Positions 1-52,497 of a DNA stretch of 52,497 bases are shown in pieces. Positions within the stretch are counted from its first letter, which is position 1, and the number at the start of each line of letters is the position of its first letter. The notes beneath the pieces are model-generated. The model was not told the DNA's origin and did no database searches. It was given only the letters and a program-made list of their open reading frames with translations. The position numbers were made by a program, and so were the translations under genes. This DNA is from an uncultured Opitutaceae bacterium (GTDB lineage: Bacteria; Verrucomicrobiota; Verrucomicrobiia; Opitutales; Opitutaceae): the NCBI GenBank assembly GCA_937902925.1, contig CALFNN010000095.1, forward strand, positions 1 to 52,497, read 5' to 3'.

Positions 1-2430
1 CGTATACGTGGCCTTCAGGTCGAGCGAGAAGGTGCCCATGTCCGGCGTGTTGTAGACATAGTTGCCGCTGACATCGAAACCATCGGTCTTGGTGCCGGCG
101 AGGTTCGTGCGGTAAACGCCCGTCTCGGCGATGTTGTTCTGCGACAAGCCACCGAGGCCATCCGAGCCGCCAGTCGGCTCCCACAATACGGTCACTCCGG
201 TCTGCGTCTTGATCTGTGCCACCGCCGCCGCGAGGGTCGTCGGGTTGCGGGCGGCCGCATCGCGCGCCGCGTCGGAAGACCCGAGCGCTTCCCAGAAACG
301 CTTGGCAACGATCGCCGCGTAGTTTTCCGCGGTCGAAACCACATTCGTCTGCTTGATGTTCCAGTAATCGAGCGAGAGCGTCAGGCCCTTGAGTTCCTTG
401 GGCGACCAAGCGACACCGACGTTATACATGTCGGCCTTTTCCGGCTGAAGGTTCGAGTTGCCGACACGGGTGATCGAAACCTGGTTCGCGGCGCCCCACG
501 TGCCGTTGGAATTCTTCATCGTTGGGTCGATAAAGGTCGGGTTGGTGACCTGCGGTCCCTCATGCAAATCCAGAATCGACGGGGCGAGGAAGCCCTGGCC
601 ATACGAACCGCGGAACAGCAATTCCTTGGTCGGCTGGTAACGCAAGGCGAGCTGCCCCACGTTGACGCCGCCAAAGTCGGAATAGTCGTCGTGGCGGCCG
701 GCCAGACGGGCCGTGAAGTCCTGCACGACCGGAACGCTCACCTCGGCCGAGGCGCCCCACTGGGTGCGGTCGCCATCGGTCGGATTCGGCGTGCCGTTGA
801 AGCCGAGCGGCGTCGCCTGCGTGAGCGCATCGGGATGGCTGTAGGCCCGGAGCTTGTTCCACTCCAGTGTCACCGCGGTGTTGACCGGACCCGCCGGCGC
901 ATCGAACAACTTGCCGTCAACCGTTGCCGAAAGATTCGCCAGCCGGCTGCGGTCGTTGACGTAGGCGTTCCGCCGGATCGTGTTCCAGATCGCGGTGTTC
1001 GCGTCGAGCTTGCTCGAGAACGGATTCAGCGCGTCCGGCGTCGTCAGCGCCAAATATTGATTGAGCAATTCCGCCGAGGTCGTGTTGCCACTGAGGAACT
1101 GGTTGAACTCCTGCGTGAAGAGGCCCTCCACTTTCCAGTTCCACTCAGCCACCTTGCCTTCAACGCCACCGTTGAACCAGATGCCCGTCGACTCCGCGGT
1201 GTCGAGGCGCGCCCCGAGCGGGAACAGACGCCAGCCGCCGGCGGTGATATCCACGGCATTCGCGCCGAAGATTTTCTGATTCCAGTAGTTGGTCTTCGGG
1301 ATGACGACCGCACCCAGCGCCGGGATCGGCACGGCGGCCGGCGCGAGTTGGTTATGCGAGTAGGAGTAGCGATACATCAGGTCGCCGAAGATCTTGATGT
1401 TGTCCGTGACTTGATAGCTCGCGAACGTGAAGAAGTTGTAGCGCTCCTCCGGGCGCAGCAACGGCGTGTAGAGGAAGAAGGGGAAGCCGTCGCCGCCGGC
1501 GTCCGGATTGGCCAGGTTGGGCAGACCGCCCTTGTAGAGACGGAAATCCGAGGCCGCCGCCGCATCGCGCCGGCCACCCTCGCCGGGGAGATACTTGACC
1601 AGATAGTTGTTCGTGCCCGTGGCTCCAGGCGTGAACAGGCTGTTCGGCATCGTCATGCGGAACGGATAGGTGTTACTGGTCGTTCCAGGCGCGGCGCTCC
1701 AGAAAAAGTCCGGGCTATAGATGCCGCCCTGCTTGAAATACTGGCCGCCCACCATCACATCGATTTTGTCGCTGGAGGCGTTGAACGAGAAGGCCCACTG
1801 TTTGCGGTCCAGATTGGTCTTCGTGTTGAAGCCATGGGTATCGCCGAAGTAGGCGTTGATTTCGCCGCCGTTCTGGCCCTTGCGCGTGATGATGTTCACG
1901 ACGCCACCGATGGCGTCCGAACCATACACCGCCGAGGCGCCGCTGGTCAGCACCTCGACGTGGTCGACGGCCGTCACCGGCACCTGGTTCACGTCGACGG
2001 TGTTGCTGGTGCCTTGGTAGGAAAGACGCCGGCCGTTGATCAGCACCAGCGTGTAGGACGAGCCAAGACCGCGAAGGTCGATGAAGCGACCGCCGGTGCC
2101 GCCATTGGTCACCGAGTCGTTATTGTTGCCCGCACCCGAGAAGGCTGGAAATGCCTTCAAGTAGTCGGCGACCTCGACGACCGGGGTCTGGTCCATCTGC
2201 GTTTTCGAGATCAGCGTGATCGGAATGTCCGCCTGCGTCGCCGCCGTGCCGAAGCGCGAGCCGGTCGTGACGAATTCTTCCATCTTGACGGTTGGATCGG
2301 AGGCAGCCGTGCCCGGAGCCGTCGGTTTCGGGGCAGCCGCGTTTTGGGCGCGTGCCGCCACCGCGAGAAGGCCGGCGGTCGCAAAAAGCGAAAGCGCGGC
2401 CATGAACTTCCGCGAGGGGAGTATGTTCAT
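1..2430 (-). CDS. TonB-dependent outer-membrane receptor (C-terminus cut by window edge)
   Basis: This is an outer-membrane beta-barrel receptor that imports a substrate using TonB/ExbBD energy; the substrate is unknown. The frame is open from the ATG at 2428-2430 to the left edge, giving about 810 residues. The N-terminus is a signal peptide (hydrophobic, ending near ALA-rich residues 20-30), followed by a TonB-box-like segment containing EEFVTTGSRF. The plug domain shows VLINGRRL and SGASAVYGSDAIGGVVNI, typical of TonB receptors. The remaining residues look like alternating barrel strands with aromatic-rich segments, and the last visible part resembles the late barrel of the receptor at 33437-36592 (a DYW-type strand). 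The final barrel strands and terminal aromatic residue lie outside the window. It is divergent from xdhC. A 633-residue antisense frame over it is a GC-skew shadow. Confidence 0.93.
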   Translation of the reverse strand, partial: MNILPSRKFMAALSLFATAGLLAVAARAQNAAAPKPTAPGTAASDPTVKMEEFVTTGSRFGTAATQADIPITLISKTQMDQTPVVEVADYLKAFPAFSGAGNNNDSVTNGGTGGRFIDLRGLGSSYTLVLINGRRLSYQGTSNTVDVNQVPVTAVDHVEVLTSGASAVYGSDAIGGVVNIITRKGQNGGEINAYFGDTHGFNTKTNLDRKQWAFSFNASSDKIDVMVGGQYFKQGGIYSPDFFWSAAPGTTSNTYPFRMTMPNSLFTPGATGTNNYLVKYLPGEGGRRDAAAASDFRLYKGGLPNLANPDAGGDGFPFFLYTPLLRPEERYNFFTFASYQVTDNIKIFGDLMYRYSYSHNQLAPAAVPIPALGAVVIPKTNYWNQKIFGANAVDITAGGWRLFPLGARLDTAESTGIWFNGGVEGKVAEWNWKVEGLFTQEFNQFLSGNTTSAELLNQYLALTTPDALNPFSSKLDANTAIWNTIRRNAYVNDRSRLANLSATVDGKLFDAPAGPVNTAVTLEWNKLRAYSHPDALTQATPLGFNGTPNPTDGDRTQWGASAEVSVPVVQDFTARLAGRHDDYSDFGGVNVGQLALRYQPTKELLFRGSYGQGFLAPSILDLHEGPQVTNPTFIDPTMKNSNGTWGAANQVSITRVGNSNLQPEKADMYNVGVAWSPKELKGLTLSLDYWNIKQTNVVSTAENYAAIVAKRFWEALGSSDAARDAAARNPTTLAAAVAQIKTQTGVTVLWEPTGGSDGLGGLSQNNIAETGVYRTNLAGTKTDGFDVSGNYVYNTPDMGTFSLDLKATYT

Positions 2431-2715
2431 AGTGGTTATCAGTTGGTTGTGTGGTTGTGGTGAGACAGCCAAGGCGGCTTGCACCGCATTTGCTTGGGCC
2501 CGAGGAAGGGCGACTCCGGCCTGCTCGGCAACAAAAATTTATGACTAAACGGTTACAAAGCGCGTCGAAACGCCATAGTTATGAGTTTAACCGCACAAAC
2601 GCCGTATTCGGGCAACCCGCTTGCTCCGCCCGTTTCCCACTTCGTTCTGGGCTCGCAACAGCACTTTGAATGGAAATAGCTCACTGTCGGCCAAGCTGCG
2701 CCTTGCCCGAATCCG
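2431..2715. other. Divergent intergenic region between TonB receptor and xdhC
   Basis: This 285-base stretch separates two divergent genes and must hold both promoters. It is locally AT-richer around 2535-2600 (acaaaaatttatgactaaac), which is the likeliest place for promoter elements, but no convincing pair of -35 and -10 boxes or operator dyad could be fixed by eye. No coding frame, tRNA or terminator is visible. Confidence 0.4.
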
Positions 2716-3717
2716 ATGAAGGAAATCCAAGCCATTGCCCGAGCCCTCACTGCCTCCCGGAGCCAAGTGTCGGCTCTCGCCACGCTCGTGACGGTCGAAG
2801 GATCGTCCTATCGGCGGCCCGGAGCCCGACTCTTGGTAACAGACGACGGCACCCGGCTCGGTTCGATCAGCGGCGGCTGCCTGGAAGACGATGTGCTCGC
2901 TCGCTCCAAGGCGGTCCTGGCGAGCGGGCGCGCCGACACAGTCATCTATGACACGACGACGGAAAACGATCTCGTCTGGGGCGTCGGCTTGGGCTGCCAC
3001 GGCGTCGTCCACGTATTGATCGAGCGCCTGCCACCCAACCCGAATTGGGCGGTCGAGCTCGCTGCGAATTTTACCGCCCGTCGCACCACAACCCTCGCGG
3101 TGACCCATCGGTCGGCCGATGGCACGCACCTCGGCACCCGCCTCGCGACGGGATCCGACCCTCTCGCAACGGGCGGTAACGACGTCTTCCTCGATCGCAT
3201 CGCCCCTCCGGTGCGTCTCGTGATTTTCGGCGCCGGCGACGACGCGCAACCGCTCGCACGCCTCGCCGGTGAACTAGGCTGGCTCGTTACCGTCGCCGAT
3301 CCGCGTTCGGCCTATGCCACGGCGCAACGTTTCCCGTCGGCCGAGGCGATCGTCGTCGCGCCCGCGGGCGACCTCGCCGCCCGCGTGCCGATCGCCGCCG
3401 ACACCCTGGCTGTCGTGATGACCCATCACTATGTCCACGATGTCCCGCTGCTGCGTGCGCTGCTCCCGGCGGACCTCGCCTATCTCGGCCTGCTCGGGCC
3501 CCGCAAGCGTTCCGAGCGGATCCTCGACGATCTGGCGCGCGAAGGCATCGCGATCACTCCCGCGCAACGCTCCCGGCTCCACGCTCCCGTCGGTCTCGAC
3601 ATCGGGGCGGATTCGCCGGAGCAGGTCGCCCTCGCGATCGTCGCCGAGATGCAGGCGGTTCTCGGGGGACGAGACGCGCGGCCGCTGCTCGAAAGAACGC
3701 GACCTATTCATGATTGA
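2716..3717 (+). CDS. xdhC: XdhC/CoxI family molybdenum-enzyme maturation protein
   Basis: The product has 333 residues. XdhC-type proteins bind the molybdenum cofactor, protect it, promote its sulfuration and hand it to xanthine-dehydrogenase-type hydroxylases in the cytoplasm. The N-terminal XdhC/CoxI domain shows GSISGGCLE at residues 49-57 and GLGCHG at 91-96. The C-terminal Rossmann-like domain begins at LVIFGAGDDAQ near residue 168 and carries the HHYVHDVPLL segment usual for the family. Length and domain order match full-length XdhC. The downstream nucleotidyltransferase gene starts inside its last codons (8-base overlap), so the two are translationally coupled, a common pairing because the partner makes the dinucleotide form of the cofactor. 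No molybdenum hydroxylase gene is present in the window. Confidence 0.9.
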   Translation: MKEIQAIARALTASRSQVSALATLVTVEGSSYRRPGARLLVTDDGTRLGSISGGCLEDDVLARSKAVLASGRADTVIYDTTTENDLVWGVGLGCHGVVHVLIERLPPNPNWAVELAANFTARRTTTLAVTHRSADGTHLGTRLATGSDPLATGGNDVFLDRIAPPVRLVIFGAGDDAQPLARLAGELGWLVTVADPRSAYATAQRFPSAEAIVVAPAGDLAARVPIAADTLAVVMTHHYVHDVPLLRALLPADLAYLGLLGPRKRSERILDDLAREGIAITPAQRSRLHAPVGLDIGADSPEQVALAIVAEMQAVLGGRDARPLLERTRPIHD

Positions 3718-4324
3718 GCCGCGCGACAGGTTTCGTTTCGGCGCCGTGATCCTCGCTGCCGGCGCGTCCACCCGGATGGGCACCCTGAAACAGCTCCTGC
3801 CGCTCCGCGGCCAGCCCCTCATCGTTCGTGCCGTCGACGCCGCGCTCGCCTCGCCCGCCTGGCCTGTCGTGGTGGTGCTCGGCGCGCACGCGGAGAAAAT
3901 CCGCCCCACCCTCGCCCGACTGCCCGTGCTGGTCGTCGAAAATCCCACTTGGGCCGAAGGCATGGCGTCGTCGCTGCGGACGGGCATCACGACCCTGCGG
4001 CAGTTTTCCCGCGCGCTCGATGCCGCGCTCGTCGCACTGTGCGACCAGCCGGCGTTCTCCGTCGACACAATCGCGCAACTCGTCGCCGCGCAGCGGACGA
4101 CCGGTCGCAGCATCGTTGCCGCGCGCTATGCCCGCCGCAACGGTGCGCCCGCCTTGTTTCTCCGCGCCCATTTTCCCGCGCTCGCCGCACTGACCGGCGA
4201 GGAAGGCGCCCGGGCGCTGCTCAACGGCGATCCCGCCACCGTGACCGCCCTCGACCTGCCCGCGCTCGCCCTCGATCTCGACACCCCGGCCGACTACGCG
4301 TCGGCGCAAGCCAAGCCCCCATGA
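3710..4324 (+). CDS. MobA/MocA-like nucleotidyltransferase for molybdenum cofactor
   Basis: The product is a 204-residue GT-A-fold nucleotidyltransferase, predicted to attach CMP or GMP to molybdopterin. The nucleotide-binding loop is LAAGASTRMG at residues 15-24, with the usual lysine just after it (Lys27). WAEGMASSLRTG near residue 82 and the metal-binding region CDQP near residue 113 fit the MocA (CTP:molybdopterin cytidylyltransferase) subgroup. The start was chosen at ATG 3710 because homologous proteins begin a few residues before the glycine loop; the longer open frame reaching back to 3431 is only xdhC read in another frame. The gene overlaps xdhC upstream by 8 bases and the next gene downstream by 4 (ATGA), so the three genes form an operon. 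CTP versus GTP specificity cannot be decided by eye. Confidence 0.87.
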   Translation: MIEPRDRFRFGAVILAAGASTRMGTLKQLLPLRGQPLIVRAVDAALASPAWPVVVVLGAHAEKIRPTLARLPVLVVENPTWAEGMASSLRTGITTLRQFSRALDAALVALCDQPAFSVDTIAQLVAAQRTTGRSIVAARYARRNGAPALFLRAHFPALAALTGEEGARALLNGDPATVTALDLPALALDLDTPADYASAQAKPP

Positions 4325-4815
4325 AAAAACGTCTCTTCCTCGCCGCCCTGCTTGGTGTTTTCGCGACGCTCAACTCTCCCGCTGCCAACCCGGACAGGGA
4401 AAAGCTCAAGGCCGAGGTCGCCAAAATGGAGGACGCGTTCTGCGCCATGGCCCAGGAGAAGGGCCTGCTCGCGGCCTTCGAACATTTCGCCGCGCCCGAC
4501 GTCGCGTTCCTCGACACCGATCCGCGAAAATTCCGCGGCCTCGAGGCCGTGCGCGAACGCATGGGACCCGACGAGCCGGGCATCAAGCTGACCTGGTCCG
4601 CCTCTTTCTCCGACGTGTCCGACGACGGCACCTTGGGCTACAACTATGGACGCTACGAGCTGCATCGGCCCGGCGCCGACGGCCAGCCGATCCTCCGCAC
4701 CGGCTGGTTTCTCACGATTTGGAAACGCCAGCCCGACGGCTCGTGGCGCTACGTGATGGACAACGGCACGCCCGACCGGCCACCGCCGCCGGCAGCCGCG
4801 GAAAAGAAAAACTGA
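4321..4815 (+). CDS. Secreted SnoaL/DUF4440-like protein
   Basis: The product has 164 residues and begins with a signal peptide (MKKRLFLAALLGVFATL, cleavage near the SPAANP region at about residue 22). The mature part has the NTF2-like pattern of a DUF4440/SnoaL-like domain: an initial helix with repeated charged residues, AFEHFAAPDVAFLD, a conserved glycine after FRG, and late strands ending in GWFLTIWKRQPDGSWRYV. Proteins of this fold serve as small enzymes or ligand-binding modules, and the role here is unknown. The start codon overlaps the stop of the upstream nucleotidyltransferase (ATGA), so it belongs to the same transcript, although a link with molybdenum cofactor is not obvious. The stop codon lies in a small hairpin shared with the convergent purE. 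Confidence 0.8.
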   Translation: MKKRLFLAALLGVFATLNSPAANPDREKLKAEVAKMEDAFCAMAQEKGLLAAFEHFAAPDVAFLDTDPRKFRGLEAVRERMGPDEPGIKLTWSASFSDVSDDGTLGYNYGRYELHRPGADGQPILRTGWFLTIWKRQPDGSWRYVMDNGTPDRPPPPAAAEKKN

Positions 4816-4836
4816 CGGGCGTCGCCGCGCCGTCAG
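4812..4836. terminator. Small hairpin shared by two convergent stop codons
   Basis: Bases 4812-4818 (CTGACGG) and 4830-4836 (CCGTCAG) form a perfect 7-bp stem with an 11-base loop. The stop codons of the SnoaL-like gene (4813-4815) and of purE (4833-4835, minus strand) both sit inside the stem. There is no clear T tract on either side, so bidirectional termination is plausible but weakly supported. Confidence 0.4.
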
Positions 4837-5318
4837 GGCAGTTTCGCCTCGGCGACTTTCTTCGACTGCGCCGCGCGATAGTCGTCGAGCGCTTTTTTGA
4901 TCTTCGCGTCGCCGAGCGCGAGAATCGCGGCGGCGAAAAGCGCGGCGTTGATCGCGCCGGGTTTGCCGATCGCGAGCGTGGCCACCGGAATCCCACCCGG
5001 CATCTGCACCATCGAAAGCAGCGAGTCGAGGCCCTTGAGCGACGCCGACTCCATCGGCACGCCGAGCACCGGCAGCGCCGTGAGCGCCGCCGCCACGCCG
5101 GCGAGATGCGCCGCGCCGCCCGCCGCCGCGATGATGACCTTGAGACCGCGGGCATCGGCGCCGCGGCAATATTCGATCACGAGGTCGGGCGTGCGATGGG
5201 CACTGATGGCACGCTTGTCGTAGGGAATCCCGAGCTGGTCGAGCGTCGATGCGCAATGCTGCATCGTTTCCCAGTCCGAGGTGCTGCCCATGATGATTCC
5301 AACCAATGGAGTGGCCAT
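4833..5318 (-). CDS. purE: N5-carboxyaminoimidazole ribonucleotide mutase PurE
   Basis: PurE (161 residues) converts N5-CAIR to CAIR in cytoplasmic purine synthesis. The family hallmarks are all present: GSTSD at residues 11-15, the catalytic SAHRTP at 39-44, and AAGGAAHL at 65-72, followed by LPVLGVPM. The length matches bacterial class I PurE. No purK lies next to it. It is 49 bases downstream of the beta-repeat/RDD membrane protein on the same strand and could be co-transcribed with that unit. It converges with the SnoaL-like gene, and the two stops are only 17 bases apart. Confidence 0.96.
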
Positions 5319-5367
5319 GGGCAGCTAACAAACCGCCGCGGCGCAGCGCATCAACCGCGAAATTCTC

Positions 5368-7128
5368 TTATGTCAGCAACGACACGCCCTTCGGCACGCG
5401 GACCACGGTGGTGCCGGCGATCTTGTCGTGCCAGGACTGCTTTTCGTTGTCGAAGGCAACCCAGATGAAGCCGAGGAACATGACCACGAGCGAAAGGAAG
5501 CAGCCAAGGGCGCGGGCGATGGCCGTGCCCCAGTCGATCGGGCGGTCGTCGAGCCGCACGACCCTCAGCCCGCAGATGATGCCGCCAATGGTCGAGCCCT
5601 TGAACTTCCACATGATGGCGCCGTAGGTCGCGAGGCCGAACAACGCCAGCTTCCCGCCGCCCGTCGTCAACGCGACGATGATGCCGAGGAGAATCACATC
5701 GAGGAGGAGCGCCGCCGTGCGGATCCAGAAGCCGGCTCGCGGCAGCGTCGAACCCGAGACCAGCGGAGGCGCCGCCACGCCGGCCGCGGTTTCGCCCGCC
5801 GTCATCCCCGGGAGCGTCCCGCCAGCCATTGCGCCGGCTGCCACGGGCACCACCCCGGCCGTCGGCGCCGATCGATCCCGCTTGGTCACGAGAATCAGCG
5901 TGTAGATCACGACGCCCATGCCGAGCCAGCCCAGCAGCTTGAACAACAGGATGCCGAGCACGGGCACGGTGTAGAGCAGGAGCATGAGCAGCCCGCCGAT
6001 CATCGTGCCGACCGCCGGGTGCGCCAGCGGCCCGTCGCCGAGCAGCTTGGTGAAACGGCGGCCGATCCAGGCCAGGATCACGACCTTCCCGAACAACGCC
6101 GCGACGAACATTCCCGCCGCAATGAACGGCACGAGAAAGATCCCGACGCCCGTCACGATCAGCAGCACGATCGCCACGGGCGAGAGCAGCACGGTCAGCA
6201 GCGCCGTGAGCAACGAGTAGCCCGGACGCGTCTCCAGAGTCTGGCCGCATTTTTCCACCCCGCGGCGGAACGCCAGGGCAATGAGCACGTAAAGTCCCAG
6301 CGCGACAAAGCCGACCATCCACGCCCACGCCAGGCCCGGCTTGAAGGCGAGCAGCCGGCCGTAGAACAGGCACTCGTAAAACCAGGAACGCAACCAGCCG
6401 ACGTCGCCAAAAAGCCCGGGCAGCGCCACGTTGCTCACGTCGCCGTGGACGACGGCCTTCGGATCGCGGGTCAGCGTGCCTCCGACCACGACCACATCGC
6501 CACCCACGTCCGCCTCGGGCCCGAGTTCGACGTTGCCGAGCACGGCCACGACCGTGTCGCCCACCTTGCCGTTCACATAGGTGCTGCCGAGCACGGCGAC
6601 GGCGGAGTCGCCCACCGGACCGTTGGCCCGCGCGTCGCCGAGGACCGAGACGATTGCATCGCCCACCTCGCCGTCGCTCGTCGCCGAGCCAAACACGGCC
6701 ACGACCGCATCGGCCGCCTCGTCTTTCGCAAGGTGCACATCGTGGCCCACGGCAATACGCTCGTCGCCACTGCTGTGGCGCCGCGGGGCGGAGGCGTCCT
6801 TGCTCCCCGCCGGCGCTGTCTTGCGGCTCGATTCGACCGGTTGGTCGAGCCGGCGCATCTCCGGCGCGGCGGCGGATGCCGGTTCCACGGCGGGCGCCGG
6901 CTTCGGGGCTTCAACCTTCTCGGAAACCACGGCGGTCGCCGGGGCCGCAACGGGCGCAGTCGCTGCCGCGGGTGCGGGTGCCGCCGCCGGTTCGACGGGC
7001 GGGACGGGGCCTTGACCGGAGGGCGTGGCCGGGGCCGGCGGCTTGTCTTGGGCCAGCGCGGCCCGGGTCAGCGTGAAAAAGAGCGCGACCGCGGCGCCGA
7101 GAAAGAGATGGCGAAAGGAGGTTTTCAT
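5368..7128 (-). CDS. Beta-repeat / multi-span membrane / RDD-domain fusion protein
   Basis: The product has 586 residues in distinct blocks. Residues 1-26 are a signal peptide ending ALAQ. Residues 27-120 are a Pro/Ala-rich low-complexity stalk. Residues 126-232 hold about five short repeats built around VAVLG and VGD (for example GSTYVNGKVGDTVVAVLG), the pattern of a bactofilin-like beta-helix. Residues 265-430 carry several hydrophobic membrane segments. Residues 470-586 are an RDD domain (GFWIRTAALLLDVILLG, then SWHDKIAGTTVV). The ATG at 7126-7128 is preferred over the upstream frame because it begins the signal peptide. It is the last gene of a unit with the anti-sigma-like gene (13 bases upstream) and the HDOD-sigma gene, so it is a candidate envelope sensor or effector of that sigma factor. 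The exact function is unknown. Confidence 0.8.
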   Translation of the reverse strand: MKTSFRHLFLGAAVALFFTLTRAALAQDKPPAPATPSGQGPVPPVEPAAAPAPAAATAPVAAPATAVVSEKVEAPKPAPAVEPASAAAPEMRRLDQPVESSRKTAPAGSKDASAPRRHSSGDERIAVGHDVHLAKDEAADAVVAVFGSATSDGEVGDAIVSVLGDARANGPVGDSAVAVLGSTYVNGKVGDTVVAVLGNVELGPEADVGGDVVVVGGTLTRDPKAVVHGDVSNVALPGLFGDVGWLRSWFYECLFYGRLLAFKPGLAWAWMVGFVALGLYVLIALAFRRGVEKCGQTLETRPGYSLLTALLTVLLSPVAIVLLIVTGVGIFLVPFIAAGMFVAALFGKVVILAWIGRRFTKLLGDGPLAHPAVGTMIGGLLMLLLYTVPVLGILLFKLLGWLGMGVVIYTLILVTKRDRSAPTAGVVPVAAGAMAGGTLPGMTAGETAAGVAAPPLVSGSTLPRAGFWIRTAALLLDVILLGIIVALTTGGGKLALFGLATYGAIMWKFKGSTIGGIICGLRVVRLDDRPIDWGTAIARALGCFLSLVVMFLGFIWVAFDNEKQSWHDKIAGTTVVRVPKGVSLLT

Positions 7129-7141
7129 GATGGGGCAGTTT

Positions 7142-7618
7142 TTAAAGTGAGCGGGAGGCGTAGAGCGTCCGGTAGGCGACGGCGCTGAGGCCGAAGAGCG
7201 CGACATACATCGCGCCCACGAACGCCAGCCCGCCGTAGAGCCAGAGCGGCGGGACGCTGCGGATGACCACGCTGCAGAAGTCGCCGAGGCCGCGGACCAG
7301 CGCGACGCCGCTCTCCAGCCAGGCGATCTGCGGCGCGAAGGCGGTCGTGAATTGCACGGTGTCGAAACCGCCCATCACCCAAACCGCCGCCATCAACGCG
7401 ACTTTGGCCACGCCCGCGGAGCCGATCAGGAACGCGCACCGCACCGGCAGCGGCCATTGCGTGTAGCTCTGGCGCCACCACGGCAGCGCGGCGCGGCGTT
7501 CGAGTTCGGCCATCACACGGGCCTCGAGCGTGCCGGGGGCGCGGCGCGACGGCAGGTCGCGGAGCGTCTCGTGAATGAAGCGCTCGAGTTTTTGTTCGTG
7601 GTCGGGTGACGGGTTCAT
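7142..7618 (-). CDS. Putative anti-sigma-factor-like membrane protein
   Basis: The product has 158 residues. The first 45 are soluble and charged (an LERFIHETLRDLPSRRAP-type helix, then LEARVMAELERR), followed by ALPWWRQ and about three hydrophobic membrane segments between residues 55 and 150. The layout of a small N-terminal cytoplasmic helix bundle plus membrane spans, encoded right after an ECF sigma factor, is that of an anti-sigma factor. There is no zinc-binding His-x3-Cys-x2-Cys motif, so it is not a canonical ZAS protein. It starts 7 bases after the sigma gene's stop and ends 13 bases before the beta-repeat/RDD gene, which indicates one operon. The anti-sigma role is inferred from context and shape only. 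Confidence 0.65.
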   Translation of the reverse strand: MNPSPDHEQKLERFIHETLRDLPSRRAPGTLEARVMAELERRAALPWWRQSYTQWPLPVRCAFLIGSAGVAKVALMAAVWVMGGFDTVQFTTAFAPQIAWLESGVALVRGLGDFCSVVIRSVPPLWLYGGLAFVGAMYVALFGLSAVAYRTLYASRSL

Positions 7619-7625
7619 GGCCGGT

Positions 7626-9194
7626 TCAAGGTTCGAGGGTTTCGCGCCCGGCGGCGCTGCGCTGGAGGATTTTGGCCAGCGCGGCGCGGGCGCGGAGAAT
7701 ATCGGTTTTCACCTTGGCGAGGGAAACGTGGAGCTTCCGGGCGATCTCCTCGTAAGGCAGGTCTTCAAAATGATAGAGCACGAGCGGCACCCGCTGGTGC
7801 TCGGGGAGTTGCTCGAGGGCGTGCTCCACGAGCGCGCGCCGCTCGCCGGCATCCATCCCGGCAAAAAACGCGTCGGGCGCGGCAAACTCGACCGCGGGCT
7901 CGTCACGCTCCGCCCCGGCGTCGTCGGCGCGGCGGAACTCCGAGAAGAACTTCCACCGGTTGCGGTAACGCGAGAGGTGGTTGAGGGAGAGGTTGGTCGC
8001 GACCGTCTTCAACCAGCCTCCGGCAGTCGGGCTCGTGCTCAGGGTCTCGAAGTGCTGGTGGGCTTTCAGGAAGACTTCCTGGGAGATATCCTCCGCCTGC
8101 GCCTCGTTGTTGGTCAGGCGGGCGGCGGTGGCGAAGACCATGTCCTGGTAGGCGCGCATGAACGTCGTAAAATCGGACGGCGGCGCTATGGCCGGGGTTG
8201 CGGTTGGCACGGGAGTTTCATCGTTCGCCTGCACAACACGCACCTGGAGCGGAAAGTTGCTGGAATCCGGGGCCATCGCCCCATGCGGCGCCTCGGCGGC
8301 CGGTTCCGGCGGCGGCGTCCCGGCGGCCTCCGCCGCCTCATCCGGCTCGGGTTCGCCTCGCAACCGGCGTTTGAACGCCACGAAGGCTTTCCGCGCCCGT
8401 TCGCCCGCCGCCCGGAATTTCGCCTCGGTCAGCCCGAGCGTCTCGATTTTCCAGAGGCTGCTGTCCCAGCGGCGCGACTCCCCGGGCAGGCCGTAACCGT
8501 TGTCGGCGACCAACCCGCCGGCGAGGTTGAGGAGACATGCGAGTTCATGCCCAAGGTCGGCGGAGCGCAGCATGTATTGGTTGCGCACCGCCTCGACGAT
8601 CTCGGCGGGAAACTTCCACTCCCCCAGCACCATGGCGGCCACTTCGGAACTCGGAAACCCGAAGAGCCGCGCTTCCCACGTCAGGTAGTCGTCGTCCCGC
8701 ACCGGGTGGTAAGACTCGACGTTGCCGTAGCGGTCGGCCAGCCGGTCCAGGACGAGAAGGCCCAGCGGTCGCATCAGGCCCGCGGTGTAGGCGCTGCGGG
8801 CGTCGAGCCCGCATTCCGTGGCGAGTTGCTCGCAGACGAGCGCGGTGTGGAGCATGTGTTCGCGCAGTTCCTCCGCCTCCACCCCGTAATAGGCGAGCGC
8901 CCGGTCGGCCAGATGCGCGGTCGCCACGTCGCCGACGATGCGAAAAATCTCCTGAAAACCCACGCGCGCCACCGCCTCCTCCACCGAGCCGGTCCGCTGC
9001 TCGCCGCCGTAGACGACGCTGTTGCCGATACGAATGATGTGGGCCGCCAGCGTCGCGTCCCGCTTGATCAGCTCCCCAATCTTGTGGAGTCCGCTGTTCG
9101 TGTCGCGCAGGAGACCATCGAGCTCGGAGAACACCCGCGGGGCCGGGGGCAGCGATCGGGCGATCTCGAGGATTCTCTCACGGGTGGCGGCCAT
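7626..9194 (-). CDS. HDOD domain fused to ECF-type sigma factor
   Basis: This is one uninterrupted frame of 522 residues. Residues about 10-230 form an HDOD domain closely resembling the stand-alone copy at 19252-20112 (IARSLPPAPRVFSELDGLL, VGFQEIFRIVG). The HD position of metal phosphohydrolases reads AGLMRPLG instead of a LLHDIG type, so it is not catalytic. Residues about 285-340 are a Pro/Ala/Glu linker. Residues 341-522 are a sigma-70 ECF module: region 2 with DISQEVFLKAHQHF and GWLKTVATNLSLNHL, and region 4 with LPEHQRVPLVLYHFEDLPYEEIA. ATG 9194 was chosen because it aligns with the paralogue's start; a longer start at 9236 exists. It heads an operon with an anti-sigma-like and a beta-repeat/RDD gene. 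The inference is a sigma factor carrying its own signalling or oligomerisation domain. Confidence 0.9.
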   Translation of the reverse strand: MAATRERILEIARSLPPAPRVFSELDGLLRDTNSGLHKIGELIKRDATLAAHIIRIGNSVVYGGEQRTGSVEEAVARVGFQEIFRIVGDVATAHLADRALAYYGVEAEELREHMLHTALVCEQLATECGLDARSAYTAGLMRPLGLLVLDRLADRYGNVESYHPVRDDDYLTWEARLFGFPSSEVAAMVLGEWKFPAEIVEAVRNQYMLRSADLGHELACLLNLAGGLVADNGYGLPGESRRWDSSLWKIETLGLTEAKFRAAGERARKAFVAFKRRLRGEPEPDEAAEAAGTPPPEPAAEAPHGAMAPDSSNFPLQVRVVQANDETPVPTATPAIAPPSDFTTFMRAYQDMVFATAARLTNNEAQAEDISQEVFLKAHQHFETLSTSPTAGGWLKTVATNLSLNHLSRYRNRWKFFSEFRRADDAGAERDEPAVEFAAPDAFFAGMDAGERRALVEHALEQLPEHQRVPLVLYHFEDLPYEEIARKLHVSLAKVKTDILRARAALAKILQRSAAGRETLEP

Positions 9195-9388
9195 CGGGGC
9201 ACAACCGCAATAACGTCCGCCCTCGCGTCCAAGCAAGTGGGAAGACAGACGCAGGCACGGCGATGCGACGGGTTATCATCGATTTGCTGTCTCATCGGCA
9301 CGTCCCCGAACGTGTTAAGCAAAAGGTCGACAGACTAATCACCCGCATGGGGCTGGATTTGACCCCAGCGCCCGAATTTCGGGAATCC

Positions 9389-9826
9389 TCAGGTGTGAAA
9401 CAGCCGGCCGAGCGCAGGATCCGCCTCGACGATTTCCTGAATGTCATGGCGGACGGCCTGGACCGCCCAGGGATCGAAATCGGGCGAGCCCCGCTTCTGC
9501 TCCAGCGCATCCCACTGGTGTAACAAGTCCGCGAGCTGGCCGATCTGGGTCGGGTCGGGCGGGGCGTCTGCTTGCACAAAATTGTCGAGCGCCGCCGCCG
9601 TCGCGGTATATCGTCTCCGGCGGACCAGCCAGTCCCGTGCAAACCAAGCCGTGGCCGCCGCGATCGTCGCCAGCGCGATCAGCGCGAGGCGGTGGGTGAG
9701 CGTCCCCACCACCGTCAGGACCGCCGTCGCCCCCGCCGCCGTGAGACAGACCAGATAGACGGCGCGGGCGATCATTTCATTGGGCGTATTGAACTCCCGA
9801 TTCCTGGGGCTGTGTCGGAATTTCAT
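9389..9826 (-). CDS. Small two-span membrane protein, function unknown
   Basis: The product is about 145 residues if translation starts at ATG 9824-9826 (MKFRHSPRNREF); an internal ATG at about residue 17 (MIARAVYL) is also possible. Two adjacent hydrophobic segments (ARAVYLVCLTAAGATAVLTV and LALIALATIAAATAWF) are followed by a basic stretch (RRRRYTATAAALDNF) and a charged C-terminal domain of about 75 residues with TQIGQLADLLHQWDALEQK. I do not recognise a named family. It lies downstream of another small membrane-protein gene and the ammonium transporter on the same strand. The longer frame reaching to 10075 overlaps the neighbour and reads like a shadow. Confidence 0.6.
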   Translation of the reverse strand: MKFRHSPRNREFNTPNEMIARAVYLVCLTAAGATAVLTVVGTLTHRLALIALATIAAATAWFARDWLVRRRRYTATAAALDNFVQADAPPDPTQIGQLADLLHQWDALEQKRGSPDFDPWAVQAVRHDIQEIVEADPALGRLFHT

Positions 9827-9960
9827 GACAACAACCGTGGCACGACACGACCACCCGCGCCGCCCGCCAAGAACGGGCCACGCCGCGAGGAGGCCGCGGG
9901 AACGAGTTTTTTGATCGCAGTCCGCTGGCGGAGACGCCCGGTCCCCGCCAGCGCCGCGAA

Positions 9961-10290
9961 TCAAGAGCCGGTCGCGAGGCGCCGGCGGAGTTGATGAAAG
10001 AGGGTCCAGCCATAGCCGGCCACCACTCCACCGGACACGAACCACTGCGTGCCCTCCACGAACAGCAGCGGGCATACGAGCTGCACGAGCGCCAGTGCGA
10101 TGAGCAGGTAGGCAACCCGCGCGCCGGCCCCGGGCATGAGGGACCAGCCGTTCTTGAGCTTGCCCGCCTGTTCCCGCTCCGCGTGGCGCCGGAGCGCAGC
10201 CTGCTGCAGGTTACCAAACGCGAGCCCGATGACCCCGCCGGCCGCCAGGCCGACGAGATCGCGGGCGATATCGATGAGTTCGAGATGCAT
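9961..10290 (-). CDS. Small membrane protein downstream of ammonium transporter
   Basis: The product is a hypothetical protein of 109 residues with three hydrophobic stretches: an N-terminal ARDLVGLAAGGVIGLAFG, a central VAYLLIALALVQLVCPLLF and a C-terminal FVSGGVVAGYGWTLF. A basic linker (RRHAEREQAGKLKNG) separates the first two. No named family is recognised. The gene starts 24 bases after the stop of the ammonium transporter on the same strand, so co-transcription is likely. It is not a PII protein, which is the usual amt partner. Several longer frames in other phases overlap it, but this one has the best start and the best membrane-protein composition. Confidence 0.6.
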   Translation of the reverse strand: MHLELIDIARDLVGLAAGGVIGLAFGNLQQAALRRHAEREQAGKLKNGWSLMPGAGARVAYLLIALALVQLVCPLLFVEGTQWFVSGGVVAGYGWTLFHQLRRRLATGS

Positions 10291-10314
10291 GACGATCGAG
10301 GGGTTTTGCAGACG

Positions 10315-11994
10315 TTACTTGGCGACCGGGGTCTCGGACTGTTTGTCCATGACCATGCCGGCATAGCCGGCCACGCCCATCTCCGGGATGTCGAGGCCTT
10401 CGATCTCGACTTCCACCGATACGCGGTTGCCCACGAGTTTCTCGGCGATGAAGTAGGCGATGAACGAAAGAATCGAGAGCGTGACGAAGCAAGTGACCAC
10501 GCCGACGAGCTCGGCCCAGAACTGGCTCATGCCGCCGCCGTAGAACAGGCCGGTGACCGTGCCGGCCACGCCGTTCCAGCCGTCGCCGTAGGTGCCGTCG
10601 GCGAAGAGGCCGATCGAGAGGCAACCCCAGGCGCCATTGACGCCGTGCACCGAGATGGCGCCGACCGCATCGTCAATCCGATGTTTGTCGAAGAAGAACA
10701 CGGCCTCGACCACCAGGATGCCGGAGATGATCCCAATCCAAGCCGCGCCGCTCGCGCTCACGAACGCACACGGAGCCGTGATCGCCACGAGGCCGGCGAG
10801 CATGCCGTTGCACATCATGGACGGATCGGGCTTCTTCGTCTTGAACCACCACATGTAGAGCGTGGTCGCGAGGGCCGCAGTGGCGGACGCGAGCATGGTG
10901 TTGACGGCGACGACCGCGATGCGGAGGTCGGTGCCGGCGAGGGTCGAGCCCGGGTTGAAGCCGAACCAGCCGAACGCCAGGATGAACGTGCCGAGCATCA
11001 CCATCGGGATGTTGTGCGGCATGATCGGGTGCACGAGCTTGCCCGCCTTGTCGTATTTCCCGTGGCGGGGCCCGATGAGCCAGGCGAAGATCAACGCAAT
11101 GACGCCACCCTGCATGTGCACGACCGAGGAGCCGGCGAAGTCCACATGGCCGTGGCCGAGGCCGAAGTTCGTGCCGAGCTGGGCGAGCCAGCCGCCACCC
11201 CAGACCCAGTTGCCGAAGACGGGATACATGAAGGTGCCGATGCAGCATCCGTAGATCATGAACGCGGAGAATTTCCAGCGCTCGGCCGCGGCGCCGGTCG
11301 GGATCGTCGCGGTCGTGTCCATGAACACCATCTGGAAGAGGAAGAGCGCGAAGGCCGCGGTATCATAGCCCGCGCCCTGCAGCATGAAGCCCTTGAGGCC
11401 GAGCAGGCCGAAGGGATGGCCGAAGAGCGTCACGGTGAACTCGTTGTTCAGCCCCGCATAGCCGCCCATCGTGCCGATCGCGCCGAGGCCGCCGAACATG
11501 AAGGCGAAGCCGCAGACATAAAACCCGAGCATGCCCATCGGGTAGATCATGAAGTTCATCGCCATGGTGTGGCTCGAGTTCTTCGCACGGCACAGACCCG
11601 TCTCGACGAGCGCGAAACCCGCCTGCATGAACATGACGAGGAAGCCCGTGACGAGCGTCCACATGAAGTTAACCGCAACGCGATTGTGGCCGACGTTGTC
11701 CGCCAGCTTGACGGCCAGCGGTTCGACCTTCGCCTGCGCGGCATAGTCGTCGGACGCCTTCTTGGCGTCGTCGTAGGCTTTCTTTTTCGCGGGGTCCTTG
11801 GCGTCGTCGGCGCTCAGGTCGGCTGGCGCACTGACGATGAAGCCGGGCACATCGGAGGCGACGCCGGTCGCCGTGCCCGCTGGATCCGGTTTGGGATCGT
11901 CGGCCATTATGCGTGGCGCGCCGAGGCTGCTGAAAAGCGCTAACGCCATCGCGGCTGCGCGGAACCATTTCAAACCTGAATACCGATTTTTCAT
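10315..11994 (-). CDS. amt: Ammonium transporter (Amt/Rh family)
   Basis: This 559-residue inner-membrane channel conducts ammonium/ammonia. An N-terminal leader (hydrophobic, ending near APRIMADD) precedes a periplasmic extension of about 65 Asp/Lys-rich residues. The 11-helix Amt core then starts at VNFMWTLVTGFLVMFMQAGF. Diagnostic segments are FALVETGLCRAKN, the pore histidines in VDFAGSSVVHMQGG and SVHGVNGAWG, and GTFILAFGWFGFNPGS. The start was set at ATG 11992-11994 (MKNRYSGL), because the extra 10 upstream residues lack support. No glnK/PII gene is adjacent; two small membrane-protein genes follow instead. An orphan KdpE-like regulator is encoded just upstream on the same strand. Confidence 0.95.
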   Translation of the reverse strand: MKNRYSGLKWFRAAAMALALFSSLGAPRIMADDPKPDPAGTATGVASDVPGFIVSAPADLSADDAKDPAKKKAYDDAKKASDDYAAQAKVEPLAVKLADNVGHNRVAVNFMWTLVTGFLVMFMQAGFALVETGLCRAKNSSHTMAMNFMIYPMGMLGFYVCGFAFMFGGLGAIGTMGGYAGLNNEFTVTLFGHPFGLLGLKGFMLQGAGYDTAAFALFLFQMVFMDTTATIPTGAAAERWKFSAFMIYGCCIGTFMYPVFGNWVWGGGWLAQLGTNFGLGHGHVDFAGSSVVHMQGGVIALIFAWLIGPRHGKYDKAGKLVHPIMPHNIPMVMLGTFILAFGWFGFNPGSTLAGTDLRIAVVAVNTMLASATAALATTLYMWWFKTKKPDPSMMCNGMLAGLVAITAPCAFVSASGAAWIGIISGILVVEAVFFFDKHRIDDAVGAISVHGVNGAWGCLSIGLFADGTYGDGWNGVAGTVTGLFYGGGMSQFWAELVGVVTCFVTLSILSFIAYFIAEKLVGNRVSVEVEIEGLDIPEMGVAGYAGMVMDKQSETPVAK

Positions 11995-12200
11995 TGTGAT
12001 GGGTGCTGAGTTGATCAGGGGCATGCTCGATTAATTGCTGGTGCGATTGAGCGTCCCACACGTCGCAACCCCCATACCAAGCGGCATAGACAAAAAATAT
12101 ATTTTCCAGCCGCGAACATGAACAAAATATGGACGCCGCACGCCCGACCCGTGGAGCGGCCCACCTCCGGTGCGCCTGGTGCCACCGGGACATAACGCCA

Positions 12201-12225
12201 GCGGGACTTCCTCGCCAGGTCCCGC
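12201..12225 (-). terminator. Inverted repeat after the KdpE-like gene, possible terminator
   Basis: Bases 12201-12209 (gcgggactt) and 12217-12225 (aggtcccgc) form a 9-bp stem with one G-U pair and a 7-base loop, 12 bases beyond the stop of the KdpE-like gene. No U tract follows, so factor-independent termination is uncertain. It may instead insulate amt from the regulator gene. Confidence 0.35.
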
Positions 12226-12237
12226 GGTCGGTGCGGG

Positions 12238-12936
12238 TTACGGTTCGCTTACGAACCGATAGCCGATACCCGACTCCGTCTGGAAAAATTTCGGCGCATC
12301 GAGCTCGTCCTCGAGCTTCCGCCGCAACCGCATCATGTAGGTGCGCAGGTAGTGCGTCTGGCTCTCCGCCTTCGGTCCCCACAACTCCCGGAGAATCTGC
12401 CGGTGGTTGAGCGCCTTGTCGCGATGCGCGATGAACAACTGCAGCAACGCATACTCCATCGCCGTGAGCTTCACCGCGTGGCCCTCGCGTGTCACCCGCC
12501 GCCGCGCGAAATCCACCTCGACCGCGCCGAAGCGAAACGTGTTCGATGCCACCGCCGGTTTGATGCGCCGCAGCAGCGCGCGCAGCCGCGCCAGCAGTTC
12601 GCCGTCGCCGAACGGCTTCGTCAGGTAGTCGTCCGCCCCGGCGTCGAGCGCCGCGATCTTGCTGCCTTCCTGCCCGAACACCGACAGGATCAGCACCGGC
12701 ACCGCGCTCTCCCCGCGCAGGTGCGCGACCACCTCGACGCCGTTGATATCCGGCAAGCCGAGATCGAGGATGATCGCGTCGGGCGGATCGCGCCGGGCCT
12801 CGTCCAGCCCGCTTCCGCCGGAATCCGCCTCGCGCACCACATAACCCGCATCCTCGAGCGTCAGGCGCAGCAAGCGCCGGATCTGCACCTCGTCGTCGAT
12901 CACGAGCACTTTGAAGCGGGCAGGGTCGGCGATCAT
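12238..12936 (-). CDS. KdpE-like OmpR-family response regulator (orphan)
   Basis: The product is a 232-residue cytoplasmic DNA-binding regulator. The receiver domain (residues 8-122) has the acidic pair IDDE, the phosphoacceptor Asp58 in IILDLGLPD and Lys107 in DYLTKPF. The C-terminal winged helix (about 130-230) contains ILRELWGPKAESQTHYLRTY and ends with GIGYRF. The THYLRTYMMRLRRKLE signature is typical of KdpE, the activator of potassium-uptake kdpFABC. No KdpD sensor kinase and no kdp genes lie in the window. The start at 12934-12936 (MIADPARF) fits family length; an in-frame ATG at 12981 would add 15 residues. It lies upstream of amt on the same strand and is divergent from putA. Confidence 0.87.
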   Translation of the reverse strand: MIADPARFKVLVIDDEVQIRRLLRLTLEDAGYVVREADSGGSGLDEARRDPPDAIILDLGLPDINGVEVVAHLRGESAVPVLILSVFGQEGSKIAALDAGADDYLTKPFGDGELLARLRALLRRIKPAVASNTFRFGAVEVDFARRRVTREGHAVKLTAMEYALLQLFIAHRDKALNHRQILRELWGPKAESQTHYLRTYMMRLRRKLEDELDAPKFFQTESGIGYRFVSEP

Positions 12937-13249
12937 CGTTGGGGCAGGCCTTCCGGGGTTTGGGACTGGATGCTCGTGCATCGTGCCCTTCCACTCGCCG
13001 CTGGCGCCGACCCACGCGTGGTCGCAGCCGCGGAAGGCCCCGAACGGGAAGTGGTAAGCACAGGGGTCATGATTTTGCCAGTTGTCGCAGCAACCATACC
13101 AAATGCGCATGTTCCGCCCCGAGCGCAAGCGGCCCGCGCCAACTAACACTTAGCCAACCAATAAGCGGCCGTTCATCCGGCGGTTGGCGGCCTGCCGGCC
13201 CTTGCCACTATCCGGCCGCCGGCGACACTCTGGCCAACAAAACAACCTC
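12937..13249. other. Divergent intergenic region between KdpE-like gene and putA
   Basis: This stretch of about 313 bases must contain the promoters of two divergent genes. The segment 13142-13165 (aactaacacttagccaacca) is AT-richer than its surroundings and is the best place for a putA promoter. No operator dyad, RNA gene or extra coding frame could be supported. If the regulator starts at its upstream ATG (12981), the gap shrinks to 268 bases. Confidence 0.35.
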
Positions 13250-16200
13250 ATGTCTTCCTTTCTTCCCCCCGATCCGGTGCTGGAAAAACGCATCCGTGAA
13301 ATCGGCGAAAAACTTTTCGCCGCCATGGATGTCGCCCCCAGCCCGGGCATTTTCTCCAAGAAGGGCGCCCACGCCCGCGTGATGGAATGGTCGATGAAGG
13401 ATCCTGCCTTCAAGACCCAACTCTTTCGCTTCGTCGACGTCCTCCCGTCGCTCGACTCGTCCGCCGAGATCGTCCGCCATCTGCAGGAATACCTCGGCGA
13501 CAAGGCCGTCGAACTGAACCCCGCGATGAAGGTCGGGCTCGCCGCCTCATCCTTCGCGCCCGGGCTCGTCGCCGGGCCGGTCAAGGCCAACGTCGTCTCG
13601 ATGGCCGCCCAGTTCGTCGCCGGCGAGACCCCCGACGACCTCGTCAAGCAGCTCCGCAAAAACGCGCAGCTCGGCCTCGCCACCACCATCGACCTCCTCG
13701 GCGAAACCGTCGTCAGCGATGCCGAGGCCGATGTGTTTCTCCAGCGCAACCTCGACGTGCTCGACACCGTCGCCGTCGCGCTGGCCAAAGACCCGGCGCC
13801 CGGTTTCAGCGATGTCGGCCCGCGCGGTCCCCTGCCCCGGCTCAACCTCTCGGTCAAGGTCTCCGCCCTCACGCCCGACGTTCATCCGGCCGACCCGGAG
13901 AACTCCATCGTCGCCCTGAAAGAGCGTCTCCGCCCGATCCTCCGCCGTGCCGCCGAGGTTGGCGCGCTGATCAACTTCGACATGGAGAGCTACAAGTTCA
14001 AGGACCTCACGCTCGCGCTCTTCAAATCGATCTTCGAGGAACCCGAATTCCGAGAAAAGCCCGCCGCGGGCATCGCGCTCCAGGCTTATCTCCGCGACTG
14101 CGAACGCGACCTCCGCGACCTCGTCGCCTGGGCCCGCACGCACCATCGGCCGCTCAACGTCCGCCTCGTGAAGGGCGCCTATTGGGACTACGAGACGATC
14201 CTGGCGCAACAACGCGAATGGCCGGTTCCCGTCTGGTCAAAAAAGCCCGAGAGCGACGCAAACTACGAAAAGCTCTCCCTGTTCCTCCTGGAGAACGCGG
14301 ATGTCATCACCCCGAATTTTGCCTCGCACAACGTCCGCTCGTGCGCCCACGCGATCGCGCAGGCCGAGCGCCTCGGCATCGATCCGCGCGCCTACGAATT
14401 CCAGGCGCTCTACGGGATGGCCGACGAGTTGAAGCGCGCGCTGCTGCAAAGCGGCCATCGCGTGCGCGAGTATTGCGCGATTGGCGAGTTGCTCCCCGGC
14501 ATGGCCTACCTCGTCCGCCGGCTGCTCGAAAATACGAGCAACGAGGGCTTCCTCCGCCAAAAAAACATGGGCGAGGCGACGCGGGACGAGTTGCTCAGGA
14601 ATCCGGCGGATCTGGTAGGGCCCGACCTTCGGGCGGGTCGCTCCGACGCGATGAATCCAACGGCCCGCCCGGAGGTCGGGTCCTACCCTTTCCGCAACGC
14701 CCCCAACACCGACTTCACCCTCGCCGCCGCCCGCGAAAAACAGCGCGCCGCCTTCACCGCCGTCACCGCCCGACTCGGCCAGCGTCACCCGCTCGTCATC
14801 GGCGGCAAAAAAATCTCCGATCGCGAATTCGTCGCGTCCGTCAATCCCGCCCGCCCCTCGCAGATCGTCGGCCACTGGGCTCGCGCCACCATCAAGGACG
14901 CCGATGCCGCCGTCGCGGCCGCCCGCGCCGCGTTTCCCGCGTGGCGCGCCACGCCCGCCGGCGACCGCGCCAAAATCCTCGAGCGCGCTGCCGACCTCAT
15001 GGAGGCGCGTCGCTTCGACCTCAACGCGCTCCTCATCCTCGAGGCTGCGAAACCGTGGCTCGAAGCCGACGCGGACCTCTCCGAGGCGATCGATTTCTGC
15101 CGCTTCTATGCCGTCGAGATGCGCCGGCTCGACCGTCCGCAGGTCACGCAGGCCGTGCCCGGCGAACGCTGCACGCAGGTGTTCACGCCACGCGGCGTCG
15201 GCGTCGCCATCGCCCCGTGGAATTTTCCACTCGCGATCCTGACCGGCCTCGTCGTCGCGCCGCTCGTCGCCGGCAACGCCGTCATCATGAAACCCGCCGA
15301 GCAAACCACGATCATCGGCGCGGCGTTGATGGACGTCCTCACCGAGGCCGGCATCCCCGCGGGAGTCGTGAATTTCCTCCCCGGCTTCGGCGAGGACATC
15401 GGCGCGCACCTCGTCGCGCACCCACAGGTCGACTTCATCGCCTTCACCGGCTCGCGCGCCGTCGGCACCAAAATCTGGGAGACCGCCGGCCACACCTCAC
15501 CCGGTCAGGCCAATCTGAAAAAAGTCGTCTGCGAAATGGGCGGCAAGAACGCGCTCATCGTCGACGACGATGCCGACCTCGATGAGGCGATCCCCGCCGC
15601 GCTCTACAGCGCGTTCGGGTTCAGCGGACAGAAATGCTCCGCGCTCTCGCGGCTCATCGTGCTCGACGGCATTCACGACGAGTTCGTCGCGCGCTTCGTT
15701 TCCGCGTGTGCCAACCTCCCTGTGGGCGATCCCGCCCAGCCCGGCACCGTCGTCTGCCCCGTGATCGACGCCGAGGCGCAGAAGAAAATCCTCGCGATGA
15801 TCGAGCAGGGCAAACGCGAGGCGAAGCTCGCCTTCCAGGCGACGCTCTCTCCCGAACTACTCGCCAGCGGCGGCTACTTTGTCCCGCCGACCGTCTTCAC
15901 CGACGCGAAGCCCGACGCCACGATCGCCCGTGAGGAAATCTTCGGGCCGGTCGTGGCGATCCTGCGCGCGAAGAATCTCGGCGACGCGATCGCCCTCTTG
16001 AATTCGACCGACTACGCGCTGACCGGCGGCCTGTTTTCGCGGAGCCCGCACGCCCTCGAACGCGCGCAGCGTGAATTGATGTGCGGCAACCTCTATCTCA
16101 ACCGCGGCATCACCGGCGCCATCGTCGAGCGCCATCCATTTGGCGGTTTCAAGATGTCCGGCGGCGGCACGAAAGCCGGTGGCCGGGGCTACCTCGAAAA

Positions 16201-16279
16201 CTTTCTGTTCCCGCGCGTCATCGCCGAGAACGTCATGCGCCGTGGTTTCACGCCGCCAGAGGAGCGGACGTCAACCTGA
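13250..16279 (+). CDS. putA: Bifunctional proline dehydrogenase / P5C dehydrogenase PutA
   Basis: The product (1009 residues) oxidises proline to glutamate in two steps. The N-terminal proline dehydrogenase barrel spans roughly residues 130-440 (NLSVKVSAL, VRLVKGAYWDYE, ASHNVRS). The C-terminal aldehyde dehydrogenase spans about 510-990, with PWNFPLAI, catalytic Glu762 in VCEMGGKN and catalytic Cys796 in GFSGQKCSAL. There is no N-terminal ribbon-helix-helix, so it is not the autoregulating enterobacterial type. Translation starts at ATG 13250 (MSSFLPPDP). Unusually, residues about 455-480, between the two enzymes, are encoded by a palindromic repeat (14614-14687). The gene is divergent from the KdpE-like regulator. 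No proline transporter gene is adjacent. Confidence 0.96.
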   Translation: MSSFLPPDPVLEKRIREIGEKLFAAMDVAPSPGIFSKKGAHARVMEWSMKDPAFKTQLFRFVDVLPSLDSSAEIVRHLQEYLGDKAVELNPAMKVGLAASSFAPGLVAGPVKANVVSMAAQFVAGETPDDLVKQLRKNAQLGLATTIDLLGETVVSDAEADVFLQRNLDVLDTVAVALAKDPAPGFSDVGPRGPLPRLNLSVKVSALTPDVHPADPENSIVALKERLRPILRRAAEVGALINFDMESYKFKDLTLALFKSIFEEPEFREKPAAGIALQAYLRDCERDLRDLVAWARTHHRPLNVRLVKGAYWDYETILAQQREWPVPVWSKKPESDANYEKLSLFLLENADVITPNFASHNVRSCAHAIAQAERLGIDPRAYEFQALYGMADELKRALLQSGHRVREYCAIGELLPGMAYLVRRLLENTSNEGFLRQKNMGEATRDELLRNPADLVGPDLRAGRSDAMNPTARPEVGSYPFRNAPNTDFTLAAAREKQRAAFTAVTARLGQRHPLVIGGKKISDREFVASVNPARPSQIVGHWARATIKDADAAVAAARAAFPAWRATPAGDRAKILERAADLMEARRFDLNALLILEAAKPWLEADADLSEAIDFCRFYAVEMRRLDRPQVTQAVPGERCTQVFTPRGVGVAIAPWNFPLAILTGLVVAPLVAGNAVIMKPAEQTTIIGAALMDVLTEAGIPAGVVNFLPGFGEDIGAHLVAHPQVDFIAFTGSRAVGTKIWETAGHTSPGQANLKKVVCEMGGKNALIVDDDADLDEAIPAALYSAFGFSGQKCSALSRLIVLDGIHDEFVARFVSACANLPVGDPAQPGTVVCPVIDAEAQKKILAMIEQGKREAKLAFQATLSPELLASGGYFVPPTVFTDAKPDATIAREEIFGPVVAILRAKNLGDAIALLNSTDYALTGGLFSRSPHALERAQRELMCGNLYLNRGITGAIVERHPFGGFKMSGGGTKAGGRGYLENFLFPRVIAENVMRRGFTPPEERTST
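14614..14687. repeat. Palindromic repeat inserted in frame within putA
   Basis: The left arm 14614-14640 and right arm 14661-14687 are 27 bases each and pair over their full length; 24 positions are Watson-Crick and the other three can form G-U pairs in RNA. The loop is 20 bases (14641-14660). The arms begin GGTAGGGCCCGACC and end GGTCGGGTCCTACC. The element keeps the putA frame open and adds about 25 residues (VGPDLRAGRSDAMNPTARP and following) in the linker between the two enzyme domains. This is a REP-like mobile-repeat layout inside a gene. Confidence 0.85.
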
Positions 16280-16435
16280 AGAAGCGCCGGTATCCTGCCG
16301 CCTCCGCGAAGCAAAAAAAGAAGATAAACTCTTCGGGCGCGATTTCGAAGAACCGCCTGGCCGCCCGTCAGCCCGACCCGATCGGACCGCCGGATTTCTT
16401 TGCAACCGCCGCTCCACCGGCTGTGTCTTGGTGAC

Positions 16436-16918
16436 GTGGAATACCTGGTCTGGACGCTGACGATCCTGCTGATGCTGGCCGGCCTCGCCGGCACGCTGGT
16501 GCCGCTGCTGCCTGGAACGTTTTTCATCCTGCTAGCGGCGTTGCTCCACAAACTCCTGCTGCCGGCGAGTCTCTCCTGGGGCGTTTTTGCGTGGCTCGCC
16601 GGGTTCTGGGCGGCCTCGGTGCTGGCGGACATCGTCTGCACGCTGCTCGGCGCGCGCTTGTTCGGCGGCAGCAAATGGGGCCTGGCCGGCGCTGGGGGCG
16701 GCGCGATGGTCGGCATGTTTTTTTCGCTGCCGGCGCTCGTGCTCGGCAGCATCCTCGGCGCGATCGCGGCGGAAAAACTCGGCGCGCGCCGGAGCGATCG
16801 CGACGCGCTCCGCGCCGGAGCCGGCGCCGCGGTGGGCTTCATCTTCTCCGCCGTCGCCCGGTTTGGCTGCGGCGGTGCGATGATCGCCCTTTTCCTCGTC
16901 GCGGCGCTCCACCGCTGA
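16436..16918 (+). CDS. DUF456 family membrane protein
   Basis: This is a small inner-membrane protein of about 160 residues. It opens with the family-typical hydrophobic segment YLVWTLTILLMLAGLAGTLVP followed by LLPGTFFILLAALLH, then further spans with FWAASVLADIVCTLLGARLFGGSKWGLAGAGGG and Gly-rich helices, which is the DUF456 pattern. Function is unknown for the family. A GTG start at 16436 is chosen because it places the first membrane helix as in relatives; an in-frame TTG at 16400 is an alternative. The 156 bases between putA and this gene contain nothing recognisable. It converges with the HDOD gene at 16941-17771. Confidence 0.72.
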   Translation: MEYLVWTLTILLMLAGLAGTLVPLLPGTFFILLAALLHKLLLPASLSWGVFAWLAGFWAASVLADIVCTLLGARLFGGSKWGLAGAGGGAMVGMFFSLPALVLGSILGAIAAEKLGARRSDRDALRAGAGAAVGFIFSAVARFGCGGAMIALFLVAALHR

Positions 16919-16940
16919 GGCGGAAGCCGCGGCTGCAGAC

Positions 16941-17771
16941 TCAAACCGTGGAGGCGCAGAGCAACACGTAATGCGCCCGCGCGCGGGCCGCACATTCTTC
17001 CAAATCGGCTTCCGAGACCCCTGCGAGCGTGAGCTTCGCGGGACTGACGATCCAGTTGCCCGTCTCACCCGGCAGATCGAGGCCGAAGCGCGCGGCGACG
17101 CCGCAGGCCAGATTGAGCACGCACGCGCCAATGTTCGACTCGGCATCGGCCAGCGGATCGCAATGACCGCGGACCGATTCCACGAGCTCTGCGGGAAAGC
17201 GCCAGTGCTCGAGCAACAGCGTCGTCACCTCGGCGGCTGTGACGCCGGCGGCGGTCTTTTCCCATTCGGCGATGAGCGGCCACTCGGCTTCACCGGGATA
17301 AACCCGGCCCTCCACCGCGCCATCGATGATCACGCGACCGAGCGTGCGCAGCAGGCCTGCCGTGTAGGCAAGCCCGGGATCGCGACCCGCCCGGGCCGCG
17401 AGCACTTCGGCCGCCGCCGCCGTGGCGACCGAGTTTTCCCACAGCCGGATGGCCTTCAGGCCGTAGGCCGTGAGATCGCCCTGGCAAACCTGCTGGGTGG
17501 CGGCGAGCCCGACGAGCCGGTAAATCTCGCGAAAGCCCACGCGGCCGACCGCCGATTCCAGCGAGTCGTTCTGCTCCCGGAGGCCAAACAACACGCTGTT
17601 GCTCATCCGGACGACATGAAAGGTGAGCGCGGGATCGAGGCGGATCATCTGGACGATCTCCTCCATCTCCGTGTCGGTGTCGTTCAGCAACTCCCGCAGC
17701 CGGCCGAACGTGGCGGCGGCGGGCGCGAGTCTGTTGCCGAGCGTGATGATCGTTTCGCGGTTAAGAGCCAT
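16941..17771 (-). CDS. HDOD domain protein (copy 2)
   Basis: This is a cytoplasmic HDOD-domain protein of 276 residues. It aligns along its length with the HDOD part of the sigma fusion (7626-9194) and with the copy at 19252-20112: an N-terminal helix with GNRLAPAAATFGRLRELL, DPALTFHVVRMSNSVLFG, VGRVGFREIYRLVG, and a C-terminal tail with NLACGVAARFGLDLPGETG. The position that would hold the metal-binding HD pair reads AGLLRTLG, so it is predicted to be non-enzymatic. HDOD proteins usually act as signalling scaffolds. ATG 17771 is preferred to an upstream start at 17807. It is the last gene in a minus-strand run that includes another HDOD gene and an ECF sigma factor. Confidence 0.87.
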   Translation of the reverse strand: MALNRETIITLGNRLAPAAATFGRLRELLNDTDTEMEEIVQMIRLDPALTFHVVRMSNSVLFGLREQNDSLESAVGRVGFREIYRLVGLAATQQVCQGDLTAYGLKAIRLWENSVATAAAAEVLAARAGRDPGLAYTAGLLRTLGRVIIDGAVEGRVYPGEAEWPLIAEWEKTAAGVTAAEVTTLLLEHWRFPAELVESVRGHCDPLADAESNIGACVLNLACGVAARFGLDLPGETGNWIVSPAKLTLAGVSEADLEECAARARAHYVLLCASTV

Positions 17772-17881
17772 CGGAGTGCATTGAGCGCATCTCCTCACTC
17801 GGCACAACCGGACGGGAGGCTAAGTGAAAAATTCGGCAAAACCGTGGCGCTCCCGCCCGGCGGACGGCTGCCCGCCACCCG

Positions 17882-18325
17882 TCAGCGCCAGCGGACGATG
17901 ATCGAGCCATGGTCACGCATCCGGCGGACCCGCCATGGCCGCCATTGCAGCACAAGGTCTTTCATCGCGTAGCCGGCGGCCCACACGAGCGTCCCGAGCG
18001 CCGGCCACGCCCAAGCGGGAAGACCGACCCGCCAGGTCACGCCCAGCGCCGTCAACGCCACTCCCGTCAGGACGCCCGTCAGCCCGATCGTCGATTCGAC
18101 GCACAGGCAGCGGGCCTCCTCGGCCGGTTTGTCCGGCGGCGCGACGCGTTGGCGGCGAAGCCGCCAGAGATCCCGCAAAAAGCCCTGGCCAAGCAGCGCC
18201 AGCGCCGCGCTCGCGCCGAGCGAACCGAGCTCGACGCTCCGGGGGAGTCGCGGTGCCGCGACGGCCGTCAGCGCGACGGCCGCCGCCACCAGGGCGAGTT
18301 CGATCCGCTCGGCACGCGTCGCCAT
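17882..18325 (-). CDS. Small membrane protein of unknown function
   Basis: The product is a 147-residue hypothetical membrane protein. An N-terminal segment (LALVAAAVALTAVAAPRL) and a second one (LGASAALALLGQGFL) precede a charged loop (DLWRLRRQRVAPPDKPAEEARC). Two further spans follow (IGLTGVLTGVALTALGVTW and WAWPALGTLVWAAGYAM), with a basic C-terminus. No named family is recognised. The stop of the upstream exported-protein gene is 5 bases away, so the two genes are almost surely co-transcribed. Nothing in the sequence indicates an enzyme. Confidence 0.68.
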   Translation of the reverse strand: MATRAERIELALVAAAVALTAVAAPRLPRSVELGSLGASAALALLGQGFLRDLWRLRRQRVAPPDKPAEEARCLCVESTIGLTGVLTGVALTALGVTWRVGLPAWAWPALGTLVWAAGYAMKDLVLQWRPWRVRRMRDHGSIIVRWR

Positions 18326-18330
18326 GCCCG

Positions 18331-19164
18331 CTAGAAATCGAGCGCCTTCAGCGGCCCGATCTGCACGTCGAACCGCTCCGCGAACGGCCGCACGTGTTTC
18401 AGGTCGGTGCGCGTCACGTCGCCGCTGCCCCCGACGTGGATGAAGAGGATCGACGCCGAGGCGTTGCCCCGCACCGCCGTCATCGCCGGACCGTATTTCG
18501 GATCGATCGTCGTAAAATCCGCGCCGGCCTCGCCCGAGGAAATCTTCACGACGAGTTTCGTGCGCAGCGGTTCCCGCAGGCGGACCTCCGCCCGCTCCAG
18601 TCGCTGGCCGTCCTTCGCCACGCGGACGAGGACCTGGAATTTTTCCGGCGGAAACCGCGTGTTGCCGACCTGGCGCAACGGCAATTCGTAGGTGACGCGT
18701 TTGCCATCGTCGCCCACGACCAGCGCCCGGGGCAGGTCGACCAGCTCGCCGACCGACTGCCCCGAAAGATCCTGGCGGTCCGCCGGCTCGCCGCGCTCGA
18801 TCCTTCGCCCGCGCTTTTCGCCGCGGCTGCGAAAGTCCTTCAATTGCGCCTCGGTCGGCGGCTTGCCGTCGATCTGCGCCGGCACGTCCTGCTGGGCGTA
18901 GGGGAGCGAGGGATCGTGCCGCACGATCCGGTTCTGCTTCACCCGGCCCTTTTCGTCCTTCACCAGCAGCGTCTCGGTGTAGGCCCAGCGGTTCATGTCC
19001 CGCGCCACTTTCGTCAGCGCACCCGTCAACAGGGCGAGATCCTCCGTCGTCGCGGGGCGACTGACCGCCGCCGGAACCGACCCGGTCCCGGATGTCTCCG
19101 GCGCGGCGGCCCCGGCAATAACGGGGAAAATCAGGATCAGGCTGGCGGCAAACGTGCGGCGCAT
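18331..19164 (-). CDS. Exported protein of unknown function
   Basis: The product has 277 residues, beginning at ATG 19164 with a clear signal peptide (MRRTFAASLILIFPVIAGAAA). The mature protein has a helical region (LLTGALTKVARDMNRWAYTE), an acidic/basic middle part and a beta-rich C-terminal half (KFQVLVRVAKDGQRLERAEV, TTIDPKYGPAMTAVRG). No family is recognised. The frame extends further upstream to 19248, but those residues lack a leader pattern. It is coupled to the downstream membrane-protein gene (5-base gap) and sits 87 bases after the HDOD gene at 19252-20112. A periplasmic or outer-membrane-associated location is inferred. Confidence 0.7.
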   Translation of the reverse strand: MRRTFAASLILIFPVIAGAAAPETSGTGSVPAAVSRPATTEDLALLTGALTKVARDMNRWAYTETLLVKDEKGRVKQNRIVRHDPSLPYAQQDVPAQIDGKPPTEAQLKDFRSRGEKRGRRIERGEPADRQDLSGQSVGELVDLPRALVVGDDGKRVTYELPLRQVGNTRFPPEKFQVLVRVAKDGQRLERAEVRLREPLRTKLVVKISSGEAGADFTTIDPKYGPAMTAVRGNASASILFIHVGGSGDVTRTDLKHVRPFAERFDVQIGPLKALDF

Positions 19165-19251
19165 GGTTTTCAGAACCGTGCGCGGTTGGATTCGTTCCGC
19201 AAGAACCCTCGTCGCCGGGCCGCGGGCGCGGAGCCCGAAGCGGGCCACCGT

Positions 19252-20112
19252 TTATCCCGCGAGCGCCGCGACGGCCGCATCAAACGCGTGGTTCGCCGCC
19301 GCCAGCGCCGGCTCGAGCTGGTCCTCCGTCAACCCGGCGCCCTGCAGTTTTTCCGGCGCGATCTCCCAGCAGCCGTTTTCCCCGATGAGGCTGCGGTTTT
19401 CCCGCTGCGTGAGGCTGCCGGCCACGTTGAGCAGGCAGGCGAGCTGACTCCCGCCATCGGTCGCCCGCGCGAGGTAATGCCGCCGCAGGGCATCGCCCAT
19501 CTCGCGCGGGAAACGCCATTCGGCAAGGATGAGGGCGGAAACCTCGCAGTTATCGACGCCGAACATGCCGCCCTCCCACGCGGAGTAAGTCGGCCAGCGC
19601 GAGGGCACGTAACGTTCGGTCCAGTGCAGGTGCCCGCGCCCGGCACGGTCGAGCACCATGATCCCAAGCGTGCGCATCAACCCCGCCGTGTAGGCGACAC
19701 GCGTGTCCGCGCCGGCCGCCCGCGCCAGCTCCTCGCAGGCAAACGCCCCGTGGAGCATGTTGTCGCGCAGCAGCTGGGCCGAAATGCCGTAGTGCTCGAG
19801 GGCCCGCTCCGAAAAACGCGCCGTCGTCGCCGTGCCCACCAGTTTCAAAATCTCGCCAAAGCCGACGCGGTTGACCGCCTCCTCGACCGACGCGATCTGG
19901 CCGCCGCCGCCGAACATCGCGCTGTTGCTGATCCGGACGATCCGTGCGGCGAGGGCGACGTCGCGCCGCAGCAGGGACGCGATCTCCTCGAGTTCGCTGT
20001 TCACGTCCTGCAGCAGGTCGCCCAACCCCGACAGCACCTGCAGGTCGGCGGGCAGCGAGCGGGCGATTTGGAAGAGCTTTTCACGGGAAAACGATGTGGC
20101 AACGGCGGGCAT
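19252..20112 (-). CDS. HDOD domain protein (copy 3)
   Basis: The product has 286 residues. It is the closest relative in the window of the HDOD half of the sigma fusion: both share IARSLP near residue 15, a DLLQDVNSEL-type helix, RISNSAMFGGG, SVEEAVNRVGFGEILKLVG, and a DNMLHGAFACEELA helix. The metal site position reads AGLMRTLG instead of an HD pair, so enzymatic activity is not expected. The start at 20110-20112 (MPAVATSF) matches the fusion's start. It lies 144 bases downstream of the ECF sigma factor gene with the membrane tail on the same strand. A role in intracellular signalling or sigma-factor control is inferred from neighbourhood and paralogy. Confidence 0.88.
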   Translation of the reverse strand: MPAVATSFSREKLFQIARSLPADLQVLSGLGDLLQDVNSELEEIASLLRRDVALAARIVRISNSAMFGGGGQIASVEEAVNRVGFGEILKLVGTATTARFSERALEHYGISAQLLRDNMLHGAFACEELARAAGADTRVAYTAGLMRTLGIMVLDRAGRGHLHWTERYVPSRWPTYSAWEGGMFGVDNCEVSALILAEWRFPREMGDALRRHYLARATDGGSQLACLLNVAGSLTQRENRSLIGENGCWEIAPEKLQGAGLTEDQLEPALAAANHAFDAAVAALAG

Positions 20113-20256
20113 GCCCCCTAGGTATCGGCACATGATGCCGGCCATGAAGCCGAGGTTTTGACCCCGGCAGGCACCCCGAAACGCCCGGCCGCCAAGCCCG
20201 GCTCCGACGAATCGCCGCGCCAGCCTTCACCGCGGCACGCGCGGCCGCTATACCAT

Positions 20257-21687
20257 CTACTTGTTCGCGGCCTTTTGAGCTTCGATTAATTCGACGAAGT
20301 CAGCGCCTTCCTGCGACGTGGCGAAATAGGGAATGATCGCCTCGATGTTCGCCGGCCCCTTCCCGTTGTTCGCCGCGCGGTAGGCTTCAAGCGCTTTGCG
20401 GGCCGAGGGGCTGAGCTTGATTTGGTTGTTGGGACGGCCGACGAAACGCTCGGCTAGCGAAAGCATGCGCGGACCGCTTGGCGCGGGACGATTGAAGGTC
20501 ACTGTTATGCCTTCGGGCGTTGTAACGACGAGCGGCTGGTCTGTTGTCATGGCGAGGGTCGAATAGCTTTCGCCGGCCACGGAGATGAGCCGCTTGATGA
20601 ATTTGTCCTCACCAACGAGCTCGTCGAGCGACGCGGGCGCGCGGCCATATTCCAGTTTGAAGCGATCGATCGAAGCGGCGATTTGCCGGAGGTTGGCGGT
20701 GACGCGCTCGATGACGAACTCCTTCTGGCGCGTCCGATCGGTGACCGAGGCGGTATTCGTCCCAGAAGATGGCCCGGCCTGCTTCGACTTGAGCAAGGCT
20801 ACTTCGCTCTCCAAAGCGGCAACCCCCTGTGCGGAACGCTTCGAGCGCTCCTGCTCGGCCCGAAGCTGCGTGCGCAGGTCGTCGCGGTCCACGGTGAGCG
20901 TGGCGAGTTCGGACTCGGCGCGGAAAGCGCGACTCCATTGGGAAAAAGTCGCGACGAGCGCCGCGAGTGCGACAGCGCCAACCATGGCCGTGGTTTTCAT
21001 GCTCATAAAAATTCCTCCGGTCACGAGTCCGCCCACACCGACGCCCGCGAGGGCGGCGCCGGTGATCGAAGTTGCGAGCCCCGCGGGCACGGTCGCGGAA
21101 GCCAGGTTGGCGAACGCGAACGCGAGCGCGGCACCGGTGGACTTTACCCCGCGCCGGGCGAGGGCGGCGCGCAGCTTTTCCAACGCGCGATCGATACGCA
21201 TCCGCGCGGCGTCCTCGGAGAGCCGCAACGCGGCGCCGATCTCGGCGAATGGACGATTTTCGAAATAACGGAGCAGCACGGCCTCGCGGTCGCGGTCGTC
21301 GAGTTCGTGGATCACGCCGTCGATCATCGGGCGAAGCCGTTCCCACTCGGTCGCGGGATCGGGGTCGGAGAGAAGCGCGTTCATCGTCGTGGCCTCCTGC
21401 TCGTAGTGCCGGCGGGAGAATTCGGCGCGCCGCGCTTTCGCCGCCGCAAAGCGCGTGCTCGTGTGCAGCCAACCCGCGAGCGTGGCGCGGCCCGTGAGCG
21501 ACGGCGCCTTGCACGCGAGGTCCGTGAACACCGCCTGCGCCACGTCCCCCGCCCGATGCGCGTCGCCGCCGAGCTGTCGCAACGCGGCGAAATACACGAG
21601 GTTCAGGTGGGAGCGCACCAATTCCGCAAACGCCGTCTCGGAGCGTTCCTCGACATAGCGTCGGAGCAGTTCGTTGTCGCCGTTCAT
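20257..21687 (-). CDS. ECF sigma factor with membrane and coiled-coil C-terminal extension
   Basis: The product has 476 residues. The first 175 form an ECF sigma factor: region 2 (LRRYVEERSETAFAELVRSH, AGDVAQAVFTDLA, GWLHTSTRFAA) and region 4 (LDDRDREAVLLRYFENRPFAE, LSEDAARMRIDRALEKLR). Residues about 180-250 are hydrophobic with two probable membrane spans separated by MKTTAMVG. Residues 255-310 form a heptad-like coiled coil, and residues 320-476 a globular end with NLRQIAASIDRFKLEYGRAP, reminiscent of pseudopilin-type helices. A sigma factor tethered to the membrane in the same chain would not need a separate anti-sigma factor. No anti-sigma gene is adjacent. It lies just downstream of a palindromic repeat. 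Confidence 0.87.
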   Translation of the reverse strand: MNGDNELLRRYVEERSETAFAELVRSHLNLVYFAALRQLGGDAHRAGDVAQAVFTDLACKAPSLTGRATLAGWLHTSTRFAAAKARRAEFSRRHYEQEATTMNALLSDPDPATEWERLRPMIDGVIHELDDRDREAVLLRYFENRPFAEIGAALRLSEDAARMRIDRALEKLRAALARRGVKSTGAALAFAFANLASATVPAGLATSITGAALAGVGVGGLVTGGIFMSMKTTAMVGAVALAALVATFSQWSRAFRAESELATLTVDRDDLRTQLRAEQERSKRSAQGVAALESEVALLKSKQAGPSSGTNTASVTDRTRQKEFVIERVTANLRQIAASIDRFKLEYGRAPASLDELVGEDKFIKRLISVAGESYSTLAMTTDQPLVVTTPEGITVTFNRPAPSGPRMLSLAERFVGRPNNQIKLSPSARKALEAYRAANNGKGPANIEAIIPYFATSQEGADFVELIEAQKAANK

Positions 21688-21760
21688 GGTCCTGGCACAG
21701 ACCTATCACCGCGCCACGCGGAAACCGAACAAGGTTTTTTCGCGGCGCAACGTATGTTGC

Positions 21761-21829
21761 AGGGCGGGGGTCGCCGAACCCCGCCTCGGCCTCCGATCGC
21801 CTGAAGGCGGGGTTCGGCGACCCCGCCCT
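21761..21829. repeat. REP-like palindrome between pckG and ECF sigma gene
   Basis: The left arm 21761-21786 (agggcgggggtcgccgaacc and following) and right arm 21805-21829 form a long GC-rich hairpin, perfect apart from one bulged base, with an 18-base loop (21787-21804). It begins 6 bases past the pckG stop. Its overall plan (an AGGG-type terminus, G-rich then C-rich arm, short loop) resembles the palindrome inside putA, though the arm sequence differs. It may act as a terminator or mRNA-end stabiliser for pckG, or be a dispersed repeat. Confidence 0.8.
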
Positions 21830-21835
21830 ACAGCT

Positions 21836-23659
21836 CTACATCCGGCAGATCAGCAGCTCGCGCTCGTAAATCATCTCCTTCGGGAGCCGGTCGTGCAGGT
21901 CCAGGAAGAGTTCCTCGTGGCCGATCACCTCGGCGCGCCAGGCTGCGCGGTCGAAGGACTGCAGTTGCTCGAATTGGTCGCGGGCAAACTTGAGGTCGGT
22001 CCAGTCGAGGTCGTCGTAACGCGGCATCCAGCCGATCGGGGTCTCGCGCCCCAGCGCGCGGCCCCGGGCGCGGTCGACGATCCACTTGAGCACGCGCATG
22101 TTCTCGCTGAAGCCGGGCCAGAGGAATTTGCCATCGGCGTCCTTGCGGAACCAGTTCACGTGGAAAATCCGCGGCGTTTCGCTCAGCTTCTTCTGCATCG
22201 AGATCCAGTGCCGGAAATAGTCGCCCATGTGGTAGCCGCAGAACGGCAGCATCGCCATCGGGTCGCGGCGCACCTTGCCGATCGTCCCGGCTGCGGCCGC
22301 GGTCATCTCCGAGCCCATCGTCGCGCCGATGTAGACGCCGGCGCTCCAGTTGAACGCCTGGTAGACGAGCGGCATCGTCGTCGCGCGGCGGCCGCCGAAG
22401 ATCAGTGCGCTGATCGGCACGCCGTCGGGCTTCTCCCAGTCCGGGTCGATCGTCGGGCACTGCGCCGCCGGGGCCGTGAAGCGGGCGTTCGGATGCGCCG
22501 CCTTCGCGCCGGTCTGCAGCGCGATCTCCGGCGTCCACCGCTTGCCCTGCCAGTCGAGGCATTCCGCCGGCTGGTCGCCCAGGCCCTCCCACCACACGCC
22601 GCCCTCGGGCGTGAGCGCGACGTTGGTGAAAATCGTGTTCCGCGAGAGCGCCGCCATCGCGTTCGGATTCGTCTTCTGCGACGTGCCGGGCGCGACGCCG
22701 AAGAAGCCGGCCTCGGGGTTGATGGCGCGGAGCCGGCCGTTCGCATCGGGTTTGATCCACGCGATGTCGTCGCCGACGGTCCACACTTTCCAGCCCTTCC
22801 GTTTGAACGGCGCGGGCGGGATCATCATCGCGAAATTGGTCTTGCCGCACGCGCTCGGGAACGCCGCCGCCACGTAGGTCTTCTCGCCGTGCGGGTCCTC
22901 GACGCCGACGATCAGCATGTGCTCGGCCATCCAGCCCTCGTCGCGCGCCATGTTGGACGCGATGCGGAGCGCGAAGCACTTCTTGCCGAGCAGCGCGTTG
23001 CCGCCGTAGCCCGAGCCGTAGCTCCAGATTTCGCGCGTCTCGGGAAAATGGACGATGTATTTTTCCCGGTTGCAGGGCCACGCCACGTCGGCCTGGCCCT
23101 TCGCGAGCGGGGCGCCGACCGAGTGCATGCACGGCACGACGCGTTTTTCGCCCTTGTCGATCTCCTTGAAGACCGGGAGGCCGATCCGCGCCATGATCCG
23201 CATGTTGACGACGACGTAGGGCGAATCCGTGAGCTGCACGCCGATCTGCGCCATCGGCGAGCCGACGGGCCCCATGCTGAACGGCAGCACGAACATCGTG
23301 CGGCCCTCCATGCAGCCGTGAAACAGGCTGCGCAGCTTTTTCCGCATCGCGAACGGATTGACCCAGTTGTTGGTCGGGCCGGCGGCTTCCCGCGACAACG
23401 AGCAGATGAACGTCCGGTCCTCGACCCGCGCGACGTCGGTCGCGTCGCTGCGCGCATAGTAGCAGCCCGGCCAGAGTTTCTCGTTCAGCTTGATGAACGT
23501 GCCGCTCGCGACCATCTGCGCGCACAACGTGTCGTATTCCTCCTGCGAGCCGTCGACCCAGTGGATCGCGGCGGGCCGGCACAAATCGACCATCTTCTCG
23601 ACCCAGCGCAGCAGGTGCTGGTTCTCGCTGAGCGGCTTGCTGGCAGGGCGTTTCTTCAT
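21836..23659 (-). CDS. pckG: Phosphoenolpyruvate carboxykinase (GTP)
   Basis: This 607-residue cytoplasmic enzyme converts oxaloacetate plus GTP to PEP, CO2 and GDP, the entry step of gluconeogenesis. Family marks include the nucleotide loop FPSACGKTN at residues 267-275 with the reactive Cys271, [16 protein letters not shown] near 213-228, the metal/substrate region DDIAWIKPD, and [10 protein letters not shown]. Length and motifs fit the GTP-dependent class rather than the ATP-dependent one. The start at ATG 23657-23659 (MKKRPASKP) was chosen because the longer frame to 23779 crosses the promoter region. It is divergent from a two-component regulator. Its presence fits a lifestyle on organic acids, propionate and proline, whose genes also lie in this window. 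Confidence 0.97.
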
Positions 23660-23934
23660 GGAGATTTTGATACCCGATGGCGCCGGGGAGTAAACGGGAA
23701 AGCCGGGGCTGTTTCCCTCTATAATTTGCGATTCTGCGCGCGGAAATTGTGCGAATGGGATGGACGCGGCGGGAGGCATGGCGACACCACGATGGCCGCC
23801 GATCCTGAAGGATTCATGAAGCGCGGCTGAAAAAACATTAATCCAATTTCCCCTCGTGCCGCCGCCCGCGCTGTGCTTGCCTCCGGGCCGGTTCTCCCGC
23901 GCGGAATCCCCGCGTCCCTCCCCGCCCCGCGGCC
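23660..23934. promoter_or_regulatory. Divergent promoter region of pckG and two-component genes
   Basis: This is a 275-base intergenic stretch. On the minus strand a -10-like TATAGA (bases 23718-23723) is preceded at 17 bases by a weak TTCCGC, a possible pckG promoter. On the plus strand an AT-rich tract at 23829-23850 (aaaaaacattaatccaattt) lies about 90 bases before the regulator start. No operator dyad was found. Confidence 0.3.
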
Positions 23935-24603
23935 ATGAAAATTCTCGTCGTCGAAGACCAGCGCAGCCTCGGCCAGTTCCTCAAGCAGAGTCTTTCCGAG
24001 CGCAGTTACACGGTCACCTGGGTGCAGCGCTGCGCCGAGGCGCGCGACGCCCTCTGCGAGACGAAATACGACGTCATCGTCCTCGATCTCAGCCTGCCCG
24101 ACGGCGACGGCCTCGCGCTGCTCTCCGAATGGCGCAAGGGCGGTTTCAACGAACCCGTCCTCATCCTCAGCGCCCGCGACGCCGTGCAGGACCGCATCCA
24201 GGGCCTCGACCTCGGCGCCGACGACTATCTCGCGAAGCCGTTCAGCCTCGAGGAACTGCTCGCCCGCGTGCGCTCGCTCCTGCGCCGGCAGGGCGTGAGC
24301 AAGGAAACCGTCTACGAACACCGCGGCCTGCGGCTCGACCTGCTGGAGCGCACGGTCACCTTCAACGGCCAGCCGGTCGACGTCACGAGCCGCGAGTTCG
24401 CGCTGCTCGAGATTTTTCTCCAGAACGCCGGCCGCATCCTCACGCGCACGCTGATCTCGGAAAAAGTCTGGGAGTCGCACTACGACGTCGATGGCAACCT
24501 GCTCGACGTCTACATGAGCAAGCTCCGCGCGAAGTTCGACCCGCCGTCCGACCAGCCGCTCTTCAAGACCATCCGCGGCGTCGGCTACCAGCTGCTGCCA
24601 TGA
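23935..24603 (+). CDS. OmpR-family response regulator
   Basis: The product has 222 residues. The receiver domain (1-115) has VVEDQ, the phosphoacceptor Asp51 in [14 protein letters not shown], a Ser in LILSARD and Lys in DYLAKPF. The C-terminal winged helix (about 125-220) has [20 protein letters not shown] and ends GVGYQLLP. The histidine kinase gene begins inside its stop codon (ATGA), forming a standard two-gene operon. The target genes are not shown by sequence. The genes divergent and convergent to it, pckG and the citrate-type transporter cluster, make carbon-acid or metal sensing a reasonable but unproven guess; the receiver style also resembles the CusR/QseB group. Confidence 0.93.
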
Positions 24604-26000
24604 GGTCGATCGGCGCCCGCCTCGCGCTCTGGTATGCGGGCGTGTCGACCGCCACGCTCGCGTGCCTGTTTGTCGCCGGCTATTATCTGCTGGACCAGTA
24701 TCTGGTGCGCAGCCTCGACCTGCTCAACGCCTCCGAGTTCGCGCAAATTCGCTCGAGCCTCGGCGAGGACTACGCGCGCCTCGCGCCGGACGCGATCAAC
24801 GAGCGGATCCGCCGCACCACCGAGGTGGCGTCGGTGCTCTTCTTCATCGAGGTGCACGAGCGGGGCGGCCGGGTGCGGTTCGCGTCGTCGAACCTCGGCG
24901 AGCACCGGTTTCCGCCGGCCCCGGACGGCCGCGTGTTCAACAGCACCGTGCCGGGCATCGGCGACATCCGCGCCGGCGCGTTCGCCCTCGGCTCCCTGGA
25001 TGTTTTCATTGGCACGACCCTGCGGCAGGGCCGGGAGGTGATGAACGTCTATGCGGAAATCTGCCTGATCCTCGTCTGCCTCATGCTGGTCGCGAGCCTC
25101 ATCACCGGCCTTGCGCTCAGCCGCGCCGCCATGCGACCGGTCCGACTCATCCAGGAAACAGCCAACCGCATCCGCTCGGACAACCTCAGCGAACGCATCG
25201 CCGTGGCCGATGTGCGCGACGAAATCTCGAACCTCGCCCGGCTGCTCAACGACATGTTCGACCGCCTCGAGTCGTCGTTCAAGCAGGTGCGCCGCTTCAC
25301 CGCGGAGGCGTCGCACGAGTTGAAGACACCGTTGTCCCTCGTCAGCCTTCAGGCCGAGAAACTCCTCGTCGAGGGCGGGCTCACGCCGGCGCAGGAGGAG
25401 GCGGTGCAGGTGCAGCTCGAGGAAATCGCCCGGCTCAAGAAAATCATCGAGGAACTGCTCTTTCTCTCGCGCGCCGAGGCGCAGGCGATCAAGCCGGATT
25501 TCCGGCGCGAGGACCCGCGCGCGTTCCTCGAATCGTTTGCGTCCGACGCGCGCGAGTTGGCGGAGCACCGCGGCGTGGGGTTCGAGCTCGCGGTCGAAGG
25601 CCAGGGCCAGGTGGACTACGATCCCAAGTGGCTGCGGCAGGTGCTGTTCAACCTGCTGCAAAACGCGCTCAACGTCTCGCCGCGCGGCCGCCGCGTGCGG
25701 CTCGTCTCGGACTTCACGCCGGAGACGTGGCGCGTCGCCCTCGACGACGAGGGACCCGGCGTGCCGGCCGCCCAGCGCGAGAAAATCTTCGACCGCTTCG
25801 TGCGGCTCGTCGCCGACGAGAAGGGCAGCGGTCTCGGCCTCGCGATCTGCCGCAGCGTCATCGGCCTGCACCGCGGCACCATCCGCGCCGAAGAGGCGGC
25901 GGGCGGCGGACTGCGGATGGTCTTCGAGCTGCCGATCGCCGGCCTGCCCGCGCCGGAACCGGCGCCCGAGGCGCCCAGGATCGAGCTGCACGCGGAATGA
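24600..26000 (+). CDS. Membrane sensor histidine kinase
   Basis: The product has 466 residues. The first membrane helix (ALWYAGVSTATLACLFVAGY) and a second (LILVCLMLVASLITGLAL, near residue 160-180) enclose a periplasmic sensor region of about 125 residues. A HAMP linker follows (ALSRAAMRPVRLIQETANRI), then the dimerisation domain with phosphoacceptor His239 in EASHELKTPLS, and the ATPase domain with NLLQNALN, GPGVP and KGSGLGLAI boxes. All catalytic boxes are intact. It starts at 24600, overlapping the regulator's stop by 4 bases. The longer frame upstream is the regulator read in another phase. It converges with the CitT-type transporter gene, 15 bases away. Confidence 0.94.
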   Translation: MRSIGARLALWYAGVSTATLACLFVAGYYLLDQYLVRSLDLLNASEFAQIRSSLGEDYARLAPDAINERIRRTTEVASVLFFIEVHERGGRVRFASSNLGEHRFPPAPDGRVFNSTVPGIGDIRAGAFALGSLDVFIGTTLRQGREVMNVYAEICLILVCLMLVASLITGLALSRAAMRPVRLIQETANRIRSDNLSERIAVADVRDEISNLARLLNDMFDRLESSFKQVRRFTAEASHELKTPLSLVSLQAEKLLVEGGLTPAQEEAVQVQLEEIARLKKIIEELLFLSRAEAQAIKPDFRREDPRAFLESFASDARELAEHRGVGFELAVEGQGQVDYDPKWLRQVLFNLLQNALNVSPRGRRVRLVSDFTPETWRVALDDEGPGVPAAQREKIFDRFVRLVADEKGSGLGLAICRSVIGLHRGTIRAEEAAGGGLRMVFELPIAGLPAPEPAPEAPRIELHAE

Positions 26001-26015
26001 TCCGCGTTCCGCGCG

Positions 26016-27428
26016 TCACCACAACCCGATCAGCCGCCACCACACGAGGCCGATGCCGAGCCAGATCGCGAGGTTCACGGCGGACACGATGAACCCGAGG
26101 GTCCACCACGTTTGCTGCGACACATAGCCCGGCCCGAAGAACACCGGCGCCGAACCCGTGCCGTAATGCGTCAGCCCGGCGTTGAGATTCGAGCAGAACG
26201 CGAGTGGCCAAACCGCTACCGGCGCCGGCACCCCGGCGGCGAGCGCCGCGCCGAGAAAACTCGGGTAGAGCGCGGACACATGCGCCGTCATGCTGGCGAA
26301 GCCGTAGTGCGCGTAGAGATAGGAAACGGTGAGCACCGCGAGCGACACCGCCCACGGCCAGCCGTGCAGGTGCTGGAACATCGCGCCCGAGATGATCCCG
26401 ATCACGCCGCGCTCGTTCAACTGGTCCGCCATCATCAGGAGCGGCGCGAACCAGATGAGCGCATCCCACGCCTTCGTGTCGCTCAGCAACTCGTTCCACG
26501 TCACGACCTCCGCCAGCAGCAGCGCGCACACGCCGGCGAGCGCCACCGTGGAGTTGGCCGCGCCGTGCCACGGCGAAGTGATCCAGCCGGCGATCACCGC
26601 GAACATCACGACCACGAATTTCTTCTCCGCCGTCCGCATCGGGCCCATGCGCTGGAGCTTTTCGCGCGCGTGCGCGCGGGCATGCTCCGTGTCCTGCAGG
26701 TCGGGCGGGTTGAGCTGGTGCAACAGCCATGGCACGATGGCAAACGTGCACAGGCCGGGCACGAGCGCCGCCAGCGCCCAGCGGCCCCACGTGAGGTCGA
26801 CCCCCGCGAGCTTGTGCGCGAATTCCGCGATGAGCGGATTCGCCGCCATGCCCGTGAGGAACATCGCCGACGCCGCGTAGGTGCAATGAAAGCCCACGAG
26901 CGTCAGGTAGGCGCCGATCCGGTTGCCCGTCGGCCCGGGCTCGGAGCCCAGCGCCTGCGCGAGACTGCGGATGATCGGCGCGATGATGCCGCCGCCGCGC
27001 GCCGTGTCGGATGGCACGAACGGCGCCAGCACGAGGTTGGAGATCGCCACGGAATACCCAAGCGTGAGGGAGGTCCGGCCGAACCGGCCGATGAAAAAAT
27101 ACGCGATGCGCACGCCGATGCCGGTCGTCATCACCGCGCGCGCAAACAGGAACGCGCAGAACACCAGCCAGGCGGTGCCGTTGCCGAAACCCGACAGCAC
27201 CGTCGTCAGCGGCAGTGTGCCGGTCAGCGACAGCAGCGTCATGGTCACCAGCACGCTCACGCCCATCGGCACCGGCCGCACGACGAGCGCGACGATCGTC
27301 GCCGCGAACAGCGCCAGGAGATGCCGCTGCCCCGCGTCGAGTCCGGGCAGCGGCGCAAGATAAAGCGCCAGCCCCGGCGCGAGCACGACGAGCCAGCGGC
27401 GGAGGACGGATGAAGGGGGTTGGCTCAT
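26016..27428 (-). CDS. DASS-family anion transporter, CitT/malate-translocator type
   Basis: This inner-membrane carrier of 470 residues has a dozen or so hydrophobic segments. Family marks are the GFGNGTAWLVFCAFLFARA region, PSDTARGGGIIAPIIRSLAQ (the substrate/sodium loop, with Asp where relatives usually have Asn), and the second half SNLNAGLTHYGTGSAPVFFG followed by GYVSQQTWWTLGF. These resemble CitT (citrate/succinate) and 2-oxoglutarate/malate translocators of the SLC13-like DASS family. Translation starts at 27426-27428 (MSQPPSS). It lies 90 bases downstream of a CitS-type transporter on the same strand and is the last gene of the TonB receptor cluster, so citrate or a related hydroxy-dicarboxylate is the likely substrate. 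Confidence 0.9.
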   Translation of the reverse strand: MSQPPSSVLRRWLVVLAPGLALYLAPLPGLDAGQRHLLALFAATIVALVVRPVPMGVSVLVTMTLLSLTGTLPLTTVLSGFGNGTAWLVFCAFLFARAVMTTGIGVRIAYFFIGRFGRTSLTLGYSVAISNLVLAPFVPSDTARGGGIIAPIIRSLAQALGSEPGPTGNRIGAYLTLVGFHCTYAASAMFLTGMAANPLIAEFAHKLAGVDLTWGRWALAALVPGLCTFAIVPWLLHQLNPPDLQDTEHARAHAREKLQRMGPMRTAEKKFVVVMFAVIAGWITSPWHGAANSTVALAGVCALLLAEVVTWNELLSDTKAWDALIWFAPLLMMADQLNERGVIGIISGAMFQHLHGWPWAVSLAVLTVSYLYAHYGFASMTAHVSALYPSFLGAALAAGVPAPVAVWPLAFCSNLNAGLTHYGTGSAPVFFGPGYVSQQTWWTLGFIVSAVNLAIWLGIGLVWWRLIGLW

Positions 27429-27518
27429 CGACGACGCGCCGGGCACGGCGGCAGACCGACGGCAACGCATTGTGCCGCGCTCCGCAAGGTTCGAGCGGCG
27501 CGGGCGCGACGCCGGCGG

Positions 27519-28925
27519 TCAGGCGCCGTAGCGGGCGATGGCAAACAACGCCAGCGTGACGGTGATCAGGCCGCCGATGCGGGTGGCGATCTGGGCGAAC
27601 GGCATCAGTTGCATCCGGTTCGCCGCGGTGAGAATCGCCACGTCGCCCGTGCCGCCCTGACCGCAGCGGCAGGCGTTCACGATCGCCGCCTCGATCGGGA
27701 AAAGCTTCACGCGGCGGCCGACGAAGAAACCGGTGACAACCATCGTGACCACCGTCGCCACGATCGTCACGAGATTCGCCGGCGCGAATGCGGCCACGAG
27801 CTTGTCCCACGGCGTCATCGCCACGCCGATCGCAAAGAGCAGCGGATAGGTCACGGCGCTCGCGAAAAATTTGTAGACGATCTGCGCGGCCTGCTGGAGC
27901 TTGGGCGACACCGCCTGCGTCGCCTTCACGACCACGGCCAGCGCGAGCATGGTGAGCGCGGCCGGCACGGTGACGTTAACCCGGGCGAAAACCGCCGCGA
28001 TGAACATGCCGACGATATAGAGCGAGATCACGAGGCTGCCGGCGGCGGCGATGTGGCTCACGTCCATCTTGCCCGTGATTTCCTCCTTGCGCGGATCCAT
28101 GTCGTCATGCCCGCCCGGCTGGAGCCGGCCATCGCCCGTGAGCCGGGGGAAGCGCCGCCCGAGGAAATTCAGCGCGCCCGAGAGCAGGATCGCCGTGAGG
28201 CTGCCGAACATCACCGGCGGGAGCACCTGCGCGATCTGGTCGTCGAACTTCAGGTGGAGGATGTCGGCGTAGCCGGTCGCCAGCGGAATCGCCCCCTCGC
28301 CCACCCCGCCCGCCATCACCGGCACGACGAGGTAAAACAACGTGTGCTTCGCACCGAGCCCGAGCAGCGCGCCCACGCCCACGCCGACGAGCGCCGCGAG
28401 CACGGAGCCAATCCCGGCGGGAATGCAGATCTTCACGAAGCCGCGGATCAGGACCGTGCGATCCATGCCGAGGATGCTGCCGACGATCACCGCCGCGATG
28501 AACAGGTAGAGGAAGTTGGTGCCCTTGGTGAATTCCGTGACCGCCGTGATGAGGCGGGCGGGCAGGATGTCGTGGTAGGCGAGATAAGAGGGGATGAACG
28601 TCGCGAAGATCGCCGCGGCGCCGACGTGGTGCAGCACCGGCAGGCGCTTGCCAAGTTCGCCACAGGTGAAGCCACCGACCGCCAGCACGGCCATCATCAT
28701 GCAGATTTCGCCGGGGAATTTCCCGGGCTGGACGGCAAACCACGCGATCACCGCGAGCAGGAGCGCGTAAACCGGGAGCGGCAGGATGCCGATGCGGAAT
28801 TCCATCAGCTTCCACCACCCGTGCGGCCAGAACGGCGGACGCTTCTGCCCCGCCACCGGTCGCGCCGCGGCCAAGTCCTCAACCGGCTGGGCGCCGACCG
28901 AGGTGACGGTTTGAGCGGCGTTCAT
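27519..28925 (-). CDS. 2-hydroxycarboxylate transporter (CitS/MaeN type)
   Basis: This is a 468-residue sodium-coupled inner-membrane symporter. After about 45 cytoplasmic residues come two repeats of five or so membrane helices. The two re-entrant loop signatures of the 2HCT family are clear: GGVGEGAIPL in the first half and CRCGQGGTGDVAILTAANRM in the second. FDDQIAQVLPPVMFGSLTAI is also typical. Known members carry citrate, malate or lactate together with Na+ or H+. The start (28923-28925) overlaps the stop of the PepSY gene by 4 bases, so the two are translationally coupled, an unusual partnership. A CitT-type transporter gene follows 90 bases later. Confidence 0.94.
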   Translation of the reverse strand: MNAAQTVTSVGAQPVEDLAAARPVAGQKRPPFWPHGWWKLMEFRIGILPLPVYALLLAVIAWFAVQPGKFPGEICMMMAVLAVGGFTCGELGKRLPVLHHVGAAAIFATFIPSYLAYHDILPARLITAVTEFTKGTNFLYLFIAAVIVGSILGMDRTVLIRGFVKICIPAGIGSVLAALVGVGVGALLGLGAKHTLFYLVVPVMAGGVGEGAIPLATGYADILHLKFDDQIAQVLPPVMFGSLTAILLSGALNFLGRRFPRLTGDGRLQPGGHDDMDPRKEEITGKMDVSHIAAAGSLVISLYIVGMFIAAVFARVNVTVPAALTMLALAVVVKATQAVSPKLQQAAQIVYKFFASAVTYPLLFAIGVAMTPWDKLVAAFAPANLVTIVATVVTMVVTGFFVGRRVKLFPIEAAIVNACRCGQGGTGDVAILTAANRMQLMPFAQIATRIGGLITVTLALFAIARYGA

Positions 28926-30040
28926 CGGGCGGTCAGGGGTTCGGATTGGACCACGCGGACCTCCGCCGTCGCCTTCCGGCGCGATTTCCGTCGGAGGTAG
29001 CTCGCGACTCCCGTCCACGCCAGCACGGGCACGCTCAGCGTGCCGCAGAGCAGCAGGATTTGGACGACCGGGCCTCCGACGACGCCCGTGTGCAGCGACA
29101 GCAGCCAGTAATAAAGCCGGTAGCCGGCGCTCGCCTGCGCGAACGGCGTGAACCGGATGACCTTCGCCGCGGAATTGAGATACACGTAGGAACGGGCATT
29201 CGGATGCGGCGCATTGGCCGCGATCGCGTAGGCGGCGATGAGCCCTTTCTTCGGCAGCGGAATGTAAGTCTCCTGCGCACCGGGCATCCGTGCCGCGATC
29301 TCGCGGGCGACGACGTCGAAGCCCGCGAATTTTCCTGCGGGCTTGGCGGGCGCGGCTGGCGGCGCCTCGCGTTTCGAGGCGGTGAAGAAATCGAGCACGC
29401 TCCGCGTCGAATCGAACGCGATCGGCACGCCGCTCGAGGCGCTGAACAGGAGGACCAATGCGACGTAGATGCCAATGGTCTTGTGCAGATTCAGGTTCCA
29501 CGGGCGGCCGGAGAGTTTTGGGTTCAACGTGAGCCCGGCCTTGAGCGCGCGGCGCGTCGCCGGCCACCACAGCACGAGGCCGGTGAGCAGGAGCGCGATG
29601 AAGATGAAGGCGAAGGTGCCGTTGACGTATTCGCCCACCGTCGGGTCGAGCGTCACGTATTTGTGCAGGCCCTCGATCCAGCCGAAACCCTCGCCGTAAC
29701 GCGCCCGCGTGCCGAGGATCGCTCCTGTGCAGGGATTGAGGTGCACGTAATCCTTATCGGCAAAATACGCGAGAAACGGCATCGTCGGATCGCCGTAGTA
29801 ACGCACGCTGAGAAAATCGGACCCCGGGTGCGCGGCCTTCGCCCGCGCGACGAGATCGTCGATCGGCAGGCGCATGGCACCCGGCGCCACGATGAAGCGC
29901 TGCGGGTCGAGCCTGCGCTCCAGCTTGGGGCGGAAGATCAGGGCGGCCCCGGACAACGCGACGACCATGAACACCAGCCCGACGGTCAGGCCGATCCAGA
30001 GGTGCAGGGCAAGCAACGGCGTGCGCAGGGCGGGTTTCAT
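28922..30040 (-). CDS. PepSY-associated membrane protein (ferric reductase-like)
   Basis: The product has 372 residues and four membrane helices. The first (LHLWIGLTVGLVFMVVALSG) contains the family-typical His. A large periplasmic domain follows, then helices near 140-165 (FAFIFIALLLTGLVLWWP), 188-208 (the LHKTIGIYVALVLLFSASSG region) and 325-350 (LHTGVVGGPVVQILLLCG). These His-bearing helices and a PepSY-like loop match the PepSY_TM family, which includes inner-membrane reductases next to siderophore receptors that reduce ferric chelates in the periplasm. It is translationally coupled to the CitS-type gene downstream and belongs to the same strand run as the siderophore-type TonB receptor. 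Reductase activity is inferred. Confidence 0.88.
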   Translation of the reverse strand: MKPALRTPLLALHLWIGLTVGLVFMVVALSGAALIFRPKLERRLDPQRFIVAPGAMRLPIDDLVARAKAAHPGSDFLSVRYYGDPTMPFLAYFADKDYVHLNPCTGAILGTRARYGEGFGWIEGLHKYVTLDPTVGEYVNGTFAFIFIALLLTGLVLWWPATRRALKAGLTLNPKLSGRPWNLNLHKTIGIYVALVLLFSASSGVPIAFDSTRSVLDFFTASKREAPPAAPAKPAGKFAGFDVVAREIAARMPGAQETYIPLPKKGLIAAYAIAANAPHPNARSYVYLNSAAKVIRFTPFAQASAGYRLYYWLLSLHTGVVGGPVVQILLLCGTLSVPVLAWTGVASYLRRKSRRKATAEVRVVQSEPLTAR

Positions 30041-30079
30041 GCGGGTGGAGGAAGACTGCCGGGCGAAGTTAAAGTAAGT

Positions 30080-30089
30080 CTGAACCGCA
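30080..30089 (-). promoter_or_regulatory. Motif TGCGGTTCAG upstream of PepSY gene
   Basis: The minus strand reads TGCGGTTCAG about 40-50 bases before the PepSY start. The same decamer occurs upstream of the TonB receptor of this cluster (33296-33305). In both places an AT-rich run follows (ACTTACTTTAACTT and CTTTGATTAATC) and then CGCCCG. Two copies cannot prove function. Confidence 0.3.
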
Positions 30090-30118
30090 CCTGAAATCTT
30101 ATTCAGAACGAGCCGCGA

Positions 30119-30886
30119 TCAATCGCGCTTCATCTGCGACGCAACCGCGCCCGGCGCCGGCAGCTCCGTGTAGGTGCCGAAAGTTCCATGGCCGTCGATG
30201 CGCAGCGTGTCCTTGATCTTGTCGAACTCCGCGTAGCTGGGCACGGTCGCGGTGAGCTGCTCGCGGATCCCGGTTTTCAGTTTGCCCATCGCGGCGAACG
30301 CCGCCGCATCCCGGTATTCGAGGACGCTGAGCGCATCGACCCGCCCCGTCTCGCCGCGCTCGAGATACATCGTGAACCGCGCCAGGTTTCCGGTCGCGCG
30401 CATCGCGGCGTAGAGCGGCTTGATGTAGCCTTGGACGAATTCGTTGTAGCGCGCCGGCGGAACCGTCGGCGTGTAGGTGTTCACGACGAAGACCGCCTGA
30501 TGCGGCTCGCGCGCCGAATTTCCGCCCTGGGTGAGCACGTCGGCCCGCCGCACGATCAGCCCCGCGGGCAGCGACGGCGCCGCCACCGTCTCCCACGCGT
30601 CGCAGGCGTCTCCGCTCGGGAATTCCAGCACGGCCAGCGCCGCGAATTTCGGCTCCCGTTCCGCGGTTTCCGACTTGCCCTGCGCGAGCAGGAGCACGCC
30701 GGCTACTTGGCCGGATTGCCGCCACCGCGCAAGCAACGGAGCGAGTTCCGCCGGCGGCGGCGTGCCGGCGGGCACCCGAATCAACACGCCGGCCGGCGCG
30801 GCCATCGCGCTTCCGAGCGCGCAACCAAGGACGGCCAGCAAGCCGGCGACACGGCGAAACGAACGCGGGTTGTCGGAGACGATCAT
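30119..30886 (-). CDS. Secreted protein, possible tandem alpha/beta-barrel (ABM/NIPSNAP-like)
   Basis: The product has 255 residues with a signal peptide (VAGLLAVLGCALGSAMAAP, cleavage near residue 30). The mature part looks like two similar halves of about 100 residues, each with a beta strand, a helix and strands: FAALAVLEFPSGDACDAWET in the first and VDALSVLEYRDAAAFAAMGK in the second, with VFVVNTYTPTVPPARYNEFV between. This pattern fits dimeric alpha/beta-barrel (ferredoxin-like) folds, which include haem-degrading and quinone-type monooxygenases as well as proteins without enzyme activity. No named family is certain. A GGAG ribosome site lies 5 bases before ATG 30886. It is placed between the TonB receptor (36 bases) and PepSY genes, so it is probably periplasmic and linked to iron-chelate handling. 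Confidence 0.72.
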   Translation of the reverse strand: MIVSDNPRSFRRVAGLLAVLGCALGSAMAAPAGVLIRVPAGTPPPAELAPLLARWRQSGQVAGVLLLAQGKSETAEREPKFAALAVLEFPSGDACDAWETVAAPSLPAGLIVRRADVLTQGGNSAREPHQAVFVVNTYTPTVPPARYNEFVQGYIKPLYAAMRATGNLARFTMYLERGETGRVDALSVLEYRDAAAFAAMGKLKTGIREQLTATVPSYAEFDKIKDTLRIDGHGTFGTYTELPAPGAVASQMKRD

Positions 30887-30922
30887 GTTACTCCGGGGCG
30901 GCGGGCGGGCGCGGGCGAATCC

Positions 30923-33208
30923 TTAGAAGCGCGTGCCGAGCGAGAACGTCAGCTTGCGCTGCTCGCCGGTGTTCAGGGTCAGTGCGCTCTGCGCGGCCGA
31001 GATGTAGCGCGCGTCGAAGAGATTCTGGATGTTGAGCGCGAAATCGTAGCGCCCCCATTTGTAGTAGACCGAGGAGTCGACGCGCGTCCAATCCTTGAGC
31101 TGGTAGTAAACCGTCGTCGTCGGATCGCCCGCCCACGCCTTGCCGACGTAGACGATGCCGGTGCCGAAACCGAGGCCTTTCAGGCGGCCGGCGGGGATGT
31201 TGCAACGGGTCCAGACGTTGCCACTGACCCGGGGCGCGTTGGCGAGATCGTAGCCGACCGACGTGGGATTCTGGAGCGACTGCGTGATCGTCGCCTTCGA
31301 ATAGGCGTAGCCGGCCTGCAGCTGCCAGTTCGGCAGCGGCTGCCACTGCGCCTCGAGCTCGACTCCCTTGCTGGTCTGTTCACCATCGAGGCGGGAAATC
31401 GCCTGGCCGACCTGGGCCTCACCGGTTGCCACGGTGAAGTTCGTGCCGGAAGCCACCACCACGTTGGTCCGCTTGATCTGGTAGGCGGCCACGGTGAGAT
31501 TGAGGTTCTTCGCCGGCGCCTCGAACTTCAGCCCGCCCTCGTATTGCTCGCCCGACTCCGGAGGGAAACCGGAATGGCCGGTCGCGTCGAAGGCGATATT
31601 CGTCTGCGGCTTCAACGACTGGCTCCAGCTCGCGTAGGCCGAGACCGCCGTGGCCAGATCGTAGACCGCGCCGACCTGCCGTGTGACCGCGCTGGTATCC
31701 GTGGCAAACGTGGTCGTGGCCGGCTTGAGCTGGTCGAGCCCATGGACCTTCTGGTCGTCGTGCCGGATGCCGAGCGACAGATGGACCCGCTCGCCGAATT
31801 TGACCTGGTCGGAGAAATATTCGCCGAGCGCCGTCTGGTTCGTGATCTGGTTCGTCGCACCCGTGCCGTCGGCGGGATAGGCGGTCACGAGGTCGAGAAC
31901 CGGGTTGATGAGGGTGATTGCCTGCGCCGCCGTCAGGTTCGGCCCGAACGCGATGCGCTGATTGTAGAACGCCTCCCCGCCGCCGCCGATCCCGACCATC
32001 ACGGTGTTCTTGAAATTTCCCGAACCGAAGGAGCGAAAGAGATTCGCGTCGACGTAATTGTAGCGATGACCGTTCTTGACGTTGTTATACTGCCGGCGGA
32101 GGAGCGAGGCCGGCGTGGCAAACTTGGCGGTGGGGGAAAAGACATTCGCGTTGTTCACCGTGAATTCGCGGACCTGATCCACGTGCCAGACCGAGCGGCT
32201 CTGGAACCGCAGCGTCCACGCCTGCCCAAGCTGGGCGTGGAAAAACGTCGAGACCGCGCGCCCATAATCGGTGGCCCTGTCCTTGTTGTCCTGGTAAACC
32301 GTATTCAGCGGCGCCGTGTAGAAGTTCGCCGTCGGCCCGAAGGCCGTGCCGTTGGTGAAAATCGGGATCACGCCGTCGTCCTGGCGCCGGTTGTCGCGGC
32401 TGCTCTCCATTTTCACGGTGAAATACGTCTCCGGACTCCACTTGTAAGTCAGGGACGGGTAGATCGAGATGCTCTTGTCGAAGTTGCCGGGACGGGAGGA
32501 AGGCGAACTGCCGGCATCGACGACCAGGCGGTAGAACAGGTGCTTGCTGTCAAACGCCGGGCCGGTGGTGTCCAGGCTCGCGGTCTCGGTGACGGTCGAG
32601 CCGAAGTTGGTGAACTCGCCGGCGTAGAATCCCGACGTGACGCGCAGGTAGGTTTCGCGCACCTCCTTCGGGCTCTTGGTGACGATGTTCAGCAGGCCGC
32701 CGGGATTCATCTGCCCGTAGAGCACGCCGTTCGGACCTTTCAGGAATTCCAGGCTGTCGACGTTGGCGGCGCTGGCCGCCGCCTTCTTGAGCGTGGCGCC
32801 CATCAGGCCGTCAAACTGGATGTTCTGGGTGTAGCTGCCGGTGTTGGGAAAACCGCGGAACGAGAAACCGTTGACGTTGCTCTGCGACTGCGTGGCCCCG
32901 ACGACGTAGTTGAAGACGTCCGTGAGCGTCACCGCACTCCGGTCGGTGATCGCGGTCGCGTTCATGATCGACAGCGACGAGGCGATCTCCCGCAGGTCCA
33001 TCGGCAGCTTGGTAGCCATCGAGGACGTGTCCTGATGATAGGTGCCGATGGTCGAGGAGACCTTGAACTCCTCCAGTTGCACGACGGTGTCGGCCTCGGA
33101 GTGCGCGGGCGCGGTCTGGGCGCGGGCCACCGCGAGGAGGACGGACACGCTGCACAAGGCGAGCCCGCCGCAGCGGACGCGAACGAAAGGAACACGGGGC
33201 GAATTCAT
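30923..33208 (-). CDS. TonB-dependent siderophore-type receptor
   Basis: This is a 761-residue outer-membrane receptor. A signal peptide ends near AVARAQ. The TonB-box-like VVQLEEFKVSS, the plug (FSFRGFPNTGSYTQNIQFDG, LKGPNGVLYGQMNPGGLLNI) and the barrel follow, and the chain finishes with the canonical aromatic terminus (FSLGTRF). The plug, with its SSTIGTYHQDTSSMATKLP segment and NPGGLLNIVTKSP, is that of siderophore receptors (FhuE/FpvA-like) rather than of sugar receptors. It starts at ATG 33206-33208. The upstream region carries the motif at 33296 that recurs before the PepSY gene. It is first in the cluster that continues with a secreted protein, a PepSY protein and two citrate-type transporters. 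The ligand is probably a ferric chelate. Confidence 0.93.
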   Translation of the reverse strand: MNSPRVPFVRVRCGGLALCSVSVLLAVARAQTAPAHSEADTVVQLEEFKVSSTIGTYHQDTSSMATKLPMDLREIASSLSIMNATAITDRSAVTLTDVFNYVVGATQSQSNVNGFSFRGFPNTGSYTQNIQFDGLMGATLKKAAASAANVDSLEFLKGPNGVLYGQMNPGGLLNIVTKSPKEVRETYLRVTSGFYAGEFTNFGSTVTETASLDTTGPAFDSKHLFYRLVVDAGSSPSSRPGNFDKSISIYPSLTYKWSPETYFTVKMESSRDNRRQDDGVIPIFTNGTAFGPTANFYTAPLNTVYQDNKDRATDYGRAVSTFFHAQLGQAWTLRFQSRSVWHVDQVREFTVNNANVFSPTAKFATPASLLRRQYNNVKNGHRYNYVDANLFRSFGSGNFKNTVMVGIGGGGEAFYNQRIAFGPNLTAAQAITLINPVLDLVTAYPADGTGATNQITNQTALGEYFSDQVKFGERVHLSLGIRHDDQKVHGLDQLKPATTTFATDTSAVTRQVGAVYDLATAVSAYASWSQSLKPQTNIAFDATGHSGFPPESGEQYEGGLKFEAPAKNLNLTVAAYQIKRTNVVVASGTNFTVATGEAQVGQAISRLDGEQTSKGVELEAQWQPLPNWQLQAGYAYSKATITQSLQNPTSVGYDLANAPRVSGNVWTRCNIPAGRLKGLGFGTGIVYVGKAWAGDPTTTVYYQLKDWTRVDSSVYYKWGRYDFALNIQNLFDARYISAAQSALTLNTGEQRKLTFSLGTRF

Positions 33209-33295
33209 GACGGATCGAGGGACGGGGCTTGGGGTGGTAATGGCGCCGTGATCGCCACGGCATCCAGCACGATGCAACGGGCGGATTAATCAAAG

Positions 33296-33305
33296 CTGAA
33301 CCGCA
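33296..33305 (-). promoter_or_regulatory. Motif TGCGGTTCAG upstream of siderophore-type receptor
   Basis: The minus strand reads TGCGGTTCAG followed by CTTTGATTAATCCGCCCG, 88-97 bases before the receptor start. This matches the motif upstream of the PepSY gene (30080-30089) in sequence and in the AT-rich then CGCCCG order. It is a candidate shared regulator site or promoter element of this cluster. Confidence 0.3.
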
Positions 33306-33380
33306 GATGAATTTTTGTTTAGGAATGGCCGTGTCTCATTCCCGGTTCGCCCGACCTTCGGGCTCTGGACGCCCCGCCCC

Positions 33381-33419
33381 AAAAATAAAGGCGTGGGCGC
33401 CCGACGGACGCCCACGCCT
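33381..33419 (-). terminator. Rho-independent terminator of the receptor gene at 33437-36592
   Basis: On the minus strand a perfect 11-bp stem (33409-33419 AGGCGTGGGCG and 33389-33399 CGCCCACGCCT, read on that strand) encloses a 9-base loop and is followed by TTTATTTTT (33381-33388). It lies 18 bases beyond the receptor stop, so it closes the NhaC to TonB receptor transcription unit. Confidence 0.88.
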
Positions 33420-33436
33420 GCGGCAAATCCAAAACC

Positions 33437-36400
33437 TCAAAGCTTCTTCGTCAGCTGCACGGAATACGCCCGGCCGCGGGCGAGCGTGTTGTAGACCGCC
33501 GGGTCGTAACCGCGCGAGTCGCTCGAGAGCGGCGGCTTCGCGTCGAAGAGATTCACGACGCCAAGGCGGAGATTCGTGTTGGCGAGCCATTTGTTTTGGG
33601 CCGCGAACCGGTAGGTCACGTAGGCGTTATACGACTTCGAGTCGTGCACCACGTAACGGTAGGAATAGGCGCCGTTGGTGTAGACCGGCTGGATGTAGCT
33701 CGGATCGCCGAGCGAATCCCAGGTCGCCTGCGTGGTCGTCGCACCGCTGTCGGTGTAGCGGCCGATGTAGTAGAAGCCGAAACCCGCACCCCATTGCTTG
33801 CGGTGCCAGTTGAGCGAGGTCGTGCCGCGCCACTCCGGGTCCGAGCCGCCGATCGCCGCGGAGTTCGTGCCGCGCAACTCGGTGCGGGTCGCGCCGGCGG
33901 CGGTGTAGGAATGGAAGTCGAGGAGGTGCGTCCAGGTGGTGTCGAACGTGAACTGGCCGGCCGCCAGCGCGGGCAGCCGGTAGTTCATGTTGAAATCGAA
34001 ACCGTTCACGAACTCCTCGGCCTTGTTGAAGTAGGTGGTCTTGAGGAAATCAATCGCGCCGACCACGGCCCGCTGGTTGCCGGGCACCTGCTTCGCGTTG
34101 TAGGCCGTGAAGAAATCCTTGTCGGCCTGCGTGACCGGCAGCCGGGCGACGGACGGGTCGCCCTGGTAGTTCGCGGTGCCGGAGCCGAGGTCGATCGCGT
34201 TGATGTTCTGGCCGGCGGCGAGGGCCGCCTGCGTCGCGGCCTGGAGCGCGGCCGTGTCGTCGGCGATCGAGCCGGACGAGGAGATCAGGTTCTTCTGGCG
34301 GATCTCCCAGTAATCGACGGAAACCGAGAGTCCCTTCAGGCGAGGCACCTCGATGACGATGCCGGCGGATTTGCCGACGGAGGTCTCGGGACTGAGGGAA
34401 CGATTACCCTGGGCGACGCTGCGGCGGTTCGACGCGCCGTCGGTGGGCAGGCCGGTGACGGCGCTGCGGTAGGTGTCGGTGCTGCCGGTCACCGTGCGGA
34501 TGAGCGTGCCGGTGAAGAGCTGGGCGAGGTTGGGCGCATGGAAGCCCTCGTTATACGAGCCGCGAACCATGATCCACGGCGTGGGGCGCCAGTTGATGCC
34601 GTATTTCGGTTTCGTGGTGTCGCCGAAATCGGTGTAGCTCTCGTAGCGGGCGGACGCAGAGAGTTCGAGCGACTCGACCAACGGCAGCTTGAACTCGCGG
34701 CCGACCACCGGGATGACGGTCTCCGCATAGAGCGCGGCGACATGCCGCATGCCGTGCGTATCCGAGTTCGGCGAGAACCCAAGGAAATCGTTCGAGGCCG
34801 GGTCGAGCCCGGAGCCGGGTGGATTGAGGCCGGCGTAGGGCGGGCGGTAGTCGTCGTAGCCCTCGAGGCGGAACTCGCCGCCGAACGCGCCGCCGATCTT
34901 GTTGCCGCCCCAGAGCGGGAGCACGTCGCCCGACGCGTGGAAATCGCCACTGCCGAGCTTCGTGATGCCGTTGCGAATGAAGGCCGACGTGAACGTCGAC
35001 GTGATGCTCGTGGGATTCTTGTAGTCGCCGGTGACGACCAGCGTGCCGTTTTGCACGGCGAAGGTGCGCGTGAACGGATTGAACGCCTTGGCGGGATCGG
35101 TCTGGTTGATCGCCGCGATGAGCAGGCTCTTCCGGCTCGGGCCGGCCTCGTATTCGATGTCGCGGGCCGCCGACCACAGGAGCGCGGCTTCCCACGTCCA
35201 CGAGCCGGCCAGTTTGCCGCGAAGCCCGGCCACGCCGCGATAAACGGAGTCGGTCACGATGTCGGTGCGGTCCGGCAGATCGGTGAGGCGCTTGTTGCTG
35301 ATGACGACCGCCGTCGGCGGGCCGGTGAGGCGCGCCGAGCCGTCGGTGTTGGGCGCGCCGGTCGGGGACCAGAAGCGCGTGCCGAAGGGATTCCACGGAT
35401 TGGTCGCGGGCACGACGATGTCGCCGTCGGTCGAGCGCGTGATACCGTCGGGCTCACGGTAAGTCACCGAGCGCGCCTGATAGAGACTGAGGTCGGAGAA
35501 GAAGGTGACGCGATCGCTGATGTCATACTCGCCGCTCGCGAAGACGTTGGCGCGCGTGGTCTGCGGCTGGATGACGCGATAGGTGTTGTTGTTCCAGTAG
35601 AAGTCGTGCGTGACGCCGGCGCGGCTCGGCGTGCCCGTCTGGAACCCGACGCCGGTCGCCGTCGGCACGAGGTAGAATTGCCCCGACGTTGCCGCGAGCG
35701 AAGACGGGATGCCGGCCGGCCGGCCGGTCACGAACGAGCCATCCGCCGCGACGGACCCGAGCAGGAAGTTGCCGTATTCGGTGGTGGCGGAGCGCAGGTT
35801 GAAGGTCGTGTTCGTCGACACGTTCCACGGCGCCGGCGCGCGGAGGCTGTTGTCCGCCTCGGCCGCAAACGACCGGTCGCGCACATACATCGCCTGGCGG
35901 TTGTAGAAGTCGGCGGTGATCACGCCCCGGCCCTTGCCGTGCGCGAAATTCTGGCCGTGGGTCAGCGTCGCGCGAAACTCGCCACCATCGTGATAATTGG
36001 TTTCGCCGTAGCGCAGCGCCAACTCGGTGCCGCGAAAATTCCGGTCGGTGACGTAGTTGATCACGCCGGCGACGGCGTCGGTGCCGTAGATCGACGACGC
36101 GCCGTCGCGCAACACCTCGACGCGATCGAGGCCACGATTCGGCAACTGGTTCACATTGGTCGACAGCGTCGGCACGCCGGCCTCCGACTGGCTGATCGGG
36201 TGCGGCGCGAGCCGGCGGCCGTTGACCAGCACGAGCGTGTTGCTCGAGGGGATGCCGCGGAGCGAGACCGTGGCGTTGTCGCCGCGCGCGGTGGCACCGA
36301 GCGTCGCGGTCTCGTTGCCGGGCAGGCCCGTCACCTGCGGCAGCGCGGTGAGGAGCTCGGAGGGTTGCGAGGCGTCGCGCAGGTCGAAGTCGGTCGCCGA

Positions 36401-36592
36401 GAGGATCGTGACGGGGAGCACTTTTTCCTGTTCGAGGCGCTGGATGTTCGAGCCGGTGACGGTAAACGCCTCGAGCTTGATCGGCTCATCGGGTTTGGCC
36501 GCGACCGCGGGGACGGTCGGCGCCGTTTGCGCGGCGGCCACGCCCGCAAGCGCGAGCACGGCGAGGACGGTGGGAAGTCGGTTGGTTTTCAT
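33437..36592 (-). CDS. TonB-dependent outer-membrane receptor (large, putative peptide-type)
   Basis: This is a 1051-residue receptor. The signal peptide (VLAVLALAGVAAAQ) is followed by EAFTVTGSNIQRLEQ, a TonB-box-like start. The plug has VLVNGRRLAPHP, NRGLDRVEVLRDGASSIYG and TDAVAGVINYV. A long barrel ends in an aromatic-rich terminus (YSVQLTKKL). Size and the GSNI motif match receptors common in verrucomicrobia and xanthomonads whose ligands are mostly unknown. The ATG overlaps the stop of the secreted hydrolase gene by 4 bases, so translation is coupled. The operon (NhaC, isoaspartyl peptidase, hydrolase) suggests a peptide or amino-acid-derived substrate, but this is inference. A terminator follows at 33381-33419. 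Confidence 0.93.
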   Translation of the reverse strand: MKTNRLPTVLAVLALAGVAAAQTAPTVPAVAAKPDEPIKLEAFTVTGSNIQRLEQEKVLPVTILSATDFDLRDASQPSELLTALPQVTGLPGNETATLGATARGDNATVSLRGIPSSNTLVLVNGRRLAPHPISQSEAGVPTLSTNVNQLPNRGLDRVEVLRDGASSIYGTDAVAGVINYVTDRNFRGTELALRYGETNYHDGGEFRATLTHGQNFAHGKGRGVITADFYNRQAMYVRDRSFAAEADNSLRAPAPWNVSTNTTFNLRSATTEYGNFLLGSVAADGSFVTGRPAGIPSSLAATSGQFYLVPTATGVGFQTGTPSRAGVTHDFYWNNNTYRVIQPQTTRANVFASGEYDISDRVTFFSDLSLYQARSVTYREPDGITRSTDGDIVVPATNPWNPFGTRFWSPTGAPNTDGSARLTGPPTAVVISNKRLTDLPDRTDIVTDSVYRGVAGLRGKLAGSWTWEAALLWSAARDIEYEAGPSRKSLLIAAINQTDPAKAFNPFTRTFAVQNGTLVVTGDYKNPTSITSTFTSAFIRNGITKLGSGDFHASGDVLPLWGGNKIGGAFGGEFRLEGYDDYRPPYAGLNPPGSGLDPASNDFLGFSPNSDTHGMRHVAALYAETVIPVVGREFKLPLVESLELSASARYESYTDFGDTTKPKYGINWRPTPWIMVRGSYNEGFHAPNLAQLFTGTLIRTVTGSTDTYRSAVTGLPTDGASNRRSVAQGNRSLSPETSVGKSAGIVIEVPRLKGLSVSVDYWEIRQKNLISSSGSIADDTAALQAATQAALAAGQNINAIDLGSGTANYQGDPSVARLPVTQADKDFFTAYNAKQVPGNQRAVVGAIDFLKTTYFNKAEEFVNGFDFNMNYRLPALAAGQFTFDTTWTHLLDFHSYTAAGATRTELRGTNSAAIGGSDPEWRGTTSLNWHRKQWGAGFGFYYIGRYTDSGATTTQATWDSLGDPSYIQPVYTNGAYSYRYVVHDSKSYNAYVTYRFAAQNKWLANTNLRLGVVNLFDAKPPLSSDSRGYDPAVYNTLARGRAYSVQLTKKL

Positions 36593-37491
36593 GGGTGGTG
36601 GGTTTGATGGGCAGCGTCAGGCAAAAGGGAATCCACGGCGAACGGCGCCATGCCCTTGTCGGAGTGGCCGACGCCCGGCGCGGTCGCCAGACGCCAGCCC
36701 AAGGTGGTGTGCAACGCGCGGGCTGCGTCCTCGGCGTGCGCGAAGAAGAACTGGCCGCGCGCGAAGCGGAAAGGGCCCTGTGCGTCAGCTTCCGGCGTAT
36801 GACGCAGAAGCTTGTCGGTCGGATCGGTGTCCGCCGTGCCGAGGAGGACGACCAGCGGCAGCGCGAGCGCATGGCGGAGATCGTCGGCGCCGACCGGCGT
36901 GCCCTTCAGCCCGTAGGGAAACGGCGTCGCGAGGTCCGGCAGCATATACCATCCGGCGTTGGCGCTCACGACGCGAGCGAGCCGTGCGTCGGGCACGAAG
37001 TAGACGAACCGCTGCACGAACTGCGCACCGGCGGAGTGTCCGTAGAGGCTGTAGCGCTCGCTGCGGTTGCCCGTGCGCTCGCACACGGCGTCGAAGACCG
37101 GCTCGATCATGCTGAAGGCCCATTGCTCGCGCGGGATCGCGTGGCCGGCGGCATCGACCGTGTTGCCGTAGATGTAACCCTCGTTGCCCGGAAATTCCGC
37201 GAGGGAAAATTCCGGCACGACGACGAGAAAATGCCGGGCGCGCGCCAGCGGAATCCAGTCGTTGAGGTAATCTTCGCCGTTGCGCTTCACGCCATGCATC
37301 ACGAGCACGACCGGCGTCTGCGGCGTCGCGCCCGGCGGCGAAAAATACCGGACCGTCACGCGATGAGCGGCGCGGGCGAGGACGAAGTTTTCGCCGGCGC
37401 CCGCGGGCGGCGGCGGCGGCGATTCGGCCGCCGGGGCCGCGGCGACGGCGAAGCCGGCCAGCAGGGTAAGGAGGGAGCAGCGGGTTTTCAT
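36589..37491 (-). CDS. Secreted alpha/beta hydrolase
   Basis: The product has 300 residues. The signal peptide runs to about residue 22 (LLTLLAGFAVAAAPAAE). The alpha/beta-hydrolase core has the oxyanion region VLVMHGVKRN, the nucleophile Ser153 in GHSAG (151-155), an acid candidate in LGTADTDPTD (Asp221 or 223) and His276 in GVGHSDKG. The overall plan resembles esterases and depolymerases of the PHB-depolymerase-like group. It begins 2 bases after the isoaspartyl peptidase stop and overlaps the receptor gene by 4 bases, so it is operonic with both. A periplasmic or outer-membrane location is likely, and the substrate could be an ester or amide released before uptake. Confidence 0.84.
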   Translation of the reverse strand: MKTRCSLLTLLAGFAVAAAPAAESPPPPPAGAGENFVLARAAHRVTVRYFSPPGATPQTPVVLVMHGVKRNGEDYLNDWIPLARARHFLVVVPEFSLAEFPGNEGYIYGNTVDAAGHAIPREQWAFSMIEPVFDAVCERTGNRSERYSLYGHSAGAQFVQRFVYFVPDARLARVVSANAGWYMLPDLATPFPYGLKGTPVGADDLRHALALPLVVLLGTADTDPTDKLLRHTPEADAQGPFRFARGQFFFAHAEDAARALHTTLGWRLATAPGVGHSDKGMAPFAVDSLLPDAAHQTHHP

Positions 37492-37493
37492 GG

Positions 37494-38477
37494 TCAAAAG
37501 GCGGGCCATTCCTGCACAGTGTCGTAGATCGCGGTGCGGGGAATTCCGGTCGCGTCGATCCAGCCGCGATACATCCCCTCGGTGTTGAACGGCAGGGCGC
37601 AACGGCCGCGGCGATCGATCGCGATCAGCCCGCCGTGCCCCGGCAACCGCCGGCGGATCACCGCCTCCGCCGCCGCCGGCAGATCGAGCCCGCGGTGCTC
37701 GACGAGCGCCGACACGTCATGCGCCGCCACCGCGCGCACGAACGCCTCGCCCTGGCCGGTGCACGAAACCGCGCAGGTGGCGTTGTTCGCGTAGACGCCC
37801 GCGCCGGGAATCGACGCCTGGCCGATGCGCCCGGACATCTTGTTGCTCGTGCCGCCGGACGATGTCGCGGCGGCGAGATTGCCGGCGGCGTCGCACGCGA
37901 CCGCGCCCACGGTGCCCATCGCTTCCGGACTGCCCGGATCGGCATGCACCACCACGTCCTCGGAGAGCGCCGTGCGGTTCGTTCCCCGCAGCCGCATCAT
38001 TGCATCCCAGCGAAACTGCGTGAAAAAATACTCGGGCGCCTCGAACGCGAGCCCCTGCTCCGCCGCGAACCGCTCCGCCGGCTCGCCGGCCAGCGTGACG
38101 TGCGGCGTGCGCTCCATCACGCGCCGTGCCAGCCGCACCGGATTGCGCACCCGGCGCAACAACGACGCCGCGCCGGCGCGCTGCGTCGCGCCATCCATGA
38201 TCGACGCCTCCATCTCGACGTGGCCGTCGCGGGTGAATGCCGAGCCGCGGCCCGCGTTGAAGAGCGGGCAATCCTCCAGCCATGTCACGGTGGCTTCCAC
38301 CGCGTCGAGGCCCGCCCCGCCGGTCGCGAGCACGCGCCAGCCTGCGCGCAGCGCGGTGTGCAGCGCCGCATGGAATTCCGCGGCACGCTCCGCGGTCATG
38401 TCCGCCCGCGGCAGCGCGCCGGCGCCGCCGTGCAGGGCGAGACCGATCGCCGGCTTAGCTTCCGGGTTGGGTTTCAT
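37494..38477 (-). CDS. iaaA: Isoaspartyl peptidase / L-asparaginase (plant-type, Ntn hydrolase)
   Basis: The product has 327 residues. Enzymes of this family cleave beta-aspartyl dipeptides and asparagine, after self-cleavage that exposes a Thr nucleophile. The cleavage site is visible at AMGTVGAVACDAAGNLAAAT, with Thr189 as the predicted catalytic residue. The Gly-rich loops SSGGTSNKMSGRIGQASIPG and LHGGAGALPRAD are family-typical. No leader peptide is seen, so it is cytoplasmic. It overlaps the NhaC gene by 23 bases upstream and touches the hydrolase gene downstream, so these are one operon. Dipeptides of isoaspartate, from damaged proteins or cyanophycin breakdown, are the natural candidate substrates. 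Confidence 0.92.
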   Translation of the reverse strand: MKPNPEAKPAIGLALHGGAGALPRADMTAERAAEFHAALHTALRAGWRVLATGGAGLDAVEATVTWLEDCPLFNAGRGSAFTRDGHVEMEASIMDGATQRAGAASLLRRVRNPVRLARRVMERTPHVTLAGEPAERFAAEQGLAFEAPEYFFTQFRWDAMMRLRGTNRTALSEDVVVHADPGSPEAMGTVGAVACDAAGNLAAATSSGGTSNKMSGRIGQASIPGAGVYANNATCAVSCTGQGEAFVRAVAAHDVSALVEHRGLDLPAAAEAVIRRRLPGHGGLIAIDRRGRCALPFNTEGMYRGWIDATGIPRTAIYDTVQEWPAF

Positions 38478-39891
38478 CTTCGTTGATCCGCGGTGCCATC
38501 GTCAGGCCCGTGAGCCCCGCGAGCAGGGTGAAGGCCACGCCGGCGTAGCAGAACACCGCCCACGGCGCGTAGGTCATCACCGGCACGCCGAGCGTCCCGC
38601 TCATGAACGCGCCCGCGATGCTCCAGGGAAGCAGCGGGACCCCGACGATGCCGCAGTCGCCCACGACGCGCGTGAGATTCTTCCCGGCGAGCCCGAGCCG
38701 GCGGTAAACCGGCCCGAAAAGTTCCGACGGCAGCAGGATGCACACGAACGCCGCGCCGGTCATCAGTTCGACCACGAGGCAGCCTGCCGCCGTGGCCGCG
38801 ACGAGCCGCGACGTGTTCGTGGTGAACTTGAACAACCGCTGCAGCACCGGCTCGAGCAGGCCTGCCTTCTGCAGCACGCCGCTGAACGCAAAGGCGCACA
38901 GCGCGATCAGCGTCACGTGCATCATCGCCTCCATGCCGCCCTGCGCGAGCAGCCGGTCGACGAGCGCCAGCCCGGTGTGCGGCGTGTAGCCGGCGACCGT
39001 GATGTTCAGCGCGTCGACGACGGGGACGCCTTGCACGACGACCGCGAGCACCACGGCCACCGCCACCGACAGCAGCATGCCGGGCAGCACGGGCCGGTTG
39101 CCGATCGCGAGCACCAGCGTCAACAACGGCGGCAGCAGCAACCACGGACTGAACACAAACGCCTTCGCGAGCGCCTGGCGCACCTCGTCGTCCGCCGCGA
39201 GCGAACCATGCACGACAATCGCCGCATGATGTCCGCCGACCAGCGCATAGGCGACCAGTCCCACGCCAAACGCCGGGACGGTCGTCCACAGGCAATGGCG
39301 GATGTGGTCGTAGATGTTCACGCGGGCGACCGCGACGGCGAAGTTGGCATTCGCCGCGAAAGGGGAAATCTTGTCCCCGAGGTAAGCCCCCGCCACCAGC
39401 GCTCCCGCCGCCGGTCCCGCCGGCACGCCGAGTCCGTGCGCGATGCCCATGAACGCCACGCCCACGGTGCCGATCGTTCCGTAGCCGGTTCCGGTCAGGC
39501 ACGACACGAGACCGGTGGCCAGCGACGCGGTGACGAGAAACATCCGCGGGGAAATCATTCCGAGCCCGTAATAAATGATCATCGGGATGGTCCCCGCCGC
39601 GAGCCAGCTGGCGATGAGCGCGCCCACTACGACGACAATGAGCATCGCCGGCATGCCTTTCATGATGCTCTGCAGCATCCCGGCCTGCATTTCACGCCAG
39701 CCCAGCCCCAACCAACGCGCCAATCCACCCGTCAGGGCGGTCGCGATGACGAGCATCACCTCGACCTTGATTTTGTAGACCCCGAAACCGACGCCGATCA
39801 GCAGTGCCGTGCCGACGATGGGGATGAGCGAATGGGCCAGCGTGGGGGTGCGCTTGAGCTCGGGCGACGGGGCGATCAGGCCGGTGTCCAT
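38455..39891 (-). CDS. nhaC: NhaC-family Na+/H+ antiporter
   Basis: This is a 478-residue inner-membrane transporter with about 11-12 hydrophobic segments. Family marks are SCLTGTGYGTIGTVGVAFMG, AGAYLGDKISPFAANANFAV (the typical GDKxSP motif) and GVPLLPWSIAGAFMSGTLGV late in the chain. NhaC relatives exchange sodium for protons, and some move organic anions or amino acids in antiport (the MleN type). The start was set at 39889-39891 (MDTGLIAPS). It is the first gene of the operon with the isoaspartyl peptidase, hydrolase and TonB receptor, and is divergent from a GntR regulator whose probable operator lies 49 bases upstream. A role in importing or exchanging an amino acid or organic anion is inferred. 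Confidence 0.9.
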   Translation of the reverse strand: MDTGLIAPSPELKRTPTLAHSLIPIVGTALLIGVGFGVYKIKVEVMLVIATALTGGLARWLGLGWREMQAGMLQSIMKGMPAMLIVVVVGALIASWLAAGTIPMIIYYGLGMISPRMFLVTASLATGLVSCLTGTGYGTIGTVGVAFMGIAHGLGVPAGPAAGALVAGAYLGDKISPFAANANFAVAVARVNIYDHIRHCLWTTVPAFGVGLVAYALVGGHHAAIVVHGSLAADDEVRQALAKAFVFSPWLLLPPLLTLVLAIGNRPVLPGMLLSVAVAVVLAVVVQGVPVVDALNITVAGYTPHTGLALVDRLLAQGGMEAMMHVTLIALCAFAFSGVLQKAGLLEPVLQRLFKFTTNTSRLVAATAAGCLVVELMTGAAFVCILLPSELFGPVYRRLGLAGKNLTRVVGDCGIVGVPLLPWSIAGAFMSGTLGVPVMTYAPWAVFCYAGVAFTLLAGLTGLTMAPRINEDETQPGS

Positions 39892-39939
39892 GGGGATTTG
39901 CCAGTTATGGCGGAAGAAAGCGGAGCGCAACCTCACCAA

Positions 39940-39958
39940 TTGTATACTTGTATACAAG
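39940..39958. promoter_or_regulatory. Operator palindrome of GntR/FCD type
   Basis: Bases 39940-39957 read TTGTATAC-TT-GTATACAA, a perfect 8-bp inverted repeat with a 2-base spacer. Inside it, 39947-39958 is the perfect 12-bp palindrome CTTGTATACAAG. Such TTGTATACAA-type sites are the usual targets of FadR-subfamily (FCD) GntR regulators, and a regulator of that family starts 74 bases away. It sits in the 140-base divergent gap before nhaC, so it is likely to control both directions. Confidence 0.82.
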
Positions 39959-40031
39959 GATATTTTGAACAATTTTATCGCCGGTTTTCCCGCCCTCCGT
40001 AACGTCACGGCTGTTCTTCACTTCCACCTCC

Positions 40032-40733
40032 ATGAGCACCGTTGTCCGGCCTTCGCTGATCGAGATCGCACCGCATGCGACCCGGCCTTCCGCACTGCCC
40101 GACCACGTCTACGCGGTGCTCAAGCACAAGATTCTCTCGTGCGCGCTGCCGCCCAACCAGCGCCTGGTCGAAAAGAATCTCTGCGAGGAACTGCACGTCT
40201 CCCGCACCCCTCTCCGCGAGGCGCTCAACCGGCTCAGCCACGAGGAACTCGTTTCGTTTCAACCCCACGCCGGCTATCGCGTCGCCCCGATCACGCTCGA
40301 CGGCTTCCGCAATCTCGTCGGCCTCCGGACCATCGTCGAGCCCCAGGCCGCCGCGGTCGCCGCCACCCGTGCGACCGCCGACGACATCGCCGAACTCCGG
40401 CGCTGCGCGACGCTGCCCTACGATCCCAACGATGATCGCGGGTTCGTCGACTACTGCCGCGCCAACGCCCGTTTCCATCTCCAGGTCGTCCGCACCGCGC
40501 GCAATCCGATGCTCGAGAATATCGTCATGGCCGCGCTCGACATGTATCAACGCCCGACCTATCTCCGCATCGGCCGCCAGCTCGATCCCGGCAACCCGTC
40601 CGCCAAGCACCACGGCATCGTCGACGCCATCGCGCAGCACGATCCCGCCGCGGCACAAGCCGCGATGTATCAGCATATCCGCGGCGGAGGTGAACGCATC
40701 CTCGAGGCCCTGAAGGCCGCCGGCTACGCCTGA
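40032..40733 (+). CDS. GntR-family regulator, FadR/FCD subfamily
   Basis: The product is a 233-residue cytoplasmic transcription regulator. The N-terminal winged helix-turn-helix spans residues 23-90 (DHVYAVLKHKILSCALPPNQ, VSRTPLREALNRL), and the C-terminal FCD ligand-binding domain about 100-225 (GLRTIVEPQAAAVAA, FHLQVVRTARNPMLENIV, HHGIVDAI). The His/Asp pattern of the FCD domain suggests a metal-bound carboxylate ligand. It is divergent from the nhaC operon with a palindromic site (39940-39958) between, so it most likely represses that operon until an acidic amino acid or other organic acid is present. The start at 40032 is the first ATG of the frame. Confidence 0.93.
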   Translation: MSTVVRPSLIEIAPHATRPSALPDHVYAVLKHKILSCALPPNQRLVEKNLCEELHVSRTPLREALNRLSHEELVSFQPHAGYRVAPITLDGFRNLVGLRTIVEPQAAAVAATRATADDIAELRRCATLPYDPNDDRGFVDYCRANARFHLQVVRTARNPMLENIVMAALDMYQRPTYLRIGRQLDPGNPSAKHHGIVDAIAQHDPAAAQAAMYQHIRGGGERILEALKAAGYA

Positions 40734-40796
40734 GTCCGCCCGCGCACCACGGGAAAAATCATCGCCACCCGCGTTCCGGCGCTTCAACCTTGGCGT

Positions 40797-40967
40797 GTGA
40801 CCAAGCTCTGCATCTTCGCCGGCACGACGATCTTTGGCATCGTCGGCAGTCTCGTCGCGGGCGCCTTCGGCATGGACACGTTTTCGCTGGGCTCGTTCTT
40901 CCTCAGCGGCGTCGGGAGCGTCGTGGGGGTCTACGTCGGCTGGAAAGTCGCGCAGAAGTTCAACTGA
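40797..40967 (+). CDS. Small membrane protein (56 residues)
   Basis: A GTG start at 40797 gives a 56-residue protein that ends at the TGA 40965-40967. It has two hydrophobic segments joined by a short loop: FAGTTIFGIVGSLVAGAFG and SFFLSGVGSVVGVYVGW, with a basic C-terminus (KVAQKFN). Glycine-rich hairpin membrane proteins of this size are common, and none can be named with confidence. It begins 63 bases after the GntR gene on the same strand and converges with the CDF transporter gene. It was overlooked by length filters, but composition and frame support it. Confidence 0.65.
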   Translation: MTKLCIFAGTTIFGIVGSLVAGAFGMDTFSLGSFFLSGVGSVVGVYVGWKVAQKFN

Positions 40968-40998
40968 CGACCGCCCCGGGGCCGCCGCCCGCGCCGCG

Positions 40999-41907
40999 TC
41001 ACTTCATCGGCTCGATGTGCACGGTCACGTCGCTGATCGCGTGCGGGCCCGAACCGATGAGTGCGTCTTTCACGGCGTGGGCGATGTCGTGACCCGCCCG
41101 CACGGTCAGCTCGCCGTCGACCCGCACCTGGATGTCCACGAGGTGGCTGAGTCCGCTCTTCCGCACCCGCACCTTGTCGAGCGCCTGCACGCCCGGCACC
41201 GCGAGCGCGATCGCCCGCACTTCGCCCTCGAACCGCGCCGACACCGCGGAATCCATCACGTCGCCCAGCGCCTTCCCGAACATCCCGACGCCGTTGAAGG
41301 CGATGATCACACAGGCAAACAGCGCCGCCCAGTCGTCGGCTGTCTCCCAGCCCGGGCCGCCCCAGACCGCGATGCTGATGCCAACGAACGCCGCGGCCGA
41401 GGTCATCGCATCCGACCAGTGGTGCAGCGCCTCGACGCCCAGCGCCGTGCTGCCGACTGCCTCGCCCACGACCCCCATCCGCCGCGAAAACCAGATCTTC
41501 GTCACGATCACCGCCGCCAGCACGAGCAGGGTCCACCAGGACGGGCCCTGGTGCGGGGTGATGATTTCGTGCACCGCGTGCAGCGCGATCCAGCCCGCCA
41601 CCGCGAACACGAACAGCGCCACGGCCAGCGCCGCGAGCGGCTCCGCCTTGCCGTGGCCATAGGGGTGGTTCGCATCGGGCGGCCGCGCCGCCACCCGGAA
41701 GCCCGCCCACACGAGCGTCGAGGAAAGGATGTCGAGGAGCGACTCCGCGCCGTCGGCGATCAGCGCGTAGGTGTGGCCGAAGATGCCACCGGAAAATTTC
41801 ACCGCGGCGAGCGCCGCGTTGAGCAGGATTCCGCGCCAGACCAGTCGCGCGCTGTCAAGGGCGCGGCGCTGCGTGGCGGCGTGTTCGCGGGCGAGCTCGA
41901 TGGGCAC
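40999..41907 (-). CDS. Cation diffusion facilitator (zinc/iron-type efflux)
   Basis: The product has 302 residues. Six membrane helices are followed by a C-terminal cytoplasmic domain (about 215-302). The metal-binding positions are visible: ESLLD in the second helix (Glu55 and Asp59, where relatives have Asp-x3-Asp) and HHWSD in the fifth. Homologues export Zn2+, Fe2+ or Mn2+ in exchange for protons. The start is GTG at 41907. No metal regulator gene is adjacent. It is on the minus strand and is divergent from the ACT-domain gene. Confidence 0.9.
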   Translation of the reverse strand: MPIELAREHAATQRRALDSARLVWRGILLNAALAAVKFSGGIFGHTYALIADGAESLLDILSSTLVWAGFRVAARPPDANHPYGHGKAEPLAALAVALFVFAVAGWIALHAVHEIITPHQGPSWWTLLVLAAVIVTKIWFSRRMGVVGEAVGSTALGVEALHHWSDAMTSAAAFVGISIAVWGGPGWETADDWAALFACVIIAFNGVGMFGKALGDVMDSAVSARFEGEVRAIALAVPGVQALDKVRVRKSGLSHLVDIQVRVDGELTVRAGHDIAHAVKDALIGSGPHAISDVTVHIEPMK

Positions 41908-41991
41908 CCCCGCAACCTAGGTGGCGACCTCGCCCGCCCGCGAGGCCGTAATTGACCCCGCGACCGCCCCCGGCCACGTTGCCTCGCCGCC

Positions 41992-42447
41992 ATGGCCGCG
42001 CAGACCAGCACTTCGTCCCACGATCCCGTGAAGCAGTTCTCCGTCTTCACCGAGAATCGCGTTGGCCGGCTCCATGACCTCACGGCGCTCCTCAAGGACA
42101 ACAACGTCCACGTCATGGCCATCACGGTCCTCGACACCACCGACTGCGCCATCGACCGCCTGATCGTCGACGATCCCGGCAAGGCCCGCGAGCTGATGAT
42201 CAGCAACGATTTTCCCTACTCCGAGTGCAATGTCCTCGCCGTCGAGATCACCGACGAGTCGGAGCTCAACGGCGTGCTCGCCGCGCTGCTCGAGGCCGAG
42301 ATCAACATCCATTACATCTACAGCTTCATCAAGCGCCCCGAGGGCCGCTCCGCGCTGGCGATCAACGCCGAGGACATCGAGGTCGCCGCGCAGGCGCTCA
42401 ACCGCCGTGGCTTCCGCGTGCTCACCCAGCGCGACATCGCGCGGTGA
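41992..42447 (+). CDS. Tandem ACT-domain protein
   Basis: The product is a 151-residue cytoplasmic protein made of two ACT domains: residues about 12-80 (QFSVFTENRVGRLHDLTALL, VHVMAITVLDTTDCAIDRLI) and about 80-150 (NVLAVEITDESELNGVLAAL, INIHYIYSFI). The tandem ACT format without an enzyme is found in small amino-acid-binding regulatory proteins, but its ligand is unknown. The start (ATG 41992) fits the first ACT strand. A non-coding gap of 134 bases follows before the convergent DUF3299 gene, and it contains a short heptamer repeat. Confidence 0.88.
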   Translation: MAAQTSTSSHDPVKQFSVFTENRVGRLHDLTALLKDNNVHVMAITVLDTTDCAIDRLIVDDPGKARELMISNDFPYSECNVLAVEITDESELNGVLAALLEAEINIHYIYSFIKRPEGRSALAINAEDIEVAAQALNRRGFRVLTQRDIAR

Positions 42448-42550
42448 AAGACCGCGCCCGGCGCGGAAACCACAAACGTCGGAGTCCAAACCCCAAGAAT
42501 CCCGCCGACCTGCGTTCCGAAAAATCGGCGACTGGATATTCTCTGGAGCG

Positions 42551-42571
42551 TGGCTGTTGGCGCTTGGAGCT
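42551..42571. repeat. Three tandem heptamers (TGGCTGT, TGGCGCT, TGGAGCT)
   Basis: Bases 42551-42557, 42558-42564 and 42565-42571 are three variants of one heptamer, TGGMGCT, in perfect register. They lie 11 bases beyond the DUF3299 stop, in the gap between two convergent genes. A looser run (tggatattctctggagcg) precedes them. Similar heptamer arrays occur near and inside prpD. Confidence 0.65.
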
Positions 42572-42581
42572 TTCCAAGGCG

Positions 42582-43124
42582 TCAGCCCTGGACCGCGCCC
42601 ATCTTCTCGCCCTCGAGTTCGTAGAGCCCGGTCATGTAGCCGTTCTCGAACATCGCCCCGACCTTCAGTTCGCCGTAAAACTCGATCGGCACGTCCATCA
42701 GCGGTGGCACGCCTTGCTTCATCTTCACGACGACCCACTCGTTCATGTTCGGCACCGCGCCATAGCAGCACGCCATCTGGTTCCGCATGAGCAGGAATTC
42801 GGTGACGAGGCCTTTTTCCATTTTCACCGGCACCATGAACCCGGTGACCATCGCCTTCTTGCCGTTCCACGTCTTGACCACGGCGGGAATCTGCTCCTCG
42901 CCGGTCGGCGGCTTGGCCTTCGGGTCCGCCGCGGGATCGAACGCCGGCGGCACGAACACATAGCCCGCCAGCTGCTCGAAACTGAGCTTCAGGTAACCGT
43001 TCTCCACCGCAGGCGCCGCGATATCCGGCATGCTCACCGCCGCCGGGGCCGCGCCGCACACCAGCCGGCCGAGGCCCAGGGCTCCGGTCAACACGGCCAA
43101 CTGCAACGCACGCGACGTCGTCAT
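42582..43124 (-). CDS. DUF3299 family exported protein
   Basis: The product has 180 residues. A signal peptide ends near residue 28 (LAVLTGALGLGRLVCGAAPA). The mature domain has the DUF3299 pattern: FEQLAGYVFVPPAFDP, GKKAMVTGFMVPV, FLLMRNQMACCYGAVPNMNE (with a conserved Cys-Cys) and PIEFYGELKVGAMFE. The CC pair fits a possible metal site. Function in the family is unknown; relatives are often found with membrane or metal-transport genes. ATG 43122-43124 is chosen since it begins the leader. It converges with the ACT gene and is divergent from the oxidoreductase gene. Confidence 0.82.
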   Translation of the reverse strand: MTTSRALQLAVLTGALGLGRLVCGAAPAAVSMPDIAAPAVENGYLKLSFEQLAGYVFVPPAFDPAADPKAKPPTGEEQIPAVVKTWNGKKAMVTGFMVPVKMEKGLVTEFLLMRNQMACCYGAVPNMNEWVVVKMKQGVPPLMDVPIEFYGELKVGAMFENGYMTGLYELEGEKMGAVQG

Positions 43125-43329
43125 AACGAAGATCGAGCGTATGCGGGAAGACCCGTTCGTCAAAAATCTTTTTGCGCCTGCGCCAAATCGTGCCTTCGGC
43201 ACCACCGCTTCCCGTCCGACCGCCGGCCCTCACAAGGTCGGACTGTCTGGCATTCTTCGCCCGGCCGGAGGGCCATTGTCGGTTGACCGTCCCCATCGCC
43301 AACGGCACTCAGACACCCCACCCCGCCCC

Positions 43330-44487
43330 ATGAGCCAGACCTATCGCGCCCTGCTGGTCGGCACCGGCAGCATCGCGGACGCCCACGTCCGCGCCATCGA
43401 GGACACGCGGGGACGCGTCGTGCTCGCCGGCGCCGTCGACATCGATCCCGGCCGGCTGGCGGCGTTTTGCGCCCGGCACCAGGTCGCCGCGAAACACCCC
43501 GACTATGCCGCGGCATTGCAAGCCACGCGCCCCGACCTCGTGCTCGTCGCCGCCCCGCCCGCCCTGCACGCCGAAATGACCATCGCCGCCCTCGAGGCGG
43601 GCGCGTGGGTGCTGTGCGAAAAGCCTTTTTGCGCGTCGCTCGCGGAGCTCGACCGCATCGCGGAGGCCGAGCGCCGCTCGGGCCGCTTCGCGTCGTGCGT
43701 CTTCCAGCAACGCTTCGCCTCGTCGACCGCCCACGTCCGCCGGCTGGCCGAGGAAAACCTGCTCGGCCGCCCGCTCGTCGCCGTCTGCCACACGCTCTGG
43801 TTCCGCGACGCCGCCTACTACGCCGTCCCGTGGCGCGGCAAGTGGCGCACCGAACTCGGGGGCCCGACCGTCGGCCTCGGCATCCACGCGATGGACCATC
43901 TGCTCTACCTCCTCGGCGACTGGGCGGAGGTCCGCGCCCAAGCCGGCACGCTCGACCGCAACGTCGAGGTCGAGGACGTGTCGATGGCCCTCATCCGCTT
44001 CGCCAACGGCGCCCTCGCCTCCGTCGTCAACAGCGCGCTCAGTCCGCGCCAGGAAACCTACATCCGCCTCGACTACCAGCGCGCGACCATCGAGCTCACC
44101 CATCTCTACGGCTACTCCCGCGACAACTGGCGCTTCACCCTCGCCCCGAGCGTGCAGGAAGAGGGCAACACCCTCACCCAGGCGTGGCAGAGTTTTCCGC
44201 CCGACACTGGTTCGACCCATGCCGCGCAACTCGCCGAACTCGTCCTGCATCTCGACGCCGGCACCCGTCCGCTCACGAGCGGCGACGATGCCCGCCGCAC
44301 CCTCGAGTTGCTCACCGCCCTCTATAAAAGCGCCTTCACCGGCGAACCCGTCGCCCGCGGCTCGATCCGGCCCGGCGATCCGTTTTACGCCGCACTCAAC
44401 GGCGGCCACGCCCCCCAGCGCGCGAAACCCCGCGGCGCCGGCGACCATCGCAACGGGTCAAGCGTTCCGGCGACGAGCGTGCAATAG
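43330..44487 (+). CDS. Gfo/Idh/MocA family oxidoreductase
   Basis: The product has 385 residues. The N-terminal Rossmann domain has the NAD(P) loop LLVGTGSIADAHVRAI and the family motif LCEKPFC near residue 98. The C-terminal alpha/beta domain has the GGPTVGLGIHAMDHLLYLLG region that supplies the catalytic His. Members oxidise or reduce sugars, inositols and related compounds, and the substrate here is unknown. Start ATG 43330 (MSQTYRALL) begins just before the glycine loop, whereas a longer frame from 43030 overlaps the DUF3299 gene on the opposite strand. The C-terminal tail (residues 360-385) is low-complexity. Confidence 0.93.
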   Translation: MSQTYRALLVGTGSIADAHVRAIEDTRGRVVLAGAVDIDPGRLAAFCARHQVAAKHPDYAAALQATRPDLVLVAAPPALHAEMTIAALEAGAWVLCEKPFCASLAELDRIAEAERRSGRFASCVFQQRFASSTAHVRRLAEENLLGRPLVAVCHTLWFRDAAYYAVPWRGKWRTELGGPTVGLGIHAMDHLLYLLGDWAEVRAQAGTLDRNVEVEDVSMALIRFANGALASVVNSALSPRQETYIRLDYQRATIELTHLYGYSRDNWRFTLAPSVQEEGNTLTQAWQSFPPDTGSTHAAQLAELVLHLDAGTRPLTSGDDARRTLELLTALYKSAFTGEPVARGSIRPGDPFYAALNGGHAPQRAKPRGAGDHRNGSSVPATSVQ

Positions 44488-44525
44488 GCATTGCGTCGGC
44501 TCGCGCCCGCAGTTTCGTTCGCCGC

Positions 44526-45398
44526 GTGTCCACGCGCCGGGCCAGATTGATTCTCCTCGCGCCGGTCGGCTGGGCGCTCGCCGCCTGCTCGACCTCGGTT
44601 GGTCCGTCGCCGCGCATCCACCTGGAGAGCGCCGTCGTCAACGGGCATAAGATCGAATTCGCCCGCCACGGCACGGGCAGCCCCGCGGTTATCTTTTCCA
44701 GCGGCAGCAGTGGCAGCGGCCCGAGCAGGATCGCACCGTGGGCCCCGTGGTTGCTGGGCGTCGGCACCACCACTTTTGTGTATGATCGGCCGGGCATGGG
44801 CAACTCGGAGCCCGCGCGGGATCAACGCGCGCCCGCCCAAGTCGCCGACGAGCTGCACGCCCTGCTGGCTCAGGTCGGCATTCCCCCGCCTTACGTCTTG
44901 GTGGGTCGCTCGCTCGGCGGACTCTACAGTCGCGTGCTCGCGATGCGGTTCCCCAATGACGTCGCCGGCCTCGTGCTCATCGACGGTTCGTTTGGCCGGG
45001 AATTGCTGCTCACGAACCAGTTCGCCCCCGCAAAATATCCGCTGTTTTCACCGTCGGATCCAAACATGGCCAAGCCGGATTATGCCGGCATGGTGCCAAC
45101 GTGGAAATCGGGCCGGCTCGACGTCGCCGGCAAACTGCCTGACGTGCCGATGGTCGTCCTCACGTCGTTGCACCATGGCAGCGCCAAAAATCCCATGCCC
45201 CCGGAATACGAGGCGGAGTGGCGAAAAGCGCAGGAGGAAATCTTTCAGTCGACCACCTACGGCATGCACGTCGTGACGGCCAAGAGCGGCCACGACATCG
45301 GACAGGACGAACCGGAGTTGCTCTGGAATGCCATCCGGTGGGTGCTCGACGCCGCACGGGCCCGCCAAAAATCCTCCGCCCTGCCTGCCGCGCACTAA
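44526..45398 (+). CDS. Lipoprotein alpha/beta hydrolase
   Basis: The product has 290 residues, starting at GTG 44526. The N-terminus has a lipobox, with the predicted lipidated Cys21 in ALAACS, so it is anchored in the envelope. The alpha/beta-hydrolase core has the nucleophile Ser129 in VGRSLGG, VYDRPGMGNSEP, and His in TAKSGHDIGQ. The nucleophile elbow is GRSLG rather than GxSxG with a His, common among esterases and epoxide-hydrolase-like members. Activity and substrate cannot be named. It is 38 bases downstream of the oxidoreductase gene on the same strand and converges with the ABC permease. Confidence 0.85.
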   Translation: MSTRRARLILLAPVGWALAACSTSVGPSPRIHLESAVVNGHKIEFARHGTGSPAVIFSSGSSGSGPSRIAPWAPWLLGVGTTTFVYDRPGMGNSEPARDQRAPAQVADELHALLAQVGIPPPYVLVGRSLGGLYSRVLAMRFPNDVAGLVLIDGSFGRELLLTNQFAPAKYPLFSPSDPNMAKPDYAGMVPTWKSGRLDVAGKLPDVPMVVLTSLHHGSAKNPMPPEYEAEWRKAQEEIFQSTTYGMHVVTAKSGHDIGQDEPELLWNAIRWVLDAARARQKSSALPAAH

Positions 45399-45412
45399 CG
45401 CCGCCCCGTCGT

Positions 45413-46627
45413 CTAGGACAACGGCGCCAGCGTTTCGGCGACGGGCGTCCGGTAGGCCTTGAACGCCGGCACCACGCCGCCGAGCGCGCACAGCGCGATC
45501 ATCGCCAGCGGGCAGATCCACAGCACCGGATGCCGCGCCGTCAGGTCGAGCACCACGCCGGTTTGCGCGCGAATCACGTCCGCCACTCCCGCGAGCAGCG
45601 CCAGGTAGATCGCGAATCCCGCCGCCGCCCCGAGTGCGCCGATGCACGCCGCCTCCGCCACGACTGCCCCGAAAATCGTCCGCCGCCTCGCCCCCAGCGC
45701 CCGCAGGATCGCGAGATCGCGCTGCCGCGCGCTCATCGAGTTGTAGATGCTCGCGAGCACCGAGCCCGCCGCCACCAGCGCCACGAGATAGGCGACGAGC
45801 GTCAATACCTGGTCGAACCACGCGATCTTGCCGAACAGCTCCGCAATGATCGCGCCGACGGGATACGCGAACGTCAGCCGGTTGCCCTGCTTGTTATACA
45901 TCAGGTCGAGCATGAACCCCGCCGACGGCGCCCGCAGTTGGATGAGGACCGCGCTCACATCGGTCGCCGCCCGCGCATCGTGCCCGCTCATCGTCTGCAA
46001 CCCGTGCAACGGGATCCACACCACCCGGTCCGCCGGCGTGTTGGTCGGCGCAAGGATGCCGACGACCGTGTAGACGTCGGGATGCTGGCTGTTCGCGTCG
46101 AACGCCAGTCCGTGAAACGGATGAAACGTGTCGCCGACCTTCAGGCCCAGCCGTTGCGCCGCGAACGCCCCCGCCACCGCCTCCTTCGCGTCGGGCTTGT
46201 CCGCCGCGAAAAACCGCCCGCCCGGCCGCACCGCGAATTTTTTCCCCGGCGCATACTCCACCGTCGTGAACAATTCCGGCAGCGTGCCGACCAGCCGGTA
46301 GCCGCGCAGGTTGTCGCCCACCGCGATCGGGATCGCCGTCTTCACCGCGGGGTGGCGCTTGATCATCTCGTAGTCGGCCCACGCCACGTTGCCCGGCGAC
46401 GCCTCGAGGTGGAAAATTGCGTTGAGCACGAGTTGGAGCTTCGACCCGCGCGCGCCCAGCACCGCGTCGAAGCCCGACGTCGTCTGCGTGAACACCGTCT
46501 GCGACTGCGTCTTCACCATCCACACGCACATCAGCAAGCCGCACGCGAGCGCGATGCTGCCGGCCGTGACGACAGTCGAGAGTGCGTGCTGCCGCAGCGA
46601 GCGATAGATGATGAGCGGCAGTGTCAT
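45413..46627 (-). CDS. ABC transporter permease (FtsX/MacB type)
   Basis: The product is a 404-residue membrane protein. The first membrane helix (STVVTAGSIALACGLLMCVW) is followed by a large periplasmic MacB-like domain of about 230 residues. Three C-terminal helices of the FtsX domain follow (LTLVAYLVALVAAGSVLASI, EAACIGALGAAAGFAIYLAL, ILWICPLAMIALCALGG), with the typical RQRDLAILRALGARR loop. Start at 46625-46627 overlaps the ATPase stop by 4 bases. It forms an ABC pair with the gene upstream. Substrates of this family include lipoproteins, peptides and antimicrobials, and none can be assigned here. Confidence 0.9.
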   Translation of the reverse strand: MTLPLIIYRSLRQHALSTVVTAGSIALACGLLMCVWMVKTQSQTVFTQTTSGFDAVLGARGSKLQLVLNAIFHLEASPGNVAWADYEMIKRHPAVKTAIPIAVGDNLRGYRLVGTLPELFTTVEYAPGKKFAVRPGGRFFAADKPDAKEAVAGAFAAQRLGLKVGDTFHPFHGLAFDANSQHPDVYTVVGILAPTNTPADRVVWIPLHGLQTMSGHDARAATDVSAVLIQLRAPSAGFMLDLMYNKQGNRLTFAYPVGAIIAELFGKIAWFDQVLTLVAYLVALVAAGSVLASIYNSMSARQRDLAILRALGARRRTIFGAVVAEAACIGALGAAAGFAIYLALLAGVADVIRAQTGVVLDLTARHPVLWICPLAMIALCALGGVVPAFKAYRTPVAETLAPLS

Positions 46628-47301
46628 CGCGCCGGCTCCTTCAGCGCCTCGTTGATCTCCGCAAAATCCTTCCGCACCTCGAATTCCTTCAACACGTCCT
46701 CGTCGTGCGACACCAGCAGCAGCGCCGCGCCGTGTTCGCGGCACACTTCGCGAATGAGCGCGAGCGCCTCGTGCGCGTTCTTCCGGTCCAGGTTGCCGGT
46801 CGGCTCGTCCGCCAGCACGAGCTTCGGCCGGTTCGCCAGCGCGCGGGCGACCGCCACGCGCTGCTGCTGCCCGGTCGAGAGCTGCCGCGGAAAATGCTCC
46901 AGCCGGTGCCCGAGTCCCACGCGGCCCAGCACCTCGCGCGCATGCCCCCGGTCGGCCCCCCGCGGGCCAAAGCTCATCCCGAGGACGACGTTCTCCAGCA
47001 CCGTGTAGCCCTGGAGCAGGTTGAAGGTCTGAAAAATATAGCCGAGCTTTTCCGCCCGCAGCCGGTCGCGCTTCGGTTCGCTCAGCCCCGTCATCTCGCC
47101 GCCATCGATCGTCACGCGCCCGCTGTCGGGCGCAAGGATGCCCGCGATCAGGTTGAGAAACGTCGTTTTTCCCGACCCGCTTTCGCCCCGCAGCGCCAGC
47201 TGCTCGCCCGCCGCCAGCGCGAACCTCCCCACGCCGACGATCGCCACCCGCTGCCCCTCTGGCGACAGAAACGATTTCTTCAGGTCGGCGACGGCGAGCA
47301 T
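46624..47301 (-). CDS. ABC transporter ATPase (LolD/MacB type)
   Basis: The product has 225 residues. The nucleotide-binding domain has Walker A GESGSGKTT, Q-loop FQTFNLLQGYTVLENV, signature LSTGQQQR, Walker B LVLADEPTGNLD and switch HD in LVSHDEDVL. The QTFNLLxxxTVLENV phrase is typical of the LolD/MacB/YbbA group, which couples to FtsX-type permeases. The start was set at ATG 47301 (MLAVADLKKSF); the longer frame to 47337 is possible. It is the first gene of the pair and is translationally coupled to the permease. It is divergent from the DUF2062 gene. Confidence 0.92.
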   Translation of the reverse strand: MLAVADLKKSFLSPEGQRVAIVGVGRFALAAGEQLALRGESGSGKTTFLNLIAGILAPDSGRVTIDGGEMTGLSEPKRDRLRAEKLGYIFQTFNLLQGYTVLENVVLGMSFGPRGADRGHAREVLGRVGLGHRLEHFPRQLSTGQQQRVAVARALANRPKLVLADEPTGNLDRKNAHEALALIREVCREHGAALLLVSHDEDVLKEFEVRKDFAEINEALKEPAR

Positions 47302-47412
47302 GGGGTGCAGCTTGGCAAGACGCCGCGGATTGACCAACCGTTTCGCGCGAATTTCCGCGCATCGGTTTGCCAGCGTGAATCCATCGCCGCAATCTGGGCG
47401 TAGCTCTTCCGC

Positions 47413-47922
47413 TTGCCCATCGCCGCCGCCACCGCTCCCCCGCCCTCATTCTGGCAACGCCGCCTCGTCGCGCCGCTGCGCGCCCAGCTCACGCAGGGCG
47501 TCACGCCCGACCGTCTCGCGTTCACCATCGCGATCGGCACCGCGTGCTCGCTGCTGCCGTTGTTCGGGCTCACCACGCTCCTCAACGTCGCCATCGGCCT
47601 CTGGCTCCGGCTCAACCAGCCGGTCCTGCAGACGGTGAACTATCTGCTCACCGCCGTGCAACTCGCCCTCATCCTCGTCTACGTGCGCGCCGGCGAGTTC
47701 ATCTGGCAGGCGCCGCCGGTGCCACTCTCCGTCCCGCAGCTCGCGCGCGCCTTTCACGCCGACCCGTGGGCGTTCCTGCGGCATTTCGGCTGGACCGGCG
47801 TCCACGCCGCGACGGCGTGGCTGCTCAGCGCGCCCTTCATTGTCGCCGTGCTCTACTTCCCGCTCCGCCCTCTCATGCGCCGCCTCGCCTCCCCCGGCGT
47901 CCGGCGCCAGGCGAGGTTGTAA
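47413..47922 (+). CDS. DUF2062 family membrane protein
   Basis: The product has 169 residues and starts at TTG 47413. It has the DUF2062 plan: a basic N-terminal part (FWQRRLVAPLRAQLTQGVTP), then a Gly/Leu-rich segment (AFTIAIGTACSLLPLFGLTT), a second hydrophobic segment (NVAIGLWLRLNQPVLQ), further spans (AVQLALILVYVRAGEF, TAWLLSAPFIVAVLYFPL) and a basic end. Function is unknown. Its stop codon lies in the perfect dyad that precedes the prp operon. Confidence 0.78.
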   Translation: MPIAAATAPPPSFWQRRLVAPLRAQLTQGVTPDRLAFTIAIGTACSLLPLFGLTTLLNVAIGLWLRLNQPVLQTVNYLLTAVQLALILVYVRAGEFIWQAPPVPLSVPQLARAFHADPWAFLRHFGWTGVHAATAWLLSAPFIVAVLYFPLRPLMRRLASPGVRRQARL

Positions 47923-47938
47923 ACTATTAGTTTACAAC
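47916..47938. promoter_or_regulatory. Perfect 23-bp dyad, probable operator of the prp operon
   Basis: Bases 47916-47926 (GTTGTAAACTA) and 47928-47938 (TAGTTTACAAC) are a perfect 11-bp inverted repeat with a 1-base centre. It is strongly AT-rich in a very GC-rich region and lies 73-95 bases before prpB, overlapping the stop of the DUF2062 gene. This is what a repressor or activator site of the methylcitrate genes would look like. The regulator is not encoded nearby. Confidence 0.75.
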
Positions 47939-48010
47939 TCTCCGCGTCCGCCGGCGCGCCGTCCGTTCGGCGCGCCCCTCGCCTTCCTCGACACCGCTCG
48001 TTTCGCGCTC

Positions 48011-48859
48011 ATGCTCGCGTCTGTGAGCACCACCGCATCGCCCGGCACCCGCTTCCGTGCCGCCCTCGCCGCCGAACGCCCTCTCCAGATCGTCGGCGCG
48101 ATCAACGCCTACGCTGCCCTGCTCGCCCGGCGCGCCGGGTTTCACGCGCTCTACCTCTCGGGCGCCGGCGTCGCCAACCACGCCCATGGGATTCCCGACG
48201 TCGGCGACACCACGCTTGCCGACGTGCTGATCGACGCCCGACGCATCGCGCAACGCGTCGATCTCCCGCTCCTCGTCGACATCGACACCGGCTGGGCCGA
48301 CCCCGCCGCCACCGTCCGCGAACTCGCCGCCGTCGGCGTCGCCGCCGTGCATCTCGAGGATCAAGTCCCCGCGAAACTCTGCGGCCACCTTCCCGGCAAA
48401 CAAATCGTCCCCGTCGCCGAGATGGTCGCCCGCGTGCAGTCCGCCGTCGCCGGTAAACCCGATCGCGAGTTCGTCGTCATGGCCCGCACCGATGCCGCCG
48501 CCAACGAAGGCGTCCCGGCCGCGATCGCCCGTGCCCAAGCCTACGTCGCCGCCGGCGCCGACATGATCTTCGCCGAGGCGCTCCGCACCCTTGACGAGTT
48601 CCGTGCCTTCACCGCCGCCGTGAAAGTTCCCGTGCTCGCGAATCTCACCGAGTTCGGCCAGACGCCGTTTTTCACCCTCGACGAGCTTCGCGCCGCCGGC
48701 CTCTCGCTCGTGCTCTACCCGCTCTCGGCCAGCCGCGCCGCCGCCGCCGCTTCGCTCGCGGTTTATACCACGATCCGCCAGACCGGCACGCAACAATCCG
48801 TCGTCGATAAAATGCAAACCCGCGCCGACCTCTACACCACCCTCGGCTACCGCATCTGA
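48011..48859 (+). CDS. prpB: 2-methylisocitrate lyase
   Basis: The product has 282 residues. It cleaves 2-methylisocitrate to pyruvate and succinate, the last step of the methylcitrate cycle. Visible marks are GAINAYAALLARRAGFHALY, the metal-binding DIDTG, VHLEDQV and the catalytic loop KLCGHLPGK, where relatives usually have KRCGH or KKCGH; the active-site Cys is kept but the residue before it is Leu. FVVMARTDA is also family-typical. Start ATG 48011 (MLASVSTT) is preferred to the longer frame from 47840, which overlaps the DUF2062 gene. The stop overlaps the next start (TGATG). The absence of the usual basic residue is worth noting, although the enzyme identity is strongly supported by gene order. 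Confidence 0.93.
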   Translation: MLASVSTTASPGTRFRAALAAERPLQIVGAINAYAALLARRAGFHALYLSGAGVANHAHGIPDVGDTTLADVLIDARRIAQRVDLPLLVDIDTGWADPAATVRELAAVGVAAVHLEDQVPAKLCGHLPGKQIVPVAEMVARVQSAVAGKPDREFVVMARTDAAANEGVPAAIARAQAYVAAGADMIFAEALRTLDEFRAFTAAVKVPVLANLTEFGQTPFFTLDELRAAGLSLVLYPLSASRAAAAASLAVYTTIRQTGTQQSVVDKMQTRADLYTTLGYRI

Positions 48860-49437
48860 TGCCTATCCTAACCTCGCCTGATCGTCTGGAGAGCTGCCGC
48901 TCGGGTCTCGCCAAGCGAGGCATACCCTTCACCGAGGATGCTTTGATTGAAACGCTGAAACGAAGGGAAAACCCTTGGAGCGTTTTCTACGCTGTCGTCG
49001 CCCTGCGGGCTTTGGGCACGCTCCGCGCCGTCGAACCCCTGAAACAAGTGCTCAAGTATCCCAAGCAAGACGTGCAGTGCGCCTCCATCCTCACCATCGC
49101 ACACCTCGCCGGCTCCGCGGAAACGCCCTTTTTCATTTCGGCACTCAGCGACCCGGGTTATCGGCCGAAGCTTTATGCCCTTTGGGCGCTGGAGGACGCC
49201 GGTGATTCCCGCGGCATCCCCGCGGTTTCCGCCTACCTCGCCCGCCAGATCCCCCGGGCGAAGACCGCGAAACCTAACGGTTCTTTCTTCCCCACCATTT
49301 CCCAAGGCCTCGCATATCTCGGGCGATTCGTCGCAGAGCAACCCGGTCTTCGCGCCGAATTCGTCCCATGGGTTCAGTTTTCGGACCATATGGTTGAGTC
49401 AGTCCGCACCGGTTTGCTGCGTCTCCCGCGCAGGTAA
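48859..49437 (+). CDS. HEAT-repeat protein within the prp operon
   Basis: The product has 192 residues with helical repeats of the HEAT/PBS-lyase type: [40 protein letters not shown] and [20 protein letters not shown], each about 30 residues. These folds are scaffolds that bind proteins or act in phycobilin/metabolic adaptor roles. The start (ATG 48859) shares one base with the prpB stop, so it is translationally coupled. Its base composition is visibly less GC-rich and its codon use differs from prpB and prpC on either side, which suggests a different origin. An enzyme-maturation or regulatory role is only a guess. Confidence 0.85.
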
Positions 49438-49468
49438 ATTTACCCCCATCTCCCACTGCAGCCCACCC

Positions 49469-50644
49469 ATGAAAGACGATTCCCCCGCCCCCGTCTCCAA
49501 GGTCAAGAAATCCGTCGCCCTCTCCGGCGTCGTCGCGGGCAACACCGCCATCTGCACCGTCGGCCACTCCGGCAACGATCTCCACTACCGCGGCTACGAC
49601 ATCGCCGATCTCGCGCGTGACGCCACCTACGAGGAGGTCGCCCACCTGCTCATCCACGAGCGCCTGCCCAACGCCGCCGAGCTCGCCGCCTATCGGGCGC
49701 GCCTCATCTCGTTGCGCGGTCTCTCCGCGCCCATCCGCGCGATTCTCGAGCAACTACCCGCGTCCGCCCACCCGATGGGCGTCCTCCGCACCGGCTGCTC
49801 CGCCCTCGGCGCGATTTCCACCGAACCTTCCGCCCTCGGCAGCGCCGGCCCCAACGATCCTGTCGTCGCCCGCGCGATCGCCGACCAGCTCATCGCAAGT
49901 TTTCCATCGATGCTGCTTTACTGGCATCACTTCGCGACCAGCGGCCGGCGCATCGAAGTCGAGACTGCCGACCCGACGATCGCCGCACATTTTCTCCACC
50001 TCCTCCACCAGCGCGCGCCGTCCGAACGCCATGTCCGCGCCCTCGACCAGTCGCTGATCCTCTACGCCGAGCACGAGTTCAACGCGTCCACCTTCACCGC
50101 CCGCGTCATCGCCGGCACCGGCGCCGGACTCTACGGCTGCATCACCGGCGCCATCGGCGCCCTCCGCGGTCCCAAGCACGGCGGCGCCAACGAGGTCGCC
50201 TACGAAATCCAGCAACGCTACCGCACGCCCGACGCCGCCGAGGCCGACCTCCGCGCCCGCCTGGCCCGAAAGGAAATCGTCATCGGCTTCGGCCATCCTG
50301 TCTACACCGTCAGCGACCCGCGCTCCGCCATCGTCAAGGAAATCGCCCGCGCCCTCTGCGCCGAGACCGGCGGCACCAACCTCTTTGCCGTCGCCGGGCG
50401 CATCGAGACGTTGATGGCGGCGGAGAAGAAAATGTTTCCCAACCTCGATTGGTTCAGCGCCGTCGCCTACCACGAACTCGGCGTGCCGACCGCGATGTTC
50501 ACCCCGCTCTTCGTGATCGCCCGCACCGCCGGCTGGGCCGCCCACGTCATCGAGCAGCGTGCCGACGGCAAGATCATCCGCCCCAGCGCCAACTACACCG
50601 GCCCCGCCGACCGGCCGTTCGCCGCCTTGGCGCAGCGCGCCTGA
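49469..50644 (+). CDS. prpC: 2-methylcitrate synthase
   Basis: The product has 391 residues. It condenses propionyl-CoA with oxaloacetate to 2-methylcitrate. Citrate-synthase-family marks are [34 protein letters not shown], the catalytic His in GPKHGGANE, the catalytic [14 protein letters not shown], and the acidic site in [16 protein letters not shown]. The PrpC subtype is supported by this neighbourhood and the short N-terminus. Start ATG 49469 was chosen; the longer frame from 49175 overlaps the HEAT gene. It lies between the HEAT-repeat gene (31 bases) and prpD. Confidence 0.95.
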
Positions 50645-50650
50645 TCCTTC

Positions 50651-50712
50651 GATCGTTCTCGTTCTCTTCTTTTCCGATCCGCGAGAAAGATTACGAGAAA
50701 GAAAACGATTCT
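50651..50712. repeat. Pyrimidine/purine hairpin repeat between prpC and prpD
   Basis: Bases 50654-50671 are hexamer-like CGTTCT, CGTTCT, CTTCTT, and 50683-50712 are GAGAAA, GATTAC, GAGAAA, GAAAAC, GATTCT. The two sides are broadly complementary (12 of 14 at the best part) and can form an imperfect hairpin in the prpC-prpD transcript. It lies 7 bases past the prpC stop. Confidence 0.6.
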
Positions 50713-50738
50713 CCGGAAGCATCCGCCGCCTTCCCGCT

Positions 50739-50766
50739 CGCCACCCGTCACATGTCACACGTCACA
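50739..50766. repeat. Heptamer array (CGTCACA type) over the prpD start codon
   Basis: Four heptamers follow in register: CGCCACC (50739-50745), CGTCACA (50746-50752), TGTCACA (50753-50759) and CGTCACA (50760-50766). The predicted prpD start ATG (50752-50754) is formed across the second and third units, and the first codons (Met-Ser-His-Val-Thr) are repeat-encoded. Confidence 0.7.
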
Positions 50767-52233
50767 CCTTCGAACCTCCGCCCGCCGCCCGACGACCTTC
50801 TCGTCACCCTCGCCGACTACGCACTAAATTACACGACGCCCTCCGCCGAGGCCCTCGACACCGCCCGCTGGTGCCTCCTCGACACGCTCGCCTGCGGCAT
50901 CATGGCGCTGCAATACCCCGCGTGCACGAAACTCCTCGGCCCCGTCGTCCCCGGCACGAGCATCGTCAACGGCGCTCGTGTCCCCGGCACCGCCTACGAA
51001 CTCGATCCCGCGCAGGCCGCGTTCAACATTGGCACGATCGTCCGCTGGCTCGACTTCAACGACACCTGGCTCGCCGCCGAGTGGGGCCATCCCTCCGACA
51101 ACCTTGGCGCCATCCTCGCCGTCGCCGACTGGCTCAGCCGCAACCAAGCCGCCGGCACTGTTCCCGCCGCTTTCCATTCGTCATTAGGCATTCGTCATTC
51201 GCCATTCACCGTCCGCGACGTCCTCGTCGCGATGGTGAAGGCCCACGAAATCCAAGGCGTCCTCGCCCTGGAAAACTCCTTCAACCGCGTCGGCCTCGAC
51301 CACGTCCTCCTCGTCCGCGTCGCGTCCACCGCCGTCGTCACGGCGATGCTCGGCGGCACGCGCGACCAAATCGTCAACGCCCTCTCACACGCGTGGCTCG
51401 ACGGCTCCGCGCTGCGCACCTACCGCCACGCGCCCAACACCGGCTCGCGCAAATCCTGGGCCGCCGGCGACGCCACCAGCCGCGCCGTCCGCCTCGCCCT
51501 CATCGCGATGACGGGCGAGATGGGCTATCCCTCCGTCCTCACGGCGAAGACGTGGGGTTTTCAGGACGTCTCCTTCAAGGGCAAGCCTGTGACGCTCGCG
51601 CGTCCGCTCGGCAGCTACGTGATGGAAAACGTCCTCTTCAAGATTTCCTTCCCCGCCGAATTCCATGCGCAGACCGCCGTCGAATGCGCCGTCCAGCTCC
51701 ACCCGCACGTCAAAAACCGCCTCGACGCCATCGCGCGCGTCGAGCTCACCACGCATGAGTCCGCCATCCGGATCATCGACAAAACCGGCCCGCTGAACAA
51801 TCCCGCCGACCGTGACCACTGCCTCCAATACATGACGGCCATCGGCCTGATCTTCGGCCACCTCACCGCCGCCGACTACGAGGATAAAGTTGCCGCCGAC
51901 CCGCGGATCGACGCCCTCCGCGCAAAGATGACCGTGGTCGAGGACAAGCAATATTCGAAGGACTACCTCGACCCCGGCAAGCGCTCGATCGCCAACGCCG
52001 TCCAAGTATTTTTCATAGACGGCACGAAGACCGATCGCATCGAAGTCCACTTCCCCATCGGCCACCGCCGTCGGAGAAAAGAAGGCATCCCGGTCCTCCA
52101 ACAAAAAGCCGCTGCCGCCTTCGCCGCGCACTACGGCAAATCAGAATCTGAAAGGCTCACGTCACTCTTCACCGACCGCGAGAAATTGAATGCCATGTTG
52201 GTCCAAGATTTCGCTTCGTCGTTTGTGAAATAG
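50752..52233 (+). CDS. prpD: 2-methylcitrate dehydratase
   Basis: The product has 493 residues. It dehydrates 2-methylcitrate to 2-methyl-cis-aconitate in the methylcitrate cycle. The MmgE/PrpD family pattern is clear: [87 protein letters not shown]-type region, and [20 protein letters not shown] near the end. An in-frame segment containing [14 protein letters not shown] (residues about 140-153) is encoded by five tandem heptamers (51175-51209) and is absent from the usual family pattern. The start at 50752 lies in another heptamer array; upstream frames belong to prpC. It completes the prp operon with prpB and prpC. Confidence 0.94.
51175..51209. repeat. Five tandem heptamers inside prpD
   Basis: Five units in exact register: CATTCGT (51175-51181), CATTAGG (51182-51188), CATTCGT (51189-51195), CATTCGC (51196-51202) and CATTCAC (51203-51209). 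They are AT-richer than the surrounding coding sequence, and the frame stays open through them. Confidence 0.85.
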
Positions 52234-52258
52234 GTTCGCGTTGCCCGCGGCCCGCTAG

Positions 52259-52497
52259 ATGCGAACGAGTAAATATCTCACCGGCGGAGCCTCTCTAGTC
52301 TATCTAGATCAGTGCGTAGTCAGTCGCTTCTTGGAAAAATCGCGGAAGGCTGAATGGGAACCGCTCTGCTCGGCACTCCTACATGCTAGTGCGACGGCAA
52401 AAATCATCTGTCCATGTTCCCTGGAGCACTTGGTCGAGACTTCGAGTCTTAATGACAGCGACGCAATTTTCCTAGGCGGCATCTTCACTCGGTTGTC
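52259..52497 (+). CDS. Partial gene at right edge, lower GC, possibly PIN-like
   Basis: An open frame starts at ATG 52259 (a stop codon lies immediately before it) and runs to the window edge, giving 79 residues and part of the next codon. It reads LTGGASLVYLDQCVVSRFLE, then AEWEPLCSALLHASATAKII and CPCSLEHLVETSSLNDSDAI. The early VYLDQ and the later SLEHLVET resemble a family of hypothetical proteins with PIN-like features seen in accessory regions, but the match is from memory and weak. The base composition is clearly less GC-rich than the neighbouring prpD, with many codons ending in A or T. The product continues outside the window. Confidence 0.6.
   Translation, partial: MRTSKYLTGGASLVYLDQCVVSRFLEKSRKAEWEPLCSALLHASATAKIICPCSLEHLVETSSLNDSDAIFLGGIFTRL

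Follow-up and report, generated by a model that had tools for sequence, protein, structure and literature searches.

Organization of the locus

The window, i.e. the whole stretch of 52,497 nucleotides analysed here, contains a gene in which an HDOD domain precedes an ECF sigma factor in one open reading frame (Table 1). Translation of the minus strand from 9194 to 7626 yields 522 codons and a terminal stop without any internal stop, in agreement with the uninterrupted frame of 522 residues described in the initial annotation of this DNA, and identifies the minus strand as the coding strand.

Table 1. Coordinates of the fusion gene, its parts and neighbouring genes in the window
Feature	Position	Strand	Details
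HDOD-ECF fusion gene	7626..9194	minus	522 aa, ATG start; open frame
HDOD domain, residues 15-207	8574..9152	minus	PF08668, E 4e-38
Pro/Ala-rich linker, residues ~282-340	8175..8351	minus	translation, in-frame comparison
ECF-type promoter-like element in the linker	8235..8260	minus	GCAAC(TTT) from 8260 down, CGTGTT 8240-8235
Sigma-70 region 2, residues 346-411	7962..8159	minus	PF04542 Sigma70_r2, E 3.4e-13
Sigma-70 region 4, residues 455-506	7677..7832	minus	PF08281 Sigma70_r4_2, E 1.5e-15
P3, 158-aa membrane protein, candidate anti-sigma	7142..7618	minus	7 nt after the fusion gene
P4, 586-aa membrane protein, third operon gene	5368..7128	minus	PF06271 RDD, E 1.5e-17
Stand-alone HDOD paralogue, other clade	16941..17807	minus	clade also represented close to the ECF operon of several relatives
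Stand-alone HDOD paralogue	19252..20145	minus	46% identical to the fused HDOD

Each of the three domains of the protein exceeds its curated Pfam cut-off, the HDOD match reaching 131.3 bits compared to a gathering score of 22.9 and covering positions 1-194 of the 196 in the profile. The Pfam borders are close to the HDOD domain at about residues 10-230 and the ECF module at residues 341-522 that had been proposed from the letters alone, and the profile search suggested as a check recognizes both parts. In the C-terminal half, regions σ2 and σ4 follow each other within about 180 residues, as in an ECF sigma factor, and the sigma70-ECF superfamily model scores 79.6 bits (cut-off 42.9). In structural terms, the HDOD domain is an additional in-frame domain ahead of σ2 and thus an N-terminal extension, connected by a linker in which Pro, Ala and Glu are abundant. 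In three other fused proteins scanned, HDOD, σ2 and σ4 likewise exceed the Pfam cut-offs within one frame.

The one-frame fusion of HDOD and ECF is genuine. A sequencing or assembly error joining two genes had been named as the finding that would overturn this, visible as a stop or frameshift near 8150-8300; none is present in the window, and six further genomes encode HDOD and ECF in one frame. The genome of the window consists of 105 contigs and the fused genomes are drafts with the exception of G003, which would leave room for an error. However, G003, a single contig, contains the full-length fusion as one frame of 528 aa with 65% identity, and five more genomes besides G003 show a one-frame fusion. 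In view of these six homologues an error was set aside as extremely improbable.

Situated downstream are the genes of a small membrane protein (P3) and an RDD membrane protein (P4), in the conserved order ECF, P3, P4. Among the 124 loci with at least 2.5 kb of sequence after the ECF gene, 119 of which belong to the family, P4 is found in all 124 and P3, always together with P4, in 123; the sole locus without P3 is L043, titled Acidobacteria. P3 is also found in all six fused loci that reach that far, the contig of fused L069 stopping 219 nt past the ECF match, short of P3. P4 is rich in repeats in its N-terminal half and carries an RDD domain at the C-terminus. By eye we took it to be bactofilin-like, a look not borne out by Pfam, which gives RDD alone above cut-off.

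Class II anti-sigma domains of the CnrY type have a short cytosolic tail containing two short helices ahead of the membrane part. P3 has no match in Pfam or NCBIfam, and no known anti-sigma profile matched. Its N-terminal motif is invariant in six proteins whose record titles name three phyla, and is retained in the Acidobacteria loci L041 and L042, whereas the membrane part varies. The residues invariant across the six P3 proteins (M1, L11, R20, L22, A27, P28, T30, L31, R34, V35, P56, A62 and R150) are located mostly within the N-terminal tail, and mean column identity, determined from the 42 of 141 sequences that match the motif expression (the other 99 not being counted), is 0.66 in the first 45 columns compared to 0.48 elsewhere. 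A weak structural model of P3 (pLDDT 65, pTM 0.27) places helices at residues 5-20 and 31-43, followed by long helices at 57-83, 95-121 and 124-154. Conservation of the tail but not of the membrane part is as expected for a sigma-binding tail. In combination, layout, position, motif and predicted topology suggest that P3 is a membrane anti-sigma factor.

In P3 of L038 (10613-11203) the N-terminal motif was seen twice by eye, as ELEKFIHRELRALPPRKAPAGFEAR and QLEQFIHTTIRSLPNRRAPGTLEAR, suggestive of a duplication of the putative sigma-binding tail. By motif count, two copies are also present in L157 and L174.

Distribution of the fusion and histories of its two halves

The fusion is uncommon. 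HDOD and ECF share one open frame in 7 of the 138 family loci, namely in the window (genus g1) and in G003 (g4), G134 (g26), G095 (g59), G183 (g15), G131 (g17) and G006 (g7, with a longer linker). Genus g1 comprises one genome only. Both parts are full-length in all seven fusions; the frames of the six other genomes encode 516-672 aa, and their HDOD halves share 50-65% identity with that of the window. The survey of relatives proposed at the outset thus places the fusion in seven genera, most relatives having the ECF without HDOD. The loci derive from a search with P0002 against 252 genomes of the family, 135 of which gave a match at E <= 1e-75 among the five best candidates per genome. From these, 140 stretches were taken, including four ECF loci from outside the E <= 1e-75 list; 137 contain the ECF and make up the 138 loci together with the window, weaker ECF relatives in the family being left aside.

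Outside the family, no match combining HDOD and ECF was found among three candidates per genome, neither in the 61 matching genomes (E <= 1e-40) of a class sample of 384 nor in a phylum sample of 387 genomes, where 25 matches at E <= 1e-60 all fall within the family. A pattern scan of one genome per species (84,980 species) retrieved six relatives, each matched in the ECF part only; all three scans are blind to an unrelated HDOD joined to an unrelated ECF.

In the ECF tree, the fused ECFs group with their own or neighbouring genera, L069 (g59) pairing with a g37 row; the ECF domain of the Lacunisphaera locus L038 is identical to a g37 row, a shared sequence by which the family is probably Opitutaceae, Verrucomicrobiota. 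A single clade of the seven fused ECF parts is rejected (p-AU 6.8e-64), and on this ground transfer of the whole fused gene between genera was discarded. The seven fused HDODs form one clade with moderate support (SH-aLRT 97; bootstrap/SH-aLRT of 86/95 in a second tree), close to g15 HDODs that stand alone; the comparison covers the HDODs in the fetched loci, not all HDODs of the genomes. In a 16-row tree that includes one very long row, the fused HDODs are not resolved as one clade. For groups chosen after the trees were seen, the HDOD tree rejects g1+g26 (p 0.004), though the ECF tree places g1 near g26, and also g1+g4+g7+g26 without g59 (p 0.021). These rejections speak against the whole gene having simply been inherited vertically. 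The ECF parts of fused L068 and non-fused L087 are very similar. Judged from the trees, the two halves seem to have different histories, with either one old fusion followed by many losses or one HDOD lineage that was attached several times.

A separate HDOD gene ends within 600 nt upstream of the ECF at five loci (L072, L121, L172, L192 and L194). No HDOD is found within this distance in the other 126 family loci, five of which (L092, L100, L134, L178 and L180) have less than 1 kb of upstream sequence. Such neighbours make it conceivable that an upstream HDOD gene simply lost its stop and ran into the ECF, the HDOD having no effect on the sigma factor, and the patchy occurrence of the fusion, missing from close relatives, would fit. 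Yet none of the five adjacent HDODs falls within the fused clade, the placement of L194 on its long branch being unsure, which also speaks against fusion of whichever HDOD adjoined. In seven genera, HDODs from a single clade are attached to this same ECF, with both parts full-length. A passive read-through of this kind is regarded as quite unlikely.

A promoter-like element within the linker

Ahead of the start of non-fused ECF genes, the consensus TTTCTGC[GA]ACTTT is followed, at a spacing of 14 or 15 bases measured from its AC, by CGTGTT, with ATG or GTG about 6 nt later. The strict pattern is found in 92 of 107 canonical non-fused loci and missed in the other 15; a position weight matrix (PWM) was trained on 93 sites from those 92 loci. 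The spacer length changes the reading frame, which suggests that the DNA rather than the protein is conserved at the element. Form and spacing fit those of an autogenous ECF promoter, and the element is termed promoter-like here.

In all seven fusions the element, intact or decayed, is found in frame within the linker, 90 nt ahead of the FTTFM codons except in L073, where the distance is 141 nt. It attains PWM scores of 24.0 for the window and L067, 36.5 for L068, 17.7 for L069, 29.3 for L070, 16.3 for L071 and 20.4 for L073. Controls reach at best 4.1 in 60 random kilobases (independent bases with 66% G+C, not coding DNA) and 2.6 in the HDOD part and the 500 nt before. With the lower quartile of the training sites at 36.2, all fusions but L068 carry an element weaker than that of most non-fused loci. 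The window, L068 and L073 retain the exact -10 hexamer, L070 deviates from it by one base, and in L067, L069 and L071 it is degenerate; the window is missed by the strict pattern because its -35 has an A where the consensus has a T. Among six fused genes, DNA identity is 0.25-0.41 before -100, 0.75 at -90, 0.33 at -80 and 0.67-0.71 from -70 to -40. These two peaks are promoter-like, and the same shape is seen in the non-fused sets.

A search of five genomes for the exact element pattern gave two matches, of which that in G021 lies at the ECF operon and that in G020 elsewhere, and none in G000, G003 and G159; with a control pattern matching once in G021, no regulon could be derived from these five genomes. 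A scan for sigma-70 promoters between 7000 and 9500 found none.

At the position of the old ECF start the codon is GCG in the window and L067, ACG in L068, L070 and L073, and GTG in L069 and L071. Hence, ATG/GTG is gone in five of seven fusions, and another in-frame GTG follows a few codons further in all seven. A codon other than ATG/GTG is also present there in 17 non-fused loci, 11 from g7, four from g26 and two from g15. Each of these genera includes a fused member, and 39 non-fused loci belong to such genera, loci of the same genus not being independent. In genera without a fused member, such a codon is found in none of 90 readable loci, L202 being set apart (CAC by script, but ATG two codons earlier) and L204-L206 and L040-L043 left out as unreadable. 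L039, outside the grouped genera, has TCA and counts against a strict rule. Of the loci that the script could not read, inspection by eye found no start there in L201 and an ATG close by in L165, L176 and L179.

The 17 non-fused loci without the usual ATG/GTG (L072, L079, L087, L089, L091, L092, L093, L099, L101, L106, L108, L115, L117, L121, L123, L131 and L151) have the promoter-like element, and their ECF perhaps starts at an upstream ATG or a later in-frame GTG. In L133 a stop (GTG TAA) occurs within a few codons of the usual ECF ATG, so that the ECF must start later there; a short upstream ORF is possible.

Local DNA alignments of fused with non-fused loci resume at -98 (L068/L087), -91 (L067/L114), -93 (L071/L180), -97 (L071/L192), -110 (window/L076), -93 (window/L096) and -126 (L070/L131), in these seven pairs near the -35 edge, and later, at -56 and -25, in L069/L166 and L073/L091. 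Similarity of the HDODs stops between -205 and -142 in six fusions, and already at -418 in L073. Resumption does not mark the fusion point, as identity before -100 is poor among non-fused loci too, and shows only that the element was kept whole. The alignments place the join somewhere between the end of HDOD similarity and the element. Most telling is the pair L068/L087, whose amt-like neighbours align at 85%; between L087 and L089, both non-fused, the alignment extends upstream to -234. Upstream neighbours are common to several pairs, with amt in L068/L087 and putA near L067, L071 and L073. Pair alignments together with the shared neighbours indicate that the HDOD segment sits between upstream neighbour and element and reads through the element into the sigma gene.

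If the element within the linker still worked, two products could arise, an ECF-only protein from an internal start and the long protein from an upstream promoter, with HDOD tuning the basal level instead of sensing on the same molecule. The element is in register in all seven linkers with PWM scores of 16-36 compared to at most 2.6 in the HDOD part and the 500 nt before, its -10 is exact or nearly so in four loci, and GTG codons are available at the old start in two fusions and further in frame in all. On the other hand, the -10 is degenerate in the remaining three, the window deviates at the -35, the old ATG/GTG is lost in five of seven, the fused genes may have lacked the time to lose the element, and the random controls were independent bases. 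On balance the two-product reading appears rather unlikely.

A possible signal input and comparison with known systems

HDOD domains have lost the catalytic His-Asp of HD phosphohydrolases. In the fusion protein this position seems, by eye, to be R142-P143 within GLMRPLG, and R142 is invariant in four HDODs. An AlphaFold2 model of the HDOD part is composed of helices (pTM 0.75) and is unreliable at residues 16-78 (pLDDT < 50). Its best Foldseek match is SadB (9qzk, TM 0.57 by query length); by sequence, 3m1t is the best solved HDOD, with a better score than SadB. GGDEF matches number 0-3 per genome in the ten genomes searched, with at least one in nine of them, one in G000 and none in the fused genome G131, which makes c-di-GMP a doubtful ligand of the fused HDOD. 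HDOD matches in G000 number 13, two of them weak.

The stand-alone paralogue at 19252-20145 lies about 110 nt after a second sigma-70-type gene on the same strand (20257-21687, coding for 476 aa including a long C-terminal extension), so that the window holds a second HDOD beside an ECF-like gene (19252-21687). Positions 16941-17807 and 13184-16279 concern an HDOD clade that in several relatives is represented within a few kb of the ECF operon, frequently beside a divergent putA-like gene, which suggests an old HDOD-rich neighbourhood.

In the parent module, probably a canonical pairing of an autoregulated ECF and a membrane anti-sigma factor, the short cytosolic N-terminal helices of P3 would hold the ECF until an envelope signal causes P3 to release it, and the freed ECF would transcribe its own operon. 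The contrast drawn in the initial annotation with ECF factors under separate anti-sigma proteins does not hold for this operon, which has the candidate anti-sigma factor P3, a protein present in every one of the six fused loci that extend to it. Since P3 is still present, the HDOD part more probably supplies a further input than takes the place of the anti-sigma factor. In the fused form, HDOD might add a cytosolic input in cis through self-association, a partner or a ligand, and might raise or lower the amount of sigma factor able to reach RNA polymerase, so that two signals would meet on one chain. The HDOD part may switch the sigma factor by oligomerisation or ligand binding, as initially suggested. 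To our knowledge, no direct contact between an HDOD domain and a sigma factor has been described. The fusion is uncommon and close relatives manage without HDOD (L068 compared to L087), which counts against an added input. We consider the chances evenly balanced that HDOD serves as an additional cytosolic input to an otherwise canonical ECF module, acting on sigma availability.

A bolder version of the added-input reading, which we judge unlikely, is that one HDOD lineage is a plug-in input attached in several genera to the same ECF operon, each time joined in frame ahead of the autogenous ECF promoter, the promoter becoming the linker and, where intact, yielding two sigma forms. Loci with an intact element would then produce a long HDOD-gated sigma factor and a short self-activated one.

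The initial annotation was aware of no characterised protein of this design, and no publication on an HDOD-ECF fusion was found by us either, a mention in the main ECF classification papers being possible; the word HDOD is absent from the main text of PMC8103513 and PMC8999054. As far as the available text of these papers goes, N-terminal extensions are known from the former groups ECF87-ECF89 of Planctomycetes and from members of ECF36 that carry DUF2275 and membrane helices at the N-terminus (PMC8103513, PMC8999054), and are thought to regulate the ECF, with no mechanistic information (PMC8103513). Thus, ECFs with N-terminal extensions are already known, and HDOD as such an extension appears to be new. 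The fusion bears on how N-terminal extensions control ECFs, which the text available to us states to be mechanistically unstudied (PMC8103513), and offers a concrete route of bacterial domain fusion, in which a promoter region is read through and retained as linker. Since this sigma factor occurs naturally in fused and unfused pairs whose ECF parts closely resemble each other (e.g. G134 and G139), the effect of adding HDOD is open to a direct test.

Like ECF87-ECF89 and ECF36, the protein carries an extra N-terminal part on a σ2-σ4 ECF; unlike in these groups, HDOD forms the extension and a candidate membrane anti-sigma factor is still encoded separately. The C-terminal domain of ECF41 is of the SnoaL type. 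ECF41 and SigJ are described, in the part of the source available, as having a fused C-terminal regulatory domain (PMC3426412); they share with the fusion the combination of ECF and regulatory domain in one chain, whereas the protein end and the domain differ.

For SadB of Pseudomonas (YbaK-like plus HDOD), the accessible text reports binding of c-di-GMP with a Kd of 0.23 uM and activation of algU transcription, describes the HDOD domain as non-catalytic and calls the mechanistic role of HDOD unestablished (PMC6543031). SadB, the best fold match of the HDOD model, likewise places an HDOD in a pathway to an ECF (AlgU), but is a separate protein that acts on algU transcription and not on AlgU protein; moreover, it binds c-di-GMP, whereas the fused genome G131 has no GGDEF match. 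Non-fused ECF-P3-P4 operons of the family and of Acidobacteria share with the fused loci an orthologous ECF (52-84% identity in the ECF part) and the same downstream genes, and within the family also the promoter-like element. They differ from the fused loci by the absence of HDOD and, in most cases, by an ATG or GTG just after the element.
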